From Candidatus Binatia bacterium (lineage in GTDB: Bacteria; Eisenbacteria; RBG-16-71-46; SZUA-252): a stretch of 62,823 nucleotides of DNA. Location of the stretch: positions 1 through 62,823 of the forward strand of contig DASQJL010000015.1 of assembly GCA_035631035.1 (NCBI GenBank), in the 5' to 3' direction. The translations under genes and the position numbers were made by a program. The notes beneath the pieces were generated by a model. That model saw only the letters and a list, made by a program, of their open reading frames with translations, did no database searches and was not told the origin of the DNA. This document shows, in pieces, positions 1-62,823 of this stretch (position 1 is the stretch's first letter; each line of letters begins with the position of its first letter).

Positions 1-159
1 GACTTCGGGAAGATGCTGGCGAATACCGCGATGGTGATCGACCGTGGCCGATGGGGTGTTCTCGAACGGCAGGGCCGCGAACGCTTCGTAGGCCGCGGCC
101 GGGGTCAGCGTTCCGCGACGGACCTTCGCGAGAAGGCTACGTAGCCGAGAGGGATCCAT
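1..159 (-). CDS. larB: LarB, nickel pincer cofactor biosynthesis (N-terminal part)
   Basis: This is the first 53 codons of a gene that runs off the left edge. The N-terminus MDPSRLRSLL, a short linker and VDHHRGIRQHLPEV match the start of LarB, the PurE-like enzyme that carboxylates and hydrolyses nicotinic acid adenine dinucleotide in synthesis of the nickel-pincer nucleotide of lactate racemase-type enzymes. The conserved DHHR segment and following G-R-x-x-x-PEV are visible; the catalytic PurE-like domain lies outside the window. The ATG sits inside the last codons of the upstream dus gene (23-nt overlap), so translation is probably coupled. Identification rests only on the N-terminal segment. 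Confidence 0.75.
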   Translation of the reverse strand, partial: MDPSRLRSLLAKVRRGTLTPAAAYEAFAALPFENTPSATVDHHRGIRQHLPEV

Positions 160-1279
160 TGCGCTCGTCCGCCTCCGCCAGGCCGGCGCCCGAGCGCCCG
201 GGCTCGTCCTCTTCGCCGCCGTTCGCGTTTCCATGGCCATGACCGTTCCCGTCGCCGTCGCCGTGCCCGTTCCCACCGCCGCCGTTCGGCCCGCGATCGT
301 GAGCCCGGGGATCGGTCTCCAGCTTCTCCAGATACGCGCGCAGGAGCGCCTCGGTCTCTTCCGGCGTCGCGGCGTGATTCGCCTCGCGGCAGAGGGTCGA
401 GTTGTCGTAGAGGCCGCGCACGTACCAGGCCACGTGCTTGCGCATGAGGGTCGCCGCGTAGGGCCCCTTCCGGGCGGCCACGGCGTGGAGGTGCTCGATG
501 GCGGTCTCGATCCGCTCCCGCGCGTCCGGCTCGGGGCCCGGGTCAGCGCCGTCCAACAGCCGCTGCGCGCGCCGGAAGAGCCAGGGGTTCCCGAAGCTCC
601 CCCGCCCGACCATGACCGCGTCGCAGCCGGTCTCGGCGATCATCCGCTGCGCGTCCTCCGGCGTTTTCACGTCGCCGTTTCCGATCACGGGCAGGTCCGG
701 CACCGCCTCCTTCACGTCGCGGATCACTTCCCAGTGCGCCTGCCCCGCGAACTTCTCGGTGCGGGAGCGCGCGTGCACCGTGATCCACTTCACGCCGGAG
801 CGCTCGAGCACCCGCGCCACGTCGGGCGCGTTGGTCGAGTTCTTGTCCCACCCGATCCGGATCTTCGCCGTCACCGGGAGGTTCACGGCGTTCACCACCG
901 CCGACGTGACCCGCTCGAGGCGGTCGAGATCGGTGAGCATGGCCGCGCCCGCCTCGCGGGCGATCACCTTGCGCACCGGGCAGCCGTAGTTCAGGTCCAG
1001 CACGTCGAAGCCCAGCGTCTCGACGATCCGCGCGGCGTCGGCCATGACGACCGGATCGGCGCCGCAGAGCTGCGCCCCGATCGGGCGCTCCTCGGCCTTG
1101 TACTCCAGCAGCTCATAGGTCTTCGGATTGTTGCGGACGAGTCCGTCCGACGAGGTCATCTCACAAAAGACCATCGCCGCTCCGTGCCTCTTGGCGAGGC
1201 GGCGGAACGGCGAGTCGGTCACGCCGCAGAGCGGCGACAGCAGTACGTTGCCTTCGATGCGGATCGGGCCGGCCTGCAT
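137..1279 (-). CDS. dus: tRNA-dihydrouridine synthase, DusB type, with Gly/His/Asp-rich tail
   Basis: FMN- and NADPH-dependent reduction of uridines in tRNA. The 380-residue product has a TIM-barrel start (LLSPLCGVTDSPFRRL), the catalytic cysteine Cys100 in NYGCPVRKV, the substrate-binding KIRIGWD segment near 140, ITVHARSRTEKFAG and the FMN phosphate site GNGDVKTPEDA/VMVGRGSFGNPWL. This is the full DusB domain set. After about residue 325 the family domain ends and a low-complexity tail rich in Gly, His, Asn and Asp follows, then a short acidic/Ala segment; I do not know a role for it. The tail runs 23 nt into larB. The gene starts 4 nt after the upstream protease stops, so it belongs to the tmk-ctp-dus-larB run. 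Confidence 0.93.
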   Translation of the reverse strand: MQAGPIRIEGNVLLSPLCGVTDSPFRRLAKRHGAAMVFCEMTSSDGLVRNNPKTYELLEYKAEERPIGAQLCGADPVVMADAARIVETLGFDVLDLNYGCPVRKVIAREAGAAMLTDLDRLERVTSAVVNAVNLPVTAKIRIGWDKNSTNAPDVARVLERSGVKWITVHARSRTEKFAGQAHWEVIRDVKEAVPDLPVIGNGDVKTPEDAQRMIAETGCDAVMVGRGSFGNPWLFRRAQRLLDGADPGPEPDARERIETAIEHLHAVAARKGPYAATLMRKHVAWYVRGLYDNSTLCREANHAATPEETEALLRAYLEKLETDPRAHDRGPNGGGGNGHGDGDGNGHGHGNANGGEEDEPGRSGAGLAEADERNGSLSAT

Positions 1280-1283
1280 CCGA

Positions 1284-2912
1284 TCAGCGAACGGGCGTTT
1301 CCGGGTTCTTCACGCGGTTCTTGTGAATCTCGCTCGCGAGCGAGAGCAGCTTGGGCAGGGTCGGCGCCTTGTCGAACAGCGCGGCGGCCGAGCGCACCTG
1401 GTCGTCATCCTCGATCGCGACGTGATAGGCCTCCTCGTCGCTGGCGTAGCGGCGCGCCAGCTCGCGGCGGAGCCCCGTGTCCACGAACCGCTGTGCGGCC
1501 TGGAGCGAATCGGGATCGTAGTCGAATTTCTCGGTCTTCAAGAGCCCGAGGAAGTCCTCGCGCATCGCCGGCGTGATCGCGTACTTGGGCGGCGCCTGCT
1601 GGTGCTTGGCGGCGTAGTGGACCGCGTACTTGAAGAAGAGCTGCTTCGACTCGAGATCCTCGACCAGCCGCGGGTACTTCACCTCGTCCAGCTCGACGTC
1701 CGGCGTGATGCCGCCGCCGCCGAACACGGTGCGGCCCATCTCGGTGTGATACTCCGGCTTCGGCTTCTTCGCCCGCATCGAGTCGGGAAGCGCCGGCGTG
1801 TCGCTGTCGTCGTCGTCATCCGCGGCCAGGGCGCCGTCCTTGAGCTGCTCGTCCTTCTGGATGCAGCGGCCGCTGGGCGTGTAGTACTTCGCCGTCGTCA
1901 GCTTGAGCTTGGGGCCGGTCACGCTCCGCGTGAGCGGAATGACCGTCTGCACGAGACCCTTGCCGAACGAGGTCTGCCCGGCCACCAGCCCGAGATCCAG
2001 GTCCTGCACCGCACCCGAGACGATCTCCGACGCGCTCGCCGTGTACTGGTTCACGAGCACGACCAGCGGATAGCGGCTGTGCGGCTGGTCCGACGAGGAG
2101 AAGAAGTCCTTGTTCTGCGAGGGATCGCGCCCCCGGGTGTAGACGATCTTCTTCCCCCGCGGCGCGAACTCCTCGGAGACCTCGACGGCCTGGGAGAGGA
2201 GGCCACCCGGGTTGTAGCGGAGGTCCAGGATCAGCCCCTTGGGGTTTTCCTTCTCCACCTTGGCCAGGGCCGCGTCCATCTCCTCGCGGCTGCGCTCGGA
2301 GAAGTTGGAGAGGCGGATGTAGCCGACGCCGTTGGAGAGCATGCCGGCGTACGGGACGCTCTTGATGGTGATGATGTCGCGGACGATGGTGAAGTCGATC
2401 GGCTTGTCGCGCCCTTCGCGGTACATCGTGAGGACCACCGACGTTCCCTTGTCGCCGCGCATCTTCTTCATCGCGTCGTCGAGGGAAAGCCCTTCGGTCG
2501 AGGTGCCGTCGATCTTGATGATCCGGTCGCCGCCCTGGATGCCGGCACGCCAGGCCGGGGTGCCTTCGATGGGCGAGATCACCGTGACCCAGCCGTCGCG
2601 GATCCCGATCGAGATCCCGATCCCGCCGAACGCGCCGTGCGTGGTGGTCTCGAGGCGCTGGGCCTCTTCCTTGTCCAGGTACTGCGAGTAGGGGTCGAGC
2701 GTGCGGAGCATCCCGCGAATGGCCGCGTCCATCAGCTTGTCGCTGGTGACCGGCTCCACGTAGTGATCCCGGACCTTCGTGAGGACCTGGATGAACCGCT
2801 CGATGTTGGAATAGGTGTTGTCCTGCGTCTCCTGGACCCGCCCCACAGCCCAGGTGCCGGCGATGAGCGCCGTGACGATGACAACGACCGCGAAGATTTG
2901 CCTGCGATTCAT
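1284..2912 (-). CDS. ctpA: C-terminal processing peptidase, S41 family
   Basis: Periplasmic serine protease that degrades or trims proteins from their C-termini. A signal anchor (about residues 5-24, IFAVVVIVTALIAGTW) is followed by the S41 N-terminal helical part, a PDZ domain (about 94-180, with GGIGISIGIRDG and the GGDRIIKIDG loop) and the protease core. The catalytic serine is in TASASEIVSGA (Ser293/295) and the lysine in SFGKG (Lys318). The C-terminal region is rich in Asp and charged residues and ends in helices. About 542 residues is usual for the family. I chose the ATG at 2912 because it overlaps the tmk stop as ATGA and begins the signal anchor; a longer frame from 2975 would overlap tmk more deeply. 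Confidence 0.93.
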   Translation of the reverse strand: MNRRQIFAVVVIVTALIAGTWAVGRVQETQDNTYSNIERFIQVLTKVRDHYVEPVTSDKLMDAAIRGMLRTLDPYSQYLDKEEAQRLETTTHGAFGGIGISIGIRDGWVTVISPIEGTPAWRAGIQGGDRIIKIDGTSTEGLSLDDAMKKMRGDKGTSVVLTMYREGRDKPIDFTIVRDIITIKSVPYAGMLSNGVGYIRLSNFSERSREEMDAALAKVEKENPKGLILDLRYNPGGLLSQAVEVSEEFAPRGKKIVYTRGRDPSQNKDFFSSSDQPHSRYPLVVLVNQYTASASEIVSGAVQDLDLGLVAGQTSFGKGLVQTVIPLTRSVTGPKLKLTTAKYYTPSGRCIQKDEQLKDGALAADDDDDSDTPALPDSMRAKKPKPEYHTEMGRTVFGGGGITPDVELDEVKYPRLVEDLESKQLFFKYAVHYAAKHQQAPPKYAITPAMREDFLGLLKTEKFDYDPDSLQAAQRFVDTGLRRELARRYASDEEAYHVAIEDDDQVRSAAALFDKAPTLPKLLSLASEIHKNRVKNPETPVR

Positions 2913-3586
2913 TTGGGGTTCCTCGGGTTCGGCCACCCGCCTGGCGGGAGGGCCCGGCTGCGGATCAGGGACCACGCGTCCTCTCGGATTAGACGCGCCA
3001 CGTCGGCTATCGACTCATTACCCCGCAGTAGCAGGAAACGCTCCGGTTCCCTTGCCGCGAGCTCCAAATACCGCCGACGCACCGCATCGAAGAATTCGGC
3101 GCCGGAGCGCTCGATGCGATCCTTGCCTGCCGCCCCGCTCCTCCTCTGGGCCCGTTCGGCGCCGAGCGGCACCTCGAGGTCGAGGAGATACGTCCGATCC
3201 GGTTGGATCCCTCCGGTGGAGAGATCGTTCAAACGCCGGATCAGATCGTCGGGGACGGAACGCCCCCCTCCCTGGTATGCCAGGGTTGCGTCAGTAAAAC
3301 GGTCACATATAACAACTTGGCCGGCTTCCAGCGCCGGCCTGACAGACTGCGCGACGTGCTCCGATCGCGCTGCCATAAAGAGTAGCACTTCCGTGATCGG
3401 CTGGATAGACCCCGAGTCGGGGTTGAGGAGCACCTTGCGGATGGTTTCGGCGACCGGAACGCCGCCGGGCTCCCGGGTGAGGAGCACGGGAACGCCGGCC
3501 GATTCGAGGTCCTTCGCGAGGGCCGCGGCCTGGGTGGACTTCCCCGAGCCCTCGATCCCCTCCAGCGTGAGGAGGAGTCCCCGCAT
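2909..3586 (-). CDS. tmk: Thymidylate kinase
   Basis: Phosphorylates dTMP to dTDP with ATP, an essential step in dTTP supply. The 225-residue protein has the P-loop GIEGSGKST (10-18), the REPGG motif (about 39-43), the DRF motif in VICDRFTDATLAYQGGGR and the LID region RRSGAAGKDRIE. The frame then runs through a typical C-terminal helix. The stop overlaps the ATG of the following protease by ATGA. It is 22 nt downstream of inositol-phosphate synthase, so it may be part of the same transcript. Confidence 0.95.
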   Translation of the reverse strand: MRGLLLTLEGIEGSGKSTQAAALAKDLESAGVPVLLTREPGGVPVAETIRKVLLNPDSGSIQPITEVLLFMAARSEHVAQSVRPALEAGQVVICDRFTDATLAYQGGGRSVPDDLIRRLNDLSTGGIQPDRTYLLDLEVPLGAERAQRRSGAAGKDRIERSGAEFFDAVRRRYLELAAREPERFLLLRGNESIADVARLIREDAWSLIRSRALPPGGWPNPRNPK

Positions 3587-3608
3587 CGGCCGGCGCGAAA
3601 TCCCGGCT

Positions 3609-4772
3609 CTACGCGCTCCGGCGCGCGGCGCGCTTCAGCTTGCCGCGGGGCGCGCGAACCGGCTTGGCGGCCTCCGCGCGCTTCGCCCGCGCCTGCTTCT
3701 GGCCGTACTTGGCGATGAAGTCCTCGACCATCTGGCGCGCCTGGTCGTCCGGGAACTGCACCGGAGGGGACTTCTTGAAGTAAGCACTGGGCTCGATCAG
3801 GGCGCCCGAGAGCCCGTTGTCCAGGGCCAGCTTGGCGCACCGAACCGCGTCGATCACGACGCCCGCGGAGTTGGGCGAGTCCCACACCTCGAGCTTCATC
3901 TCGAGATTCAGCGGCACGTCCCCGAACGTGCGCCCCTCCATCCGGATGTAGGCCCACTTCCGGTCGTCCAGCCACTCGACGTAGTCGCTGGGACCGATGT
4001 GGATGTTCTTCGCGCCCAAGTCGTAATCGAGCATGGAGGAGACGGCGTTGGTCTTGGAGATCTTCTTCGACTCCAGCCGCGAGCGCTCCAGCATGTTCAG
4101 GAAGTCGGTGTTGCCGCCCACATTGAGCTGGCTGGTGCGCTCCAGCCGGACGCCGCGCTCGCGGAAGAGCCGCGTGAGGACCCGGTGGGTGATGGTGGCG
4201 CCGACCTGCGACTTGATGTCGTCGCCGATCACCGGGAGCTTCTTCTGCTCGAAGCGCCGCTGCCAGTACTTCTCCCGCGCGATGAAGACCGGGATACAGT
4301 TCACGAACGCGCAGCCCGCCTCGAGGACCTGCTCCACATACCACTTCGTCGCCTCTTCGCTCCCCACGGGGAGGTAGTTCACGACGACGTCGGTCTTGGT
4401 TTCCTTGAGGAGGCGCACGATGTCGGCCGTGGAGCCCGGCGCCTTCTGGATGATCTTGGAGAGGTACTGCCCCAGCCCGTCGTGCGTCATGCCGCGCGCC
4501 ACGGGGACGCCGCTGCGCGGGACGTCGTCGAACTTGTAGGTGTTGTTCGGCCACGTGTAGATCGCTTCCGAGAGGTCGCGGCCGACCTTGTTCTTGTCGA
4601 TGTCGATCGCCGCGCTGAACTCGATGTCGCGGACGTGGTACCCGCCCAGGTTCACGTGCATGAGGCCCGGGACGAAGTCGGTGTCCTTGGCGTTCCGGTA
4701 GTAGTGCACGCCCTGGACGAGCGACGAGGCGCAGTTGCCGACGCCGATGATGCCGACGCGAATCTTACCCAT
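3609..4772 (-). CDS. ino1: Inositol-3-phosphate synthase
   Basis: Converts glucose 6-phosphate to myo-inositol 1(3)-phosphate with NAD. The ATG at 4772 begins [18 protein letters not shown], the NAD-binding Rossmann glycine loop. [40 protein letters not shown] (catalytic lysine region), [10 protein letters not shown] and [20 protein letters not shown] are all family signatures of the short bacterial/archaeal form. It has 387 residues with a basic tail. A GGAGG lies 10 nt before the ATG and decides this start over upstream in-frame GTG codons. The next gene upstream is a CDP-alcohol phosphatidyltransferase, so the pair may make a phosphatidylinositol-type lipid or another inositol phosphodiester. 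Confidence 0.95.
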
Positions 4773-4798
4773 GGTTTGTCTGCCTCCGGTAACCGGGA

Positions 4799-5449
4799 TC
4801 AGGCCGGACCCGAACGTGTCAATCGGCGCACATGATACACGCGCTGCAGGACGGTGACGAGGGTCAAAAGGAAGAGGAGACCGAGCACGCCGGGCATGAA
4901 GCGGTGGCCCAGGAGCGCGCCCGCCATGAGGGCCAGGAGCCGCTCCGGGCGCTCCATGATGCCGACCCTGCACTCCAGCCCCAGCCCCTCGGCGCGCGCC
5001 CGCGTGTAGGAGACGAGCAGCGAGAGGACGAGCGTGGCCAGCGCGAGCACGGCGAGGGTCTGCGCGTCGGGATCGCCGAACGAGCCCTCCACCCCGCTCG
5101 AGCGGAACCAGACCGCTCCGCCCGAAGCGCGCGTGAAGTAGTAGGTCGCCAGTCCGCCGAAGAGCGCCCCCTCGCCCAGGCGGTCGAGCGTGGAATCGAG
5201 AAAGGCGCCGAACGGGCTCGTCGCGCCGCGCAGCCTCGCGACGTCGCCGTCCAGCATGTCGCAGAGGCCCGTGATCGCGAGCACGAAGGCCGCGGCGAGA
5301 AACGAACCGCGCGCCAAGAGGAGTGCGGCGAGCAGCGAGAAAGCGAGCCCGGCCACTGTGATCGCGTCGGGAGTGACACCGCGGCCGGCCAGCCAGCGGG
5401 CGATCGGATGGAACCAGGACCGGCTCGTGGTCTTCCAGGTATCGTTCAC
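4799..5449 (-). CDS. CDP-alcohol phosphatidyltransferase family membrane enzyme
   Basis: Integral-membrane transferase that joins a CDP-activated group to an alcohol. The signature D-x2-DG-x2-AR-x8-G-x3-D-x3-D is present as [20 protein letters not shown] followed by LDSTLDR, and about five hydrophobic segments follow ([70 protein letters not shown]). The GTG at 5449 overlaps the rsmI stop as GTGA. The position directly before inositol-phosphate synthase suggests inositol phosphate as acceptor (phosphatidylinositol-phosphate synthase type), but PgsA-like or DIPP synthase activity cannot be excluded from sequence alone. The product is 216 residues. Confidence 0.88.
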
Positions 5450-6174
5450 GCGCGCTCCTCCTCGTCCTCCCCGCGATCCCGCGGCGCCCCTCCCACCACC
5501 AGCACGAACTCGCCGCGCGGCGGTGAGGACTCCACCCATGCCAAGAGCTCGCGCAGCGTGCCGCGGCGCGTCTCCTCGAACTTCTTCGTCAGCTCGCGCG
5601 AGACCGACGCTGGCCGGTCGCCCCAGGCCGCCGCGAGATCGGCGAGCGCGGCGCGCAGGCGATACGGCGACTCGAAGAAAATGAGGGTCCGCGGGTCGTC
5701 GCGCAACTCCTCGATCCGGGCCCTGCGCTTCCCCGGCTTGCGCGGCAGGAAGCCCTCGAACGCGAAGCGGTCGGTCGGAAGCCCCGACACCTCGAGCGCG
5801 CAGACCGCGCTGGAGGGGCCGGGGATGGGAACCACCTCGAGGCCCGCGGCCGCCGCGGCGCGCACCAGGGTGAAGGCCGGATCGGAGATCCCCGGCGAGC
5901 CCGCGTCGGAGACGATCGCGACCGAGGCGCCCTCCTGGAGCCGGGCGATCAGCTCGGGCGTGCGCCCGTCCTTGTTGTGGTCGTGATAGGAGAGCATCGA
6001 CGTCCGGATGCCGAAGCGGTCGAGGAGCCCCTTCGTGTGGCGCGTGTCCTCGGCGGCGATGACGTCCACGGCGCCGAGCAGGCGCTGCGCGCGCGGCGAG
6101 AGGTCCTCGACGTTTCCGATCGGCGTCCCGACCAGGTAGAGCGTGCCCGGCGAGGGCTCGGCGCCGGGGCTCAT
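5446..6174 (-). CDS. rsmI: 16S rRNA (cytidine-1402-2'-O)-methyltransferase
   Basis: SAM-dependent 2'-O-methylation of C1402 in the ribosomal P site. The 242-residue product shows the tetrapyrrole-methylase fold: [20 protein letters not shown] at the N-terminus, [12 protein letters not shown], the SYHDHN motif, [48 protein letters not shown] and a C-terminal ELTKKFEE / EFVLVVGG segment. All are standard for RsmI. It overlaps the following phosphatidyltransferase by GTGA. Its start is 40 nt from the end of the threonine aldolase gene. Confidence 0.95.
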
Positions 6175-6214
6175 CGCCGTGCCTCCGGCGTCGCCGCGAC
6201 GGGGGCCCGCCGCC

Positions 6215-7258
6215 TCATCGGGCGAGCGCCGCGCCCGCCGCGCTCCGCATCGCCGCGATCGCCCGCTCGAGCGCCGCGTCGTCCACGTCCAGGTGGGTGA
6301 CCGCGCGGAAACAGCCCGGACCGCCGAAGTCGAGCACCTTCACCCCTTCGGCTTCCAGCCGCTCCATGAAGCGGGGAAGCAGCGCCTCGCCGCCTTCTAC
6401 CTCCGCGATGACGATGTTCGTCTCGACGCGCTCCGGATCGATACGGAGCCCCGGAATCTCCGCGATCGCCAGCGCGAGCCGGCGGGCCCGCGCGTGGTCT
6501 TCGGGCAGCCGGTCGCGATGGTGCCGGAGCGCATGGAGCGCGCCCGCGGCCACGATGCCGACCTGGCGCATCGCGCCGCCGAAGAGGGCGCGCATCCGGC
6601 GCGCCTCGGCAATCTGCGCGGCGCTCCCCGACACGGCGGAGCCCATCGGGGCGCCGAGCGCCTTGGAGAAGCAGGTCATCACGGTGTCGGCGCACGCGGC
6701 GTACTCGGCGGGATCGATCCCGGTGGCGGCCGACGCGTTCCAGAGCCGCGCCCCGTCCAGGTGCACGGGAAGGCCTCCGGCGCGCGCCGCCTGGCGGACG
6801 CCCTGAAGGCGGGCGAGCGGATAGATCGCGCCGGAGCCCCAGTTCTGGGTCTGCTCGACGGAGACGAGGCCGATCGGCTCGGGACCGGCCGGCGGGCGGG
6901 CGACCTGTTCCGGCGCGATGCGGCCGCGGTCGCCGTGAAGGAAGCGGAAGCGGCGGCCGAGGAGCTCGGTGATGGCCTCCCCCTCGTGGTAGACGAGATG
7001 GCTGTCGCGCTCGAGGAGGATGGCGTCGCCCCGCCGCGTGGAGGTGGCGACGGCGATCTCGTTCCCCATGCAGCCGGTCGGAACGAAGACGGCGGCCTCC
7101 TTCCCAAGGAGCGCCGCGACCTCCTCTTCCAGCCGCCGCACGGTCGGATCGTCGTCGAAAACGTCGTCCCCCACCTCCGCCTCGGCCATGGCGCGGCGCA
7201 TCGCATAGGTCGGACGCGTGACGGTGTCGCTCCGCAGGTCGACGTAAGACGTTGTCAG
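6215..7258 (-). CDS. ltaE: Low-specificity L-threonine aldolase
   Basis: PLP enzyme that cleaves threonine and allo-threonine to glycine and acetaldehyde. The conserved N-terminus [18 protein letters not shown] lies upstream of the first ATG (7201), so that ATG cannot be the true start: the frame is open to 7327 but has no ATG, GTG or TTG there. The best candidate is the CTG at 7258, four bases after GAGGA. Other family marks are [39 protein letters not shown] and [17 protein letters not shown] with the PLP lysine. The product would be about 347 residues, normal for the family. Start codon uncertain; identity strong. Confidence 0.88.
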
Positions 7259-7392
7259 ATCGTCCTCGATTGGTTGAATCGGGGTGGGGCCGCTGCTAGT
7301 CTCAAGGACACGAGCGCGAAACCTTTACAGGATGGCTCAGTATAGGGGAGAGGGGTTCGCGCCCCAACCACACCGTTCCGAGGAGGAAATCG

Positions 7393-8097
7393 ATGTTCCT
7401 TCCGTTCTGGGATCCGACGATGATTCTGCTGATCCCGGCGATGATCCTGGCCTTCTACGCGCAGTGGAAGGTGCAGTCGACGTACCGAAAGTTCAGCGAG
7501 ATCGCTTCCGCCAGCGGCCGGAGCGGCCGCGAGATCGCGGAGCTGATCCTTCGTCAGAACGGGATCTCGGACGTCGAAGTCGAGGAGGGCAGCGGCTTTC
7601 TCTCGGACCACTACGATCCGCTGAGCAAGCGGGTGCGCCTCTCGCCGCACAACTATTCCGAGCCCTCCATCTCGGCGCTCGCGGTCTCGGCGCACGAGGT
7701 GGGGCACGCCATCCAGCACGCGCAGGGCTATATGCCGCTCAAGTTTCGGACGGCCATCTTCCCGCTCGCGAACATCGGCACCAGCCTCTCCTGGATCTTC
7801 ATCATCGCCGGGCTCCTCTTCGCGCCGGGCTTCCAGGTGGCCGGCGTCAGCCTCCTGGACGTGGGCATCCTGCTCTTCTCCTTCGCCGTGGTCTTCCAGC
7901 TCGTGACGCTGCCCGTCGAATTCGACGCGAGCAGCCGGGCGCTGGTCCAGCTGAACCGGCTGGGCCTGGTGTCTCCCGCGGAGCAGGACGGCGCCAAGCG
8001 GGTATTGAGCGCGGCGGCTCTGACCTACGTGGCCGCGGCGGCCTCGGCCGTCCTCCAGCTCGTGCGTCTCCTGATCCTGCGCGACCGGCGGAACTGA
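7393..8097 (+). CDS. YugP-type membrane zinc metallopeptidase
   Basis: Membrane-embedded putative neutral zinc metallopeptidase of the YugP family (Zn_peptidase_2). The 234-residue protein has an N-terminal membrane segment (MILLIPAMILAFYAQWKV), a soluble stretch with SGFLSDHYDPLSKRVRLS, the zinc-binding helix HEVGHAIQHAQGY and the third-ligand region LPVEFDASSRAL, with two further membrane segments between and one at the C-terminus. Substrate is unknown for the family. A strong AGGAGG lies 9 nt before the ATG. A perfect 12-bp hairpin terminator follows 38 nt after the stop, so the gene is probably monocistronic. It is divergent from the threonine aldolase gene. Confidence 0.92.
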   Translation: MFLPFWDPTMILLIPAMILAFYAQWKVQSTYRKFSEIASASGRSGREIAELILRQNGISDVEVEEGSGFLSDHYDPLSKRVRLSPHNYSEPSISALAVSAHEVGHAIQHAQGYMPLKFRTAIFPLANIGTSLSWIFIIAGLLFAPGFQVAGVSLLDVGILLFSFAVVFQLVTLPVEFDASSRALVQLNRLGLVSPAEQDGAKRVLSAAALTYVAAAASAVLQLVRLLILRDRRN

Positions 8098-8135
8098 CCC
8101 GCGCGACTTCCGGCCGGCGCTCCGGCGCCAACGTC

Positions 8136-8174
8136 AAACGGGACGCGGCGGTTCGCTCGCGTCCCGTTTCGTTT
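8136..8174 (+). terminator. Rho-independent terminator after the zinc peptidase gene
   Basis: A perfect 12-bp stem AAACGGGACGCG (8136-8147) pairs with CGCGTCCCGTTT (8158-8169) around a 10-nt loop and is followed by CGTTTT. It can end the plus-strand peptidase transcript and, since the stem begins with AAA, may also act on the minus-strand HU transcript that ends at 8224. Confidence 0.8.
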
Positions 8175-8223
8175 TCACGTACGTACGTTCCCGCGGTCCC
8201 GGCGCGGCCTAGCCGGGCCGACG

Positions 8224-8502
8224 CTAGATCTGGGCGACGATGTCCTTCAACTCCTTCGATACCTTGAAGACAGGCACGCGCCGGGGAGGAACGGGCACCG
8301 ACTCCCCGGTCCGGGGATTTCGCGCCAGACGCGATTTCCGATCCTTCACCTTGAAGGTCCCGAATCCGCGGATCTCGATGTGCTTTCCCGAAGCGAGAGC
8401 GCGCGAAACGGCCTCGAGGAACTCGTCGACCGTGTCCGCCACGTCTTTCTTCGTGAGACCGGTACGCTCGGAGATCTCGTCTACGATATCTGCCTTGGTC
8501 AT
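8224..8502 (-). CDS. hup: HU/IHF-family DNA-binding protein
   Basis: Nucleoid protein that bends DNA. The 92-residue sequence is a full HU-fold: MTKADIVDEISERTGLTKKDV, the beta-arm flank GKHIEIRGFGTFKVKDRKSRLARNP with the intercalating RNPRTGE tip, and the C-terminal helix FKVSKELKDIV. The RNP-R-TGE motif and the length fit HU or IHF; subtype cannot be told from this. A GGGAGGGG lies about 5 nt before the ATG, and a good sigma-70 promoter lies 58-85 nt upstream. Because IHF/HU bending commonly assists sigma-54 activation, its location beside a sigma-54 promoter is noted, not interpreted. Confidence 0.95.
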   Translation of the reverse strand: MTKADIVDEISERTGLTKKDVADTVDEFLEAVSRALASGKHIEIRGFGTFKVKDRKSRLARNPRTGESVPVPPRRVPVFKVSKELKDIVAQI

Positions 8503-8559
8503 CAGCCCCTCCCTAAACCCGGGCCAGTCACGGACCTACGCCGCCCGTACGCGCTGCGG

Positions 8560-8587
8560 ACTATAGACCGGGGGGAAAACGTGTCAA
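8560..8587 (-). promoter_or_regulatory. Sigma-70-type promoter of the HU gene
   Basis: On the minus strand TTGACA (8587-8582) and TATAGT (8565-8560) are separated by 16 bp, close to the housekeeping consensus. The predicted transcription start near 8553 leaves a leader of about 50 nt before the HU ATG, which carries a Shine-Dalgarno sequence. Confidence 0.75.
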
Positions 8588-8764
8588 GGCTTTTTCCCGC
8601 TGGGGTTTCCGGGGCTCTTCGTCGAATGCAACGCGCGCCAGTGCAGTCGTCCGCGCGCGGGCCCGCGCGGCGGGCGAGCTCCCGACCGTGCGAATCGCAC
8701 AGAGGCATGCTCTTGAGAGACAGCCATTTAGAGCCGAGCTGGGAAGGCCGATGGAGAGCGCGAC
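8588..8764. other. Gene-free stretch with palindromes upstream of a sigma-54 promoter
   Basis: No plausible gene is seen. It holds a GC-rich inverted repeat (CCGCGCG at 8651-8657 with CGCGCGG at 8664-8670) and a perfect 13-bp palindrome GTGCGAATCGCAC at 8688-8700, about 65-77 bp upstream of the -24 element at 8765. That is a normal distance for an activator binding site of a sigma-54 promoter, which is inference. Confidence 0.4.
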
Positions 8765-8779
8765 TGGCACAGCGGTTGC
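8765..8779 (+). promoter_or_regulatory. Sigma-54 (-24/-12) promoter
   Basis: TGGCACAGCGGTTGC matches the consensus TGGCAC-N5-TTGC, with exactly ten bases between GG and GC. It reads rightward toward the phosphopentomutase-like gene; the expected transcript start is near 8791. No other plus-strand gene intervenes. Confidence 0.75.
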
Positions 8780-8897
8780 CTAATTCAAAGATCCGTAACG
8801 AATTCGGGAGCCAGGCAGCGCCGGTCATTGATTCCGCGTCCCCGGCCCAGCACCGACCGTGCGCTGCCTCTATGGCTCCCGTTTCGTTGTTCCGTCC

Positions 8898-9815
8898 GTG
8901 ACTCGCGCGCGCCCGCGCCGTCGGGTTCTCCTCTTCTTCATCGATGGGATCGGGGTCGGCTCGAGCGACGCCTCGATCAACCCCCTCGTCTCGCTCGACC
9001 GTCCCGTGCTCCGCCTGACCGAACGTGAAACGCCGCGTTCCGCGGCCGCGGGCGCTCCCGCCAGCGCCCGGGGCGTGGACGCCTCGCTGGGCATCCCCGG
9101 GCTCCCCCAGAGCGCGACGGGGCAGACCACGATCCTCACCGGCGTGAACGCGCCCGCGGCGATGGGACGGCACGTCTCGGGCTTACCCGGACCGACCCTC
9201 CGGCGGATCCTGGCCGAGAGCTCCCTTCTGAAAGAGCTGGCCGAGCGTGGACTCGACGCCACGTTCCTGAACGCGTTCGGGCCGCGCTTCTTCGAGGCCG
9301 AGCCGCGGCATCGCCGCCTCTCGGCGACCACGCTGGCGACCCTGGCCGCGGGCGTGAAGCTGAGGACCTGGGAGGATCTGACGGAGGGGCGCGCGGTCGT
9401 GCACGACCTCACCCACTGGCGCATGCGCGACTACGGCTTCGATCTCCCGCGCCGCGAGCCGGAGGAGGCGGGCGCGATCATCGCGCGCGAGGCGATGCGG
9501 GCCGACTTCTCGCTGTTCGAATACTTCGAGACCGACCGCGCCGCGCACGCGATGGACCGCGCGGCCGCCGACCGCTGCCTGGACGACCTGAGCGCCGCGC
9601 TCGAGACGGTGCTGAGCCAGGCCGATCTTCGCGAGCTTCTCGTGCTCGTCGTGAGCGACCACGGAAATCTGGAAGACTTGCGGGTGAAGACGCACACGAA
9701 GAATCCGGCCTTCTTCGCGGCGTGGGGGGCATGGGACGGCCTCCCGGAGCCGCGAAGCCTGCTCGATATCGCTCCGCTGGTCCGGGAGGCCCTGGGCGCT
9801 ACTGCAGGCGCTTGA
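8898..9815 (+). CDS. Metalloenzyme of the alkaline-phosphatase/phosphopentomutase superfamily
   Basis: Resembles the short proteins annotated as metalloenzyme-domain or phosphopentomutase-like. VLLFFIDGIGVGSSD is the first metal site, GIPGLPQSATGQTTILTGVNA carries the nucleophile Thr region (S-A-T-G-Q-T), YFETDRAAHAMD and VLVVSDHGNLEDLRVKTHTKNP give the remaining Asp/His metal ligands. These are the marks of the phosphoglycerate mutase/phosphopentomutase branch, though it is shorter than true DeoB and the substrate is unknown. The start is uncertain: GTG 8898 begins just before the conserved domain, ATG 8859 is an alternative, and neither has a Shine-Dalgarno sequence. Expression is probably sigma-54-dependent because of the promoter at 8765. 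It overlaps the convergent PpiC gene by 17 nt. Confidence 0.8.
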   Translation: MTRARPRRRVLLFFIDGIGVGSSDASINPLVSLDRPVLRLTERETPRSAAAGAPASARGVDASLGIPGLPQSATGQTTILTGVNAPAAMGRHVSGLPGPTLRRILAESSLLKELAERGLDATFLNAFGPRFFEAEPRHRRLSATTLATLAAGVKLRTWEDLTEGRAVVHDLTHWRMRDYGFDLPRREPEEAGAIIAREAMRADFSLFEYFETDRAAHAMDRAAADRCLDDLSAALETVLSQADLRELLVLVVSDHGNLEDLRVKTHTKNPAFFAAWGAWDGLPEPRSLLDIAPLVREALGATAGA

Positions 9816-10350
9816 TGATGTGGTAGCCGAAGGGGCTCGCCGTCTGATCGTAATCGGCGATCCCGATCTCGCCCACCTGCAGCTTGAATCCCACGTTGCC
9901 GAAGGCGGGCACCATCGAGTCGCGGGAATACTCCCCCTGCGCCGGCGGCACGCCGGTTCCGCTCATCTTGTAGATCCCCGGAGGGGAATCGTCCGTGTAC
10001 TTCTCCACGAGCGCATCGTAGTCCTCGCCCTTCTTCGCGCGCTCGAGGATCTCGTAGGCCAGCTTCTTCGCCTCGTCGCGGCTCCGGGTGATGTTCTTCC
10101 CCGGGACCGATCCCGAGAAACCGATCAGGATGTGCTGCACGGTGATGTGCGCCGGCGCGGGCATCGTCGTACCGCTCGGCGTCGGGGTCGGGGCCGCAGC
10201 CATGGGAGTCTCCTTCGCGGGCGGGGCGGTCGAGTCGCTGCTCACCGTCGCCGCCGAGTGCTCGGTCTTGGCGCAGCCGAGCGCCGGGATGAGAAGCAGG
10301 GCGGCCAGGACGGCGGCGCGCGGCGGTGACGTGTGCGGATGGTGAGTCAT
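9799..10350 (-). CDS. PpiC/parvulin-type peptidylprolyl isomerase lipoprotein
   Basis: Predicted periplasm-facing, lipid-anchored proline isomerase. The signal LAALLLIPALGC ends in a lipobox (Cys26). A Thr/Pro/Ala-rich linker of about 40 residues follows, then a parvulin domain: ITVQHILIGFSGS, RSRDEAKKLAYEILERAKKGEDYDALVEKYTDDS, YSRDSMVPAFGNVGFKLQVGEIG and the C-terminal SPFGYHIIKRLQ. The 183 residues hold just one isomerase domain, without SurA-like chaperone arms, so a foldase for secreted proteins is the likely role. Confidence 0.9.
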   Translation of the reverse strand: MTHHPHTSPPRAAVLAALLLIPALGCAKTEHSAATVSSDSTAPPAKETPMAAAPTPTPSGTTMPAPAHITVQHILIGFSGSVPGKNITRSRDEAKKLAYEILERAKKGEDYDALVEKYTDDSPPGIYKMSGTGVPPAQGEYSRDSMVPAFGNVGFKLQVGEIGIADYDQTASPFGYHIIKRLQ

Positions 10351-10390
10351 TCCTGTGCCTCCGAAACGGGAACGCGAGCGGACGCGCCGC

Positions 10391-11038
10391 TCAGAAGATG
10401 AGAACCGCCGACGCCAGGACCGTCGTGAACCCCTTGGCGGAGATGACGGCGGACTGGGTCACGTTGAACGTGCGGACGATCTCGCCCGAGATCTTGAAGA
10501 CCTGCTCCTTCTCGTCCCAGTTGGCGTTCTCGTCGAACTCGACGCCGAGGGTCGACGCGAGCATGGACGCCGCCATGTCCTCGGCGAAGTCGCCCGCCAC
10601 CTCGTCGGTCTGCCCGTACGCGTGGTGCTCGCTCAGGTAGCCGTAGCGGTTCTTGTCGGCGGGCAGCGCGCAGCCGATCGAGGCCGCGATGAGGCGGCGC
10701 ATCTCGTTCGACGCGATCCGCGCCATGACGCAGAAGGCGATGCTCCCCGGGGCGATCAGCTTGAACCCCTCGTCCTTGGGGATGATCTTGCAGTTCGGCG
10801 GAAAGATGCTCGAGACGTGGACCAGGTTCAGCTTCTCGATCCCGGCGTCTTTCAGCGCCAGCTCGAACGACCGGAGCTCGTCGCGATGGCTCCCGACGCC
10901 CTTCGTGAAGAAGATCTTCGTCGGGACGAGCGACAGGCCCGCCAGGGGGGCGCGCCGCTCGACTTCGGGGAATCCTCCCGGTCCGCCGGTTTCGACGGCC
11001 GAGGCGCCCGGCGGATTGGGATCGGTGGTTCGCTTCAT
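10391..11038 (-). CDS. pdaD: Pyruvoyl-dependent arginine decarboxylase
   Basis: Decarboxylates arginine to agmatine, first step of a polyamine route. The 215-residue proenzyme contains [22 protein letters not shown], then [13 protein letters not shown] where self-cleavage between Ser76 and Ser77 would create the pyruvoyl group, [15 protein letters not shown] and the C-terminal [15 protein letters not shown]. These match the archaeal/bacterial PvlArgDC family. A Pro/Gly-rich N-terminal 30 residues precedes the domain. It is 41 nt downstream of the YbbR gene; no agmatinase or agmatine deiminase is in the window. Confidence 0.92.
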
Positions 11039-11079
11039 CGTGATGCGGTCTCCTTGGTGATCGTGCCCGGGCTTCGCGC

Positions 11080-11799
11080 TCAGGAGCCGCCGGGAGTTCC
11101 GGGCGGCGCCTCGTCGGCGGCGGTCTTCGCGAAGCGGACGGTCACGAGGCAGCGGCGCGGCTCGACCGAGAGCCGCAGCGGGCCAGGATCGATCTCGACC
11201 TGGCGCTGGATTTTCTCGCGTTCTCCCGTGATGTCAATTGGAAGCGTGCTGAGGGAGTCGAGCGGCCCCACGACCGACCGGGGCCCCCGGACCTCCACCG
11301 ACTCCGGAACGGCGACGGCGGGCCCCGAGAGCTCGTACCCCGCGGCCGGCGCGCCGGTCAGGCGCAGCGCCACCCGGACGCGCTTCTGGCGCTTCGGCTC
11401 GATGACCAGGTCCACGGCCCGCGGCTCCTCCACCTCGGTCACGGCGACGAGCTTGGAGAGCTCGGGCGGGAGCGCTTTCCCCGCCACGTCGTCGGCGGTG
11501 ATCGTCGAGCGGAACGGCCCCGGCGCGGCGTGCGCCAGGTCCACGGGCAGGTAGGGGCTGGTGAGCCCCAGGCGGATCAGATCCTTCCACTTCCCCCGGA
11601 TCTTCACGCCGACCCGCTCGGGCGGATGCCCGCTCACGGCGAGCGAGTCGGGAAGGCCGGTCAGCGTGAGCGGGATCTGGAGGATCGACTCGCGCTGCTG
11701 CTCGGTCACGACGTGCGCGTAGAGCAGGAGCGCCAGCACCAGCGACGCCAGCTTCAGCCCGAGATTCCCGAAGAGGATTTCGCGGATGCGGGCCGCCAT
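11080..11799 (-). CDS. YbbR-domain membrane-anchored protein
   Basis: The N-terminus [34 protein letters not shown] is a typical YbbR start: an amphipathic helix and one membrane segment. It is followed by two YbbR-type beta domains (about 40-130 and 135-220), seen as repeated [19 protein letters not shown] and [19 protein letters not shown] strands. In many bacteria YbbR (CdaR) regulates the diadenylate cyclase CdaA and is coded beside cdaA and glmM. Neither is present here, so a role in c-di-AMP control is only possible. 239 residues. Confidence 0.85.
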
Positions 11800-11805
11800 C
11801 GGCCG

Positions 11806-12366
11806 CTAGAAGCCCGAGGCCCCGGGCGTCCCCAGCTCCACCCAGTATTTGGTCCCGCGCGGGTCCACCTGGTCCACGCTCCGGCCGCTGACGACCGAGA
11901 ACTTGAGCCCCGCGTTGGCGGGCACGTCGGGAAAGTAGATCCATCCTTCGTCGGGACCGTCCAGCCAGAGGAGGCGCGTGCCGCTGAAGCGGATGTCGCC
12001 GCCGTCGGGAACGGTGCGCACGGCCTTCTCGCGCGTTCCCGGGAAGAGCCAGAGGAGCGGTCCCCCTTCGAGGTAATAGAAGTACTGGAGCGAGTCCACG
12101 GTCCCCTCGTGGCGCTCGATCGGCAGGATCGCGATGAAATCCCCGCCCCGCCGAAGGAGGAGCACGTTGCCCGCGACGAGATGAAGGCGGATGTTGTGGA
12201 CCTTGCCGGGGCGGCCGGGGATCGAATCGGGCACTTCCTCCAGCAGGTGCACCAGCCGGACCGACGCGCTTCCGACGGCCGCGCGCGCGGGCGCCGCGGC
12301 GGACGCGAGGGCGGCGGCGATCGCGACCGAGAGGAATGCGGCGGCGGCGATGCGGCGGAAGGGCAT
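11806..12366 (-). CDS. Secreted protein of unknown function
   Basis: I do not recognise the family. A clear signal peptide (IAAAAFLSVAIAAALASAAAPARA) is followed by about 155 residues with beta-rich, alternating hydrophobic patterns: VRLVHLLEEVPD, VHNIRLHLVAGNVLLLRRGGDFIAILP, YFYYLEGGPLLWLFPG, RLLWLDGPDEGWIYFPD and TKYWVELGTPG at the end. It has no cysteines and no membrane segment after the signal. It starts the minus-strand run with YbbR (6 nt gap), arginine decarboxylase and PpiC. No Shine-Dalgarno sequence is obvious. Confidence 0.75.
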   Translation of the reverse strand: MPFRRIAAAAFLSVAIAAALASAAAPARAAVGSASVRLVHLLEEVPDSIPGRPGKVHNIRLHLVAGNVLLLRRGGDFIAILPIERHEGTVDSLQYFYYLEGGPLLWLFPGTREKAVRTVPDGGDIRFSGTRLLWLDGPDEGWIYFPDVPANAGLKFSVVSGRSVDQVDPRGTKYWVELGTPGASGF

Positions 12367-12432
12367 GGCCTTCGAGTCTCACACGCGCGTTCCGGACCGG
12401 TCAACGGAAACTGCCTCGCGGCGCGGCTTTCC

Positions 12433-12462
12433 TTGACGCGCGCGGGCGCTTCCCCGCACGCT
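12433..12462 (+). promoter_or_regulatory. Probable leaderless promoter of the OGG1-type glycosylase
   Basis: TTGACG (12433-12438), an 18-bp spacer and a weak -10 CACGCT (12457-12462) lie so that the GTG start begins 6 nt after the -10 box. The spacing is the same as for rsgA and the M6 protease, which supports a leaderless transcript although the -10 is poor. Confidence 0.4.
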
Positions 12463-12468
12463 TGCGGC

Positions 12469-13320
12469 GTGCTCCACCGCCTCCCCGTGAAGGGCCCCCT
12501 CGACCTCGCGCTCACCTTCGCCTGCGGGCAGGCGTTCCGCTGGCGCCTGGAGGACGGGACGTGGTCCGGCGTCGTCGCGGGCGCCGAGGCTCGCATTACA
12601 TGGGAAGAGCCCGGCTCGGCGCTCCGGATCGACACGCGCGGCGCCGATCCCGGCGCGGCGGCGTGGGTGCGCTATCTCCGGCTCGACGAAGATCCCCGCG
12701 TCCACCTCGAGGGTGCCGAGCCGCTCCGCGCCCTGCCCGGATTCGAGCCGCTCCTCGGCCTCCGGCTCCTTCGCCAGGAGCCGTGGGAGGCGCTGGCCTC
12801 CTTCATCGGCTCCGCGGCCGCCAACATCCCGAAGATCACGGCCGGCGTCGAGGGGCTGGCCGCGCGCTTCGGCCCGCCGATCGCGGGCAGCGACAGGCGC
12901 GCCTTTCCGCCCGCCGCCGCCATCGCGCGCCGCCGCGAGCGCGACCTTCGCGCCGTCGGGCTCGGCTTCCGCGCCCCCTACCTCCTCCAGACGGCGCGGC
13001 GTCTGGACAGTGCGCCGCTCGACTGGGACGCGCTCCGCGAAGGGCCGATCGAGGAGGCGCGCGCGCGGCTGATCGAGCTGCCCGGAGTCGGCGCCAAGAT
13101 CGCCGACTGCGTGCTCCTCTTCGGCCTCGGGAGGCTGGACGCGTATCCGGTCGACCGCTGGATCCGGCGTGCGACGCTGGAGCTGGCGGGCCGGACCCGC
13201 GCGAACGACCGCGAGCTGGAGGCGTGGGCGCGGCGGCTGGGCCCGGGCCGGGGCTACCTGCAGCAGATCCTCTTCCACCTGCGGCGGACCGGAGGGCCGT
13301 TTCCGCCGCTCGATCCGTGA
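12469..13320 (+). CDS. ogg: 8-oxoguanine DNA glycosylase/AP lyase, OGG1 type
   Basis: Removes 8-oxoguanine from DNA and nicks the abasic site. The N-terminal TBP-like domain shows LALTFACGQAFRWR and the helix domain has LGLRLLRQEPWEALASFI and ANIPKI. The helix-hairpin-helix LPGVGAKIADCVLLFGL carries the catalytic lysine Lys210, and Asp229 in AYPVDRWIRR is the second catalytic residue. The length of 283 residues fits bacterial OGG1 homologues. The GTG at 12469 has no Shine-Dalgarno sequence and sits 36 nt after a TTGACG box. The stop overlaps the following gene by GTGA. Confidence 0.92.
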   Translation: MLHRLPVKGPLDLALTFACGQAFRWRLEDGTWSGVVAGAEARITWEEPGSALRIDTRGADPGAAAWVRYLRLDEDPRVHLEGAEPLRALPGFEPLLGLRLLRQEPWEALASFIGSAAANIPKITAGVEGLAARFGPPIAGSDRRAFPPAAAIARRRERDLRAVGLGFRAPYLLQTARRLDSAPLDWDALREGPIEEARARLIELPGVGAKIADCVLLFGLGRLDAYPVDRWIRRATLELAGRTRANDRELEAWARRLGPGRGYLQQILFHLRRTGGPFPPLDP

Positions 13321-13979
13321 GCCGGGACGCGGTCGCCCTCTTCGCGAAGGCGCCCCGCCCCGGGTCGGTCAAGACGCGGCTCTCGCCGCCCCTTTCGCCC
13401 GACGAAGCCGCAGCGGTCGCGCGCGCCTGCCTCGAAGCGACCCTGCGCCGCTTTCCCGCCGCCGTCCCGGCCTCGTGGACGCTCTTCCTCGACGGCGCGC
13501 TCGAGCCCTGGCTGGCGCGGCTCGCGGCCGATCGCGGGGTCGCCGTCGCGTCCCAGGGCGGCGGCGACCTGGGGGCGCGCCTCGCCCGCGCGTTCCGGGC
13601 CCTCCATGACGGCGGCGCGCGGCGCGCCGTGGCGATCGGCGCGGACAGCCCCACCCTGGACCCGGCCCGGATCGGCGAGGGGCTCGCGCGTCTCGATGGC
13701 GCGGACGCGGTGCTCGGGCCCGCGCGCGACGGCGGCTACTACCTGATCGGGATCCGGCCGGGGCGCGAGGCGCTATTCGAAGGAATCCCCTGGAGCACGC
13801 CGGGCGTGGCGGAGGCGACGAGGCGGCGCGCGGCGGCATCGGGCTGGACGATGGCGGAGCTGCCGGAGTGGTACGACGTGGACGATGCCGGGGATCTGCT
13901 GCGCGCGGCGGAGGACGCCGCGGAATGTCCCGAGCTGGCGCGGGTCGTCGCCGCGCTTTGGGTCCGGCTGCGAGCCTAG
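13317..13979 (+). CDS. Glycosyltransferase-like protein, TIGR04282/DUF2064 family
   Basis: A small GT-A-fold protein of the family annotated as rSAM/selenodomain-associated transferase 1 or DUF2064. VALFAKAPRPGSVKTRLSPPLSPDEAA is the nucleotide-binding start. GDLGARLARAFRAL, VAIGADSPTLDPARI and VLGPARDGGYYLIGIR are the diagnostic motifs, and WSTPGVAEATRRRA and WYDVDDAGDLLR close the domain. 220 residues. It follows the glycosylase through a GTGA overlap, so they are co-transcribed, with no obvious functional link. It converges on the TPR gene with a 4-nt overlap. Confidence 0.88.
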   Translation: MSRDAVALFAKAPRPGSVKTRLSPPLSPDEAAAVARACLEATLRRFPAAVPASWTLFLDGALEPWLARLAADRGVAVASQGGGDLGARLARAFRALHDGGARRAVAIGADSPTLDPARIGEGLARLDGADAVLGPARDGGYYLIGIRPGREALFEGIPWSTPGVAEATRRRAAASGWTMAELPEWYDVDDAGDLLRAAEDAAECPELARVVAALWVRLRA

Positions 13980-14821
13980 GGGCTCTGCTTCAGCTGGTTC
14001 AGCTCGTCCCGGATCGCCGCGGAGTGCGTTCCGCTGGGCTCGAGCTGGAGGTAGCGCTCCCAGGCCTTGATGGCGCCCGGCTTGTCCCCGGTCGCGGCGC
14101 TCACGACGCCGAGATTGAGCCAGGCGTTCCGATGATCGGGATGCTCCTTCGTGACGCGAAGCATCTCCTCCTTCGCCTTCGCGTCCTGTCCCATGCTGTG
14201 GTAGGCGATCGCGCGATCCACGCGCACGTCGGCGTTCTTGGGATCCTTCTCGAGGGCCGTCGTGTAGTGCCCGATCGCCCGGTCCCACTGCTGGGAATCG
14301 AACTCGAGATTGCCGAGGCCGATGTTCGCCTGGAGATCCTTCGGGTCCATCATGAGCGCGGAGTTGTACTTCTGCACCGCGGCCGCGATGTCGGGAGGCA
14401 TCTGTCCGCCGGCCATGCCGGCGCCCATTCCGCCCGGCGCGGCACCCATCCCCGTTCCGCCCGGCGGGCCGCCCATGCCGCCGCCTTCACCGCCGCCGGC
14501 GCCGGCCATCACGTCCGCCGGACCCTTGGGCGCGCCGCCGCTCGCTCCCGTCCCGACGCCGGAGCGGAGCGCATAGCCCACGGCGCCGCCGACGACGAGA
14601 CCGACCACGAGATAGACCCAGGGAGAGCTCGCCGCGCGCGCGGGAGCGCGCCGCGGACCCGCGGCGACGTTCAGCCGCTTGCCCGGCGCGGGCGCCGAGG
14701 CGGAGCCCGAGGGATGCGGCACGAGGTAGGCCCCGCACGCGTCGCAGCGCGTGAATCCCTCGGGGAGCCTCTCGCCGCAGCGCGGGCAGGTGACCAGGTT
14801 GGCGTCCATGCGAGCCGCCAT
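13976..14821 (-). CDS. Zinc-ribbon, single-pass membrane TPR protein
   Basis: The N-terminus holds a zinc ribbon (CPRCGERLPEGFTRCDACG), then a linker and one membrane segment (WVYLVVGLVVGGAVGYAL). A Gly/Met-rich low-complexity stretch of about 55 residues leads into three or four tetratricopeptide repeats (AVQKYNSALMMDPKDLQANIGLGNLEF, AIGHYTTALEKDPKN and AIKAWERYLQLEPS units). Such proteins act as scaffolds; no partner can be named. Two ATGs (14821 and 14809) are close; the second starts directly before the zinc ribbon. About 281 residues. Confidence 0.85.
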   Translation of the reverse strand: MAARMDANLVTCPRCGERLPEGFTRCDACGAYLVPHPSGSASAPAPGKRLNVAAGPRRAPARAASSPWVYLVVGLVVGGAVGYALRSGVGTGASGGAPKGPADVMAGAGGGEGGGMGGPPGGTGMGAAPGGMGAGMAGGQMPPDIAAAVQKYNSALMMDPKDLQANIGLGNLEFDSQQWDRAIGHYTTALEKDPKNADVRVDRAIAYHSMGQDAKAKEEMLRVTKEHPDHRNAWLNLGVVSAATGDKPGAIKAWERYLQLEPSGTHSAAIRDELNQLKQSP

Positions 14822-14888
14822 TCTAGCCGCACCGGGGTCCGGATACAACGCGCGATCCGGATCCGCCCCGCCGCCGCGGCATCGGGGC

Positions 14889-14918
14889 TTGTCGCTGGCC
14901 CGGCGCCGCGGCTATGCT
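14889..14918 (+). promoter_or_regulatory. Probable leaderless promoter of rsgA
   Basis: TTGTCG (14889-14894), an 18-bp spacer and TATGCT (14913-14918) precede the conserved coding sequence. The codon 6 nt after the -10 box is ATC (14925). The same -35/-10/start geometry is seen before the OGG1 gene and the M6 protease. Confidence 0.45.
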
Positions 14919-14924
14919 CCCGCC

Positions 14925-15848
14925 ATCGTACCGACCACGCCGACAACCGCACGACCGACGGTCCTCCAAGTCTACGGCGTCACCGCGCTCATCTGGGACG
15001 GGCAGACGATCCGCGAGGCGACCCTGGCCACCCGCCTCAAGGCCGACGCGGACCCCTCCCTCTCGAGCTCGCTTGCCGTGGGGGACGAGGTCGCGCTGGA
15101 GGAGGGATCGCCGCCCCGCATCGTGTCGGTGGCGCCGCGGCGCACGCGCCTCGAGCGCGCGGCGACCGGCTCGCGAGGCCGGGAGCTGACGCAGGTGATC
15201 GCGGCGAACGCCGATCAGACGGTGATCGTCTCGTCGTTCGACGATCCCCCGTTCCGGCCCGGCCTGATCGACCGATGGACGCTGCTCGCGCTGCGCGGCG
15301 GCATGGAGCCGGTGCTCTGCCTCAACAAGGTGGACCTGGCCTCGACCGAGGCCGCGCGCCGCGTCGTGCTCGAGGCGAACATCCCGCTCGAGACGATCTA
15401 CGTGAGCGCGAAGACCGACGAGGGGCTGGAGACGCTCCGCGCCCAGCTGGCGGGCCGGTCCACGGTGTTCGTGGGGCACTCGGGCGTGGGCAAGTCGTCC
15501 CTCCTGCGCCGGCTGATTCCCGACGCCGAAGCGGCCACCGGCGAGCTCAGCGAGCGCACGAGGAAGGGGAAGCACACCACGACCAGCTCGCGCCTCTACC
15601 CGCTGCCCGAGGGGGGCCTCCTGATCGACACGCCGGGCGTCCGGAGCGTCGTCCTCGGCCGCACCTCGGCGGACGAGGTGGCCGGCGTCTTCGGCGAGAT
15701 CGCGCACGCGCCTCCCTGCCGCTTCCGTCCCTGCACGCACCGGACGGAGCCGGGGTGCGCCGTTCTGGCCGGCCTCCAGTCGGGCGCGGTTCCCCGCGCG
15801 GTGTACCAGCGCTACCGGAAGCTCCTCGAAGAGGTGGAGCTTCCATGA
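14925..15848 (+). CDS. rsgA: Ribosome small-subunit biogenesis GTPase RsgA
   Basis: Circularly permuted GTPase acting in late 30S maturation. An OB-fold N-domain (LQVYGVTALIWDGQTIREAT) is followed by NKVD (G4) before the P-loop GHSGVGKSSLLRR, the TTTSS switch and DTPG (G3), which is the permuted order typical of RsgA. The C-terminal zinc site is CRFRPCTHRTEPGCAV. The start is uncertain. The frame stays open upstream, but a TTG at 14889 would be the -35 box of the likely promoter, and no ATG, GTG or TTG lies between that and the OB fold. An AUC start at 14925 on a leaderless transcript is a possibility, ATG 14808 another. It overlaps the next gene by ATGA. Confidence 0.92.
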   Translation: MVPTTPTTARPTVLQVYGVTALIWDGQTIREATLATRLKADADPSLSSSLAVGDEVALEEGSPPRIVSVAPRRTRLERAATGSRGRELTQVIAANADQTVIVSSFDDPPFRPGLIDRWTLLALRGGMEPVLCLNKVDLASTEAARRVVLEANIPLETIYVSAKTDEGLETLRAQLAGRSTVFVGHSGVGKSSLLRRLIPDAEAATGELSERTRKGKHTTTSSRLYPLPEGGLLIDTPGVRSVVLGRTSADEVAGVFGEIAHAPPCRFRPCTHRTEPGCAVLAGLQSGAVPRAVYQRYRKLLEEVELP

Positions 15849-17368
15849 CGGGCGGCGGCATGGCCGGTCCCTCTTTGGCCGCGGCCCGAATCGGCCCCGA
15901 GGAGGTCGTGGAGCGCCTCGGCGAGCTGATGATCGTCGGGGTCCCCGGGACGGCGATGACGCCGGAGGTCGAGGCGCGCCTGCGCGCGATCGCCCCGTCC
16001 GGCGTGATCTTCTTCGCGAGCAACTTCGCCGACGCGGGCGGTGCGGCGCGCTACGCTCGCGCCGCGCACGCGGTGGTGGGCACGCCCGATCTCCCCGCCC
16101 TCGTCGCGGCCGACGAGGAGGGGGGCATGGTCAGCCAGCTCTCGGGCTTCTGGGAGGTGCCCCCCTCGGCGCGCGCGGTCGCCTCCTCGGGCGGGCCGCC
16201 CCTGGTGAAGGATCTCGCGGCGCGCACCGCGCGCCGGTTGCTGGCCCTGGGCGTGAACCTCGACTTCGCGCCGGTCGTGGACATCCACTCCAATGCCCAA
16301 AATCCGGTGATCGGCGTGCGATCGTTCGGGACGGCGCCCTCGCAGGTCACCGCCTGCGGGCGGGCGGCGATCGAGGGCTTCCTCTCGGCGGGCGTGATCC
16401 CGGTCGCCAAGCACTTTCCCGGGCACGGCGACACCTCGCTCGACTCCCACGTGGCGCTGCCGCGGCTGGCCTTGACGATGGAGCAGCTATCCCTCCGGGA
16501 GCTCCGACCCTTCGAGGGCGCGATCCAGGCCGGCGTGCCGATGGTCATGACCGCCCATCTCCTGGTGCCGGCGCTCGACGCCGATCCCGCGCGCACGGCC
16601 ACGCTCTCGCACGCGGTGGTGACGGGGCTGCTTCGCGAGAAGCTCCGGTTCGCCGGGGTGGTCGTGACCGACGCCCTCGAGATGCACGGCGCCACGGCGC
16701 TGGGCGCGCATGGAGAGGTCGCGGTGCGCGCGATCGAGGCGGGGGTGGACCTGCTCCTCTATTCCAAGCTGGAGCCGGGCCCTGAAGAGGCGATGGCCGC
16801 GCTGCGCGCGGCGCTGGAGTCGGGGCGTCTTCTTCCCGATCGGATCGCCGCCTCGATCGCACGGATCCGCGCGCTCCGCGCGGGAAGCGCCGCGCGCCCG
16901 CCGGAGTTCTCGACGGCGCTGGAGCGGGAGGCGCGGGACCTGATTCCGGCGGCGGAGCTGGAGCGGATCGCCGAGGGGGCGGCGCGGGTGCTGAAGCAGG
17001 GCGCGGGAGGGATCCCGCTGCGGCAGCCGGTGGACGTGCTCGAGGTGAATCGGCCCGAGAGCCGCGCCGGGATGGCCGATCTCCTGCGGGCCCACGGCCA
17101 CACCGCCCACGAGCATGGTCCCGTGATGGAGACCTGGCCCCGCCGGATCGAGGGGAGCGCGCTGCTGACGGTGGCCGCGCGGTCGAACGTGTCGCCCGAG
17201 CAGGAGGCGACCGCCCGCGCCTGGCTCCGGCGCTTTCCCGAGACGGTGACGGTCGCGTCGCTCAACCCGCACGTCACCGACGAGTGGCCCGAGGTGCGGA
17301 CGCTGCTCGCCACGTTCGACAACACCCCGGCGAGCCGCCGCGCGCTCGCCAAGCGCCTCGCGGGCTGA
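15845..17368 (+). CDS. nagZ: Glycoside hydrolase family 3, beta-N-acetylhexosaminidase type
   Basis: Cleaves N-acetylglucosamine from muropeptides or similar glycans. The GH3 barrel carries LGVNLDFAPVVDI, the His-Asp dyad motif KHFPGHGDTSLDSH (189-202) and the nucleophile Asp276 in VVVTDALEMHG. The KHFPGHG motif separates hexosaminidases from beta-glucosidases. The C-terminal about 150 residues form an extra domain resembling the GH3 C-terminal alpha/beta part, as in Gram-positive NagZ. There is no signal peptide, so the protein is probably cytoplasmic and used in cell-wall recycling. 507 residues. The ATG overlaps the rsgA stop as ATGA. Confidence 0.9.
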   Translation: MTGGGMAGPSLAAARIGPEEVVERLGELMIVGVPGTAMTPEVEARLRAIAPSGVIFFASNFADAGGAARYARAAHAVVGTPDLPALVAADEEGGMVSQLSGFWEVPPSARAVASSGGPPLVKDLAARTARRLLALGVNLDFAPVVDIHSNAQNPVIGVRSFGTAPSQVTACGRAAIEGFLSAGVIPVAKHFPGHGDTSLDSHVALPRLALTMEQLSLRELRPFEGAIQAGVPMVMTAHLLVPALDADPARTATLSHAVVTGLLREKLRFAGVVVTDALEMHGATALGAHGEVAVRAIEAGVDLLLYSKLEPGPEEAMAALRAALESGRLLPDRIAASIARIRALRAGSAARPPEFSTALEREARDLIPAAELERIAEGAARVLKQGAGGIPLRQPVDVLEVNRPESRAGMADLLRAHGHTAHEHGPVMETWPRRIEGSALLTVAARSNVSPEQEATARAWLRRFPETVTVASLNPHVTDEWPEVRTLLATFDNTPASRRALAKRLAG

Positions 17369-17381
17369 GCGGCCCGTTCCG

Positions 17382-18206
17382 CTACTTCGCCAGGGCGAGC
17401 GCCTCCTCGAAGGTCCCGCCAAAGAACGCCACGTTGGAGAACGCCTCGCGCGCGATGTGCTCCGCCACGTAGCGCGCTTCGGCGGCGCCTCCGGCGATCA
17501 CGATCACCCGCGTGTTGTGGTCCTCCATGGGCAGGCGCCCGTCGTTCTTCGCGTCCTTCAGCGCCCCGACGTCCTTGCCGTCGAGCACGCCCGAGCGCGG
17601 AATGTTCCGGGCGCCGGGCAGCGACCCGCCCGCGAACGCCCCGGCTTCCCGCGCGTCGATGACGTACGCGGTGCGGTCCTCCGCGAGAACGCGGCGCAGG
17701 CCCTCGGGTTCGATCTGCGCCGGCTCGCCGAGGGCGCGCCAGACCGGCATGCCGAGCTGATAGCGGCGCACGTTCGAGTAGCCGGCCGCCCGGAGCTCCG
17801 CCGCGAGCCGCCGGCTCTTCCCGCAGAACGGACCGTTGCAGTACAGGATGATCGCTCTCGACTTGTCGCCCGCGAGCGCGCGACCGATCTCCGCGACGTC
17901 GGAGACGTACGCGGACATCGGCACGCCGGGCCGGGCCGCGACGTTCCGCGCGCCGGGAATGTGCCCCATCGCGAACTCCATGGCCGGCCGCGCGTCGAAG
18001 ACGACGGCGCTGCCGGCGGCGAGGACGCTCTTCATCTCGACGGTGGAGATCTCGGAGGCGGAGGGATCGCCGTCGCCCGCGACGGCTTGAAAGAGCGTGG
18101 GGGAAGGCGGCTGGGGCGACGCCACGGCCGCCGTCAGGAGGGCAATCGCCGTGGCGACGATCGAGAGGGAGATCCGGATCCATGGACGATGGCGGTTCGG
18201 CGCCAT
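17382..18206 (-). CDS. Secreted protein with two rhodanese domains
   Basis: A signal peptide (ISLSIVATAIALLTAAVAS) precedes two rhodanese domains. The first (about 52-150) has VVFDARPAMEFAMGHIPGARN and the active loop YCNGPFCGKS with Cys123 as likely sulfur carrier. In the second (about 160-270), AYVIDAREAGAFAGGSLPGARN is intact, but the active-loop position reads VIAGGAAEA with no cysteine, so it is probably inactive. Function may be periplasmic sulfur or thiol handling. It is 24 nt downstream of the PAS hybrid kinase and ends the metal-protein/porin/DoxX/kinase run. 274 residues. Confidence 0.88.
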   Translation of the reverse strand: MAPNRHRPWIRISLSIVATAIALLTAAVASPQPPSPTLFQAVAGDGDPSASEISTVEMKSVLAAGSAVVFDARPAMEFAMGHIPGARNVAARPGVPMSAYVSDVAEIGRALAGDKSRAIILYCNGPFCGKSRRLAAELRAAGYSNVRRYQLGMPVWRALGEPAQIEPEGLRRVLAEDRTAYVIDAREAGAFAGGSLPGARNIPRSGVLDGKDVGALKDAKNDGRLPMEDHNTRVIVIAGGAAEARYVAEHIAREAFSNVAFFGGTFEEALALAK

Positions 18207-18230
18207 TGAACCCTCCGGGGCGATGGGGGA

Positions 18231-20174
18231 CTACTCCGGCAGCGCCTCCAGGAGCTGCCGCAAGGCGCCCGGGTCGGCGGGCTTCACGAGGTGCCGGGCG
18301 AAACCCGCCGAGCGGGAGCGCAGGCGATCCTCCTCCTGGCCGTAACCGGTCATCGCGATGAGGACCGTGCTTCGCAGCCCGGGCAGCTCGTGCATCCGTC
18401 GCGCGACCTCGTAGCCGTCCATGCCGGGGAGCCCGATGTCGAGCAGGACCACCTCGGGCTGGAACGCCGCGGCGATCGTGAGGGCCGAGGGACCGTCGTT
18501 CGCGCTCCGGGTGTCGTGCCCCCAGACGCCCAGGAGCATCGACATGGTCTCGGTGGAGTCGCGGTTGTCGTCCACCACGAGCACGCGCCGCCGCACGGCG
18601 CGGCTCGCCGCGGAGCCCGCGGCGCCCGGAGCCGAAGGGGCCTCGCGCGGCGTGGCCGCCGACGGAAGCCGAACGATGAACTCGCTCCCCTGGTTCGCGC
18701 CGGCGCTCACCACTTCCACCGTGCCGCCGTGCAGCGCCGCGAGACGCTCGACCAGCGTGAGGCCGATGCCCAGGCCGCCGTCCGAGCGGTCCAGCGTGCG
18801 CGCCCCCTGGGTGAAGAGGTCGAAGATCCGGGTCTTGAGGTCGGCGGAGATCCCCACGCCGGAATCCCGCACGCGGATCACGGCCCTTCCCGCCTCCAGC
18901 GCTCCGCTCAGCCAGATATTCCCCCCGGCCGGCGTGTACTTGGCCGCGTTGTTCAGGAGATTGAGCACGATCTGGGCGAGCCGGATCAGGTCCCCATCCA
19001 CCCAGAGCGGGGTCTCGGGCAGGCGGACCTCCAGCGCCTGGCGCCTCCCCTCGATCAGGGGACGGCTGGCCTCCACGGCACGCTCGAAGACCACGGCCAG
19101 GTCCAGCCGCTCGCGCTGCAGCGTGAGGCGCCCGCTGGTGATCCGGCTCACGTCCAGGAGGTCGTCGACCAGGCGCGAGAGGTGGGCGGTCTGCCGCTCG
19201 ATCACGTCGCGCGACCACTGGAGCGTGGGGTCGTCGATCCGCTTCGCGCGCATCAGGCCCACGGCGTTCCGGATCGGGGCGAGCGGATTCCGGAGCTCAT
19301 GCGCGAGCATGGCGAGGAATTCGTTCACGCGGCGCGCGGTCTCCTCCAGCACCTCGATCTTCCGGCGCTGGGTCATGTCCTGCGTCACCTTGGCGTAGCC
19401 GCGGAGCGATCCCTCGTGGTCGTAGAGGGCGGTGATCACCTCGTTCGCCCAGAAGCGCGAGCCGTCGCGGCGCACGCGCCACCCATCGTCCTCGACGCGG
19501 TCGGTGGCGCGCGCCTGATCCAGGAGGCGCTGGGGCGCCCCCGCGCTCTTCGCCTCGGCGGGGAAGAAGAGGGAAAAGTGGCGCCCGATGATCTCGTCGG
19601 CCCCGTAGCCCTGGATCCGGCGCGCGCCCACGTTCCAGCTGCTCACGTACCCTTCCGGATTCAGGAACACGATGGCGTAGTCGGAGACCCCCTCGACCAG
19701 GAGCCGGAAGCGCTCCTCGCTCTCACGGAGGGACTCTTCGTGGCGCCGGCGCTCGCTCAGGTCGCGGGTGATCTTGGAGAAGCCCGCCAGCTCGCCGCTG
19801 TCGTCGTAGATCGCGGTGATGACGACGTTGGCCCAGAAGCGGGAGCCGTCCTTGCGAAGCCGCCATCCTTCGTCCTCGAAGCGGCCCTCGGCCTTGGCGA
19901 TCTCCAGCTCGCGCATCGGCCATCCCCGGTCGTTCGCCTCCTGCGGGTAGAAGCGGGAGAAGTGCTGGCCGATGATTTCCGACGGGGCGTACCCCTTGAT
20001 GCGCTCCGCGCCCAGATTCCAGGTCCGGATGACGCCCTCGGGGCTGAGCAGGAAGATGGCGTAGTCCCGCGCTCCCTCGACGATACGACGGAAGACCCTG
20101 TCGTCGAGGGGTGAGAGTGCATCGAAGGAGCGCTCCGGAGCGGCCCCGGCGCGCGACGGCTCGGGCGTGATCAT
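18231..20174 (-). CDS. PAS-PAS hybrid sensor histidine kinase with receiver domain
   Basis: Cytoplasmic sensor kinase of 647 residues. It has two similar PAS domains (about 28-140 and 155-270), each with an Ile-Gly-(Gln/Arg)-His-Phe-Ser motif and a PAC segment (RKDGSRFWAN..ITA). The HisKA domain AHELRNPLAPI carries His292. The HATPase has NLLNNAAKY, DSGVGI and GGLGIGLTL. The C-terminal receiver (about 522-640) has VVDDN and LLDIGLPGMDG with the phospho-Asp near 573. No membrane segment is seen. The ATG at 20174 has AGGAAA 7 nt upstream, which rejects the long frame that would join it to the upstream genes. It may sense the condition the adjacent metal/sulfur genes answer, but that is inference. 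Confidence 0.93.
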   Translation of the reverse strand: MITPEPSRAGAAPERSFDALSPLDDRVFRRIVEGARDYAIFLLSPEGVIRTWNLGAERIKGYAPSEIIGQHFSRFYPQEANDRGWPMRELEIAKAEGRFEDEGWRLRKDGSRFWANVVITAIYDDSGELAGFSKITRDLSERRRHEESLRESEERFRLLVEGVSDYAIVFLNPEGYVSSWNVGARRIQGYGADEIIGRHFSLFFPAEAKSAGAPQRLLDQARATDRVEDDGWRVRRDGSRFWANEVITALYDHEGSLRGYAKVTQDMTQRRKIEVLEETARRVNEFLAMLAHELRNPLAPIRNAVGLMRAKRIDDPTLQWSRDVIERQTAHLSRLVDDLLDVSRITSGRLTLQRERLDLAVVFERAVEASRPLIEGRRQALEVRLPETPLWVDGDLIRLAQIVLNLLNNAAKYTPAGGNIWLSGALEAGRAVIRVRDSGVGISADLKTRIFDLFTQGARTLDRSDGGLGIGLTLVERLAALHGGTVEVVSAGANQGSEFIVRLPSAATPREAPSAPGAAGSAASRAVRRRVLVVDDNRDSTETMSMLLGVWGHDTRSANDGPSALTIAAAFQPEVVLLDIGLPGMDGYEVARRMHELPGLRSTVLIAMTGYGQEEDRLRSRSAGFARHLVKPADPGALRQLLEALPE

Positions 20175-20296
20175 CGCGGTTTCCTGCCCGGCCCCCGCGC
20201 GGTTCGGCGCGGGGGCCGCTCCCATCAGTCTACCGGGGACGCCGGATCGCCGCATCCATCCGTTTTCCCTGCGGGCGGCGCGGCGGGCGCGTGGAA

Positions 20297-20686
20297 TTAC
20301 GTACGGGCCGGGCCCCGTCGCGCCGCGTCCACGCTCAGCCGGCCCGAGCCGTGGGCCGCGATGTACAGGAACACGAAGCAATAGAGCGCGGGGAGCTCGC
20401 CGTGGTTCACGATCGGCCAGAAGGAGTGGGGGGCGTGGACCATGAAGTAGGCCGCCGCCATTTCGCCGCTCGCGATGAACGCGGCCACGGAGGCGAAGAG
20501 CCCGATCGCGATCAACAGCCCGCCGCCGAACTCGATGACGCCGGCCGCGATCATCAGCGGCTCCGCCGCCTTCTCGGCGCCGAACCAGCCGAACAGCTTC
20601 TGCCCGCCGTGGCAGAGGTAGAGGAATCCGACCACGATCCGCATGATCGCGAACAGGGTCTCCGCGTACTTCCCGAGAAAGCGCAT
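20297..20686 (-). CDS. DoxX-family membrane protein
   Basis: Four-helix integral-membrane protein of 129 residues. It shows MRFLGKYAETLFAIMRIVVGFLYLCHGGQKLFGWFG, GGLLIAIGLFASVAAFIASGEMAAAYF, the motif FWPIVNHGELPALYCFVFLYIAAHGSG and a short Arg-rich end. DoxX-like proteins are linked to thiosulfate:quinone oxidoreductase subunits or oxidative-stress/thiol complexes, but the exact role is open. It lies 27 nt after the porin gene in the same run. Confidence 0.9.
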   Translation of the reverse strand: MRFLGKYAETLFAIMRIVVGFLYLCHGGQKLFGWFGAEKAAEPLMIAAGVIEFGGGLLIAIGLFASVAAFIASGEMAAAYFMVHAPHSFWPIVNHGELPALYCFVFLYIAAHGSGRLSVDAARRGPART

Positions 20687-20713
20687 CGAGGACCTCCCAG
20701 GGGATGACGGTGG

Positions 20714-21925
20714 TCAGAAGACCACGGCGAGCTGGGCGGCCATGAAGGCCTCCACGCGCCGCGGCACGGTCTCGGTGTGCGTCTCCTGATGGACCAGCTT
20801 GGCGAGGAGCATCTTCGAGGGCTTGAATCCGATTCCGATCTCGCGCCGCCAGATCGGAGCGTCCCAGGCGGCGGCGCGGCCGCCGGCCAGGGTGAGATCG
20901 TCGAACGCGATGCGGCTGTACCGGCCTGCCACGTACCAGCCGGGGAGCACCGTCACCTTTCCCTCCGCGTACCAGGCGCGAAGGTCGAGGTCGCCCACCC
21001 AGGGCTGCTGGAAGCGATTCCAGACGTACTCGCCATAGAGGACGGCGCGATCGTAGGAGAGCTCCAGGTCGCCGCCGGCGAACACCTGGTTGTAGTCGTC
21101 GGCGCTCTTCCGAGCCGGAAGCGCGCCGTCTTCGAGCGCGCGGCTCAGATAGGGTCCGCGCGCGGCCGAGACGCCGGCGCGCATCCAGGGCGCGGGCGCC
21201 AGACCGATGCGGCCGAGCACCTGCTTGCCGTCGTTGTCGTCGGTGCTGACCATCGACCCGACGGTGCCGTTGGTGGCGCCGATCGCGAATTCGAAGGGGC
21301 TGGCGGTGCCGACCACGACCGCGCCGACGTCCCAGCAGTTCTCGTAGAGGACCGAGAGGGCCTGCCCCGTTCCGGGGTAGCCGAGCCCGGTGAGTCCGCC
21401 GGCCGCGTAGTTCGTGAAGTAGCCGCGCGCCCGGTTCGCGACGATGTCCTCCGGACGGAACGGGACCTGGTCGTCGCGGACGTCCAGGTGGTACTGGTAG
21501 ACGAGCGGCGAGCCGATCAGGTTGTTCCGCGAGGCGTCCGACCGGTTGGGAAAGGCGCCGACGTGCATCGGGATCTTCCCCGCCTCGAGGTGGATATCGC
21601 GCCCCTTGGGGTCGGAGAAGCGCACGAATCCGCCGTAGAGGCGGGGCGCCTTGCCGTCGTCGGAGAGGATCTCCGCGAAGGCGGAGATGTGCTCCTGGAT
21701 CCGGCCGTCCGCGAGCAGGCGGAGCCGGATCGCGTGAAAGGGGTTCTCGCCGAAGCTGAAGAAGTTCGAATTGATCTGGTCGGTGCGGGTGACCTGGACC
21801 AGGTCGAGATGGGCTTCCCAGTCGATCGGGGATTCGGCGGAGGCAGAAGCGAAACGGGGCATGCCCGAAGACAGGCACGCCCCGAAGAACAGACTCAGCG
21901 CAACGACGGCGCCGCGCCGGCTCAG
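20714..21925 (-). CDS. Outer-membrane beta-barrel porin-like protein
   Basis: About 400 residues of alternating amphipathic strands with no helices and an aromatic end (FMAAQLAVVF), typical of a porin. Recognisable strands include IDWEAHLDLVQVTRTDQIN, FHAIRLRLLADGRIQEHISAFAEI, IHLEAGKIPMHVGAF and GDLELSYDRAVLYGEYVWNRF. The start matters: the first ATG (21862) leaves no signal peptide. The in-frame CTG at 21925 overlaps the upstream TGA and opens a good signal (LSRRGAVVALSLFFGACL), ending near SASA. I therefore propose a CTG start coupled to the upstream gene; ATG 21862 is the conservative alternative. The substrate is unknown. Confidence 0.78.
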   Translation of the reverse strand: MSRRGAVVALSLFFGACLSSGMPRFASASAESPIDWEAHLDLVQVTRTDQINSNFFSFGENPFHAIRLRLLADGRIQEHISAFAEILSDDGKAPRLYGGFVRFSDPKGRDIHLEAGKIPMHVGAFPNRSDASRNNLIGSPLVYQYHLDVRDDQVPFRPEDIVANRARGYFTNYAAGGLTGLGYPGTGQALSVLYENCWDVGAVVVGTASPFEFAIGATNGTVGSMVSTDDNDGKQVLGRIGLAPAPWMRAGVSAARGPYLSRALEDGALPARKSADDYNQVFAGGDLELSYDRAVLYGEYVWNRFQQPWVGDLDLRAWYAEGKVTVLPGWYVAGRYSRIAFDDLTLAGGRAAAWDAPIWRREIGIGFKPSKMLLAKLVHQETHTETVPRRVEAFMAAQLAVVF

Positions 21926-22428
21926 ATCTTGTCCTTCTCCTTGCTCTCCTTGTACGGGCACGCCGCCGGGGCCTTGCCCGAGGACGAGCTCATCGCCTTG
22001 GCGAACTGCGCCTGCACCTTCGGGCCCTGCCCCGTGTACTTGTTCTTGAAGCCGGCGGTCTGGATGCACTTGGCGATCGCGTTCCGGTCGAAGGAGCGGT
22101 CGGCGATGACGTAGGCGGTGTGGCTCGCGAGATCCATGTAGGCGCAGGCGACGCCCTTCTGGGCCATCAACGCCGTCTGGATCGACTTGACGCAGTTCTG
22201 GCACTCGGCGCCCGGAACGGCGAACGAGTAGATGTTCTGTCCGGCCTTGACCGTCGGACAGGACATCGCCGACGCGCCCTCGGTCTTCATGCCTTCGCAG
22301 TGATGCCCCGACGAAGCCGAGCGGGCGGCGTCGCCGCTTCCGCAGGAAGCGCCGCCGGCGAACGCGGACCCGGCCACGAGGAGGGCGGCCGCGGCAAGAG
22401 GTGCAGCTTTGCTGAGGATGCGATTCAT
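21922..22428 (-). CDS. Secreted heavy-metal-associated (HMA) domain protein
   Basis: 168-residue exported protein. A signal peptide (LSKAAPLAAAALLVAGSAFA) is followed by a Cys/His-containing stretch (C29, H42, H43, C44, C57) and then one ferredoxin-like HMA domain (about 63-135) with the metal motif GAECQNC (Cys76, Cys79). Such domains bind Cu(I), Zn(II) or Hg(II). The Lys/Ser-rich C-terminus includes one more cysteine (AACPYKES). Likely a periplasmic metal-binding protein acting with the porin coded directly downstream, whose frame overlaps its stop. Shine-Dalgarno GAAGGAG lies upstream of the ATG. Confidence 0.85.
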   Translation of the reverse strand: MNRILSKAAPLAAAALLVAGSAFAGGASCGSGDAARSASSGHHCEGMKTEGASAMSCPTVKAGQNIYSFAVPGAECQNCVKSIQTALMAQKGVACAYMDLASHTAYVIADRSFDRNAIAKCIQTAGFKNKYTGQGPKVQAQFAKAMSSSSGKAPAACPYKESKEKDKI

Positions 22429-22523
22429 GGGTGAGTCTCCTTCAGGGATGGGTCCGAAACGATACGGGATCAAGAGTACACCGGCTCCGAAGTGTGTCCA
22501 GCCTGAATTCCGGCGGCCGGCGG

Positions 22524-23849
22524 CTAGTTCGAGCTGCCCGTCGGGGCCGCCGCCCCTCCGGATGCCCGGTCGCGCATGGCCTTGTAGCTCTGGATCCCCT
22601 GAGCGAGATGCTCCGCGAATTTGTTCTGGAACTGCGTGTCCTTGAGGATCGCCGCCTCCCGCGGATTCGTGATGAAGGCCGTCTCCACCAGGACCGAGGG
22701 GATCTCCGGCGCCTTCAGGACCACGAAGCCGGCCTGCTTCACGCCGCGCGTGCTCAGGCGGGTGTCGGCGCTCACCGCGTCGATCAGGAGCTCCGCCAGC
22801 TCGCTCGAGCGCCGGACGGTGTCGTTCTGCCGGAGGTCGAACAGGATGGAGATCAGGTCGTCGCCGCTCTCGGGAGGCACGCCCCCGATCATGTCCGCGG
22901 CGTTCTCCTTCTCGGCCAGGGAGCGCGAGGCCTCGTCGGTCGCGCCGTTCGGCGAGAGGAAGTAGATCTCGGTCCCAGTCGCGTCGTGGTTCCGGCTCGC
23001 GTTGCAGTGGATGCTGACGAAGAGGTCGGCCTGGTACTTCCGCGCCAGGTCGATCCGCTTCCGCAGCGGGATGAAGTAGTCGCTCGTCCGGGTGAGCACG
23101 GCGCTGATGCCGGGAATCAGGTCCAGCTGGGATTTCAGCTTCCGGGCCACGGCCAACGTGATGTCGGCCTCCTGGAGGTGGCGATATCCGATCGCGCCCG
23201 TATCCTCGCCGCCGTGCCCCGCGTCGATCGCCACGATGAACATCTTCTTTCCGCTCTTCAGCTCGGTCACCTTCTGCTCGAGCGCCTGCTCTGCGGCCGG
23301 ATTGACCGGCATCGGCACGTCCACGACCACGCGGTCGGGGACGCCGTCGGCGGCCGCGAGGACGAACCCGAGCGGCGTCACCTTCCTCTTCAGATGGATG
23401 CGCACCGACGTGCCCGAGTCGGAGACCGCCGGGAAGATGTCGGCCACGAGGCTGTCCCCGACGAACTCCGTCGTCACGGCCGGGGACTTCCGGACCCGCG
23501 GCATGAAGACCTCGAACGTGGTCGAGTCGGTCATGCGGAACTTGGTGGTCGCGGGCACAGCACCGCTCAGGTCGAAGACGAGGCGGGTGTGCTCGGGAGC
23601 CGTCCAAAAGCGGAGCCGCACCAGCTCCGGCGCCGCGGGCGCGGGCGCCGCGCTGGTGGCGGCGGGCACGGCGCCCAGGAAGCACCCCAGGGCGAGGAGC
23701 AGGAGAAGCGCGAGCGGCGCAACACGGCCGAGGCCCGCCCGCGCCCCCCGAAGGGGACGCGCAGCGGGCCTCGTCGAACGCTCGCGCACCAGACGCGCGT
23801 TCGGGCCGTTAATCTTGAGAGGGCTCGACGGCCACGAACTGGGTCGCAT
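22524..23849 (-). CDS. N-acetylmuramoyl-L-alanine amidase with AMIN domain (AmiC type)
   Basis: Zinc amidase that cleaves the peptide from N-acetylmuramic acid during cell separation. After a hydrophobic export signal (VAPLALLLLLALGCFLGAVPA) comes an AMIN-like beta domain (about 70-190, VRLRFWTAPEHTRLVFDLSGAV) and an Amidase_3 catalytic domain (about 208-420): IVAIDAGHGGEDTGAIG, the zinc-Glu region HLQEADITLAVARKL, VSIHCNAS and VLVETAFITNPREA. All ligand motifs are present. The start is uncertain: ATG 23849 overlaps htrA by 41 nt, and GTG 23789 lies just after its end. No LysM or SPOR domain is seen. Confidence 0.92.
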   Translation of the reverse strand: MRPSSWPSSPLKINGPNARLVRERSTRPAARPLRGARAGLGRVAPLALLLLLALGCFLGAVPAATSAAPAPAAPELVRLRFWTAPEHTRLVFDLSGAVPATTKFRMTDSTTFEVFMPRVRKSPAVTTEFVGDSLVADIFPAVSDSGTSVRIHLKRKVTPLGFVLAAADGVPDRVVVDVPMPVNPAAEQALEQKVTELKSGKKMFIVAIDAGHGGEDTGAIGYRHLQEADITLAVARKLKSQLDLIPGISAVLTRTSDYFIPLRKRIDLARKYQADLFVSIHCNASRNHDATGTEIYFLSPNGATDEASRSLAEKENAADMIGGVPPESGDDLISILFDLRQNDTVRRSSELAELLIDAVSADTRLSTRGVKQAGFVVLKAPEIPSVLVETAFITNPREAAILKDTQFQNKFAEHLAQGIQSYKAMRDRASGGAAAPTGSSN

Positions 23850-25317
23850 CGCCTCGCTTGATCAGGAAGACCACCGGCTTCGCCGGATTCTTGCGCTTCG
23901 CGGCTTCGACCGCGTGCGTGTATTCCATCATATCCTTGACCGGGATGTCGTTCACTTCTTTGACCACGTCCCCCGGCCGGAGCCCCGAGTCGTCGGCGCC
24001 GCTGCCTTCGGTGACGTCGGTGATCACGACGCCGGTCTTGTCGTGGAGGTTGAACTCGCCCGCCGCGTCGCTGCCCAGCGCGGAGACCTGGATTCCCAGC
24101 CAATCCGACGCCGTGCTGGGCGTCGCATTGTCGGCCTTGGCGACCTGGTCCTCGGGCGGACGCTCCGCCAGCGTGACCGCGAGGTCGCGCGGCTTGCCGT
24201 TCCGGAGCACGCGCACGGCGACCTTCTTGTTCACCGGCGTCTCGGCGACCAGGAGCCGGAAGCGCTGCACGTCGTCCACGGCCTTCCCGTCGAAGTCGGT
24301 GATCACGTCCTTGACCTGGAAGCCGGCCTGCGACGCCGGGGTGTTCGAGCTCACGCCGCCGACCAGCACGCCGTGTCCCTGGATACCCCAGTTGTCCGCC
24401 AGCTCGGGGGTCAGCTCCTGAGGCAGGATGCCCAGGTAGCCGCGCGTCACCTTGCCGGTTGCGATCAGCTGCTTCGAGATGCTGCTCGCGATGTTGATCG
24501 GGATGGCGAATCCGATCCCCTCGCCCGACGGATTGACGGCCGTGTTGATGCCGATCGCCTCGCCGCGAATGTTGAGGAGCGGACCGCCGCTGTTTCCGAA
24601 GTTGATGGAGGCGTCGGTCTGGATGAAGTTCTGGTAGCTGGGGGCGCCGCCCTGGATGGCCAGGTTCGTGCGGCCCTTGGCGCTGATCACGCCCACGGTG
24701 AGCGTGCCGTCCAGCTCGCCCAGGGCATTGCCGATCGCGATCGCCCAGTCGCCGATCCGGATCTCGTCGGAGTCGCCCAGAGGCACCACCGGCAGATCGC
24801 CGGCGCCCACGACCTTGATGACGGCGACGTCGGTGCCCGGATCGGTGCCGACGACCCTCGCCTTGAACTTGCGGTGGTCGTTCAGCGTCACCGTGATCTC
24901 GGCGGCGTCCCGGACCACGTGGTTATTGGTCAGGATGTAGCCGGCGCGATCGATGATGAAACCCGAGCCGCTGCTCGGGATCCGGATGTTCCGGCGCTGC
25001 TGCTGGGGCTGCTGCGGGGTTTCGGGGAACAGGCGCCGGAAGAAGTCGCCGTAGGGGCCCTCGAACTGCGAGTACGGGCCGTCCGATCCGGTGGCGTTGC
25101 GCTTCGTTTCGATGCTCACGACTCCGGGGAGCGTCCGTTCGGCGATGGCCGTGAACGGGCTCTCGAGCCCGGACGAGACCACGCTCTCCTTGGCCTGGAG
25201 CACCGGCGAGGAGTTGCTCCCGCCCGCGAGGATGAATCCGACGACGATGCCGATGAGCAGGAGTCCGCCCGCGACGAGAAGGACCTTCGCGGCGCGGACC
25301 GTTTCACGAGATTCCAT
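23809..25317 (-). CDS. degQ: HtrA/DegQ-family periplasmic serine protease
   Basis: Periplasmic protease/chaperone of 502 residues. A signal anchor (VLLVAGGLLLIGIVVGFILAG) precedes the trypsin-like domain with His in LTNNHVV, Asp in TDVAVIK and Ser in GNSGGPL, then two PDZ domains (about 285-385 and 405-495) with the GYLGI and WLGIQV carboxylate loops. A Gln-rich loop (QQPQQQ) lies in the LA region. It is co-directional with the amidase and overlaps the upstream small coiled-coil gene by 14 nt. Confidence 0.95.
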   Translation of the reverse strand: MESRETVRAAKVLLVAGGLLLIGIVVGFILAGGSNSSPVLQAKESVVSSGLESPFTAIAERTLPGVVSIETKRNATGSDGPYSQFEGPYGDFFRRLFPETPQQPQQQRRNIRIPSSGSGFIIDRAGYILTNNHVVRDAAEITVTLNDHRKFKARVVGTDPGTDVAVIKVVGAGDLPVVPLGDSDEIRIGDWAIAIGNALGELDGTLTVGVISAKGRTNLAIQGGAPSYQNFIQTDASINFGNSGGPLLNIRGEAIGINTAVNPSGEGIGFAIPINIASSISKQLIATGKVTRGYLGILPQELTPELADNWGIQGHGVLVGGVSSNTPASQAGFQVKDVITDFDGKAVDDVQRFRLLVAETPVNKKVAVRVLRNGKPRDLAVTLAERPPEDQVAKADNATPSTASDWLGIQVSALGSDAAGEFNLHDKTGVVITDVTEGSGADDSGLRPGDVVKEVNDIPVKDMMEYTHAVEAAKRKNPAKPVVFLIKRGDATQFVAVEPSQD

Positions 25318-25765
25318 TCATTCCCTCCATCCGGGGCGGCCGCGGGCCGCCCGACTCCGTGAATCCGGTCTGACGCTCGGCGGGCGGATCGTCCGGGTTC
25401 CCGGGAGCCGCGCCGCCGGAAGCGTTCTCGGCGGGACGCGACGCGTCCGCCTCCTCCGCTTCCTTCCTCAATGATTGAAGCTCCGACTCCTTGTCCGCAA
25501 TGCATCGCTCGATGCCTTCCACCAGCGACTTGAGGCGAAGCGCCTCGTCGTCGCCGGCCAGGACCGCGAGCGATCCTCCGTTCCAGAGCTGAAACGCGCG
25601 CTCGCCCAGCTGCGAGAGAGCGCGGGAACGGTCACGGCGCAGGGACAGGAGATCCACGCGAAGCACGCCGATCCGCACCGTCCGCTTCGTCGTGCGGCGG
25701 GTGCGTTCGTAGCCGGTGCGGACCTCGTCCTGCAGCCGGTCCCAAAAACCCGTCTGCGGCGCCAT
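25304..25765 (-). CDS. Small basic/coiled-coil protein of unknown function
   Basis: I do not recognise a named family. The 153-residue product starts FWDRLQDEVRTGYERTRRTTKRTVRIG, a basic helical region, then LGERAFQLWNGG and a predicted coiled coil (LKSLVEGIERCIADKESELQSLRKEAEEAD, about 75-105). The C-terminal 45 residues are a Pro/Gly/Ala-rich disordered tail. No signal or membrane segment is visible. AAAGGAGGG lies 8 nt before the ATG. The 14-nt overlap with htrA suggests translational coupling. Confidence 0.75.
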   Translation of the reverse strand: MAPQTGFWDRLQDEVRTGYERTRRTTKRTVRIGVLRVDLLSLRRDRSRALSQLGERAFQLWNGGSLAVLAGDDEALRLKSLVEGIERCIADKESELQSLRKEAEEADASRPAENASGGAAPGNPDDPPAERQTGFTESGGPRPPRMEGMNGIS

Positions 25766-25929
25766 AACCCTCCTTTGAGCAATGCGTTCTGGGATTTGGA
25801 GCGAGGGGGCTGGCCGCTCCCCCTGTCAAGCCGGTAGTACCCGGCCTAAACGGTGCAGTTCCCGGCGGCTACCGGCACGTATCGAACGCGATGGGGGCCT
25901 GACCGTGAACCTGCTTATACTGACGCTCC

Positions 25930-26664
25930 ATGCCCGACCGGGGTTGCGCCTATTTCGTCGCCGATGCCCACCTGGGCCAGGGTCCACTCGAATCCAGCCG
26001 GGCTCGCGAGCGCGATCTGCTCGCGTTTTTCGACCGCGTCGCCTCCGAGGCCGCGGAGCTCTACGTGGTCGGCGACCTCTTCGATTTCTGGTTCGAGTAC
26101 GGCCATGCCATCCCGAAACGGTTCGTCGGCGTGCTCACGGCGCTCGGCTCCCTTTCCCGGAGCGGCGTCCCTGTTACGTATCTCGGCGGAAATCACGATT
26201 TCTGGATCGGTGATTATCTCCGCGACGAGCTGGGGGTGGCGTTTACCGACCACCCGATGGCGCTGGCGCTGCAAGGACGGAAGATCTTCCTGGCCCATGG
26301 CGACGGACTGGGCCCTGGGGACCACGGGTACAAGCTGCTGAAGCGGGTGCTCCGAAACCGCGCGGCCCGGTTCCTGTTTCGCTGGATCCACCCCGACCTC
26401 GGCATCCCGATCGCGAGCGCCACGTCGCACACCAGCCGGCGCCACGCCCCGCGCCCCCGGCGCACCGAAGAGGAGATGCGGTCCCTGCTGGCCGAGCCGC
26501 GCTATGCCGAAGGGTTCGACGCCGTGCTCCTCGCCCATTTCCACCGCCCCATCCACCAGCGTGCGAACGGCCGCGATTTCATCGTCCTCGGCGACTGGAT
26601 CGAGCGGAGGACGGTGGTGAAGCTCGAGCGCGGCGTCTTCTCGATGTTCGAATTCAGCGGATGA
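25930..26664 (+). CDS. lpxH: UDP-2,3-diacylglucosamine diphosphatase, LpxH type
   Basis: Cytoplasm-facing, membrane-associated hydrolase of lipid A synthesis, producing lipid X. All calcineurin-like metal motifs are present: DAHLG, GDLFDFW, GNHDFWIGD, HGDG and AHFHRPIH, and IVLGDW closes the core. The length of 244 residues is right. The gene implies lipid A and thus a lipopolysaccharide outer membrane. There is no Shine-Dalgarno sequence; a -10-like TATACT at 25916-25921 ends 8 nt before the ATG, so the mRNA may have almost no leader, though no -35 is seen. It is divergent from the coiled-coil gene. Confidence 0.93.
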   Translation: MPDRGCAYFVADAHLGQGPLESSRARERDLLAFFDRVASEAAELYVVGDLFDFWFEYGHAIPKRFVGVLTALGSLSRSGVPVTYLGGNHDFWIGDYLRDELGVAFTDHPMALALQGRKIFLAHGDGLGPGDHGYKLLKRVLRNRAARFLFRWIHPDLGIPIASATSHTSRRHAPRPRRTEEEMRSLLAEPRYAEGFDAVLLAHFHRPIHQRANGRDFIVLGDWIERRTVVKLERGVFSMFEFSG

Positions 26665-26721
26665 TCGATCTCATACCACACGCGCGGCGGAGTGTCGCTG
26701 CGCACTTCTACAATCGGCGGA

Positions 26722-26739
26722 GCCCGGCGGGCGCCGGGC
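26722..26739. terminator. Hairpin between convergent lpxH and PorV-like genes
   Basis: GCCCGGC (26722-26728) and GCCGGGC (26733-26739) form a perfect 7-bp stem with a 4-nt loop. No T-run follows, so it is a possible but not certain bidirectional terminator. Confidence 0.4.
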
Positions 26740-26749
26740 GAGGGACTGC

Positions 26750-27670
26750 CTACAGCCGCGCCGTCAGCGAGAAGAAGTGCGCGGTGCCCAGATCGGACGA
26801 CAGGGGCACCAGCGCGTAATCGAACCGCAGCTTGCTCTGGGTCAGGCCGATGCCGAACGAGACGTCTTCCGCATCGTACCCGAACTTCCCCCCCACGCGC
26901 AGCGCCAGACGGTCCTTGTAGGAAAGCTCCCCGCCGACGTGGAACCGCGCGTCCTCCGCGCGGGCCTTGCGGATCTCGGTCGTGAGCGTTCCGGTCGAAT
27001 GCAGCGCGACGATCGGCCTGGACCACGCGGCGCCCAGGCGGAGCGTGGCCGGCAGCTTGAACGACTCGTCCACCAGCTTCGGCTTGCCGCCGAAGTTCTG
27101 CGCCGCGGCCCCGAACGAGAGCCCCGTCTCCTTCACGCGGTAGCGCGCCCCCAGGTCAGCGGCGAACGTCGCCGCGCTCTGGTCGTCGATCATCTCGCGC
27201 AGATAGCGCAACGCCAGCCCGGCATCGAGGCCCGGGGCGAGCGAGCGGCCGTACCCGGCCGTCATCGTGATGTCGTTGAAACCGAAGTTATGGGTGACGT
27301 TGCCGACCTGGTCGCGCCCCTCGAGCTCCGACGTGTAGAAGCCGGTGAAGGCGAAGCCCAAAGCGCCCTTCCCCAGGGGCGCGCCCACCGCCGCGTACTC
27401 CTGGCGGAAGTCCTGGATCCATTCGTTGTGCATGGCCGTGATCTGGGTGGAGCGGACGGCGGCCAGCCCCGCCGGGTTCCAGTAGGTGGCCGTCGGATCG
27501 TCCACGAGCGCCACGTAGGCGCTGCCCAGACCCATCGGCCGGGCGCCCACGCCCAGCTTCAGGGAGGCGAATCCGGTCTCGCCGGCCGCGGCCAGGGCCG
27601 CATGCGGGGCGAGCGCGAGGAGGATCCAGGACGCGAGGGCGGCTGCGAAGCCACGGCAGGTCGGGCGCAT
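26750..27670 (-). CDS. PorV/PorQ-type outer-membrane protein
   Basis: Beta-barrel of the PorV/PorQ (UPF0164, FadL-like) group. The signal AALASWILLALAPHAALA precedes the diagnostic start GETGFASLKLGVGARPMGLGSAYVAL, then DDPTATYWNPAGLA, and the sequence continues as alternating strands to the aromatic C-terminus HFFSLTARL. PorV binds substrates of type IX secretion in Bacteroidetes, and PorV-like proteins often sit beside secreted proteases with a C-terminal sorting domain, as here. ATG 27670 has GGAG at 6 nt and is preferred; ATG 27694 overlaps the M6 stop as ATGA. The two genes form an operon. Confidence 0.88.
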   Translation of the reverse strand: MRPTCRGFAAALASWILLALAPHAALAAAGETGFASLKLGVGARPMGLGSAYVALVDDPTATYWNPAGLAAVRSTQITAMHNEWIQDFRQEYAAVGAPLGKGALGFAFTGFYTSELEGRDQVGNVTHNFGFNDITMTAGYGRSLAPGLDAGLALRYLREMIDDQSAATFAADLGARYRVKETGLSFGAAAQNFGGKPKLVDESFKLPATLRLGAAWSRPIVALHSTGTLTTEIRKARAEDARFHVGGELSYKDRLALRVGGKFGYDAEDVSFGIGLTQSKLRFDYALVPLSSDLGTAHFFSLTARL

Positions 27671-27690
27671 GCGGTTCTCCAGGGGACGGC

Positions 27691-30600
27691 TCATCGGACG
27701 ATGGCGAGGTTCGCGAAGCGCACCTCGGTCCGGCCGCCTGATTGTACCTCGACCCGGCAGACATAGATGCCGCTCGCGATCGAGCCATTGTTCCACGCCA
27801 CGGAATGCTCCGAAGAGCCCAGCCGGTCCCCTGCGCCCGTGGAAAGGTCGGCGACGAGCGAGCCGGAGGCGTCGTAGATCCGGATCGAGACCGACGTCGC
27901 CGCCGCTTCCAGGCGGTAGTGGACCCGGCTCGTGCCATCGCGGGAAGGATTCGGATAGACATACACTTCGGAGAGCCCCTGGGTCCCCGCCGAGGGCCCT
28001 CCGGTGACCGCGTCGACCACCGCGTTGCGGGTCGGGCCCAGGCGGTACTGACCCCAGCCGATGGAGGCCGCGGGGATCGGAAGGACCGGGATCTTCACGT
28101 CGATCTGCGCCTGGGACGAAGCGTCGAAGGTCTCGACCCACTCGGCGGGACCGTCCCCGTCCAGGTCGGCGAGAATCGGCGGCGCCGAGATCCCGGTGCT
28201 CCCCAGTTCCGCGAAACCGCCGATCGGCGAGCCGTCGCCCCGGAACGCCAGGCGCCGGCCGTCGGGAAGGATGGGGATCACGTCCCTGAGGCCGTCGCCG
28301 TCCACGTCGGCGACGATCGGCGCCCAGGAGCCCGACGTGTCGGCCGGCGCGCCGGGCGCCGCCAGGCGCAGCGGGTAGCCGGCGCGCGGCGCGCCCGTCC
28401 AGTAGAGCGCCGCCACGCGGACGTCCTCGCCGGTCTGGAACACCTCGGGATGTCCGTCGCGCTCCAGATCGGCCACCGACACCTCCGAGGTCCGCCCGCG
28501 CGAGACGCCCGGAAACGGAGCGGGCCATCCCGGAAGCTCGGTGGTGGTCACGTACCCGATGGGGGCGTCGCCGGGAATGTGGGCACCGATCGCGATCCGG
28601 TAGGCATGGAAAAGGCCCGTGGTGTCCGCGACCACGATCTCGTGCCTGCCGTTCCCTTCCAGGTCGGCCGCCACGGGCGCGGAGAACTGGCCCGAGGCGA
28701 TGCGGGTCAGCGGGATGTTGTCGGGATCGTCGAGGGCGAGCACGGGGTCGGTCAGGATCTCCCAGTTGAGGAGGTAGAGGCCGGGCAGCGAGGACTCGCC
28801 GATCACCGTCCGCTTTGCGGCGATGACCACCTGGTTCGTGCCCCCCTCGAGACCGGTCGAGACCGCCGGCGCCTCGGAGCTTCCGCCGACGAGCATCGAA
28901 TGCTGCTCCAGGACCCCGCCGGCGAGCCGGATCACCCGCACCAGCGAGAAGCCGGCCGCGGTCGCGGGCGAGCCGACCACGATCTCCAGCCCCGGCGTGC
29001 CGTCCACCTCGGCCAGGATCGGCTGCGCGCGCACCCCCGTGGCGAGCCCCGTGGTCACGACGCCGAGCGTGAGCGGATTGTTGTCCCCGTCCACCACCTC
29101 GGTGCCGTTGGCGTGGAAGGCGTAGAGCGTTCCGTTCGCCGTCGAGAAGACGATCTCGTTCCCCGGCGTCCCGTCCACGTCGCCGACGCAGGGACTGGTG
29201 ACGATCCCCGACGTCGTGCTCGCGAAGGGCGTGGGGGTGGCGTCGCCGTCGAGGAAGTCGTTTCCGTCGGGACGGAAGATGTAGAGCGCCCCGGTGTTGT
29301 TGAGCCGCTGCACGGGGACGAGCAGCTCCTGCGTGAAGGGAGGACCGGCCTGGTCCACGTCCGCCGCCAGGGAGGGCGCGCTTCGGACGCGGCCGTTGAG
29401 CAGCTTGGGCCAACCCGGCTTGTCCTGCAGGAAGGAGACGTCGAACGTCATGACGCTGTCCGGCGCGCTGATCCCGGTGACCGAGATCCCGGTCGGTACG
29501 TTGCCGTACGCGGCCGTGGAGGGCGTCGTCGCGGGAGTGAGCTTGTCGCGCCAACCCGCGCGGAAGACGTCGTCGGGACTTCCGTCGCTGTAGCTGGAGG
29601 GGGGCCCGTCCATGTCCTCGATGCCGTCCGCTTCGACGATGTCGATCCCCTTCCGGGCCGCGTTGGCGTTCACCACGTTGTCGAGGAGTCCCGCCGCGAT
29701 CACCGAGTCGTCGATGTGGTAGACGAGGATCCCCGATCCCGCGCCGTCGCCGGGCGTGTAGAAGTCGAACTCGGCGCCCGCGTAGGAGTCGATGTAGAAG
29801 TCGAACGCGCTGTCGGCGTCGGCGTCGTCGAAATCGAACCGCCCGTTGCCGTTCAGGTCCTGGCGGCGGTTCTCGAGCAGGAGGTACTCGGTCTCGGTCA
29901 TCGGGATCTGGACCGCGCGCGGGAGCGATCCGACCTGCCGCTCCAGCATGGAGAGCGAGACCGGCTGGGGCGTCACGACCCGCTGCGCCGCGATCACGCC
30001 GAGGAAGATCTTCGACCATGCGGAGAGCCCCGCCGGGGCGAAGCCGCTGAAATTCCAGACGCCGGTCCCCATGACGTCCCAGGAGCCGACGCCCTGCGAG
30101 AAGCCCCCCTCGTCCCCGTTCGTGTCGTAGAGGTCGGGGAGCCCGAGCTGATGGCCGAACTCGTGGCAGACCACCCCGGTCGCCCCGAAGACGTAGCCGT
30201 CCTGGCTCTCCGACTCCGGCACCTCGACCGCTTCCTTCACGTACACCGGGCTCGAGCCCGCGAGGTCGTTGGTGCGGATCCCGATCCGTCCCGCCCCGGT
30301 GGTGTCCGGAAGAACCGTCTGGAAGTCCTGCTGCGTCACGAACGCCGACCAGATCTGGTTCCTGCTGTCGTCGCGGACGTCGGCTTCCTGTCCCTGGCCC
30401 GCGTGGAAGATCACGAGGCTCTGGTAGGGAGCGAAATCGACGGTCGAGTCGGCCAGCTGCACCAGGTCGCGCACCATGAAGACGAGCCGCTCCTGGAAGT
30501 GGTCGTCGTCGCCGTAGTAGGCCATCGGGTGGGGCAGCGTGAACACCGAATCCACGAGGGTGGGCGTGAGCGTCCGCGAACCCTCGGTCTGCTGCTCCCA

Positions 30601-30906
30601 GAACTGCTTCTGGAAGAGGAGGAGCCGGTCGTAGTAGGCGGTGGTGGACTCGATCGGCGTGTCGCTGAAGGCGACCCGGATCGCGAGGACGTTGATCGTG
30701 GCCTGCGCGCCGAGCGGCGCGCGGGCGGCCAGGCCGCGGGCTCCGGGGGGCGGGATCGTCAGACGGTCGCGCGAAAAACCCTCGCGGGGTCCCGGCCCGT
30801 GCTTCCAGGGAACGGGAGGCACGGCGCGGGCGGCCCGGGATTTCGAGGGCGCGAACGCAAGGGCGATGGTGATCAGGACGAGGAGCGGGAGCGCGGCACG
30901 ACGCAC
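27691..30906 (-). CDS. Secreted M6-family metalloprotease with FlgD-like C-terminal domain
   Basis: Large secreted zinc protease (about 1071 residues). Signal peptide RRAALPLLVLITIALAFAPSKSRA; M6 (immune inhibitor A) domain to about residue 450 with the zinc motif HEFGHQLGLPDLYD and Met-turn region GVGSWDVMGTGVWN. The middle (about 500-960) has several FG-GAP/VCBS-like Asp-rich repeats (such as VDVDGDGLRDVIP and ADLDGDGPAEWVE). The C-terminus VYVYPNPSRDGTSRVHYRLE plus IYDASGSLVADL is a FlgD-like beta-sandwich used as an export/sorting tail in this group of bacteria. GTG 30906 is preferred because the only upstream start, TTG 30942, is the -35 box of a good promoter. Confidence 0.92.
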   Translation of the reverse strand: MRRAALPLLVLITIALAFAPSKSRAARAVPPVPWKHGPGPREGFSRDRLTIPPPGARGLAARAPLGAQATINVLAIRVAFSDTPIESTTAYYDRLLLFQKQFWEQQTEGSRTLTPTLVDSVFTLPHPMAYYGDDDHFQERLVFMVRDLVQLADSTVDFAPYQSLVIFHAGQGQEADVRDDSRNQIWSAFVTQQDFQTVLPDTTGAGRIGIRTNDLAGSSPVYVKEAVEVPESESQDGYVFGATGVVCHEFGHQLGLPDLYDTNGDEGGFSQGVGSWDVMGTGVWNFSGFAPAGLSAWSKIFLGVIAAQRVVTPQPVSLSMLERQVGSLPRAVQIPMTETEYLLLENRRQDLNGNGRFDFDDADADSAFDFYIDSYAGAEFDFYTPGDGAGSGILVYHIDDSVIAAGLLDNVVNANAARKGIDIVEADGIEDMDGPPSSYSDGSPDDVFRAGWRDKLTPATTPSTAAYGNVPTGISVTGISAPDSVMTFDVSFLQDKPGWPKLLNGRVRSAPSLAADVDQAGPPFTQELLVPVQRLNNTGALYIFRPDGNDFLDGDATPTPFASTTSGIVTSPCVGDVDGTPGNEIVFSTANGTLYAFHANGTEVVDGDNNPLTLGVVTTGLATGVRAQPILAEVDGTPGLEIVVGSPATAAGFSLVRVIRLAGGVLEQHSMLVGGSSEAPAVSTGLEGGTNQVVIAAKRTVIGESSLPGLYLLNWEILTDPVLALDDPDNIPLTRIASGQFSAPVAADLEGNGRHEIVVADTTGLFHAYRIAIGAHIPGDAPIGYVTTTELPGWPAPFPGVSRGRTSEVSVADLERDGHPEVFQTGEDVRVAALYWTGAPRAGYPLRLAAPGAPADTSGSWAPIVADVDGDGLRDVIPILPDGRRLAFRGDGSPIGGFAELGSTGISAPPILADLDGDGPAEWVETFDASSQAQIDVKIPVLPIPAASIGWGQYRLGPTRNAVVDAVTGGPSAGTQGLSEVYVYPNPSRDGTSRVHYRLEAAATSVSIRIYDASGSLVADLSTGAGDRLGSSEHSVAWNNGSIASGIYVCRVEVQSGGRTEVRFANLAIVR

Positions 30907-30912
30907 CCCGTC

Positions 30913-30942
30913 AGTGTACCGGGGGCCAGCGCGGACGGTCAA
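30913..30942 (-). promoter_or_regulatory. Leaderless-type promoter of the M6 protease operon
   Basis: TTGACC (30942-30937), an 18-bp spacer and TACACT (30918-30913) end 6 nt before the GTG at 30906, which predicts a transcript starting at or next to the start codon. No Shine-Dalgarno sequence is present. Confidence 0.55.
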
Positions 30943-31005
30943 CGAGTCCGGACGCGAGGAGGCGCGTCCTGGACCCGATGCCGTCCGCCCCTGGAGCCGA
31001 ACCGC

Positions 31006-32388
31006 TCAGCGGCCCCGGTGACCCCAGCCCCCTTCGCCCTGGTCGCGGCGGTCCTGGCCGCGGCCGTTGTCGTCGCGACGGCGCTCCTCGCTCCGCCCAC
31101 GGTCGCCGCGATCCTGGCGATCCTGGCTACGGTCGTCGCGCTGGCGGGCCTGATCGCGGTCCTGACGCTCCTGCCGGCGGTCCTCCACCCGGCCGCGATC
31201 GCGGCCCCGCTGCTCGTCGCGCCCCTGCTGCTGCCGCTGGTCGTCCCGCCGCTCCCGGATCTGGCGCCGGTCGTCGGGCTGCTGATTCTGCTGGCGGTTG
31301 TCGTTCTGGCGCCGCTCGCGCGTTTCAAACCATTGGCGCCGCCGCTGGTCGTCGCCGCGCACGTCGCCGCCGCGCGCGTCGCCGCCGTTCCGGCGCAGGA
31401 CCTCGTCGGGCCGCCACACGCGTCCCTCGCGCGGGCTGCGGAACCGCTGGAACTCGGGCGGCGTGCGCCGCTGGATCATCTGGCGCCGGGACTGGAACTT
31501 GTCGGTCCCGTCCACCTGGAATCGCGTGCGCAGGGTCGCCCGGCCGTCCACCGAAGACCAGCGGTCCTTCCACTGGCGGTAGCGGGTCGGCGCGGTGGAC
31601 CGCACCATGTAGAAGTAGCGCGGCCGGAGGATCCGCGACCGGAGCGGACGGTAGTGCGCCCATCCGGCGTCGATCCGGATGTCCACCACCGAACAGACGT
31701 CCCCGTACGGGTCGAACCAGCCGCCGTAGGAATGGCAGTCGGCGCAGACGTAGCGCGGGTAATCGACCTTCCGCTCGATGTAGAAGTAGGTGTCGGCCGT
31801 CGCGACCTCGCCCTCCAGGCCGCGCGGCACCACGCGGCGCACGACCCGATCCATGCCGATGTAGGGGTCGCCCACGATGACGCCGGAATCCCCCTCATCG
31901 TCGTCCCCATACTCCTCGCCCCGGTCCCGCCCCTCGTAGCCGCCGGTCAGGTACCACGGCAGATCGCGGAACGGCTCGGGAGAGGCGATGGCGACGAGGT
32001 ACTCCATGCCGGTGGGCCCATCGGCCACCAGGTCGTAGGGATCGTTGCGGGAAGGCACCTGATAGGTGCGGCCCCCCTCGACCATGTCGGGATCGCCCGG
32101 GTCGTAGGGGTACACGAGGTGGATGTAGCCCTCGGTGTCGATGTTGTAGATCAGAACGTAGGCGTCAGCTCTGGCCCGGAAGAAGACGCGCATCGGCTCG
32201 CCTTGGCGATAGACGCCGCCCTCTTCCTTGTTGGTCCAGACGTCGATGTCGAGCCGAGGGGCATGGGCCGCCTCATACGAGATGGAGGCATCGACACGAA
32301 CCGCCGCACGGGAAGCCACGGGGAGCGCCGCGGCCATGAGGGCCGCGGCGCCCGCGACGAACAGGCGGCGCCAACGCGCGTGTTTCAT
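31006..32388 (-). CDS. Secreted DUF4384-domain protein with a CxxCH motif and charged tail
   Basis: 460 residues. A signal peptide (LFVAGAAALMAAALPVASRA) is followed by a DUF4384 domain (about 45-140: VDVWTNKEEGGVYRQGEP-type start, VFFRARADAYVLIYNIDTEGYIHLVYP). A second beta region contains YVCADCHSYGGW, a perfect c-type heme-attachment motif at 215-219 with a further cysteine at 232; it could equally be a metal or structural site. From about residue 340 the sequence is a 120-residue Arg/Asp/Gln/Gly-rich disordered tail. DUF4384 occurs in surface and kinase-linked bacterial proteins; function is unknown. Its ATG overlaps the lipoprotein stop (TGATG), so the two are one operon. Confidence 0.85.
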   Translation of the reverse strand: MKHARWRRLFVAGAAALMAAALPVASRAAVRVDASISYEAAHAPRLDIDVWTNKEEGGVYRQGEPMRVFFRARADAYVLIYNIDTEGYIHLVYPYDPGDPDMVEGGRTYQVPSRNDPYDLVADGPTGMEYLVAIASPEPFRDLPWYLTGGYEGRDRGEEYGDDDEGDSGVIVGDPYIGMDRVVRRVVPRGLEGEVATADTYFYIERKVDYPRYVCADCHSYGGWFDPYGDVCSVVDIRIDAGWAHYRPLRSRILRPRYFYMVRSTAPTRYRQWKDRWSSVDGRATLRTRFQVDGTDKFQSRRQMIQRRTPPEFQRFRSPREGRVWRPDEVLRRNGGDARGGDVRGDDQRRRQWFETRERRQNDNRQQNQQPDDRRQIRERRDDQRQQQGRDEQRGRDRGRVEDRRQERQDRDQARQRDDRSQDRQDRGDRGRSEERRRDDNGRGQDRRDQGEGGWGHRGR

Positions 32389-33167
32389 CAGTTCTTCCTC
32401 GCGATCTTCGGAGCGAGCTCCGGATTGTCGGGATCGATCTGGTAGGCCCAGTCGATCACGATGCTGCCCGCCGCTTTCGAGACCACCTCGAACTTGGCGT
32501 AATGATTGTCCGCGGTCAGAACGATGTAGCTGTGCCCCGGAATGGCCTCGACGACCCCGTCGGCCGACCAGCCGTCGCTCGCGGGAGGCCCGAAGTCCAC
32601 GTCCACCAGGTCGACGAGCCCCGCGTCCTGAATCTTCACGCCGGTACCGGCGAAGACCAAGGCGCCGCTCGAAGCGTCGAACCAGATGTCGGCGGAGGCG
32701 CTCGTCGACGCCACGCGGGACATCGCCGAGAAGTCCCAGCCGGCCGTGGCCGGCGTCGTGGCGGCATCGGTCAGGGTCACGTTCGTGCCCTCCGGCCGCG
32801 GCGTGTCGAACACGTTCTCGAAGCTCAGGTCCGCGCTCTCCAGTCCGCGGGTGTCCACCGCCGACACGGCGTAGTAGTAGGTCGTGCCGTTCGTCACGTG
32901 CGTATCGATGAAGGGAGGCTGAACGGCGGTGCCGATGAGCGTGAACGTGCCCGTGGGCGCGCTGTTACGGTACACCTTGTAGTGGTCGATGTCGTTCTCC
33001 TGGTTCTCCCTCCAGTAGATCGAAACCTGCCCGTCTCCCGTGACGCTGTAGACGCCCTCCACGTCGAAGGGAGCGTTGCTGGTCCCAACCACGTGATCCT
33101 CGTTGCGGCAGCCGGCCGTGAGCGCCACGGCCGCGAGGCCGAGCGCCAGAAGTAACGTGCGAGTCAC
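32388..33167 (-). CDS. FN3-domain lipoprotein
   Basis: Lipoprotein of about 259 residues: a short signal with the lipobox LTAGC, then a fibronectin type III domain (about 25-115: VEGVYSVTGDGQVSIYWREN, IDHYKVYRNSAPTGTFTLIG, TYYYAVSAVDTRGLESADLS). The second half is a beta-rich domain of unknown type (SADIWFDASSGALVFAGTGVKIQDAGLVD, HSYIVLTADNHYAKFEV). The GTG at 33167 is preferred over GTG 33173 because a perfect AGGAGG (33178-33173) would overlap the latter. A sigma-54-type site lies 79 nt upstream. It is translationally coupled to the DUF4384 gene. Confidence 0.87.
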   Translation of the reverse strand: MTRTLLLALGLAAVALTAGCRNEDHVVGTSNAPFDVEGVYSVTGDGQVSIYWRENQENDIDHYKVYRNSAPTGTFTLIGTAVQPPFIDTHVTNGTTYYYAVSAVDTRGLESADLSFENVFDTPRPEGTNVTLTDAATTPATAGWDFSAMSRVASTSASADIWFDASSGALVFAGTGVKIQDAGLVDLVDVDFGPPASDGWSADGVVEAIPGHSYIVLTADNHYAKFEVVSKAAGSIVIDWAYQIDPDNPELAPKIARKN

Positions 33168-33246
33168 GAGCACCTCCTATGGAATTGAGCTGTATGGCTG
33201 AGACAAGACCGCTGAATCGCGGCGCCGATAGACGCATCTGCGAACC

Positions 33247-33261
33247 GCATAGCATATGCCA
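33247..33261 (-). promoter_or_regulatory. Sigma-54-type promoter before the FN3 lipoprotein/DUF4384 operon
   Basis: Minus strand TGGCATATGCTATGC has GG and GC ten bases apart, with TGGCA intact and ATGC in place of TTGC. The expected start near 33235 gives a leader of about 70 nt that includes the AGGAGG of the lipoprotein gene. Confidence 0.6.
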
Positions 33262-33463
33262 TGTGTGGGGGCGGCGGGGGGCGGGGTGTAAGTCGCTTGT
33301 TGAGTGGGAATTGTGGTGGTAGGGGGAATTGGCGCGACGGCCACGGATAAGGGGGCTACGGGGGAAAGCAAGTACAGTGTGACTGCTGCGCTACATATGG
33401 TTCTGTGGGCCTTGCGGTGGCGCTGCGCTTTGGAAGGGATCTGGCGGACACTGCCGAGGAGTT

Positions 33464-33485
33464 ATTTCGCCCTGCGGGGCGAAAT
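33464..33485. other. Perfect 9-bp hairpin
   Basis: ATTTCGCCC (33464-33472) and GGGCGAAAT (33477-33485) pair around a TGCG loop; the plus-strand sequence that follows is TATTTG. It could end a short transcript from the 33630 promoter (minus strand) or one from the right-hand direction. The function is unproven. Confidence 0.4.
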
Positions 33486-33492
33486 TATTTGA

Positions 33493-33507
33493 GCCCCGGT
33501 CGTGCCA
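33493..33507 (-). promoter_or_regulatory. Possible sigma-54 site (weak -12)
   Basis: Minus strand TGGCACGACCGGGGC has a perfect -24 (TGGCACG) and correct ten-base spacing, but the -12 is GGGC instead of TTGC. Its predicted start lies in the hairpin at 33464-33485. Confidence 0.35.
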
Positions 33508-33629
33508 GCTCATTTCGGGCTACATCACGTCCACCGAGGCCGGTGCTCGGTCTGGCGACTAGTCCATGGTCAAACGCTGGCTCGACCTAAGGGCTCTTTG
33601 GAGGTCCCCCCCTCCGATCATCTGCTAAG

Positions 33630-33644
33630 GCAGCCATCGTGCCA
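33630..33644 (-). promoter_or_regulatory. Sigma-54-type promoter in the intergenic region
   Basis: Minus strand TGGCACGATGGCTGC has a perfect -24 and CTGC at -12 with ten-base spacing. The predicted start near 33618 would give a non-coding RNA or a leader of about 450 nt; no open frame begins within 150 nt. Confidence 0.5.
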
Positions 33645-33851
33645 GCGAGGCCACTTTCAGCGCCCTCGCGGAAAATCGTGCAACCCGCTGCACCATGGCA
33701 AGTTACAGCACAACTCAAAGCGGGGTTTGCGAACGGGCGAAGAGCTCCGGCGAGGGGTTTTTGAGGTCGATTTAACAGTTTGGCGGGGGATTCGCTGGAA
33801 CTTCAAGGCGGGGCTGAACTTGCGGCTATTAAATCCGTTTATACAGAATCT

Positions 33852-36800
33852 TTAAGCTCTTTGCCGGGTGCCGCGCCGGTCGAGGTGGAAGAGCTTGATC
33901 TTCTGCAGAAGGGTCGGGTAGGAGAGGCTCAGTTCCCGCGCGGCCTGGAGCTTGTTCCAGTTATGGCGTTCGAGGGCCTGGGCGATCATGCGGCGCTCCA
34001 CCTTGGCAACCTCGGAGCGAAGCGTGGCAGGCCCCTCGGCGACGTCGTCCTCCTTGCGAAGGATCTCGCGAGGGACCAGGCGTAGGGACAGGACTTCTCC
34101 GTCGTTGGCCATCACGACCATCCGCTTCACGACCTTCTCCAGCTCGCGCACGTTGCCGCGCCAGGGGAGCGACGAGAAGGTGCGGATCAGCTCGGGATCC
34201 ACGCCGCCCACTTCCTTGGACATCTCGACGGAGAAGCGCCGGATGTAATGCTCCAGGAGGATCGGAATGTCCTCGGGACGCTCCCGGAGCGGCGGGACGC
34301 GGAAACAGATGTCGTTCAGCCGGTAGTAGAGGTCTTCCAGGAACTCCCCGCGGGCGATCCGCGCGCGCAGGTTCACGTTCGTGGCGCAGATGACCCGCAC
34401 GTCCACCTTCGCGGGACGGTTCCCGCCGACGGGGCGAACCTCGCGGTTGTCGAGCACCTGGAGCAGCTTTCCCTGGATGGTGATGGTGGTCTTGTCCACT
34501 TCGTCCAGGAACAGCGTGCCGCCGTTCGCCTCGACGAAGAGGCCCGCCTTGTCCCGCACCGCCCCCGTGAAGGCACCCTGCACGTGCCCGAAGAGCTCGC
34601 TCTCGAGGAGCTGCTCGGGCAGCGCCGCGCAGTTCACCTGGACCAGCGGCTTGTTCGTCCGGACGCTGGAGGCATGAATGGCGCGAGCGAGGAGTCCCTT
34701 GCCGCTTCCCGTCTCGCCTTCGATCAGGATCGTCGCGTCGGTCGGGCCGACACGCTCCAGCAGGGAGAGGATCTCGAGGAGGTCGGGACTCCGCGTCACG
34801 ATGCCGTGGTCGTTGGCCGATCCGAGCAGCCGCCCCCGCAGCGCGCTGTTCTCCTGCGCGAGGCGCTGGCGCTGGCGCTCGAGGATCGCGACCGCGACGT
34901 GATTCGCGAGGACGGTGATGAGGTTGACCTCGCGCTGCTTGAAGGCTCCCAGCGGCTCCTCCGACCGGTCCAGATAGAGGTAGCCCGGCAATCCCGAAGG
35001 CAGCGAGAGCGGAATGACGGCGACCGTCGTCCGTGCCCCGATGTGATAGGTGGCCGGAAGGTCGCGGAATCGCTCGTCGGCGCCGGCCCGGCTGGTCACG
35101 ATGGGGCCCGAGGCGAGCCGGGCGGGGCCGATCCGCCGTTCCAGCTCGCGGATCAGGTCGTGCGCGAGACGGTTCGCCATCCCGACCGTGGCGACGGCTT
35201 CGATGCCGCCCTGCGCGGCCGGCGCGGCCACGATGGCGCGGGTCGCTCCCGCGCGGCGCGCCACGATCGAGAGGATCTCCTGCAGCGCGGTCTCGGCGTC
35301 GCCGCCGCGGAGCGCCGTCCGGATCTCGTCGAAGGCCGCGAACTCGTTCGTCTGCGACGAGGAGCCGTCGATGAGACCCTGCTCCACCTCGCTCCGGAAG
35401 AGCTCGATCTCGCGCGCGAGCTCGGGATCTTCCTCGGGCGTCAGGAGCGACGTGGCGTGATCCACGTGGATGACGGCATCGTCCATCAGCCCGCGGAGCA
35501 GCTCGCTCCGCGCGAGCTCGAGAAGAGCCCGCGCCGTGTGCACCGGCAGGCGGAGCGTCTCGAATCCGGCGGCCGCGCGCCGGAGGTACCCGATCGATTC
35601 GTCGAGGACCCCGCGCGAGCGGCCCTTCCGGCCGCGCTTGCGCCAGACGATCCCCACCGCGTAGTTGAGCTTCGCCAGCTCGTAGCGCTTGCTGATTCCG
35701 GAGAGGATCCGCGCCGCTTCGTCGATGAAGCCGCGGGCCTCTTCCCACTCGCCGGCTTCGGCGGCCCGAAGTCCCAGGAGCCGAAGCGAGCAGGCTTCTT
35801 CGATGCGGTCGCCCAGGCGCCGCGCGATCGCCAGGGCGCGCTCGCCGCTTCGCCGCGCCGGATCCAGCTCGCCCATGCGGACCTGAGCGTCGCCGATCCG
35901 GCGCCACAGCTCGACCTGAAGGTCGGAGTCGGTGGCGAGCTGATCGGCGAGGGCCATGCCCGTGTCGTATTCGGTGCGCGCCTCCTGGAAACGGCCGAGA
36001 TCGGCGAGCCAGTCGCCCAGCGCTTCGTGGGCCAGCACGATCTCGCGGCGGCAGTTCCGCTCGGTCGCGAGCGCGAGCCCCTCGCGGATCAGGCTCTCGG
36101 CGCCGCTGAAGTCGCGGCGCTTCCGCCGCAGGATGCCCAGGTGGTTCAGCGAGCGGGCCTTTCCGGCCGCGAAGCCGGTCTCGGTGTAGATCTGGAGGGC
36201 GCGGCGGTAATGCTCTTCCGCCAGATCCCACTCGCCCATCTTCTCGTGGACGATGCCCAGGTTGTGGAGGTAGGTCCCCGAGTCCTGATAGAGCCCGGCG
36301 CGCTCGGAGATGCGCAGCGCCTGCTCCAGGAAGCGCGCCGCTTCCTTGAAGCGGCACTGATTCTTGTGCACCAGCGCCAGGCTGTTGTACGCCGAGGCCA
36401 TGCCGGCCTGGAAGTCCGCCCGGCGATAGGTCGCGATCGCGCTCTCGAAGTAATCCCGCGACGACGACCAACTGCCGGTGCGAAGCGCGATCCAGCCCAG
36501 GGTCATCTCCGCGCGGCCGATGTCGAAGTTCAGCGTCGTTTCGCGGAGGAGCCGGTAGGCGAGGACCGAGGAGCGCTGCGCGGCGCGATAGCGTCCGCGA
36601 TCAAAGAGGAGAATGCCGAGGCTGCCGGCCAGGCGGCCGATCTGCTCGGGGGTGACGTGCGGCCGGAGACGGTGATGGAGGTCGTGGAGCGCGTCCACCG
36701 CCTCGTCCAGGTCGCCCCGGTAACGGAGGCAGTCGACGATGCGCGCGCCCAGGCGGAACAGCGCGTCCCGGTCCGCCGTGCCGTTCCGGCTGGCCTCGGC

Positions 36801-36980
36801 GTCGAGCGCGCGGCGGTAGTACTCGAGCGCCACGGCGTAGTTGTCCGCGGCGAAGTACAGATCTCCGAGCTCTTGAGCGCGGTGCTCTTCCCCTTCGGAG
36901 ACGGACGCTTGCGCGCCCGTCTCCTCGAGGTCACCACTGCTCTTGATATTCGGTCGGTCCCTGGGGACTAGTCCGTCCAT
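33852..36980 (-). CDS. Sigma-54-dependent transcription activator with TPR and GAF sensor regions
   Basis: 1042-residue bacterial enhancer-binding protein. Residues about 32-510 form a run of ten or so TPR units (AEEHYRRALQIYTETGF, FKEAARFLEQALRISERAGLY and similar). About 560-705 is a GAF-type sensor (VAVIPLSLPSGLPGYLYLDR). The AAA+ domain spans 723-950 with Walker A GETGSGKG (755-762), the sigma-54 contact loop GAFTGA (802-807) and Walker B TLFLDE (822-827). A Fis-type HTH lies at about 993-1034 (AARELSLSYPTLLQKIKL). There is no receiver domain, so control is by ligand or protein binding through TPR/GAF, not phosphorylation. The stop borders the intergenic region with sigma-54 sites, and its targets may include the adjacent lipoprotein operon. 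The start ATG has GAGGG nearby. Confidence 0.93.
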   Translation of the reverse strand: MDGLVPRDRPNIKSSGDLEETGAQASVSEGEEHRAQELGDLYFAADNYAVALEYYRRALDAEASRNGTADRDALFRLGARIVDCLRYRGDLDEAVDALHDLHHRLRPHVTPEQIGRLAGSLGILLFDRGRYRAAQRSSVLAYRLLRETTLNFDIGRAEMTLGWIALRTGSWSSSRDYFESAIATYRRADFQAGMASAYNSLALVHKNQCRFKEAARFLEQALRISERAGLYQDSGTYLHNLGIVHEKMGEWDLAEEHYRRALQIYTETGFAAGKARSLNHLGILRRKRRDFSGAESLIREGLALATERNCRREIVLAHEALGDWLADLGRFQEARTEYDTGMALADQLATDSDLQVELWRRIGDAQVRMGELDPARRSGERALAIARRLGDRIEEACSLRLLGLRAAEAGEWEEARGFIDEAARILSGISKRYELAKLNYAVGIVWRKRGRKGRSRGVLDESIGYLRRAAAGFETLRLPVHTARALLELARSELLRGLMDDAVIHVDHATSLLTPEEDPELAREIELFRSEVEQGLIDGSSSQTNEFAAFDEIRTALRGGDAETALQEILSIVARRAGATRAIVAAPAAQGGIEAVATVGMANRLAHDLIRELERRIGPARLASGPIVTSRAGADERFRDLPATYHIGARTTVAVIPLSLPSGLPGYLYLDRSEEPLGAFKQREVNLITVLANHVAVAILERQRQRLAQENSALRGRLLGSANDHGIVTRSPDLLEILSLLERVGPTDATILIEGETGSGKGLLARAIHASSVRTNKPLVQVNCAALPEQLLESELFGHVQGAFTGAVRDKAGLFVEANGGTLFLDEVDKTTITIQGKLLQVLDNREVRPVGGNRPAKVDVRVICATNVNLRARIARGEFLEDLYYRLNDICFRVPPLRERPEDIPILLEHYIRRFSVEMSKEVGGVDPELIRTFSSLPWRGNVRELEKVVKRMVVMANDGEVLSLRLVPREILRKEDDVAEGPATLRSEVAKVERRMIAQALERHNWNKLQAARELSLSYPTLLQKIKLFHLDRRGTRQRA

Positions 36981-37068
36981 TCCGGCCCTCTACCCACCAC
37001 GTGGGGAACCGGGGGGCTGATCCGTAGACCGAAGCGCGCGCGCCGGAATCAGCGCGGGCGCGCGGGAT

Positions 37069-37368
37069 CTACCAGAGCCAGCGAACCCCGTATCCCAGAC
37101 GCAGTGCCGTCAGGTAGGCCTTCCAGATGCTCAACGTGGTCGTCACTCTTGTCGTCCGCACCGAGCTGGACGTGCCCCGAATCGCCGAGAACGACGGCGC
37201 CATGGTGCCCTTCACGACCGAGCCGTCCCCGTCGCCGGGGTCGGGGCCGTTGTTGGGATCCCATGGAATGGGCTTGGCCAGAGAAGTCTGCGGAACCGCA
37301 GTGACGAACGCGAGCGAGCACAGGAGGATACCCAACAGCAAAAAGCGTCGTGGAACCCGGATCCTCAT
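37069..37368 (-). CDS. Small secreted protein of unknown function
   Basis: 99 residues with a strong signal peptide (VPRRFLLLGILLCSLAFVTAVPQTSLA) and a mature part of about 72 residues that begins KPIPWDPNNGPDPGDGDGS and ends with an aromatic/basic stretch (YLTALRLGYGVRWLW). No family is recognised. The ATG at 37368 has GGGAG 7 nt upstream, and a near-consensus sigma-70 promoter lies about 160 nt further up, so this is a real expressed gene even though short. It precedes the TPR activator on the same strand with a gap of about 90 nt. Confidence 0.75.
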   Translation of the reverse strand: MRIRVPRRFLLLGILLCSLAFVTAVPQTSLAKPIPWDPNNGPDPGDGDGSVVKGTMAPSFSAIRGTSSSVRTTRVTTTLSIWKAYLTALRLGYGVRWLW

Positions 37369-37475
37369 GCCTGCTCCCAGTGTGAACGGCTTCCGGCGTA
37401 GCAGCCGCCCCACTTGCAACGGCAGTTCGCTAAGAGGTGCCAACTCCCGGAAGCGTGACCGAGAGCGTTGAGGGA

Positions 37476-37492
37476 CGTCCCAGGATGGGACG
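37476..37492. other. Hairpin in the leader of the small secreted protein gene
   Basis: CGTCCCA (37476-37482) and TGGGACG (37486-37492) form a perfect 7-bp inverted repeat with a 3-nt loop, about 30-45 nt downstream of the predicted transcription start. It may be an operator or an RNA stem. Confidence 0.45.
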
Positions 37493-37527
37493 GACACCTG
37501 TCAACGAACACTGCCGCTTAATAACTG

Positions 37528-37556
37528 ATGATATCGGAGGAAGTTGGAAACGTCAA
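37528..37556 (-). promoter_or_regulatory. Sigma-70 promoter of the small secreted protein gene
   Basis: On the minus strand TTGACG (37556-37551) and TATCAT (37533-37528) are separated by an optimal 17 bp. The predicted leader is about 150 nt and contains the hairpin at 37476-37492. Confidence 0.7.
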
Positions 37557-37578
37557 GCGAAAATGGCTGAATCCGACC

Positions 37579-38529
37579 CTATAACGGGGACTGGACGTTA
37601 CGCTTCCGGTGCCTCCGGGCTTCGCTCAGGACCAGGCCGTACCGGAGCCCCCGGGTGGACACGGTGATCCCCGCCACGGGGAACCGGTTGACGAATTCGG
37701 AGAGGATGACCGCCCCGGCCGGGATGATGTCGGCGCGGCCGCGGCTGACCCCGGCCAGGTCGCGCCGGTTCGCCAGGGGGATCGAGCAGAGCTGCTTCTC
37801 GATGGCGGCGATGCGCTCCCGCGAGAGGAGGTGGTTCTCGATCCGGGTGGGATCGTATTTGGTCAGATTGAGATCCAGGGCGCCGAACGCGGTGACCGTA
37901 CCCCCCACGCCGACCGCGCGCTCCAGGCCGTCCGACACGAAATCGGTCAGCTTCTCGCGAAAGACGTCCTGGACGAAGCGGCGCACCACGGCCAGCTCCT
38001 CCTCGGCGGGCGGGTCGGTCCGGACGAAGCGTTCAGTCAGGCGGACGCACCCCAGCTCCAGGCTGATGACCTGGTTGCCCTCCTGCCCCTCCCCGAAGAT
38101 GATCTCCGTGCTGCCGCCGCCGATGTCCACGACGACCGAGCGCCGGGGGCGCGGGTTCAATCCGGAGAGCACGGCCAGGAACACGAGCCGCGCTTCCTCT
38201 TCGCCCGTGAGGATTTCCACCGGGTAGCCGATGCGGTCGGAGAAGCGCGCGGCCACGTCGGGGCCGTTGGTCGCGACGCGAAGGGCGTTGGTCGCGGCGA
38301 CGCGGATCGTGCTGGCGCCGCTGTACTCGGCCTCGTGGACGAAACGCTCCAGGCACTCCAGCGTCCGGGCCGCGGCGCCTTCGTCGATGAGCCCGGTGCG
38401 GTCGAGGCCCTCGCCGAGTCGCGAAATCTCGCCCATGCGATGGGACGTGCGGAGGCGCTCTTCGTCGTCCACGTCGGCGACGAGCAGGCGAACCGAGTTC
38501 GTTCCGATGTCGACCGCGCCGATTCTCAC
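37579..38529 (-). CDS. ppx: Exopolyphosphatase/guanosine pentaphosphatase (Ppx/GppA)
   Basis: Hydrolyses polyphosphate or pppGpp. The ASKHA-fold domain starts RIGAVDIGTNSVRLLVADV, followed by GEISRLGEGLDRTG, VAATNALRVATNG, LTGEEEARLVFLAV, VVDIGGGSTEIIFG and the GGTVTAFGALDL loop. At 316 residues it is the short form without an HD domain. The GTG at 38529 begins just before the conserved start; the longer frame overlaps the divergent rlmN gene and is not used. It is divergent from rlmN, and the end is 23 nt from the promoter of the small secreted gene. Confidence 0.92.
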   Translation of the reverse strand: MRIGAVDIGTNSVRLLVADVDDEERLRTSHRMGEISRLGEGLDRTGLIDEGAAARTLECLERFVHEAEYSGASTIRVAATNALRVATNGPDVAARFSDRIGYPVEILTGEEEARLVFLAVLSGLNPRPRRSVVVDIGGGSTEIIFGEGQEGNQVISLELGCVRLTERFVRTDPPAEEELAVVRRFVQDVFREKLTDFVSDGLERAVGVGGTVTAFGALDLNLTKYDPTRIENHLLSRERIAAIEKQLCSIPLANRRDLAGVSRGRADIIPAGAVILSEFVNRFPVAGITVSTRGLRYGLVLSEARRHRKRNVQSPL

Positions 38530-38603
38530 CGGTCGCGGGCGGGGTGCTGCGGCGACTGTTGCCAGAAGCAGGCGCGTTCCACCGGCCTTGCCCCTCCAAG
38601 CGG

Positions 38604-38633
38604 TTGACTCTGGGAGTGCACGAACCCTACCAT
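38604..38633 (+). promoter_or_regulatory. Near-leaderless promoter of rlmN
   Basis: TTGACT (38604-38609), an 18-bp spacer and TACCAT (38628-38633) end 8 nt before the ATG. The predicted leader is only a few nucleotides and there is no Shine-Dalgarno sequence. Confidence 0.55.
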
Positions 38634-38641
38634 AGCCGGAT

Positions 38642-39751
38642 ATGACTGTAAAGACGGAAACCATTATCAGGACAGGAAATGTGAGGACCGGACGGGGCTC
38701 TGCCCGTCTCGAGGACATCCTGGGCCTGAACCCGGAGGAGCTGGCTCGCGTCGCGCTCGGCCTGGGCCAGCCGGCCTATCGCGGCCGGCAGCTCGCCGAG
38801 TGGTTCTATCGGCGCGGAGAGCTGGACCTGTCGCGCATGTCCAATCTCCCGGCCGCCTTCCGGGAGCAGCTCACGGCCGCCCACCGGATCGGATCGCTGG
38901 CCGAGGTCGGCCGCCGACAGACGCCCGATCGCAGGACGCGGAAGATCGCCCTCCGTCTTCCGGAGGGCGGCGTCATCGAGTCGGTCTACATGTCCACGCC
39001 GACCCGGTTCACCTTCTGTCTCTCCTCCCAGCACGGCTGCGGCTTTGCCTGCCGCTTCTGCGCCACGGGGCGGATGGGACGCGGCCGGAACCTCTCCGCC
39101 GGCGAGATCGTGGAGCAGGCGCTCCGCCTGCGCCGCGAGCTTCCGCCCGGCGTCTCGGACTACAACGTGGTGCTCATGGGAATGGGCGAGCCGCTCGAGA
39201 ACTACGACGCCGTGCTCCGCGCGCTGGCCCTCCTGTCCGACCCCGCGCTGGGAGCCGTCCCTCCCAAGCGGATCACCATCTCGACGGTCGGCCTGGTGCC
39301 GCAGATCTACCGGCTGGCCGACGAGGCGCCGCGGTATCGGCTGGCCATCTCGCTCCATGCGGCGACGGACGAGCTGCGCTCCAAGCTGATGCCGGTGAAT
39401 CGCACCTTCCCCCTCGAGGCGCTGATGGGCGCGGTGCGGCACCACGTCGACCGTACCGGCCGGCGCGTCACGTTCGAGTACATCCTGATCGAGGAGCTGA
39501 ACGACACGGTCGCCCACGCCGCGAAGCTGGTGAAGCTGGTGGCGCAGCTCCCCTGCAAGATCAACCTGATCCCCTACAATCCGATCGGCCCCGGGAAATT
39601 CAAGCGGCCCGCGACCGAGCGGATCGAGCGCTTCGCCGCCTATCTCCAGCCGCGCGTGCCCGCGGTGACGGTGCGCTACAGCCAGGGGGTGGAGATCGGC
39701 GCGGCCTGCGGCCAGCTCGCGGGCGCCGCGGAAGGGGGCGCGCGGACGTAA
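38642..39751 (+). CDS. rlmN: Dual-specificity 23S rRNA A2503 / tRNA A37 C2-methyltransferase RlmN
   Basis: Radical-SAM enzyme that methylates C2 of A2503 in 23S rRNA and A37 in some tRNAs. The 369 residues include GQPAYRGRQLAEWFYRRG, the iron-sulfur motif CGFACRFC, LMGMGEPLENYDAV, ISTVGLVPQI, LAISLHAATDELRSKLMPVN and the second catalytic cysteine in AACGQL near the C-terminus. It heads the run rlmN-ntrY-ntrX-Omp85-DUF4390. Confidence 0.95.
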   Translation: MTVKTETIIRTGNVRTGRGSARLEDILGLNPEELARVALGLGQPAYRGRQLAEWFYRRGELDLSRMSNLPAAFREQLTAAHRIGSLAEVGRRQTPDRRTRKIALRLPEGGVIESVYMSTPTRFTFCLSSQHGCGFACRFCATGRMGRGRNLSAGEIVEQALRLRRELPPGVSDYNVVLMGMGEPLENYDAVLRALALLSDPALGAVPPKRITISTVGLVPQIYRLADEAPRYRLAISLHAATDELRSKLMPVNRTFPLEALMGAVRHHVDRTGRRVTFEYILIEELNDTVAHAAKLVKLVAQLPCKINLIPYNPIGPGKFKRPATERIERFAAYLQPRVPAVTVRYSQGVEIGAACGQLAGAAEGGART

Positions 39752-39762
39752 CGCGCGCCGCC

Positions 39763-41367
39763 ATGTTCGGCACCCTTCACCGGAAGCTCCTCGCCCTCTT
39801 CTTCCTCGTCGCGCTCATCCCCTCGCTCGGGCTGACGCTGTTCGTCACCCAATACCTGGCCAAGAGCCTGGCCGCGCTGCGCAATCCCGAGACCGAGCGC
39901 GCGCTGGCCCAGTCGCTCGAGGTGATCCGCCAGGGGATCGAGCGGCTCGGCAGCGACGCGCAGCACCACGCGACGGTCATGGCGGAGGACGACGCCTCGA
40001 CCCGGCTGCTCGCCGCGGGAACGCTGCCCGAGGTGGAGCGCTGGCTTCGGGACGAGGCCCGGGAGCGCGGACTGGACTACGTGGTGCTCTACCGGAACGA
40101 CGCCAAGCTGGCGCGCGTCTTCGGCGCGCGCTTCGGACCCCGCATCACCATCCCCGAGCCGGAGCGCGAGCCCCTGCTCGCCGCGCTGAACGAGGGGGGG
40201 CTCGTATCGGGGGGCGAGGTCCCGCGGCAGGTGAGCGGCGTGGCGACGTTCGGGAAGGACTACCTGATCCTGGCCGGCTACCAGCTCGACCCCGAGATCT
40301 CCTCGGAGATCGAGGCGCTCCAGAAGAACCTCACGATGTACAAGCGGCTCGGGGTCTACACCTGGCTCTCCGAGCGGAGCCTCTGGGTGTTCGCGGGGCT
40401 CTGGTCGGTGGTGCTCGGGCTCGTGAGCTTCATCCTCGCCACCCTCGTCTCGCGCAGCATCGCCCGGCCGATCGTGGCGCTGGAGAGCGGCATGGAGCGG
40501 ATCTCCGCGGGCGATCTGGCGCACCGCGTCGCTCCCGCCGGCACGCGCGAGGTGCGCTATCTGGGCAACGCCTTCAACCGGATGGTCGAGGAGATCCAGA
40601 CCTCGCGGCGCGCCCTCCTGCGGGCCGAGCGGCTCGCGGCCTGGCGCGAGGTGGCGCGCGCCGTGGCGCACGAGATCCGTAATCCGCTCACGCCGATCCA
40701 GTTCGCGCTGCAGCGGCTCCAGGAGGAGGCCCGCCGTCCCGCGCCGCGCGCCGAGGTGATCGGCGAGAACGCCGAGTCGATCCTCCGCGAGGTGCGCTCG
40801 CTCCAGGAATTCGTCACCGCCTTCTCGGCGGTCGCGCAGCTCCCGGAGCCCAAGCCCGCCCCCTGCGACGTGCCGGCGCTGGTCGAGGACGTGGCGCGGC
40901 TCTATCGCGGCTCCTCGCGCGTGGAATTCCGCGTTGAGGTGGAGCGCCCCGTTCCCTTAGCCTGGGCCGACTCCGGCCAGATCCAGCGCGTGCTCGTCAA
41001 CCTGATCAAGAACGCGATCGAGTCGATGGGCTCGGAGGGCGTGGTCACGCTTCGCGTGCGCCGGGACGGGGACGCCAGCGCCGGCGCCGCTTCGGTCGCG
41101 CTCGACGTGGAGGACACCGGGCCCGGCATGGACCCGGCCACCCTGGAGCGCGCGACGCATCCCGGCTTCACCACCAAATCGAGCGGTAGCGGATTGGGGC
41201 TCACCCTGGTGCAGCGCATCGTGGAACAGCACGGCGGCCGCTTCGAGCTCGATTCGAGCCCGGGCGTCGGCACGCGCGCGACCGTGACGATCCCCACCGT
41301 TCCGGAAGAGAACGAAGCCCCGGCCGCGCCCGTCGCGAGCGGCGACGGCGCGAAGGCGAGCGCGTGA
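39763..41367 (+). CDS. ntrY: NtrY-type membrane sensor histidine kinase
   Basis: 534 residues. Two membrane segments (about 8-28 and 208-228) flank an extracytoplasmic sensor region of about 175 residues. A HAMP domain (about 229-283, SRSIARPIVALESGMERISAGDL) follows, then HisKA VAHEIRNPLTPIQ with His303, and an ATPase domain with NLIKNAIESM, DTGPGM and SGLGLTLVQRI. The order and the H-box are NtrY-like, but no PAS domain is present. It overlaps the regulator gene by GTGA. The gene starts 11 nt after rlmN. Confidence 0.92.
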   Translation: MFGTLHRKLLALFFLVALIPSLGLTLFVTQYLAKSLAALRNPETERALAQSLEVIRQGIERLGSDAQHHATVMAEDDASTRLLAAGTLPEVERWLRDEARERGLDYVVLYRNDAKLARVFGARFGPRITIPEPEREPLLAALNEGGLVSGGEVPRQVSGVATFGKDYLILAGYQLDPEISSEIEALQKNLTMYKRLGVYTWLSERSLWVFAGLWSVVLGLVSFILATLVSRSIARPIVALESGMERISAGDLAHRVAPAGTREVRYLGNAFNRMVEEIQTSRRALLRAERLAAWREVARAVAHEIRNPLTPIQFALQRLQEEARRPAPRAEVIGENAESILREVRSLQEFVTAFSAVAQLPEPKPAPCDVPALVEDVARLYRGSSRVEFRVEVERPVPLAWADSGQIQRVLVNLIKNAIESMGSEGVVTLRVRRDGDASAGAASVALDVEDTGPGMDPATLERATHPGFTTKSSGSGLGLTLVQRIVEQHGGRFELDSSPGVGTRATVTIPTVPEENEAPAAPVASGDGAKASA

Positions 41368-42716
41368 GCGCGTCCAGGATCCGCGTCCTCGTCGTCGACG
41401 ACGAGCCCTCCGTCCTCCTCGAGACCTCGGCCAGCCTCAAGCGCAGCTACGAGGTGCTCACCGCCTCGCGCGCCGAGGAGGCGGAGAAGATGCTGGCCGA
41501 TCAGCGCGTGGATCTCCTCCTCACCGATCTTCGCCTCCCCGGCAAGGACGGCATCGCCCTGCTCGAGAGCGTGAAGGCCTCCCACCCCCACGTGCCGGTG
41601 GTGCTCATGTCCGGTCACGGCACCATCGAGGAGGCGGTCAAGGCGATCCGGCTCGGCGCGGTCGATTTCGTCGAGAAGCCGTTCGGTCCCGAGCGCCTCC
41701 AGGTCACCGTGGAGCGGGCCCTGGAGCTCAAGGCGCTGCAGCGCGAGAACGAGCGGCTCCGCTCCATCACCGGCGCGGCCGACGAGATGGTGGGCAAGAG
41801 CCGGGTGCTGGACCAGATCCGCGGCGAAGCCTCCAAGGTCGCGAAGACCGACGCCAAGGTGCTCATCAGCGGGGAGAGCGGCACGGGCAAGGAACTGGTC
41901 GCGCGCTCGATCCATCGGATGAGCGCGCGCGCGCGCGGACCGTTCGAGAAGCTGAACTGCGCGGCGCTTCCCAAGGACCTGGTCGAGAGCGAGCTCTTCG
42001 GCTACGAGAAGGGCGCGTTCACGGGAGCGGCGCAGATGAAGCGCGGCCGGCTGGAAGCGGCCGACCAGGGGACCCTCTTCCTGGACGAGGTCGGCGACAT
42101 GAGCCTGGAAACCCAGGCCAAGTTCCTTCGCGCCATCGAGACCGGCGAGATCGAGCGCCTCGGGGGCACGCGCACGATCGCGGTGGACACCCGGATCCTG
42201 GCCGCGACGAACAAGGATCTTCCGGCGGAGATCCAGGCCGGCCGCTTCCGCGAAGACCTCTACTACCGGCTGAACGTGGTGCCGATCCACATCCCGCCGC
42301 TCCGGGCCCGGCGCGAGGACGTGCCGCTCCTGGTGGCGCACTTCGTCCAGCGCTTCGGCGCCGAGCACCCGCGCGGCCCGCGCACGGTGACCCCGGCCGC
42401 GATGGAGCGGCTGACCCAGTACGCCTGGCCGGGGAACATCCGCGAGCTGAAGAACCTGATCGAGCGCCTCCTGATCATGACCGACGGCGATGCGATCGAG
42501 GTGGCCGACGTGGAGGACGCGCTTCCCGTGAACGCGGGAGACGAGCCGCCCAGCGAGATCCGCGCGGCGCGCGACAAGGCCGAGCGCGACACGATCCTCG
42601 CCATGCTCCGCGACTGCCAGTGGAACGTCAGCGAGGCCTCCCGCCGCCTCGGCATGGACCGCGGATATCTCCATCGGAAGATCAAGCGCTATGGGTTGTC
42701 GCGCGACGGCGCGTAG
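41364..42716 (+). CDS. ntrX: NtrC/NtrX-family sigma-54 response regulator
   Basis: 450 residues. A receiver domain (1-120) has VVDDE, the phospho-acceptor Asp55 (TDLRLPG) and Lys105 (VEKPF). An AAA+ domain follows with Walker A GESGTGKE (170-177), the sigma-54 loop GAFTGA (217-222) and Walker B TLFLDE (237-242). A Fis-type HTH is at the C-terminus (VSEASRRLGMDRGYLHRKI). It is the cognate regulator of the preceding kinase. It is the second GAFTGA-bearing activator in the window and could drive the sigma-54 promoters seen here. GTG start in a GTGA overlap. Confidence 0.94.
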   Translation: MSASRIRVLVVDDEPSVLLETSASLKRSYEVLTASRAEEAEKMLADQRVDLLLTDLRLPGKDGIALLESVKASHPHVPVVLMSGHGTIEEAVKAIRLGAVDFVEKPFGPERLQVTVERALELKALQRENERLRSITGAADEMVGKSRVLDQIRGEASKVAKTDAKVLISGESGTGKELVARSIHRMSARARGPFEKLNCAALPKDLVESELFGYEKGAFTGAAQMKRGRLEAADQGTLFLDEVGDMSLETQAKFLRAIETGEIERLGGTRTIAVDTRILAATNKDLPAEIQAGRFREDLYYRLNVVPIHIPPLRARREDVPLLVAHFVQRFGAEHPRGPRTVTPAAMERLTQYAWPGNIRELKNLIERLLIMTDGDAIEVADVEDALPVNAGDEPPSEIRAARDKAERDTILAMLRDCQWNVSEASRRLGMDRGYLHRKIKRYGLSRDGA

Positions 42717-43926
42717 CGCCGCCGCGGCGGTCCTCGCGTCGGTCCGGGCCTCCGCGACGGCCGCGGTCGTTTGCGCCGCGGCGGCGGCGGCCTCGGCGGG
42801 GGGCGGCGTCGCGCCGGCCGCGGCCCAGTCCTCCGCCGACAGCCTGGCCGCGCGCGCGCCAGTCCTGCGAACGCCGGCGGGATGGGAGACGCTCGCCACC
42901 GGACTCCCCGAGGAGACCCGCCTCAAGCTGCGGCCGGGCTTCCGCTACGACCGTGTGGACGGTGCGGTGCCCGCGGCCGGCGTCGCGTTCCAGAGCGAGC
43001 GCGATCCCGATCCCTTCGTCTACGCGACCGCCTCCTACGCCACCGGGCGCGACCGGTTGCTCGGCGAGGCGGGGTTCGAGGCGCCGATCGGCGATCCCAC
43101 GTGGCTCCGCGTCGGAGCGGACGCCTTCCGCCGCACCGCGACCGAGGACGACTGGATCGTGGGAGACCTCGAGAACACGATCTTCGCGCTGGTCGCGCGC
43201 ACGGACTACCGCGACTGGTACGAGGCGACGGGATGGGACGGCCATGTGCGGGTGGAGCCCGGCCGCGACGTGGCGGTCACCGGGGCCATCCGCATCCAGA
43301 ACGAGTCCTCGCTTCCGACGCGCGTGCGCTTCTCCCTCTTCGGCAAGCACGACCGCTTTCGCCCCAATCCGCCGGTGCGGTCCGGCGACGAGGGGCTCCT
43401 CTCGGTGTCGCTCCGGGTCGGCCCCGAGCGGCTCCCCGTGGGAGGAGGCACGAACGGAACCGCGGCCTACGAGCGCGCCGGCGGCGTCCTGGGACGCGAC
43501 TTCGATTACGGGCGCGCGCGCGCCACCCTCCGCGCGCTGCACCGCTTCTCGAAGCGCACGCTGGTCCGGGCCCGGGCGATCGGCGGCTCGACGCGCGAGG
43601 GCGTCCTTCCGCCCCAAAAGGTCTGGCACGTGGGCGGGATCGGCACCCTGCGCGGCCACGACTACAAGGCGTTCTCGGGCGACCAGTTCTTCGTGGCCAA
43701 CACCGAATGCCTGGTGCGGGTGCGCAAGCAGTTCTTCCCGTTCGCCTTCCTCGACTGGGGCGCGGCATGGTTCGGCCGGGCGAACCTGGACCGCCAGCAG
43801 CCGGGGTTCGACGGCGGCGCCGGCTTCCTCGTCGGCGAGAACGGCCTGGCCCTCACCGTCGCGCGCGACCTCCGCCGATCGGACGCGCCGCTCCGCTTCG
43901 GCGTCCGCCTCGGCGCGAGCTTCTGA
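42691..43926 (+). CDS. Omp85/bacterial-surface-antigen-like outer-membrane barrel
   Basis: 411 residues with an N-terminal Ala-rich export signal and a beta-barrel of alternating strands. The C-terminal third resembles the bacterial surface antigen (Omp85) domain: VWHVGGIGTLRGHDYKAFSGDQFFVANTEC has the Gly-x-x-x-Leu-Arg-Gly turn typical of barrel strands 12-14, followed by FPFAFLDWGAAWFG and the terminal RFGVRLGASF. No POTRA domain is seen, so it is not BamA itself. The start overlaps ntrX by 26 nt; an alternative start further in cannot be excluded. The role is unknown. Confidence 0.8.
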   Translation: MGCRATARSAAAAVLASVRASATAAVVCAAAAAASAGGGVAPAAAQSSADSLAARAPVLRTPAGWETLATGLPEETRLKLRPGFRYDRVDGAVPAAGVAFQSERDPDPFVYATASYATGRDRLLGEAGFEAPIGDPTWLRVGADAFRRTATEDDWIVGDLENTIFALVARTDYRDWYEATGWDGHVRVEPGRDVAVTGAIRIQNESSLPTRVRFSLFGKHDRFRPNPPVRSGDEGLLSVSLRVGPERLPVGGGTNGTAAYERAGGVLGRDFDYGRARATLRALHRFSKRTLVRARAIGGSTREGVLPPQKVWHVGGIGTLRGHDYKAFSGDQFFVANTECLVRVRKQFFPFAFLDWGAAWFGRANLDRQQPGFDGGAGFLVGENGLALTVARDLRRSDAPLRFGVRLGASF

Positions 43927-43932
43927 GGCGCC

Positions 43933-44619
43933 GTGCGATTCCGCGCCCTGCCCCTTCTGCTCGCGTTCACCGCGATCACGACGCTCGCGGCGGTAGGCGC
44001 CGCGCCGGCGCGCGCGGAGAACGACCTCGGCCTCCAGGTGGATACGGTGGAGGTCTCGTCGGGCGCCGTGCTCGTCTCCTACCGCGTGGAGAAGCCCTTC
44101 ACGCCGCGACTGGAGGAAACGCTGCTCCAGGGAATGCCGGCCACGATCGTGTACGAGGTGGGGCTCTGGAAGCGGCGGGTCTTCTGGTTCGATAAACTGA
44201 TCGTGGCGATGAAGAACGAGCACCGCGTCATGTACGACCCCTGGCGCGACCGGTTCCGCGTGCGCTCGGGGGTGGGGATCGAGGCCAGGACGCGCTCCTT
44301 CCCTTCGATCGATTCGCTGGAGGCCACGCTCTTCGATGTCCGGCGCCTCCCCGTCTCGCTCCTCACCGCGCTGGAGCCGGAGGGCTCGTACTACGTCACG
44401 GTGCGCGTGCTGATCCGGCCGCTGGCGGAGGAGGACCTGGGGGAGGTCGAGGACTGGCTCGCGGGCGAGGGGAAAGAGCCGGACGGATCGCAGCGGGGGC
44501 TGCCGCGCTATCTCTTCGGGATCACCGCGAACCTGAGCGGCCTGGGCGACCGCACCGCGGTGGCGCGAAGCGCCCACTTCACGCCGGCGCGGCGCTTTGC
44601 CGCGGCCGGCGTGAGGTAG
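43933..44619 (+). CDS. DUF4390 secreted protein
   Basis: 228 residues with a signal peptide (LPLLLAFTAITTLAAVGAAPARA) and a beta-rich domain: LQVDTVEVSSGAVLVSYRVEKPFTPRLEETLLQGMPATIVYEVGL-like start, WKRRVFWFDKLI, YDPWRDRFRV and SYYVTVRVLIRPLAEEDLGEVEDWLAG. This matches DUF4390, which in betaproteobacteria is coded directly beside ntrY/ntrX. Keeping the link in an unrelated phylum supports a functional tie to NtrYX. GTG start 6 nt after the barrel gene. Confidence 0.85.
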   Translation: MRFRALPLLLAFTAITTLAAVGAAPARAENDLGLQVDTVEVSSGAVLVSYRVEKPFTPRLEETLLQGMPATIVYEVGLWKRRVFWFDKLIVAMKNEHRVMYDPWRDRFRVRSGVGIEARTRSFPSIDSLEATLFDVRRLPVSLLTALEPEGSYYVTVRVLIRPLAEEDLGEVEDWLAGEGKEPDGSQRGLPRYLFGITANLSGLGDRTAVARSAHFTPARRFAAAGVR

Positions 44620-44628
44620 GAACCCTAG

Positions 44629-46029
44629 CTAGGGAGCGTCCGAGGTGCCGTCCACCGGCCGGGGCGCTTCGGCCGTGGGCGGAGGGGGCGTCGCGACGCC
44701 GGGCGCCGGAGCGGGCGGAGGCATTTCCGCGCCCGAAGGGGACGGCCCGCGCCGCAGCGGGCCCCAGTTGTAGCTGCGCCACGCCAGACCGCCTCCCTGC
44801 GCGAAGCTGAGCCAGAGAGCGCCCAGGCCCGCCACCGTCAGGATGAAGGCGAGCGCGCCGGCGGCGATCCCGAACGCGATGCTGAGCGGATGGAAGAGCA
44901 TCACGCCCGCGAAGCCCGCGATCTGCCCCATCAGCTTCAGCAACAGGATCAGCACCATGCCCACCCCGATCGCCAGGATCGGCGACTTGTCGCGCCCGCG
45001 CTCGCCGAGCACGCGGCGGCCGAGGTAGAGAAGCCCGTTCACGTAGCCCAGGAACATCAGGAAGATGGCGCCCACCACGAGGCCGACGATCGCGAGAACG
45101 AGCGCGATCACGAGCAGCAGGGCGACCGGAATGCCGATGATCGTGATGCAGAGGATCACGATGGCGATGGCCGCCAGCAGCACGAGCGAGATGATCCCGA
45201 CGGGGATCGCGACCACGAGCCCCGCCATGGTGAGCAGCCCCATGACGAACGACTTCCCGAACCGCTCGCGCATCAGAACCGACGCCCGGACGATGCCGTC
45301 CTTCCAGAGCAGCAGGGCGAGCCAGGCGAAGAAGAGCGTGAGAATGAGCTTCACGATGGTGCCGACCAGCCAGGCGCCGAACATGGGCACGCCCATCAGG
45401 CCCAGCATCGGCAGCATTCCCCAGCCGTGCCAGAAGCGGTGCGTCCCGATCGAGACGTTGCTCCCCGCGACCGAGGCGCTGTCGGTGGTGTTCACGCCGC
45501 CGCCCAGGCTGACCGCGTCCCCTTCGACGACGCCGGCCCCCTTCACTTCGACGGTCCCGCCGACCGAGGTGACGTCCCCCTTCACGCGGCCGTAGACCGT
45601 CACGTTGCCGCCGATCGCGACCACGTTCCCCTCGACCACCTTGTCGGCGGGGATCGTGATGTCCTCGCCGAACCGGACCAGGTCGTTTTCGCCGTTGTCG
45701 TCATTGCTGTTGGCGTCCGGAGGCTCGGGAACGTCCGGAGGCTCGGGAACGTCGGGCGCGACCACCGCGTCCGGCTTGGACGGAAGCGCCGGGGCGTGCT
45801 TGCCGCTCTTGGTCTCGCTGACGCGCACGCGGAAGCCGGACTCGTCCGACGTCGTGTCGGCGGGCGGACGCGGCGCGGTTTTCGCAGCCGTTCGGGCGGG
45901 GGCGGCGAGCGCCTCCGGAGCCGGAGCCAGTCCCGCGATCAGCAGAGCGAGGAGCGCGAGCAGGAAGCGGCGCGGAGTGCGAAGGCTCGATGCAGTCCGC
46001 GCCCCGGAATCAGAGCGCCAGGCACGCAT
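44629..46029 (-). CDS. Membrane protein with bactofilin-like (polymer-forming) extracytoplasmic repeats
   Basis: About 466 residues. A signal peptide (RRFLLALLALLIAGLAPAPEALA) precedes an acidic Pro-rich stretch and a right-handed beta-helix-like repeat region (DITIPADKVVEGNVVAIGGNVTVYGRVKGDVTSVGGTVEVKG pattern, about 145-215), as in bactofilin and DUF4097-type proteins. A C-terminal membrane domain of about seven segments follows (MLPMLGLMGVPMFGAWLVG, LLTMAGLVVAIPVGIISLVLL, ALLLVIALVLAIVGLVVGAIF and others), then a Pro-rich tail. ATG 46029 is chosen since it begins the signal. The 20-nt overlap with the anti-sigma gene places it in the ECF operon, so it is likely part of an envelope-stress response. 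Confidence 0.8.
   Translation of the reverse strand: MRAWRSDSGARTASSLRTPRRFLLALLALLIAGLAPAPEALAAPARTAAKTAPRPPADTTSDESGFRVRVSETKSGKHAPALPSKPDAVVAPDVPEPPDVPEPPDANSNDDNGENDLVRFGEDITIPADKVVEGNVVAIGGNVTVYGRVKGDVTSVGGTVEVKGAGVVEGDAVSLGGGVNTTDSASVAGSNVSIGTHRFWHGWGMLPMLGLMGVPMFGAWLVGTIVKLILTLFFAWLALLLWKDGIVRASVLMRERFGKSFVMGLLTMAGLVVAIPVGIISLVLLAAIAIVILCITIIGIPVALLLVIALVLAIVGLVVGAIFLMFLGYVNGLLYLGRRVLGERGRDKSPILAIGVGMVLILLLKLMGQIAGFAGVMLFHPLSIAFGIAAGALAFILTVAGLGALWLSFAQGGGLAWRSYNWGPLRRGPSPSGAEMPPPAPAPGVATPPPPTAEAPRPVDGTSDAP
45715..45750. repeat. Two tandem 18-bp copies inside the bactofilin-like gene
   Basis: The 18-bp unit GTCCGGAGGCTCGGGAAC occurs twice without a gap (45715-45732 and 45733-45750). 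It encodes a doubled Pro-Glu-Pro-Pro-Asp-Val linker unit, so copy number could change without a frameshift. Confidence 0.8.
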
Positions 46030-46645
46030 GGCCGATACCCCTTTCGTTGCGGGAGGGTCGCAGGATCCAGAAGATGGCGACTCCCAGGGTGAGAAGGAAC
46101 GCGCCGGCGATCTGCGACTCCGGCGATTGGAGCACGACGAGCGCGGCGCGCGGCAGCGCGCTAAGGGTATGGAACGCCGCCCAGACCTGCCGCGCGAACG
46201 GTCCATAGAACGAGATCTCCGCGGCGACCTGCTTCGGAACGGAGACGAGCAGGTCGATGACGCCGCCGATCGCGCGCGAGAAGGCCGTTCCCGGCGTCGG
46301 GAGGCCGTACTGCGCCGCGAGCTTCGGGTAGATCGCGAGGAGCCCCGCCGTGATCGCGAACGACGCCGCGAGCGCCAGGGCGCCGGCGCGGCGCGCGAGC
46401 CGGCGGATGCGGGCGGGGCGCGTCACCGCGGCCACCACGCGATCCTCGAGCCAGGCCGGAGCCTCGATCGAGGGGAGGCGCCGCGCGTGCTGGGCGATCA
46501 GCCGGTGCGCCTCGAGGCGCTGGCGGCATCCGGCGCACGACTCGACGTGGCTCAGGATGGCCCGGGCCACGGCCGGATGGATGGCGCCGTCCACGAGGGC
46601 GGTGAGCTCGCTCCGGCAGGCGGCACAGGTCAGGTTGGTCTTCAC
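46010..46645 (-). CDS. Anti-sigma factor with zinc-finger (ZAS) domain
   Basis: 211 residues. The N-terminal cytoplasmic zinc domain has Cys7, Cys10, His33, Cys37 and Cys40 (HVESCAGC), the H-x3-C-x2-C motif of ZAS anti-sigma factors. One membrane segment (about 90-110, ALALAASFAITAGLLAIYP) and a second near the C-terminus (AGAFLLTLGVAIFWIL) are visible. It sequesters the ECF sigma factor coded directly upstream, with which it overlaps by GTGA. Confidence 0.9.
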   Translation of the reverse strand: MKTNLTCAACRSELTALVDGAIHPAVARAILSHVESCAGCRQRLEAHRLIAQHARRLPSIEAPAWLEDRVVAAVTRPARIRRLARRAGALALAASFAITAGLLAIYPKLAAQYGLPTPGTAFSRAIGGVIDLLVSVPKQVAAEISFYGPFARQVWAAFHTLSALPRAALVVLQSPESQIAGAFLLTLGVAIFWILRPSRNERGIGHACLAL

Positions 46646-47223
46646 GGCATCGTTCCTCGTCGTGGTTCTCGGGCGGTCAGTTTCCGTCGCAAGTTCTCGT
46701 GCGCCCGGTGCAGCCTCACCTTCACGGTCCCGAGCGGGATTCCCAGCGTCTCCGCGATCTCCTCGTAGGAGAACTCCTCGCGGTAGCGGAGGTGGAGGAT
46801 CGCCCGGTAGTGCTCGGGCAGCTCGGCCACCAGGGCTTGGAACCGCTCCTCGGCCCACTCCAGCCGGAGCCCCTCTTCGGGCCCGGGGCCCGGATCCACC
46901 GCCTCCACCGCGGGGCCGTCCTCGTCGGAGAGATCCTCCAGCGCGATGGGCCGCCGCTTCCGGCGCCGGATCAGATCCAGCGCCAGGTTGGACGCGATCT
47001 TGAAGAGCCAGGAGCGGAGCGGCCGGTCCGGGTCGTACGTGTGCAGGGACCGGAGCACCCGGATGAACGTCTCCTGCGCCACCTCCGCAGCGTCGTCGGG
47101 ATTGCCGGTGATGCGCCAGGCCAGGTTCACCACCGGCGTCTGATAGGCCCGCACCAGCTCGCGGTAGGCCCGGTCGTCCCGGGCCAGGCACCGCCGGACC
47201 AGCTCCCGATCATCGGCCGCCAC
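46642..47223 (-). CDS. ECF-family RNA polymerase sigma factor (RpoE-like)
   Basis: 193 residues. Region 2 runs through YQTPVVNLAWRITGNPDDAAEVAQETFIRVLRSL and RPLRSWLFKIASNLALDLIRRRKRR; region 4 is LPEHYRAILHLRYREEFSYEEIAETLGIPLGTVKVRLHRAHENLRRKL. A GTG start follows GAGGAGGGG by about 11 nt. The operon order is sigma, anti-sigma, bactofilin-like membrane protein. A matching ECF-type promoter lies upstream, suggesting autoregulation. Confidence 0.95.
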   Translation of the reverse strand: MAADDRELVRRCLARDDRAYRELVRAYQTPVVNLAWRITGNPDDAAEVAQETFIRVLRSLHTYDPDRPLRSWLFKIASNLALDLIRRRKRRPIALEDLSDEDGPAVEAVDPGPGPEEGLRLEWAEERFQALVAELPEHYRAILHLRYREEFSYEEIAETLGIPLGTVKVRLHRAHENLRRKLTAREPRRGTMP

Positions 47224-47255
47224 TAGCGCCGGCCCCTCCTCGGGACCGTCACGTT

Positions 47256-47284
47256 CGTTACGAGTCCGGAGCCCGCCAAGTTTC
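47256..47284 (-). promoter_or_regulatory. Possible autoregulated ECF promoter
   Basis: Minus strand GAAACTT (47284-47278), a 15-bp spacer and CGTAACG (47262-47256) resemble the AAC-containing -35 and CGT -10 of ECF-dependent promoters. It is correctly placed about 33 nt before the sigma gene. Recognition by this sigma factor is inferred. Confidence 0.4.
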
Positions 47285-47388
47285 GTCCAAATCGAGTCAT
47301 CGGGGATTCGGGAGGGTCTTCCGGCGCGCGGCCGGGACCCGGGCGCGGACCGTAGGCGGCCGGCCGAAGGAGCGTCAAGGCTTTTCCC

Positions 47389-48782
<1,394 letters not shown>

Positions 48783-48785
48783 CCG

Positions 48786-49169
48786 TTGCTCCGGTCCCCG
48801 TACCAGAGCCCCGACGGACCGCCGCGCGAGCGCGCAAAGCGGTTCCTTCGCCTTCCGCCCAAGGAGACGCGCCAGAAGCACCCCGTCCTCTGGATCGCGG
48901 GGCTCGCCTTCCTGGCCTGGCTGCTCTGGTCGTTCGTGGGAAGCGACACCGGCCTGTTCCGCACCGCCGCCCTGAAGCGCGAGACCGCGGCGCTCGAGAA
49001 GCGGAAGCTGGAGCTGACCGCGCGCGCCGAGGCGCTCGAGGCGCGGCGTAAGGAGCAGGCCAAGGATCCGCTCCTCGAGGAGCGGGTCGCCCGCGAGCGC
49101 TTCCACCTCGTCAAGAAGGACGAGATCGTCTACCGCTATCAGGACGACGGAGCCGACTCCGGGCGCTGA
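48786..49169 (+). CDS. ftsB: FtsB/DivIC-type cell division protein
   Basis: Bitopic septum protein of 127 residues. A basic cytoplasmic N-terminus leads to one membrane segment (HPVLWIAGLAFLAWLLWSFVG) and a coiled coil (LKRETAALEKRKLELTARAEALEARRKEQ, about 63-95). The closing motif DPLLEERVARERFHLVKKDEIVYRY is diagnostic of the FtsB/DivIC family. It has a TTG start 3 nt after enolase, with which it is commonly paired. The 3' end overlaps the convergent kinase gene by 31 nt. Confidence 0.9.
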   Translation: MLRSPYQSPDGPPRERAKRFLRLPPKETRQKHPVLWIAGLAFLAWLLWSFVGSDTGLFRTAALKRETAALEKRKLELTARAEALEARRKEQAKDPLLEERVARERFHLVKKDEIVYRYQDDGADSGR

Positions 49170-51466
49170 CCCTTCGCGGGGTCGAGACGCATCGCGGCGA
49201 TGATCGCGCGGAAGCGCGGCTCGCCGCGAAGCGGGTCGAAGCGGGGCGCCACGTTCAGCCAGATCATCGCGCGGTCGCGGCCGCGCAGCGCCTGCTCCAG
49301 GAAGTCGAGCGCGATCCCCCGCTCCCCCAGCGCCAGGTGGATCGCCGCCAGACGGTAGCGCGACACGTAGCGCCTCCCCGATTCCTCCGTCAGCTCGCTC
49401 AAAAGCTTCCGCGCCTCCTCCGTTCGCCCGGCGATCGCGAGCGCATGCCCGAGGAGCGTGGTCGCCGAGAGCTCCGACGGGAGGAGCGCGTGCGCCCGAT
49501 GGTACGCCGCGATGGCGTCGTCGTAGCGGCCCAGCTGCTCGTAGGCGCCGCCCAGACTGCGGAGCGCCGGCGCGAACGTGGGGTCCAGCTCGAGCGTCCG
49601 CTGCTGCTGCGCCGCCGCCTCGTCGTAGCGCCGCGCGTAGAAGAGGTGGATCCCGAGCGAGGTGCTGACCACGAGCGAGAGCGGGTCCAGGTCGCGCGCG
49701 CGGCGCGCCGCGGCGATCGCTTCGTCGTGGCGCGAGGTCAGGGACATGAGGTCGCCGTACCAGTGGTACGCGGCGGCGCTGTTCGGATCGAGCGCCAGCG
49801 CGCGGCGGAACGCCGCCTCCGCGGCCGGCCAGTCCCAATTCGCGTCGGTGCGAAGGGCGCCCAGCGAGACGTACGCCTCGGCCAGCTGGTCGTCCAGCGC
49901 CAGTGCGCGCTCGACGGCCGCCGCGGCGCGCGGATACGCCTCCATCGGCGGGACGTAGTCGTAGTTCGCCAGCGTGAGCCACGCGTCGGCGATCCCCGAG
50001 TGGGCCGGAGCCCACGCCGGGTCGCGCGCGATCGACCGCTCGAAGCATTCGATGGCGCGCCGCGCCGCCGCCTCGTTCCGCCGGTTCCAGTAGAAGCGCC
50101 CGCGCAGGTACTCTTCGTAGGCGGCGGGATCCACCCGCTTCGGGTTCACGAGCCGCGCCCGCTCCTCGTGCGTCACGTGCACCTGGATCTCCTCGGCGAT
50201 CGCCTGCGCCAGCTCCGACTGGAGCGCCAGCACGTCGTGGACGTCGCGCTCGTAGCTGCGCGCCCAGAGATGGCGGTCGCTCGTGGCGTCGATGAGCTGC
50301 GCGGTCACGCGCACGCGGTCCGCCGAGCGCGCCACCGCCCCCTCGACGATCGCGTCCACCTCGAGCGCTCGCGCGATCGCGGGCAGCGGCTCCGCGGTTC
50401 CCTTGTAGCGCATGACCGAGGTGCGCGAGACGACGCGCAGCGCGCGCACCTGGGCGAGCGTGGCGATGAGCGCCTCCGTCATCCCGTCCACGAAGAACTC
50501 CTGGTCGGGCGCTCCGGTCAGGTTGGCCAGCGGGAGCACGGCGACCGACGCGATCGTGGTCGCCGCGGCCGCGGCGACGACGCCCGCCGCGCCCTCGGAG
50601 CCGTCGGACGCGCGCCCCGATTCGCGCAGCGCCGAAGCCACGTGTGACGCCGAAGCGGGCCGCCGCGCCGGATCCTTCTCCAAGAGCGCCTGGACGAGGC
50701 GCGAACACTCCTCGGAGAGATGGGGCGCCCAGGTCGATGGGGGCGGCGCCGGCGCGTTCAGGATCTCGTTGATGAGCGCGGTCGCGGGCTCGGCCTGGAA
50801 GGGACGCCGCCCGGTCGTCATCTCGTAGAGCAGGACGCCCAGCGAGTAGAGATCGGCGCGCGGATCGAGGGCGCGGCCCAGGAGCTGCTCGGGCGCCATG
50901 TAGGGGAGCGTCCCCACGAGGGCGCCGCTCAGCGCGTCCGCGGTCGAGTCGGCGCTCGAGACGGAGGCGGGACGGAAGAGCGCGAGCCCGAAGTCGAGGA
51001 GCTTCAGCCGTCCGCGCTCGTCGATCATCACGTTCCCGGGCTTCAGATCCCGGTGAATGACGCCGCGATCGTGCGCCGCACCCAGCGCGTCGGCGATCTC
51101 GGCGCCGTACACCCGCGCGATCCCCTCGGAGAGCGGACCGCGCTCGAGGCGGGAGGCGAGCGTCTCGCCCGTGACCAGCTCCATCACGATGAAATCCACG
51201 CCGTCGGCGGTCTCGACGTCGTGAATGGTGCTGATGCCCGGATGGTTGAGCTGCGAGAGGGTGCGGGCCTCGCGCCGCAAGCGGTCGCGGGAGGCCGCGT
51301 CGGCGGCGTCGGAGCGCAGGATCTTGAGGGCGACTTCGCGGCCCAGCCGTTCGTCGCGCGCCCGATAGACCTCGCCCACGCCGCCCGAGCCGAGCGGTTC
51401 GAGGATCCGATAGCGCTGAAGGGTGCGGCCGACGGCGAGATCGCCTGAGCGTTCCGATGACTCCAC
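49139..51466 (-). CDS. Ser/Thr protein kinase with TolB-like region and TPR repeats
   Basis: About 775 residues. The N-terminal kinase domain has the Gly loop LGSGGVGEVYRA, VALKIL, HRDLKPGNVM, LLDFGLALF and YMAPEQL. A short Ala-rich hydrophobic stretch (AAGVVAAAAATTIASVAV) is followed by a TolB/FlgO-like domain, IASVAVLPLANLTGAPDQEFFVDGMTEALIATLAQV, as found in adenylate-cyclase-type TPR regulators. The remaining about 300 residues are TPR units (AYVSLGALRTDANWDWPAAEAAFRRALALDP and similar). The GTG at 51466 is preferred because the upstream GTG 51520 overlaps a -10-like TAAAGT. Targets are unknown. Confidence 0.92.
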   Translation of the reverse strand: MESSERSGDLAVGRTLQRYRILEPLGSGGVGEVYRARDERLGREVALKILRSDAADAASRDRLRREARTLSQLNHPGISTIHDVETADGVDFIVMELVTGETLASRLERGPLSEGIARVYGAEIADALGAAHDRGVIHRDLKPGNVMIDERGRLKLLDFGLALFRPASVSSADSTADALSGALVGTLPYMAPEQLLGRALDPRADLYSLGVLLYEMTTGRRPFQAEPATALINEILNAPAPPPSTWAPHLSEECSRLVQALLEKDPARRPASASHVASALRESGRASDGSEGAAGVVAAAAATTIASVAVLPLANLTGAPDQEFFVDGMTEALIATLAQVRALRVVSRTSVMRYKGTAEPLPAIARALEVDAIVEGAVARSADRVRVTAQLIDATSDRHLWARSYERDVHDVLALQSELAQAIAEEIQVHVTHEERARLVNPKRVDPAAYEEYLRGRFYWNRRNEAAARRAIECFERSIARDPAWAPAHSGIADAWLTLANYDYVPPMEAYPRAAAAVERALALDDQLAEAYVSLGALRTDANWDWPAAEAAFRRALALDPNSAAAYHWYGDLMSLTSRHDEAIAAARRARDLDPLSLVVSTSLGIHLFYARRYDEAAAQQQRTLELDPTFAPALRSLGGAYEQLGRYDDAIAAYHRAHALLPSELSATTLLGHALAIAGRTEEARKLLSELTEESGRRYVSRYRLAAIHLALGERGIALDFLEQALRGRDRAMIWLNVAPRFDPLRGEPRFRAIIAAMRLDPAKGQRPESAPSS

Positions 51467-51554
51467 GACACCCCCGAGGTTTCCGTCTTGGATGCGCGGC
51501 CGAGGCTGGAAGGAAAGCACTTTACACGAGGGCGGCGTTCGGGGAGTATTCCCC

Positions 51555-51631
<77 letters not shown>

Positions 51632-51637
51632 CTTTGC

Positions 51638-51670
51638 GAAGGGGCCGCGAGCCATGCTCACGGCCCCTTC
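51638..51670 (+). terminator. Terminator after the initiator tRNA
   Basis: GAAGGGGCCG (51638-51647) pairs with CGGCCCCTTC (51661-51670), and inside it GAGC pairs with GCTC around a CAT loop, separated by one C/A mismatch. A weak tail CCTATTTCC follows. It can also separate the convergent aminopeptidase transcript. Confidence 0.75.
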
Positions 51671-51708
51671 CCTATTTCCGAAGCCGGCGAACCCGGTCGC
51701 AGCGCTCT

Positions 51709-54369
51709 CTACCTGGCGCTGCCCGCGCCGCCCTTGGCGCCCGCGCCCGCCTCCGCCCTCGCGCCCAGCGCACGGTCCACGGCCGCCCCCTCCCGCTCGC
51801 GCAGCTCCAGGCAGTCCTGCGTTCCCTCCGCGACCTTGGCCAGCATGTTCATCGTCCCCGCCTTCTGGTTCTTGGGATCGGCGAAGAAGGCCTGCGCCGA
51901 CTGGAGGCGCGTCGCTGAGCACCCCCCCGCCGAGAACGGGATGAACATGGCGTACTCCGGCGGCATCCGCGCGACCACCTCCTGGTAGTGCCCCGTCCAC
52001 CAGGCCCACACCTCGTCGCGCTGGCGCGGCAGGGCGCCGATCGCCTGGGGGATCTCGTAGTACTCCTGGGGCCGCAGGGGGCCGGTCAGCACGTAGTCGA
52101 GCGCGCGGCGGCGCAGCGCCGGATCGCGAAACGTCCCGAGCGCCGAGAGGAAGTACCCGCGCTCGGCGGGAACGGTGGCGGCCTCGAAGCGCCGCTGGTA
52201 CTCCCCGAAGCGCGTCGAGTCCCCCCGGATCGCGGAGAGACGCAGCGACTGGGCGATCAGGGAGGGGTCGATCGAGGCGCGGTCGCGGAGGAACGACGCC
52301 GCGAGCGCCTCGGCGTGCCCGAGAACCTCCTCGTCGTGCCCCTCGTCGCCCAGCCAGTCGTACAGGGAGGGGCGCACCAGGGACACCGCTTCGTCCTCGC
52401 CCGGCTTCCGGTCGATGCCGAATCGCCGCATGGCAGGCCCCAGGAGACGGCGCACGTAGGCCGCGAAGCCGCCCTCGTTCGTGTCGGTGACGAATACGTC
52501 CTCGACGCCGGTGAGCGCGTTGGCGAGCGATTGGATCACGAGCGGATTGGAATCCTCGGAGAATCCGGCGAGGGCTTCGAGGTATCGATCTCCGTGGATC
52601 GCGCCCGAGTGGAGGAGCCCCGTCGCGTTCTGGACGAACCCGACGCGCTCGCGCGCGGTGAGCGCCGTCGGCGCGTCGGCGATCAGCGAGGGGAGGGAGC
52701 CGGCATCCACGCTCCAGCGGTAATAGCCCCCCTCGTCCGCGTTGGGATGCACCCACGGAGGCGTCTTGCCCGGAAGGCGCACCGTCATCCGCTCCTGGTC
52801 GAGGAGCACCGACAGCGTCTTCGGCTTCCCGCCCGATATCCAGAGGAGCGTGACCGGGATTTTCCAGAGGGTGCGCTCGGGAGCGGCCACGCCGTAGTTC
52901 AGGAACCGTTTCTGGGAGAGCTCCACCTCGCCGCTCCTCTTGAGCTCGGCGTTCACGACCGGAACGCCGGGCTGATCGAGGAAGCTCGCGAGCACGCCCG
53001 GAACGTCCTTTCCCGAAGCGCGGCCGAGCGCGTTCCAGAGGTCCTTTCCCTCCGCGCTGCCGTAGGCATGCTCCTTCAGGTAGCCCACCACGCCCTTCCG
53101 GAAGACCTCCGGCCCGATCCAGCGCTCCGTCATGTAGAGCACCGCCTGCCCCTTGTGGTAGGCGAGGTCGTCGGCCGCCTCGTACAGGTTGTCCATCGTC
53201 TTCACCGGCCGGCGCACGGCGTGGGTCGCGAGCTGCGCGTCGGTCGCTAAGGCGCGCTCGCCGTCGCTGAGCTCGTGCAGCGGGATCCGGTAGGCGGGAA
53301 AGACCTGGTCGGCGATCTTGTCCCCCATCCACTCGGCGAACGATTCGTTCAGCCAGAGGTCGTCCCACCACTTCATCGTCACGTAGTCGCCGAACCACAT
53401 GTGCGCCATCTCGTGCGCGGTGAACACGGCGAAGGTCCGCTTCTGCGAGGCGCTGATCGACTTCTCGTCGAAGAGCAGGAACTGGTCTCCGTAGGTGATC
53501 GCGCCGGGGTTCTCCATGGCGCCGGGAGAGAACTCCGGCACCGCGATGAGATCCAGCTTCTCGTAGGGATAGGGGATCCCGAACCATCGCTCCAGCGCGT
53601 CGAACAGGGGCGGGGTCATCGTCGCGGCCGTGCTCGCGAGCGCTTTCGAGCCCTGCGGCACCACGACGCGGCCAGGCACGCGCAGCCCGGAAATCGGAAC
53701 GAACTCCAGGGGGCCCACCGCCATCGCGATCAGGTAGGAAGGAAGCGGCTTCGTCTTCCCGAAGACCAGCGTGCGGACGCCGCCCGCGCGGGTGTCCTTC
53801 TCCACGGGCGTGTTCGAGACCGCTTCCTGCCCGTCGGGGATGGAGAGCGTGACCTGCCAGGGAACTTTGTAGGCGGGCTCGTCCCAGCACGGGAAGGCCT
53901 TGCGCGCGTCCACCGCCTCGAATTGCGTGTAGGCGTACCAGCGACCGCCGGTCTCCAGCCGGAAGAGCGAAGCGGCCGTCCGGTCGAAGTCGTTCACGAA
54001 GTCGATCGTGAGGACGTAGTCCCCCGGAGCGATCGTCGCGGTCCCCTTCGCGGTCACGATCCCGTGGTCGTCGGGCCCATAGGCCAGGAGCGTCTTCCCG
54101 TCCGCGCCGGCCAGCTCCACGCGGCGCAGATCCAGGGCCTGGGCGTGGAAGCGGATCGTCTCCGTGGGTTGCCGCACCGTCAGGTCCACGCGCACGGTCC
54201 CCGTGTAGTCCGGTTTCGAGGGGTCCAGCTGAAGCTGCACCGCTTCGAATCGGGGCTGGACGTCGGTCGGCAGCCTCGCCTCGTCCGCTCGAGCGACCGA
54301 GGCGGCGGCGAGGGTGAGAACGATCGCGGAAAACAGAACGTGCGAACGGCGCGGGACCCGCGGATTCAT
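51709..54369 (-). CDS. pepN: M1-family aminopeptidase (aminopeptidase N type), secreted
   Basis: 886 residues with a signal peptide (VLFSAIVLTLAAASVARA). The N-terminal beta domain is followed by the substrate motif GAMENPGAI, the zinc motif HEMAHMWFGDYVTMKWWDDLWLNESFAEW with the downstream Glu ligand, and an ERAP1-like helical C-terminal domain. The end is Ala/Gly-rich. It cleaves N-terminal amino acids from peptides in the periplasm or outside. A moderately good Shine-Dalgarno (AGGGGG) precedes ATG 54369. It is divergent from the 54.5-kb lipoprotein gene. Confidence 0.95.
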   Translation of the reverse strand: MNPRVPRRSHVLFSAIVLTLAAASVARADEARLPTDVQPRFEAVQLQLDPSKPDYTGTVRVDLTVRQPTETIRFHAQALDLRRVELAGADGKTLLAYGPDDHGIVTAKGTATIAPGDYVLTIDFVNDFDRTAASLFRLETGGRWYAYTQFEAVDARKAFPCWDEPAYKVPWQVTLSIPDGQEAVSNTPVEKDTRAGGVRTLVFGKTKPLPSYLIAMAVGPLEFVPISGLRVPGRVVVPQGSKALASTAATMTPPLFDALERWFGIPYPYEKLDLIAVPEFSPGAMENPGAITYGDQFLLFDEKSISASQKRTFAVFTAHEMAHMWFGDYVTMKWWDDLWLNESFAEWMGDKIADQVFPAYRIPLHELSDGERALATDAQLATHAVRRPVKTMDNLYEAADDLAYHKGQAVLYMTERWIGPEVFRKGVVGYLKEHAYGSAEGKDLWNALGRASGKDVPGVLASFLDQPGVPVVNAELKRSGEVELSQKRFLNYGVAAPERTLWKIPVTLLWISGGKPKTLSVLLDQERMTVRLPGKTPPWVHPNADEGGYYRWSVDAGSLPSLIADAPTALTARERVGFVQNATGLLHSGAIHGDRYLEALAGFSEDSNPLVIQSLANALTGVEDVFVTDTNEGGFAAYVRRLLGPAMRRFGIDRKPGEDEAVSLVRPSLYDWLGDEGHDEEVLGHAEALAASFLRDRASIDPSLIAQSLRLSAIRGDSTRFGEYQRRFEAATVPAERGYFLSALGTFRDPALRRRALDYVLTGPLRPQEYYEIPQAIGALPRQRDEVWAWWTGHYQEVVARMPPEYAMFIPFSAGGCSATRLQSAQAFFADPKNQKAGTMNMLAKVAEGTQDCLELREREGAAVDRALGARAEAGAGAKGGAGSAR

Positions 54370-54522
54370 CGGCGATTTCCCCCTGTCGGCGGCATGGAAC
54401 CCGAGTATCGCACGGAGCACCCTGGAACCGCCCAGGGCAAAGAGGTGTGTTAGAATGGCACACTCAGGGGGAGTCCCAGGGGTAATGGTCAAGCCCGACA
54501 TCCAGCCAGGAGAACCCAGACC

Positions 54523-55350
54523 ATGAAACTCCACCATCTTAGGACCCAGCTTCGCTATGCCCGCTCCTTCCAGGCGGCCCTTCTGGTCGGCGGCCTTGCC
54601 GTCATCGGCCTCTGGGGCTGTGGCAAGGACAACGTCGCCGCGCCCCACCGTGTTCCGCTCACCCTGGAAGCCCAGGGTTCCGGCGCCCCGACCCAGCGCT
54701 TTTCCACGGCCGCGATGCTGAGCGCCGCCTCGGCCCAGGACACGATCCCGGTGACCTTCACCCGGGCGCTGATCACGGTTCGCGACATCCGGTTCGTCCT
54801 GCCCGAAGGCGAGGACCGGGCCGACACGCTCGGGCTCGGCGACAACGATTCGACCGACGCCGAGGGGAGCGACACGGGCGGCCAGGTCCGCTTCCACGGC
54901 CCGTTCGTCATCGATCTCCTGGCCGGCGACGCCCAGTCGCTGGGAACGCAGATGGTCCCGGCCGGCGTCTACTCCATGATCATGGGCCACCTCCAGGCGC
55001 TCGCCGCCGGCGGCCCGCTCGCGACGCAATATCCCGATCTGGTCGGGGCGACGATCCTCCTCGAAGGGGACATCGCCGGAGCCGGCGGCGGCCACTTCGT
55101 CTACACGGCGCGGATCGACGACGAGTTCATCATCCACGGATCGTTCAACGTCACGGGCGACAAGCCGGTGACCACGTTCCTGGTCTTCGACCTCTCGAAG
55201 CTCCTCATGGACCGCGACGGCCACTTCCTGGATCCGAGGAATCTGGACAACGACCAGGCGATCCGCCAGGCGATCCGTCATGCGATCAAGATGGGGGTCG
55301 ATCGGAACCGGGACGGCGAGCCGGACGACGAACTGAGCGTGGCCGACTAG
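54523..55350 (+). CDS. Lipoprotein of unknown function
   Basis: 275 residues. The N-terminus has a basic region and a hydrophobic segment ending in the lipobox GLWGC. The mature part is beta-rich, with VTFTRALITVRDIRFVLPEGEDR, an acidic stretch (GDNDSTDAEGSDTG), RFHGPFVIDLLAGDAQSLGTQMVPAGVYSMIMGHLQAL and GSFNVTGDKPVTTFLVFDLSKLLMDRDG. This layout resembles DUF4382-type lipoproteins, but I cannot confirm the family. The C-terminal VDRNRDGEPDDE segment looks like a calcium-binding Asp loop. AGGAGA lies 9 nt before the ATG. Confidence 0.8.
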   Translation: MKLHHLRTQLRYARSFQAALLVGGLAVIGLWGCGKDNVAAPHRVPLTLEAQGSGAPTQRFSTAAMLSAASAQDTIPVTFTRALITVRDIRFVLPEGEDRADTLGLGDNDSTDAEGSDTGGQVRFHGPFVIDLLAGDAQSLGTQMVPAGVYSMIMGHLQALAAGGPLATQYPDLVGATILLEGDIAGAGGGHFVYTARIDDEFIIHGSFNVTGDKPVTTFLVFDLSKLLMDRDGHFLDPRNLDNDQAIRQAIRHAIKMGVDRNRDGEPDDELSVAD

Positions 55351-55376
55351 GAACGCCTCGCGTATCGTGATGGGCG

Positions 55377-55457
55377 GTGACCCCGCACAATCCGATCGTG
55401 CAGTTCCTGATCTTCGTCCTGCTGATGCTGGCGCCGCTCTGGCTCGTCGGCTGTTGA
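55377..55457 (+). CDS. Possible 26-residue single-pass membrane peptide
   Basis: A GTG frame codes for MTPHNPIVQFLIFVLLMLAP then LWLVGC and a stop. The product is almost entirely one hydrophobic helix ending in cysteine. It sits 26 nt after the lipoprotein stop and before a terminator, so it would be on the same transcript. No Shine-Dalgarno sequence is clear; the support is the strongly membrane-like composition only. Confidence 0.35.
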   Translation: MTPHNPIVQFLIFVLLMLAPLWLVGC

Positions 55458-55475
55458 GCGGCGCGTGACGTAAAC

Positions 55476-55504
55476 GAGGGCGGTCGCGATCCGCGGCCGC
55501 CCTC
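55476..55504. terminator. GC-rich hairpin between convergent genes
   Basis: GAGGGCGG (55476-55483) pairs with CCGCCCTC (55497-55504) around a 13-nt loop; TCGTCGTTCT follows. It probably ends the plus-strand lipoprotein transcript and may act in both directions. Confidence 0.6.
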
Positions 55505-55523
55505 TCGTCGTTCTCCGCGGCGC

Positions 55524-56588
55524 TCAGTCGGCGATCGGCAGCCAGGTCCCCATCTGATCGCTGAGCCGCGCGGTGTCGAGCACCTTCTGGATCTCGACCC
55601 CCTCGGCGAAGGTCGGGCCCAGCGGCGCTCCTTCGCGGATGGCGTCGTGCAGGCGCGACACCATGACGCGGAAGGGCGCGAGCAGCGGCATCTCCGGCGT
55701 CGCGGGAAGGTCCAGGTCGGCGGGGATCGTCAGCTCCTCCAGCGCGCCCTTCGCGTCGCGGCGTCCGATCCGCCGCGCCTCCTCGATCACGAAAGCGTCG
55801 TCCGACCCGAAGACCTCCATGCTCTCCCGGCGCGCTCGGCTTCCCGCGAACAGATCCACGACGGCGGTGGCCCCTGACTCCATCTCCAGGAGCAGCGTGA
55901 AGCAATCGTCGGCGGTGATCGCCTGGTGCCCCGGCGGTAGGCCGGGCGCCGTCGCGGCCAGGGTGCGCAGGCGGCAGAAGACGCGCCGCACCGGGCCCGC
56001 CCAATGGGTGATCGCGTCCACGTGATGGGAACCGAGCGCCCCCAGGAACCCTCCCCCGCGCTGGCGGTCGGCGAGCCAGGTGACCCGCCGCGCCGGATCG
56101 CGCGCCCATCCGGGGATCCGATCCTGGATCGCCAGGTGCTCCAGGCGCCCCAGCGTTCCCTCCTGGATCAGGCGGCTCATGAGGGCGCGCGCGGGCATGT
56201 AGCGGAACTCGTGATTGACCACGTTCACCACGCCCTGCGCCTTGGCCAGCGCGGCCAGCTCCTTCGCCTGCGCCGTGTTCATCGCGAACGGCTTCTCGCA
56301 GAGGACGTGGCGCTTCCGCTCCAGCGCCGCCCGTGCCACGGGGTAGTGGAGATCCACCGGGGTCACGATGCTGACGAGGTCCGCCTCGACCTCGTCGAGC
56401 ATCTTCTTCCAGTCGTCGGTGGCGTAGGCGATGCCGAGCGAGGCGGCGGCGGCCCGGGCCGATTCCATGTGACCGCTCGCGATCCCCACGATGGTGAAGT
56501 TGGGGTTCTGCGCGAACGCGGGTGCGTGGACCTTGGCGCCGAAGCCGGAGCCGGCGATCAGGACGCGGATAGGCGCGGGGGAGGGCAT
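55524..56588 (-). CDS. Gfo/Idh/MocA-family oxidoreductase
   Basis: NAD(P)-dependent sugar or inositol dehydrogenase-like protein of 354 residues. The Rossmann start is RVLIAGSGFGAKVHAPAF, and VDLHYPVARAALERKRHVLCEKPFAMNTAQAKEL contains the catalytic-lysine EKP motif. GGFLGALGSHHVDAITHWAG has the second conserved motif (G-x-x-H). The C-terminal beta-sheet domain is typical (FTLLLEMESGATAVVDLFAGS). The substrate cannot be assigned. It lies 20 nt downstream of the DinB gene on the same strand. Confidence 0.9.
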   Translation of the reverse strand: MPSPAPIRVLIAGSGFGAKVHAPAFAQNPNFTIVGIASGHMESARAAAASLGIAYATDDWKKMLDEVEADLVSIVTPVDLHYPVARAALERKRHVLCEKPFAMNTAQAKELAALAKAQGVVNVVNHEFRYMPARALMSRLIQEGTLGRLEHLAIQDRIPGWARDPARRVTWLADRQRGGGFLGALGSHHVDAITHWAGPVRRVFCRLRTLAATAPGLPPGHQAITADDCFTLLLEMESGATAVVDLFAGSRARRESMEVFGSDDAFVIEEARRIGRRDAKGALEELTIPADLDLPATPEMPLLAPFRVMVSRLHDAIREGAPLGPTFAEGVEIQKVLDTARLSDQMGTWLPIAD

Positions 56589-56608
56589 GGCCGCGGATTG
56601 TAGCGGGT

Positions 56609-57208
56609 TCAGGGCCGGCCGGGGAAACCGGGTGCGGCGGTGACGGCGCGCGCCTGGACCAGGTGCCGGCGCTCGTGCGCGGCCATGAGCGCGAACGCCA
56701 TGCCGAGGCTGAAACGGAAGAGCGGCATCGCCGGCGAGGCGACGCGCAGCCGGCCGAGATCGAGACCGCGCGAGGCGTCGAGACGCTCCACGAACGCGGC
56801 CCCCAGCGCATCGAACTCATCGAGAATGGCCGCGGGAGAACCCGAAAAGGGCTGCGGCGCGAAGATGGCGGGCGCCTTGAAGCGCTGCCGGGCCGGCGGC
56901 TCCAGCATCGACACCGCCCAGCGGCTGAGCCAGGGATGCCGGTAGGGGCCCTCCCCCGTCCGCCCCCGGCGCCGGCCCTCTTCGATCGCGCGGTCGAACG
57001 AAGGGAGGTAGGCGCGCCCGGTCTGGATCAGGTGCAGCAGGCATTCGGCGATCGACCAAGCTTCCGGCCCGGGGCGCCAGCGGAGCTGGATCTCCGAGCA
57101 TTCCGCGAAGAGCTCCCGCGCCGCCCGGCGGTTGTCCGCGAGCTGCCGGCGACAGGAATCGCGGTCGTTGGCCGCCTCCAGCCGGAGATTGCGCGCGGTG
57201 TCGGTCAT
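56609..57208 (-). CDS. DinB-superfamily protein
   Basis: 199-residue four-helix DinB-like protein, a fold that binds a metal through three histidines and is used in thiol-dependent transferases and detoxification. Features are RWRPGPEAWSIAECLLHLIQTGRAYLPSF (first His in HLIQT) and FRFSLGMAFALMAAHERRHLVQARAV with the closing His pair (AHERRHL). The ATG at 57208 begins MTDTARNLRLEAANDRDSC. It is divergent from the GH1 gene. Confidence 0.85.
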   Translation of the reverse strand: MTDTARNLRLEAANDRDSCRRQLADNRRAARELFAECSEIQLRWRPGPEAWSIAECLLHLIQTGRAYLPSFDRAIEEGRRRGRTGEGPYRHPWLSRWAVSMLEPPARQRFKAPAIFAPQPFSGSPAAILDEFDALGAAFVERLDASRGLDLGRLRVASPAMPLFRFSLGMAFALMAAHERRHLVQARAVTAAPGFPGRP

Positions 57209-57268
57209 CGCGCGCTCCAACTTCCCGCTTGCGCGCGAAGCGCCGTCCGATGGAACGTGGCCGCCGTC

Positions 57269-58561
57269 ATGAGCCCGAACGCTAACCCATTTCTCTGGGG
57301 CGTGGCCACCTCCGCGCATCAGGTCGAAGGCGGCAACGACCGAAACGACTGGTGGGACTGGGAGCAGCAGCCCGGGCGCATCCGGGGCGGCGCCCGGTCG
57401 GGATCGGCGTGCCTGGGGTGGGAGCGCTACGAGGAAGACCTCGACCTGGTTCGCGCGCTGGGGTTGAACGCGTATCGCTTTTCGCTGGAGTGGAGCCGGA
57501 TCGAGCCGGAGCCCGGCCGCTACGACGAATCGGCGATCGCGCACTACCGTGCCGTGGTGGAGGGCTGCCGCGCGCGGGGCCTAACGCCGCTCGTCACCCT
57601 GCACCACTTCACCAATCCGCGCTGGTTCGCGGCGCTCGGGGGATGGGAAGAGCGAAGGAACCTGCCCCACTTCGAGCGCTTCGCGCGTCTGGCGGGCGAG
57701 CGCTACGGCGACCTCGTGGACCGATGGGTCACCGTGAACGAGCCGGAGGTCTACGGCTTCTACGGCTACGCGAGCGGCATCTGGCCTCCGGGCGTGAGCG
57801 ACCGCTCCCGCGCGCTGCAGGTGATCGCGAACATGCTCGAAGGACACGCCCTCGCCGCGCGCGCCCTGCGCGACGCCGATCGCGTGGATGCCGACGGGGA
57901 CGGTCGCGCGACCTGGATCGGGGCTTCGAAACACTGGGTGCTGCTCGATCCGAAGCGGCCCTGGTGGCCGCTCGACCGCCTCGCGGCCTCGGCGCAGCAT
58001 CAGGTGTTCAACGTCGCGGTGGCGCGCGCGCTCGCGGGAGGACCGATCGACCTCCGGATTCCGGGAGCCCGCCCCGCCGTCCGGGAGCCGTCCCTCATGC
58101 AGGGCTCGTCCGACTATCTCGGGCTCAACTACTACACCCGCTGGCTCGTGACGCTGACCGGAAAGGATCCGCGCAGCCCCAAGCCGGGTGCTCCGGTGAA
58201 CGACCTCGGATGGGAGGTCCTTCCCGAAGGGCTCGAGCGCGCCCTGCTCGAATGCGAGCGATTCGGGCTGCCGATCGTGGTGACCGAAAACGGAATCGCC
58301 GACGCCGCTGATCGCCTGCGCCCCGAGTTCCTGCGCCGGAGCCTCGCCGCCCTCGACCGCGCACGGGCGCGGGGCGTGGACGTGCGCGGCTACTTCCACT
58401 GGTCCCTGTACGACAACTTCGAGTGGGCCGACGGCCACGAGGGGCGCTTCGGTCTCTACGCCGTGGATTTCGACAATCCGGCGGGCCCCCGTGTAAAGCG
58501 GGACAGCTCCGACGTCCTCCGCGACGAGGTGAAATCCCGCATAAGTACTCGCCATTCCTGA
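57269..58561 (+). CDS. Glycoside hydrolase family 1 beta-glucosidase type
   Basis: 430 residues. FLWGVATSAHQVEG is the GH1 N-terminal signature, with YRFSLEWSRIEP, LVTLHHFTNPRWF, the acid/base Glu158 in TVNEPEVYG, LGLNYYTR, the nucleophile Glu340 in IVVTENG and YFHWSLYDNFEWADGHEGRFGL near the end. Lack of a signal peptide points to a cytoplasmic enzyme that hydrolyses beta-glycosides such as cellobiose. There is no obvious Shine-Dalgarno sequence. Confidence 0.93.
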   Translation: MSPNANPFLWGVATSAHQVEGGNDRNDWWDWEQQPGRIRGGARSGSACLGWERYEEDLDLVRALGLNAYRFSLEWSRIEPEPGRYDESAIAHYRAVVEGCRARGLTPLVTLHHFTNPRWFAALGGWEERRNLPHFERFARLAGERYGDLVDRWVTVNEPEVYGFYGYASGIWPPGVSDRSRALQVIANMLEGHALAARALRDADRVDADGDGRATWIGASKHWVLLDPKRPWWPLDRLAASAQHQVFNVAVARALAGGPIDLRIPGARPAVREPSLMQGSSDYLGLNYYTRWLVTLTGKDPRSPKPGAPVNDLGWEVLPEGLERALLECERFGLPIVVTENGIADAADRLRPEFLRRSLAALDRARARGVDVRGYFHWSLYDNFEWADGHEGRFGLYAVDFDNPAGPRVKRDSSDVLRDEVKSRISTRHS

Positions 58562-58594
58562 CGAAGCGCCGGGGTCACCGGATGCTCTTAGCCG

Positions 58595-58609
58595 TGGCAT
58601 GTGGGATGC
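58595..58609 (+). promoter_or_regulatory. Sigma-54-type promoter of paralogue 1
   Basis: TGGCATGTGGGATGC has GG-N10-GC spacing, with TGGCAT at -24 and ATGC at -12. The GC ends 59 nt before the ATG of the first secreted paralogue. Confidence 0.6.
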
Positions 58610-58668
58610 ACGAGCTCCCATCCGCGGGGCGGCACCGCGCCGCCTTGCCCAAACAAGGGAGCCTCCCC

Positions 58669-59136
58669 ATGAAACGACTGATCCTTCTGGCGGCGATCGC
58701 GATGCCGCTCATCGCCGTGAACGGGCGACCCGCGCTGGCGGCGGACGCCGGGATCTCGATCCACATCGGCGACAAGTACCAGGGAACCCGACTCCACTTC
58801 ACGACGCGCCCGGAGATGACGGTCGTGCCCCGCACGCGCGTCTACTACATGCAGAGCTCCGACGGCGACGTCTATCGCTACGGCCGCTACTACTACGGGT
58901 ACGACGAGGGCCGCTGGTATCGGGCCTCCAGCTACAGCGGCCCGTGGATCTATGTGCGCGGGCGGACCGTGCCGCGGCAGATCTATTCCGTGCCCCCGGA
59001 CTACCGCCACGGCTGGCAGGGCGATTACAACTACTGGCGGACCAGGGACTACGACGACCGGTGGGAGCAATACCAGGGAAATGGCGCAAACCGTGATGGG
59101 AACATGACTCCCACCGGAACCGAGGAACATCACTGA
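58669..59136 (+). CDS. Secreted Tyr/Arg-rich protein, paralogue 1 of 4
   Basis: First of four tandem homologous genes. The 155-residue product has a signal peptide (LILLAAIAMPLIAVNGRPALA) and begins its mature part ADAGISIHIGDKYQGTRLHF. The family core follows: VVPRTRVYYMQSSDGDVYRYGRYYYGYDEGRWYRASSYSGP with IYVRGRTVPRQIYSVPPDYRHGW and NYWRTRDYDDRW. No named family is recognised. Aromatic, alternating residues suggest a beta-structure. The tail is short and hydrophilic with a terminal HH. GGGAG lies 8 nt before the ATG, and the gene is served by a sigma-54-type promoter. Confidence 0.85.
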   Translation: MKRLILLAAIAMPLIAVNGRPALAADAGISIHIGDKYQGTRLHFTTRPEMTVVPRTRVYYMQSSDGDVYRYGRYYYGYDEGRWYRASSYSGPWIYVRGRTVPRQIYSVPPDYRHGWQGDYNYWRTRDYDDRWEQYQGNGANRDGNMTPTGTEEHH

Positions 59137-59143
59137 GCCCGGA

Positions 59144-59158
59144 TGGCACGTCCATTGC
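59144..59158 (+). promoter_or_regulatory. Sigma-54 promoter of paralogue 2
   Basis: TGGCACGTCCATTGC is a perfect match to the -24/-12 consensus and is identical, base for base, to the site before paralogue 3. It lies only 7 nt after the stop of paralogue 1. The GC ends 56 nt before the next ATG. Confidence 0.85.
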
Positions 59159-59214
59159 AGAAAGTGCTCTCCGTGAGCAGCAAGGGTGCTGTTCCACAAG
59201 GGAAAGGGATCCCC

Positions 59215-59679
59215 ATGAGACGACTGATGATCATCGCGGCGCTGTTGACGCCGCTTCTGGCGACCGGGTATACGACCCCGGCCAAGGCTGCCGATGTCGG
59301 CTTCTCCCTGCGGATCGGGGAGCGATATCACGGCGACAGACTGGTGTTCCGGCAGCGGCCGGAGATGGTCGTGGTCCCGGGCACACGCGTCTACTACATC
59401 GACGATCCGGATCGCGACGTCTACCGCTACGGCGGCTTCTACTACGCGTTCGACAACGGCCGTTGGTTCCGGGCGAGCAGCTATCGCGGCCCGTGGATTT
59501 ACGTTCGCGGACGGCAGGTTCCGCGCGCCATTTACATGGTTCCGGCCGACTATCGCCACAACTGGCACGGCGACTACCGGTACTGGCGCAATCGCGATTA
59601 CGACCGCGACTGGGATCGCAATCACAACAGCGACATGGACCGGCGGGATCGGTACCGCGACCGCGATCGCGGGTATTGA
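59215..59679 (+). CDS. Secreted Tyr/Arg-rich protein, paralogue 2 of 4
   Basis: 154 residues. The signal (LMIIAALLTPLLATGYTTPAKA) is followed by ADVGFSLRIGERYHGDRLVF, then the core VVPGTRVYYIDDPDRDVYRYGGFYYAFDNGRWFRASSYRGP, IYVRGRQVPRAIYMVPADYRHNWHGDYRYWRNRDY. The C-terminus is an Arg/Asp/Tyr-rich tail (RRDRYRDRDRGY). It is closest to paralogue 1. It ends at a UUCG-loop terminator 24 nt downstream. Confidence 0.85.
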   Translation: MRRLMIIAALLTPLLATGYTTPAKAADVGFSLRIGERYHGDRLVFRQRPEMVVVPGTRVYYIDDPDRDVYRYGGFYYAFDNGRWFRASSYRGPWIYVRGRQVPRAIYMVPADYRHNWHGDYRYWRNRDYDRDWDRNHNSDMDRRDRYRDRDRGY

Positions 59680-59702
59680 TCGCGTTGAATCAGGATCGCT
59701 TC

Positions 59703-59736
59703 AGGGCGGGGCCCTTCGGGGCCCCGCCTTTCGTTT
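59703..59736 (+). terminator. UUCG-loop terminator after paralogue 2
   Basis: A 12-bp stem (59703-59714 with 59719-59730, one G:T pair) closes on a TTCG tetraloop and is followed by TTTCGTTT. This is a strong intrinsic terminator that separates paralogues 2 and 3 into different transcripts. Confidence 0.9.
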
Positions 59737-59754
59737 GCCTTCGCCGGGCACGCA

Positions 59755-59784
59755 TGACGTCCGTAAATGTGACGTCCGTAAATG
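59755..59784. repeat. Tandem direct repeat, two 15-bp copies
   Basis: TGACGTCCGTAAATG occurs twice with no spacer (59755-59769 and 59770-59784), about 160 bp upstream of the paralogue 3 promoter. It may be an activator site or a slipped-strand duplication. Confidence 0.75.
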
Positions 59785-59888
59785 CCCCCTGGGACCCTGG
59801 AGTTGCACTGTGCACCCGACGTCCCGGCGTGCGGCATTTGGCAACGGCGGGACCGACGCCGGCGGGGTGTGTTTATCCTAATCTGTTT

Positions 59889-59924
59889 CAAGTCAACGAC
59901 TTGCCCCGCACCGCCCGTACGGGC
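59889..59924. promoter_or_regulatory. Palindromes next to the paralogue 3 promoter
   Basis: CAAGTC-AAC-GACTTG (59889-59903) and the perfect palindrome GCCCGTACGGGC (59913-59924) lie just upstream of the -24 element at 59927. They could be operator sites; no binding protein is known. Confidence 0.4.
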
Positions 59925-59926
59925 CC

Positions 59927-59941
59927 TGGCACGTCCATTGC
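59927..59941 (+). promoter_or_regulatory. Sigma-54 promoter of paralogue 3
   Basis: TGGCACGTCCATTGC, identical to the site at 59144. The GC ends 59 nt before the ATG of paralogue 3. The preceding terminator makes this the only promoter of the gene. Confidence 0.85.
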
Positions 59942-60000
59942 TTGTCTACTGCCTGTCGGGGTGAGATCCCGCCCCGCTCACGAAGAGGGAGGAACAAGCG

Positions 60001-60501
60001 ATGAAACGACTCCTGATGGCGGCCGTCGCCCTGGCGACGGTCGGGTTCGCCGCGATCCCGGCCTCGAGCACGGCTGCTACGAGCGTCGGAGTTTCGATCA
60101 ACATCGGCGACCCGTATCGCGGAGGCGCGCTTCACTTCCGTTCGGAGCCGGACGTGGTCCTCGTGCCCGACACGCGCGTCTACTACGTGCGGGATTACGA
60201 CTACGACGTCTATCGGTACGGCAGCTACTGGTACTTCATCGACGATGGCCGCTGGTATCGGGCGCGTTCCTACCGCGGCCCGTTCATGTATGTCCACGAG
60301 ACCTCGGTGCCGCGCGCGATCGTGACGGTTCCGGTGCGCTATCGCCGGCACTGGGGCGGACCGCCGCCGCACGCCGTGGCGCGCGGGTACTACCGCAATC
60401 ATGACGACCGGTTCGTGGAACGTCGCGACGAGCGGCACGATCGTGGGTGGGACAACCGCCACGATAACGGGCATGGGAGAGGACACGGCCGCGGGCACTG
60501 A
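60001..60501 (+). CDS. Secreted Tyr/Arg-rich protein, paralogue 3 of 4
   Basis: 166 residues. The signal (LLMAAVALATVGFAAIPASSTA) is followed by VGVSINIGDPYRGGALHF, then the core VLVPDTRVYYVRDYDYDVYRYGSYWYFIDDGRWYRARSYRGP and a C-terminal His/Arg/Gly/Asp tail (GWDNRHDNGHGRGHGRGH). This tail differs from that of paralogues 1 and 2 and may bind metal or nucleic acid, which is speculation. A strong GGAGG lies 8 nt before the ATG. Confidence 0.85.
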   Translation: MKRLLMAAVALATVGFAAIPASSTAATSVGVSINIGDPYRGGALHFRSEPDVVLVPDTRVYYVRDYDYDVYRYGSYWYFIDDGRWYRARSYRGPFMYVHETSVPRAIVTVPVRYRRHWGGPPPHAVARGYYRNHDDRFVERRDERHDRGWDNRHDNGHGRGHGRGH

Positions 60502-60546
60502 TTCGCGGCCGGTCAGCAGGGATACGCGCATGGACGCGCGGAGTTC

Positions 60547-60578
60547 AGGGGCTCCCGCGAGGGGGCCCTTGATGTTTT
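60547..60578 (+). terminator. Probable terminator after paralogue 3
   Basis: A 10-bp stem with two G:U pairs (60547-60556 with 60561-60570), a GCGA loop and a following GATGTTTT. It lies 45 nt after the stop of paralogue 3. Confidence 0.6.
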
Positions 60579-60709
60579 GTGGCAAGGTTGGGCAAGAGTG
60601 TGGCAGCGCAGATCCGAGGCGGATTCCCGGTGTCTAACGGTACGAAAGCTGGAGACACCACGGGGTCCAGCGCCTTGACGCAACGTGCATCGCACAGGAG
60701 AGTGAAACC

Positions 60710-61429
60710 ATGAAACGAACGCTCATGATCGCCGCCGCGCTGGCCTCCCTGGCCTTCGTGTCGGCCCCAAGCCCCTCGCAGGCGGCCAGCGTGGGCATCT
60801 CGGTTCGCATCGGCGATCCGTATCGCGGCGCGGCGCTGCACTTCCGCTCCGAGCCGGATTACGTCGTCGTCCCGGGGACGCAGGTCTATTACATGGATGA
60901 CGACTACGGCCGCGATTTCTATCGGTACGGCGGCTGGTACTACATGGTCGACGAAGGCTACTGGTACCGCGCCCGCTCGTACCGCGGACCGTTCATCCGC
61001 ATCGACTATCGCTCGGTGCCTCGCCAGTTCACCTATGTGCCCACCCGCTATCGCCGGCACTGGGGCTCGTCCAGCACCTACTTCCGGTATCGCGGCGGCG
61101 ACTACGGCGATCGCTACTACCAGGGCGACCGGTATCAGGGCCGCACCTACCGCACCCGCGATCGCTACAACGGCGATAACGGCGACCGCTACCGCCGGGA
61201 CGGGAACTGGGACAACCGGGACCGCAACTGGGACAACCGGGACCGCTCCTATCGGACGCGCGATCGCAACTGGGACTGGGACCGGAATCGGGACCGCCGG
61301 GACGATGGCGACCATCGCAGCGGGCGTGACGGCCGCTACCGCGACCGCAACCGCGGCGACAATCAGGACGACAACGGCGACCAGAACGACGACCAGGACA
61401 ACGACGGCCGCCGGGATCGCGGAAACTAG
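60710..61429 (+). CDS. Secreted Tyr/Arg-rich protein, paralogue 4 of 4 (long tail)
   Basis: 239 residues, the longest copy. The signal (LMIAAALASLAFVSAPSPSQA) is followed by ASVGISVRIGDPYRGAALHF and the core VVVPGTQVYYMDDDYGRDFYRYGGWYYMVDEGYWYRARSYRGP. Compared with paralogues 1-3 the tail is expanded to about 100 residues of Arg/Asp/Asn/Tyr-rich low complexity (RNWDNRDRSYRTRDRNW pattern). AGGAG lies 8 nt before the ATG. No GG-N10-GC site is present upstream; the closest match has only nine bases between GG and GC and is not counted. It ends at a good terminator. Confidence 0.85.
   Translation: MKRTLMIAAALASLAFVSAPSPSQAASVGISVRIGDPYRGAALHFRSEPDYVVVPGTQVYYMDDDYGRDFYRYGGWYYMVDEGYWYRARSYRGPFIRIDYRSVPRQFTYVPTRYRRHWGSSSTYFRYRGGDYGDRYYQGDRYQGRTYRTRDRYNGDNGDRYRRDGNWDNRDRNWDNRDRSYRTRDRNWDWDRNRDRRDDGDHRSGRDGRYRDRNRGDNQDDNGDQNDDQDNDGRRDRGN
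61205..61246. repeat. Two tandem 21-bp copies in the tail of paralogue 4
   Basis: A 21-bp unit encoding Asn-Trp-Asp-Asn-Arg-Asp-Arg is present twice without a gap (61205-61225 and 61226-61246). It is in frame, so tail length can vary by unit gain or loss. Confidence 0.8.
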
Positions 61430-61462
61430 GCGGCTCGGCTAGCCTCAGGCTGGTGAGACGAA

Positions 61463-61498
61463 AGTGGGGCTCCCCTCGCAAGGGAGCCCCGTTTCACT
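61463..61498. terminator. Terminator after paralogue 4
   Basis: GGGGCTCCC (61466-61474) pairs perfectly with GGGAGCCCC (61482-61490) around a 7-nt loop; A63-A62 may extend the stem and GTTTCAC follows. It separates the plus-strand gene from the convergent PAP2-type gene. Confidence 0.75.
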
Positions 61499-61525
61499 CC
61501 CCGGGCGCCTCCGGCGCCCGGAACA

Positions 61526-62587
61526 TCAGGCCGAAGCGACGTCGGCGCGGCGCGTTCTTCGCGCCCCCGCGTCGATGTTCGCGCGCGCCAGCTCGCGCTC
61601 GGGCACCCAGCGCGCCGCCTGCGCCTCCCACCAGCGCTCCAGCCTCGGCCCCGCCCACAGCGAGAAGAACGTGAGGACGAACCCCGCCAGGATGTCGACC
61701 ACCCAGTGGTGGCGAAGGTAGACCGTGCCGATGATGAGCCCGGTCGCGAGCACCAGCTGGATCGGGAAGAACCACCGCAGATGGCGCCAGGCGAGCAGCG
61801 TCGCCAGGAGGGCCACGGCGCAGTGCAGCGACGGGAAGGCGCCGTGCGCCGTGAGCGGGATCGCCTTCGTGGCCGCCCGCGACTGGTCGAGGATGGGCAG
61901 CAGACCGTGGAGCGGCGGGCCGAGCTGGGCGGCGATCAGGAAGCGCGGAGCGGAGGCCGGGAAGACGACGTAGCCGATGTAGCCCAGGTAGAGGCAGAGC
62001 ACGATGGAGAGGAGCGTGGCGCGGAACTCCGGGCGCATTTTCTTCCGGTAGAGGAGGAGGCCCAGAAGCGGCGGCGTCACGTAGAAGAGCCAGTAGCAGA
62101 CGGTGAGGAAGTCGGTCCAGAACGGCACCGTGAACTGCTGCGCCCACACGGTCGGCTCGACGCCGAAGAGCGCCACGTCCCCGCGATAGAGCGCCCGGGT
62201 GATGTCGGGAAAGCCGTAGAAGCGGATCAGGTCGTGGAGGCTCGCGTAGATGCTGCCGCAGAAGAGGAACGGCAGCGAATCGCGCGCGAGCTCCCAGCGC
62301 GGCTTGGCGCGCACGACCCACAGCGTGAGCGCCACCGTGGCGACCAGCGCGAGGAGCCGGGCGGCCGCGCTCGGATAGCCCGCCGCGTCGGGATCCACTG
62401 GATAGGACGCGGGGTTCGCGGCGATGACGGCGAGGGCGACCGCGACCGGCACGAAGAGGATCATCGTCATCACCTCTTCCGGCCGCATGGTGAAGATCGC
62501 GCGGCGGAACGATCCCGGCCGCGCCCTGTCCGGCGGCCGCCGCGCCGGTCCCTTCGCGCCCGGGAGCCCCGGAACCTTGGCCCTCAC
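61526..62587 (-). CDS. PAP2-superfamily (inositol phosphotransferase-like) membrane protein
   Basis: 353 residues with about six membrane segments (VAVALAVIAANP, LLALVATVALTLWV, FLTVCYWLFYVTPPLLGLLL, ATLLSIVLCLYLGYIGYVVFP, LVLATGLIIGTVYL and VVDILAGFVLTFFSLW). The phosphatase core has GAFPSLHCAVAL (PSLH) and YLRHHWVVDILAG, the second and third motifs of the PAP2 C branch that includes inositol phosphorylceramide synthases. It could transfer or remove a lipid-linked phosphate head group, which fits the inositol-lipid genes at 3.6-5.4 kb, though the distance is large. The GTG overlaps the upstream acyl-CoA synthetase stop as GTGA. Confidence 0.85.
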   Translation of the reverse strand: MRAKVPGLPGAKGPARRPPDRARPGSFRRAIFTMRPEEVMTMILFVPVAVALAVIAANPASYPVDPDAAGYPSAAARLLALVATVALTLWVVRAKPRWELARDSLPFLFCGSIYASLHDLIRFYGFPDITRALYRGDVALFGVEPTVWAQQFTVPFWTDFLTVCYWLFYVTPPLLGLLLYRKKMRPEFRATLLSIVLCLYLGYIGYVVFPASAPRFLIAAQLGPPLHGLLPILDQSRAATKAIPLTAHGAFPSLHCAVALLATLLAWRHLRWFFPIQLVLATGLIIGTVYLRHHWVVDILAGFVLTFFSLWAGPRLERWWEAQAARWVPERELARANIDAGARRTRRADVASA

Positions 62588-62823
62588 GCCGTGCCCGCCG
62601 GGGCCGGCGCGCGCTCCTCCGCTTTCGGTCCCGCATCGCCGGCGGCCGCGGCCGGCGCCAGCTTGAGACGGGCGTCCAGCGCCACCGCAGGCGCGTCGCC
62701 GGGAAACGCGAGCACCGGGTTTAGGTCCAGCTCCCCGATCTCGGGATTCTCCAGCGCGAGGAGCGAGACTCGGTGCAGGACGTCGCGCAGCGAGGCCTGG
62801 TTCACGGGCGGCGCGCCGCGATA
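62584..62823 (-). CDS. ADP-forming acyl-CoA synthetase / ATP-grasp domain protein (C-terminal end)
   Basis: The last 79 codons of a gene that runs off the right edge. YRGAPPVNQASLRDVLHRVSLLALENPEIGELDLNPVLAF and ALDARLKLAP match the end of the ATP-grasp domain of ADP-forming acetate/acyl-CoA synthetases (the PEI-ELD-NP motif) or Pat-type acyltransferase fusions. The remaining about 25 residues are an Ala/Pro-rich tail. It is translationally coupled (GTGA) to the PAP2-type gene downstream. The full domain layout is outside the window. Confidence 0.75.
   Translation of the reverse strand, partial: YRGAPPVNQASLRDVLHRVSLLALENPEIGELDLNPVLAFPGDAPAVALDARLKLAPAAAAGDAGPKAEERAPAPAGTA

Follow-up and report, generated by a model that had tools for sequence, protein, structure and literature searches.

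Three elements in the window, the 62,823-nt stretch of DNA analysed here (contig C15 of a 3.35-Mb, 97% complete draft genome of an uncultured member of the Eisenbacteria), are very probably -24/-12 promoters of the RpoN (sigma-54) polymerase, each predicted to drive its own gene within a tandem family of secreted proteins (probability about 0.9). The assignment is considered very probably right because, throughout the phylum, most related genes are preceded by the same site. The features of the locus are as follows.

57302-58561 (+): glycoside hydrolase family 1 (GH1) gene, bounding the conserved neighbourhood on the left
58595-58609 (+): -24/-12 element of paralogue 1, TGGCATGTGGGATGC, 8/10 consensus positions, 59 nt before the ATG at 58669
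58669-59136 (+): paralogue 1, 155 aa, with a Sec-type signal peptide and an aromatic beta domain
59144-59158 (+): -24/-12 element of paralogue 2, TGGCACGTCCATTGC, 10/10, 56 nt before the ATG at 59215, predicted +1 near 59170
59215-59679 (+): paralogue 2, 154 aa
59703-59730 (+, approximate limits): terminator hairpin between paralogues 2 and 3, 12-pair stem, UUCG loop, T-rich tail
59755-59784 (+): two tandem copies of a 15-bp repeat, TGACGTCCGTAAATG, 142 nt upstream of site 3
59927-59941 (+): -24/-12 element of paralogue 3, TGGCACGTCCATTGC, 10/10, 59 nt before the ATG at 60001, predicted +1 near 59953
60001-60501 (+): paralogue 3, 166 aa
60545-60572 (+): terminator-like hairpin between paralogues 3 and 4, from scan and folding
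60710-61429 (+): paralogue 4, 239 aa, absent from the earlier note
61466-61490 (+): terminator-like hairpin after paralogue 4, scored by the scan on the - strand
61526-62587 (-): PAP2-family gene, bounding the conserved neighbourhood on the right

The putative -24/-12 elements of the tandem locus

An earlier note on this DNA had described GG-N10-GC elements ending 59, 56 and 59 nt before the ATGs of paralogues 1 to 3, and both the sequence and a pattern scan reproduce these distances exactly. Likewise, sites 2 and 3 are identical at 15 of 15 positions and match the consensus perfectly, as had been claimed. All three sites hold GG and GC 10 nt apart within TGGCAYG-N5-TGCW. The 40-nt flanks of sites 2 and 3 agree at 12/40 and 8/40 positions, approximately the level of chance; since the flanks are so unlike, the identity of the two sites points to sequences that have been kept rather than to the leftover of a recent duplication.

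Matches with two mismatches number 26 in the window against 39.7 expected, so there is no enrichment by number, and this would fit a reading of the elements as chance matches in a GC-rich genome or as leftovers of gene duplication. That reading is nevertheless extremely unlikely, given the dissimilar flanks as well as the conservation and placement of the sites described below. Of the genome's 26 TGGCAYG-N5-TGC sites, three lie in this 1.35-kb locus on one strand, where 0.005 would be expected (P ~2e-8, an optimistic value in that the pattern was picked after the sites had been seen). A scan of 58400-61600 found no sigma-70-type promoter. Two features of the locus count against sigma-54 promoters: paralogue 4 has no upstream GG-N10-GC site of 8/10 or better, and site 1 reaches only 8/10.

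The two TGACGTCCGTAAATG copies upstream of site 3 are the only ones in the genome, the repeat being confined to that site. Their distance of 142 nt is usual for enhancers, and, speculatively, they could be a binding site for an activator.

Transcription units

The strong terminator that the earlier note had placed between paralogues 2 and 3 is a real hairpin: the region 59690-59740 folds at -30.5 kcal/mol (z -3.1), the hairpin at 59703-59730 having been missed by the terminator scan. The gap of 78 nt reported between paralogues 1 and 2 is also correct. Under the sigma-54 reading, RpoN holoenzyme at each site would give a short, single-gene transcription unit with a leader of ~45 nt, and the hairpins after paralogues 2 and 3 would end the transcripts.

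Alternatively, sigma-54 control could be real while the tandem genes are transcribed mainly from one upstream promoter, with the inner sites minor. Consistent with this, no terminator was seen in the short gap separating paralogues 1 and 2, and the site is absent from one copy in genome G001 and one copy in genome G005 at the same locus. Site 2, however, at 10/10, is better than site 1 and sits within that very gap, and the strong hairpin parts paralogue 2 from paralogue 3; a single main promoter is thus judged unlikely, and one promoter per gene is preferred.

Conservation of the locus

The order GH1, family genes, PAP2 recurs in this genome and seven others of its taxonomic family, with PAP2 present wherever the contig reaches it (the contig of G007 ends inside the locus). 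Between the two borders lie one family gene (G002, G003, G006), two (G001, G004), three (G005) or, here, four, and every one of the eight genomes has at least one family gene with a 9/10 or 10/10 site. The earlier proposal that a separate promoter has been kept for each gene is borne out in that most copies retain a private site across loci with 1 to 4 genes. The persistence of sites under varying gene number indicates that copies come and go, most of them keeping a private promoter.

The secreted protein family

The four tandem paralogues encode proteins of 154-239 aa composed of a Sec-type signal peptide, one domain of ~80 residues and a charged, low-complexity tail. The domain is rich in Y, W and R (consensus VPxTRVYYVxDYDxDVYRYGxYWYxxxxGxWYRARSYRGPF ... 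VPR ... VPxxYR), and the C-termini are rich in R, D, G and H. Searches against Pfam, NCBIfam and PDB sequences gave no match. AlphaFold predicts a confident, small, beta-rich core, with mean pLDDT per ten residues of 85-97 over residues 31-120, and comparison of this core with PDB folds gave no match (best E 1.8). The charged tail is probably disordered. With their signal peptides the products would be delivered to the periplasm or outside, and they are probably envelope or matrix proteins.

Three-domain versions occur in the same genome (contigs C11 and C113). Long secreted proteins of ~700-850 aa with three copies of the domain, mostly lacking sigma-54 sites, are encoded at L131, L127, L128, L130 and other loci.

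Sites upstream of homologous genes

Homologues were found in 20 of the 47 genomes of the class. Two named ones, L090 and L091, come from Candidatus Eisenbacteria MAGs and match the genes of the G035:C45 and G040:C32 regions, which makes it very probable that the window belongs to this phylum. Homologue starts were set by Shine-Dalgarno sequence and signal peptide, blind to the sites, and 250 nt upstream of each were scored. Among the 43 short secreted homologues, a GG-N10-GC site at 30-130 nt scores at least 8/10 in 28, at least 9/10 in 19 and 10/10 in 7. Markov-resampled upstream regions lead one to expect 1.13, 0.10 and 0.00 of 43, respectively. For 59 permuted patterns the means are 4.1, 0.56 and 0.05, and the top-scoring ones closely resemble the consensus. 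In the full 250 nt, sites occur upstream of 31/43 homologues on the forward strand versus 3/43 on the reverse. Because the homologues share ancestry, their counts are only partly independent; by our own tally, the footprint draws on 11 of the 12 genera in which the family occurs. The excess of 28 over about 1.1 expected, with start choice independent of the sites, is difficult to reconcile with chance matches or duplication leftovers. Between 12 and 15 of the 43 homologues have no good site, which counts against the sigma-54 reading.

Positions that were not scored are conserved as well, which also argues against chance: A or T directly follows the GC in 22/29 sites (P 9e-7), and G follows TGGCAC/T in 19/29. 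These positions match the known sigma-54 consensus, and an A+T-rich patch lies downstream of -12.

Whether other family members would carry the site, as the earlier note asked, has a divided answer. Across species they generally do; within this genome the result is mixed, with sites before three of the four tandem genes and before a distant homologue on C60 (CGGCACACGACATGC), and degenerate versions only on C77, C11 and C113. One of eight long multidomain homologues has a site.

Homologues in another class, that of the Syntrophobacterales MAG G060, were considered as a sign of ancient control, and this was rejected: 4/29 have a site. Because these homologues mostly lack sites, sigma-54 control of the family appears to be mainly a property of Eisenbacteria. 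The few in the Syntrophobacterales class that do carry sites of -24/-12 type include L209/L211, L208 and L202, for example TGGCATAAGCATTGC, 75 nt before the start.

Sites elsewhere in the window and genome

Two of 47 other genes in the window have a site, and these two sites may be real. Noted separately, a perfect TGGCACAGCGGTTGC at 8765-8779 (+) precedes a metalloenzyme-superfamily gene (8859-9815), 79 nt from the start as called. A lipoprotein-like gene at 32388-33167 (-) is preceded by TGGCATATGCTATGC (8/10) at 33247-33261 (-), 79 nt before its start and near the activator gene at 33852-36980; a second site, TGGCACGATGGCTGC, is found at 33630-33644 (-) in the same neighbourhood.

Across the genome, pattern search with two strict patterns gave 33 distinct places, and the reversed pattern, used as control, gave 27; places were called genic or intergenic by a coding model trained on the window. 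Sites fall between genes at 31/33 places versus 5/27 for the reversed pattern (Fisher P 1e-9; 5e-9 without the three focal sites), and are intergenic with a start 30-130 nt downstream at 20/33 versus 2/27 (P 1.5e-5; 7e-5 without the focal sites). The distance from site to start is typically 45-120 nt. Consensus matches total 26 against 27 for the reversed control, an absence of excess that agrees with chance occurrence. As the totals do not exceed the control, the signal is in the placement of the sites, and this strongly intergenic placement again speaks against chance.

Genes of pilus type with sites 45-113 nt upstream include those for a pilin, PilM, a GspH-type pseudopilin, two T2SSE/PilB-type ATPases and an MglA-like protein (L151, L155, L156, L008, L011, L154). 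The pilin gene, on C76, has TGGCATGGCGGTTGC 74 nt before its start; the small GTPase belongs by Pfam to the Arf family and is read as MglA-like. Other genes behind sites encode a glycosyltransferase and an HD-domain protein. From this distribution, the type IV pili of Eisenbacteria are likely to be under an RpoN programme. Sites are also found before small genes of stress type, namely DUF892, LysM, YflT and DUF5670 (L141, L145, L146, L147), suggesting that RpoN control has a second branch linked to stress. For the secreted family, which the earlier note had spoken of as a regulon, that term is supported in the sense of a map of putative sites.

RpoN and its activators

One rpoN gene, the presence of which was essential to the earlier proposal, is found in the genome (C82, E 6e-65); it is intact and has the RpoN box ARRTVAKYRE. 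Within the class, rpoN occurs in 45 of 47 genomes. In genome G006, a 91% complete draft with a 9/10 site, no rpoN was found, which counts against the sigma-54 reading.

The genome has 23 sigma-54 activator domains. At each promoter the holoenzyme would remain as a closed complex until one of these enhancer-binding ATPases is switched on by a signal. The two GAFTGA-type activators that the earlier note had seen in the window are both present, one of them beside a sensor kinase gene.

33852-36980 (-): TPR-GAF-AAA-Fis sigma-54 activator, one candidate of the 23
39763-41367: sensor kinase paired with the NtrC-type activator
41364-42716 (+): NtrC-type sigma-54 activator (receiver-AAA-Fis response regulator), another candidate of the 23

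The closeness of these activators to the family genes was considered as a sign of a link and rejected: synteny with G003 and G005 extends over the entire stretch and takes in housekeeping genes. Given 23 activators in the genome and such broad synteny, the window activators are no evidence of a link. A search for an enhancer motif shared upstream of 29 promoters, using gapped dyads and k-mers, gave nothing convincing, at most a marginal signal over shuffles.

That no enhancer motif emerged, and that promoter identity is read from sequence, would be compatible with the elements being sites for another DNA-binding protein or sigma factor of similar sequence. Such a protein would have to share the exact 10-nt spacing of GG and GC, the A or T after GC, the A+T-rich patch downstream of -12 and the usual distance to the start; together with the intact RpoN box and the placement of sites before pilus genes, this makes the alternative very unlikely, and RpoN promoters are the preferred reading.

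Comparison with known systems

The closest parallel is the PEP-CTERM system of Proteobacteria, in which most members of a secreted family have -24/-12 sites at a mean of 71 nt upstream of the start (Haft 2006, PMC1569441) and in which RpoN dependence was shown for pepA, a PEP-CTERM protein gene (PMC9850573). As in the PEP-CTERM regulon (PrsK/PrsR/RpoN), the present genes form a secreted family whose members mostly stand in units of one gene and each have a -24/-12 site outside coding sequence, found by upstream comparison; distances to the start, for most genes here, are 46-100 nt. This shared logic, in which conserved -24/-12 sites lie ~70 nt ahead of the starts of genes for secreted proteins (PMC1569441), and the kinase/NtrC-type pair in the window could suggest that the genes belong to a sigma-54 system of PEP-CTERM/exosortase type with a PrsK/PrsR pair. 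Such membership is most improbable, however: the C-termini lack a PEP motif plus membrane helix, the proteins have no family match, and, for the window pair only, the regulator scores 427.7 against the TIGR02915 cut-off of 502.6 and the kinase 83.5 against the TIGR02916 cut-off of 300. With no sorting tail and a window pair below the PrsR/PrsK cut-offs, the family resembles the PEP-CTERM regulon and is a non-member on the tests made. It further differs in protein domain and phylum, and no shared enhancer motif was found.

RpoN/PilR control of pilA is established in Pseudomonas aeruginosa (PMC6058289). The pilin gene on C76 with its TGGCATGGCGGTTGC site is similar; the secreted family itself does not consist of pilins. 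More broadly, sigma-54 has been viewed as a controller of the bacterial exterior, with stress, in the part of the survey available, on surface-polymer transport and biosynthesis, flagella and lipoproteins (Francke 2011, PMC3162934); the exported proteins, pilus genes and glycosyltransferase behind sites here would agree with what that part describes, and it contains no mention of this protein family. A literature search returned nothing joining sigma-54 with Eisenbacteria.

The family products are probably envelope or matrix proteins made on demand alongside other putative sigma-54 targets, namely type IV pili and stress proteins. A wider proposal, tentative and more doubtful than the promoter assignment, is that RpoN may direct a surface programme throughout the Eisenbacteria, with this family as its chief secreted product. 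The proteins would then be envelope or matrix proteins of a new kind, gained and lost gene by gene with a private promoter at one glycosidase-PAP2 locus, and a dedicated activator would have them made together with stress proteins and type IV pili. For an uncultured phylum the analysis provides a testable regulatory prediction, a map of putative RpoN-target sites with an undescribed secreted family among its most consistent members, and the connection of sigma-54 with secreted surface proteins, as seen for PEP-CTERM, would be extended to an unrelated family and another phylum.
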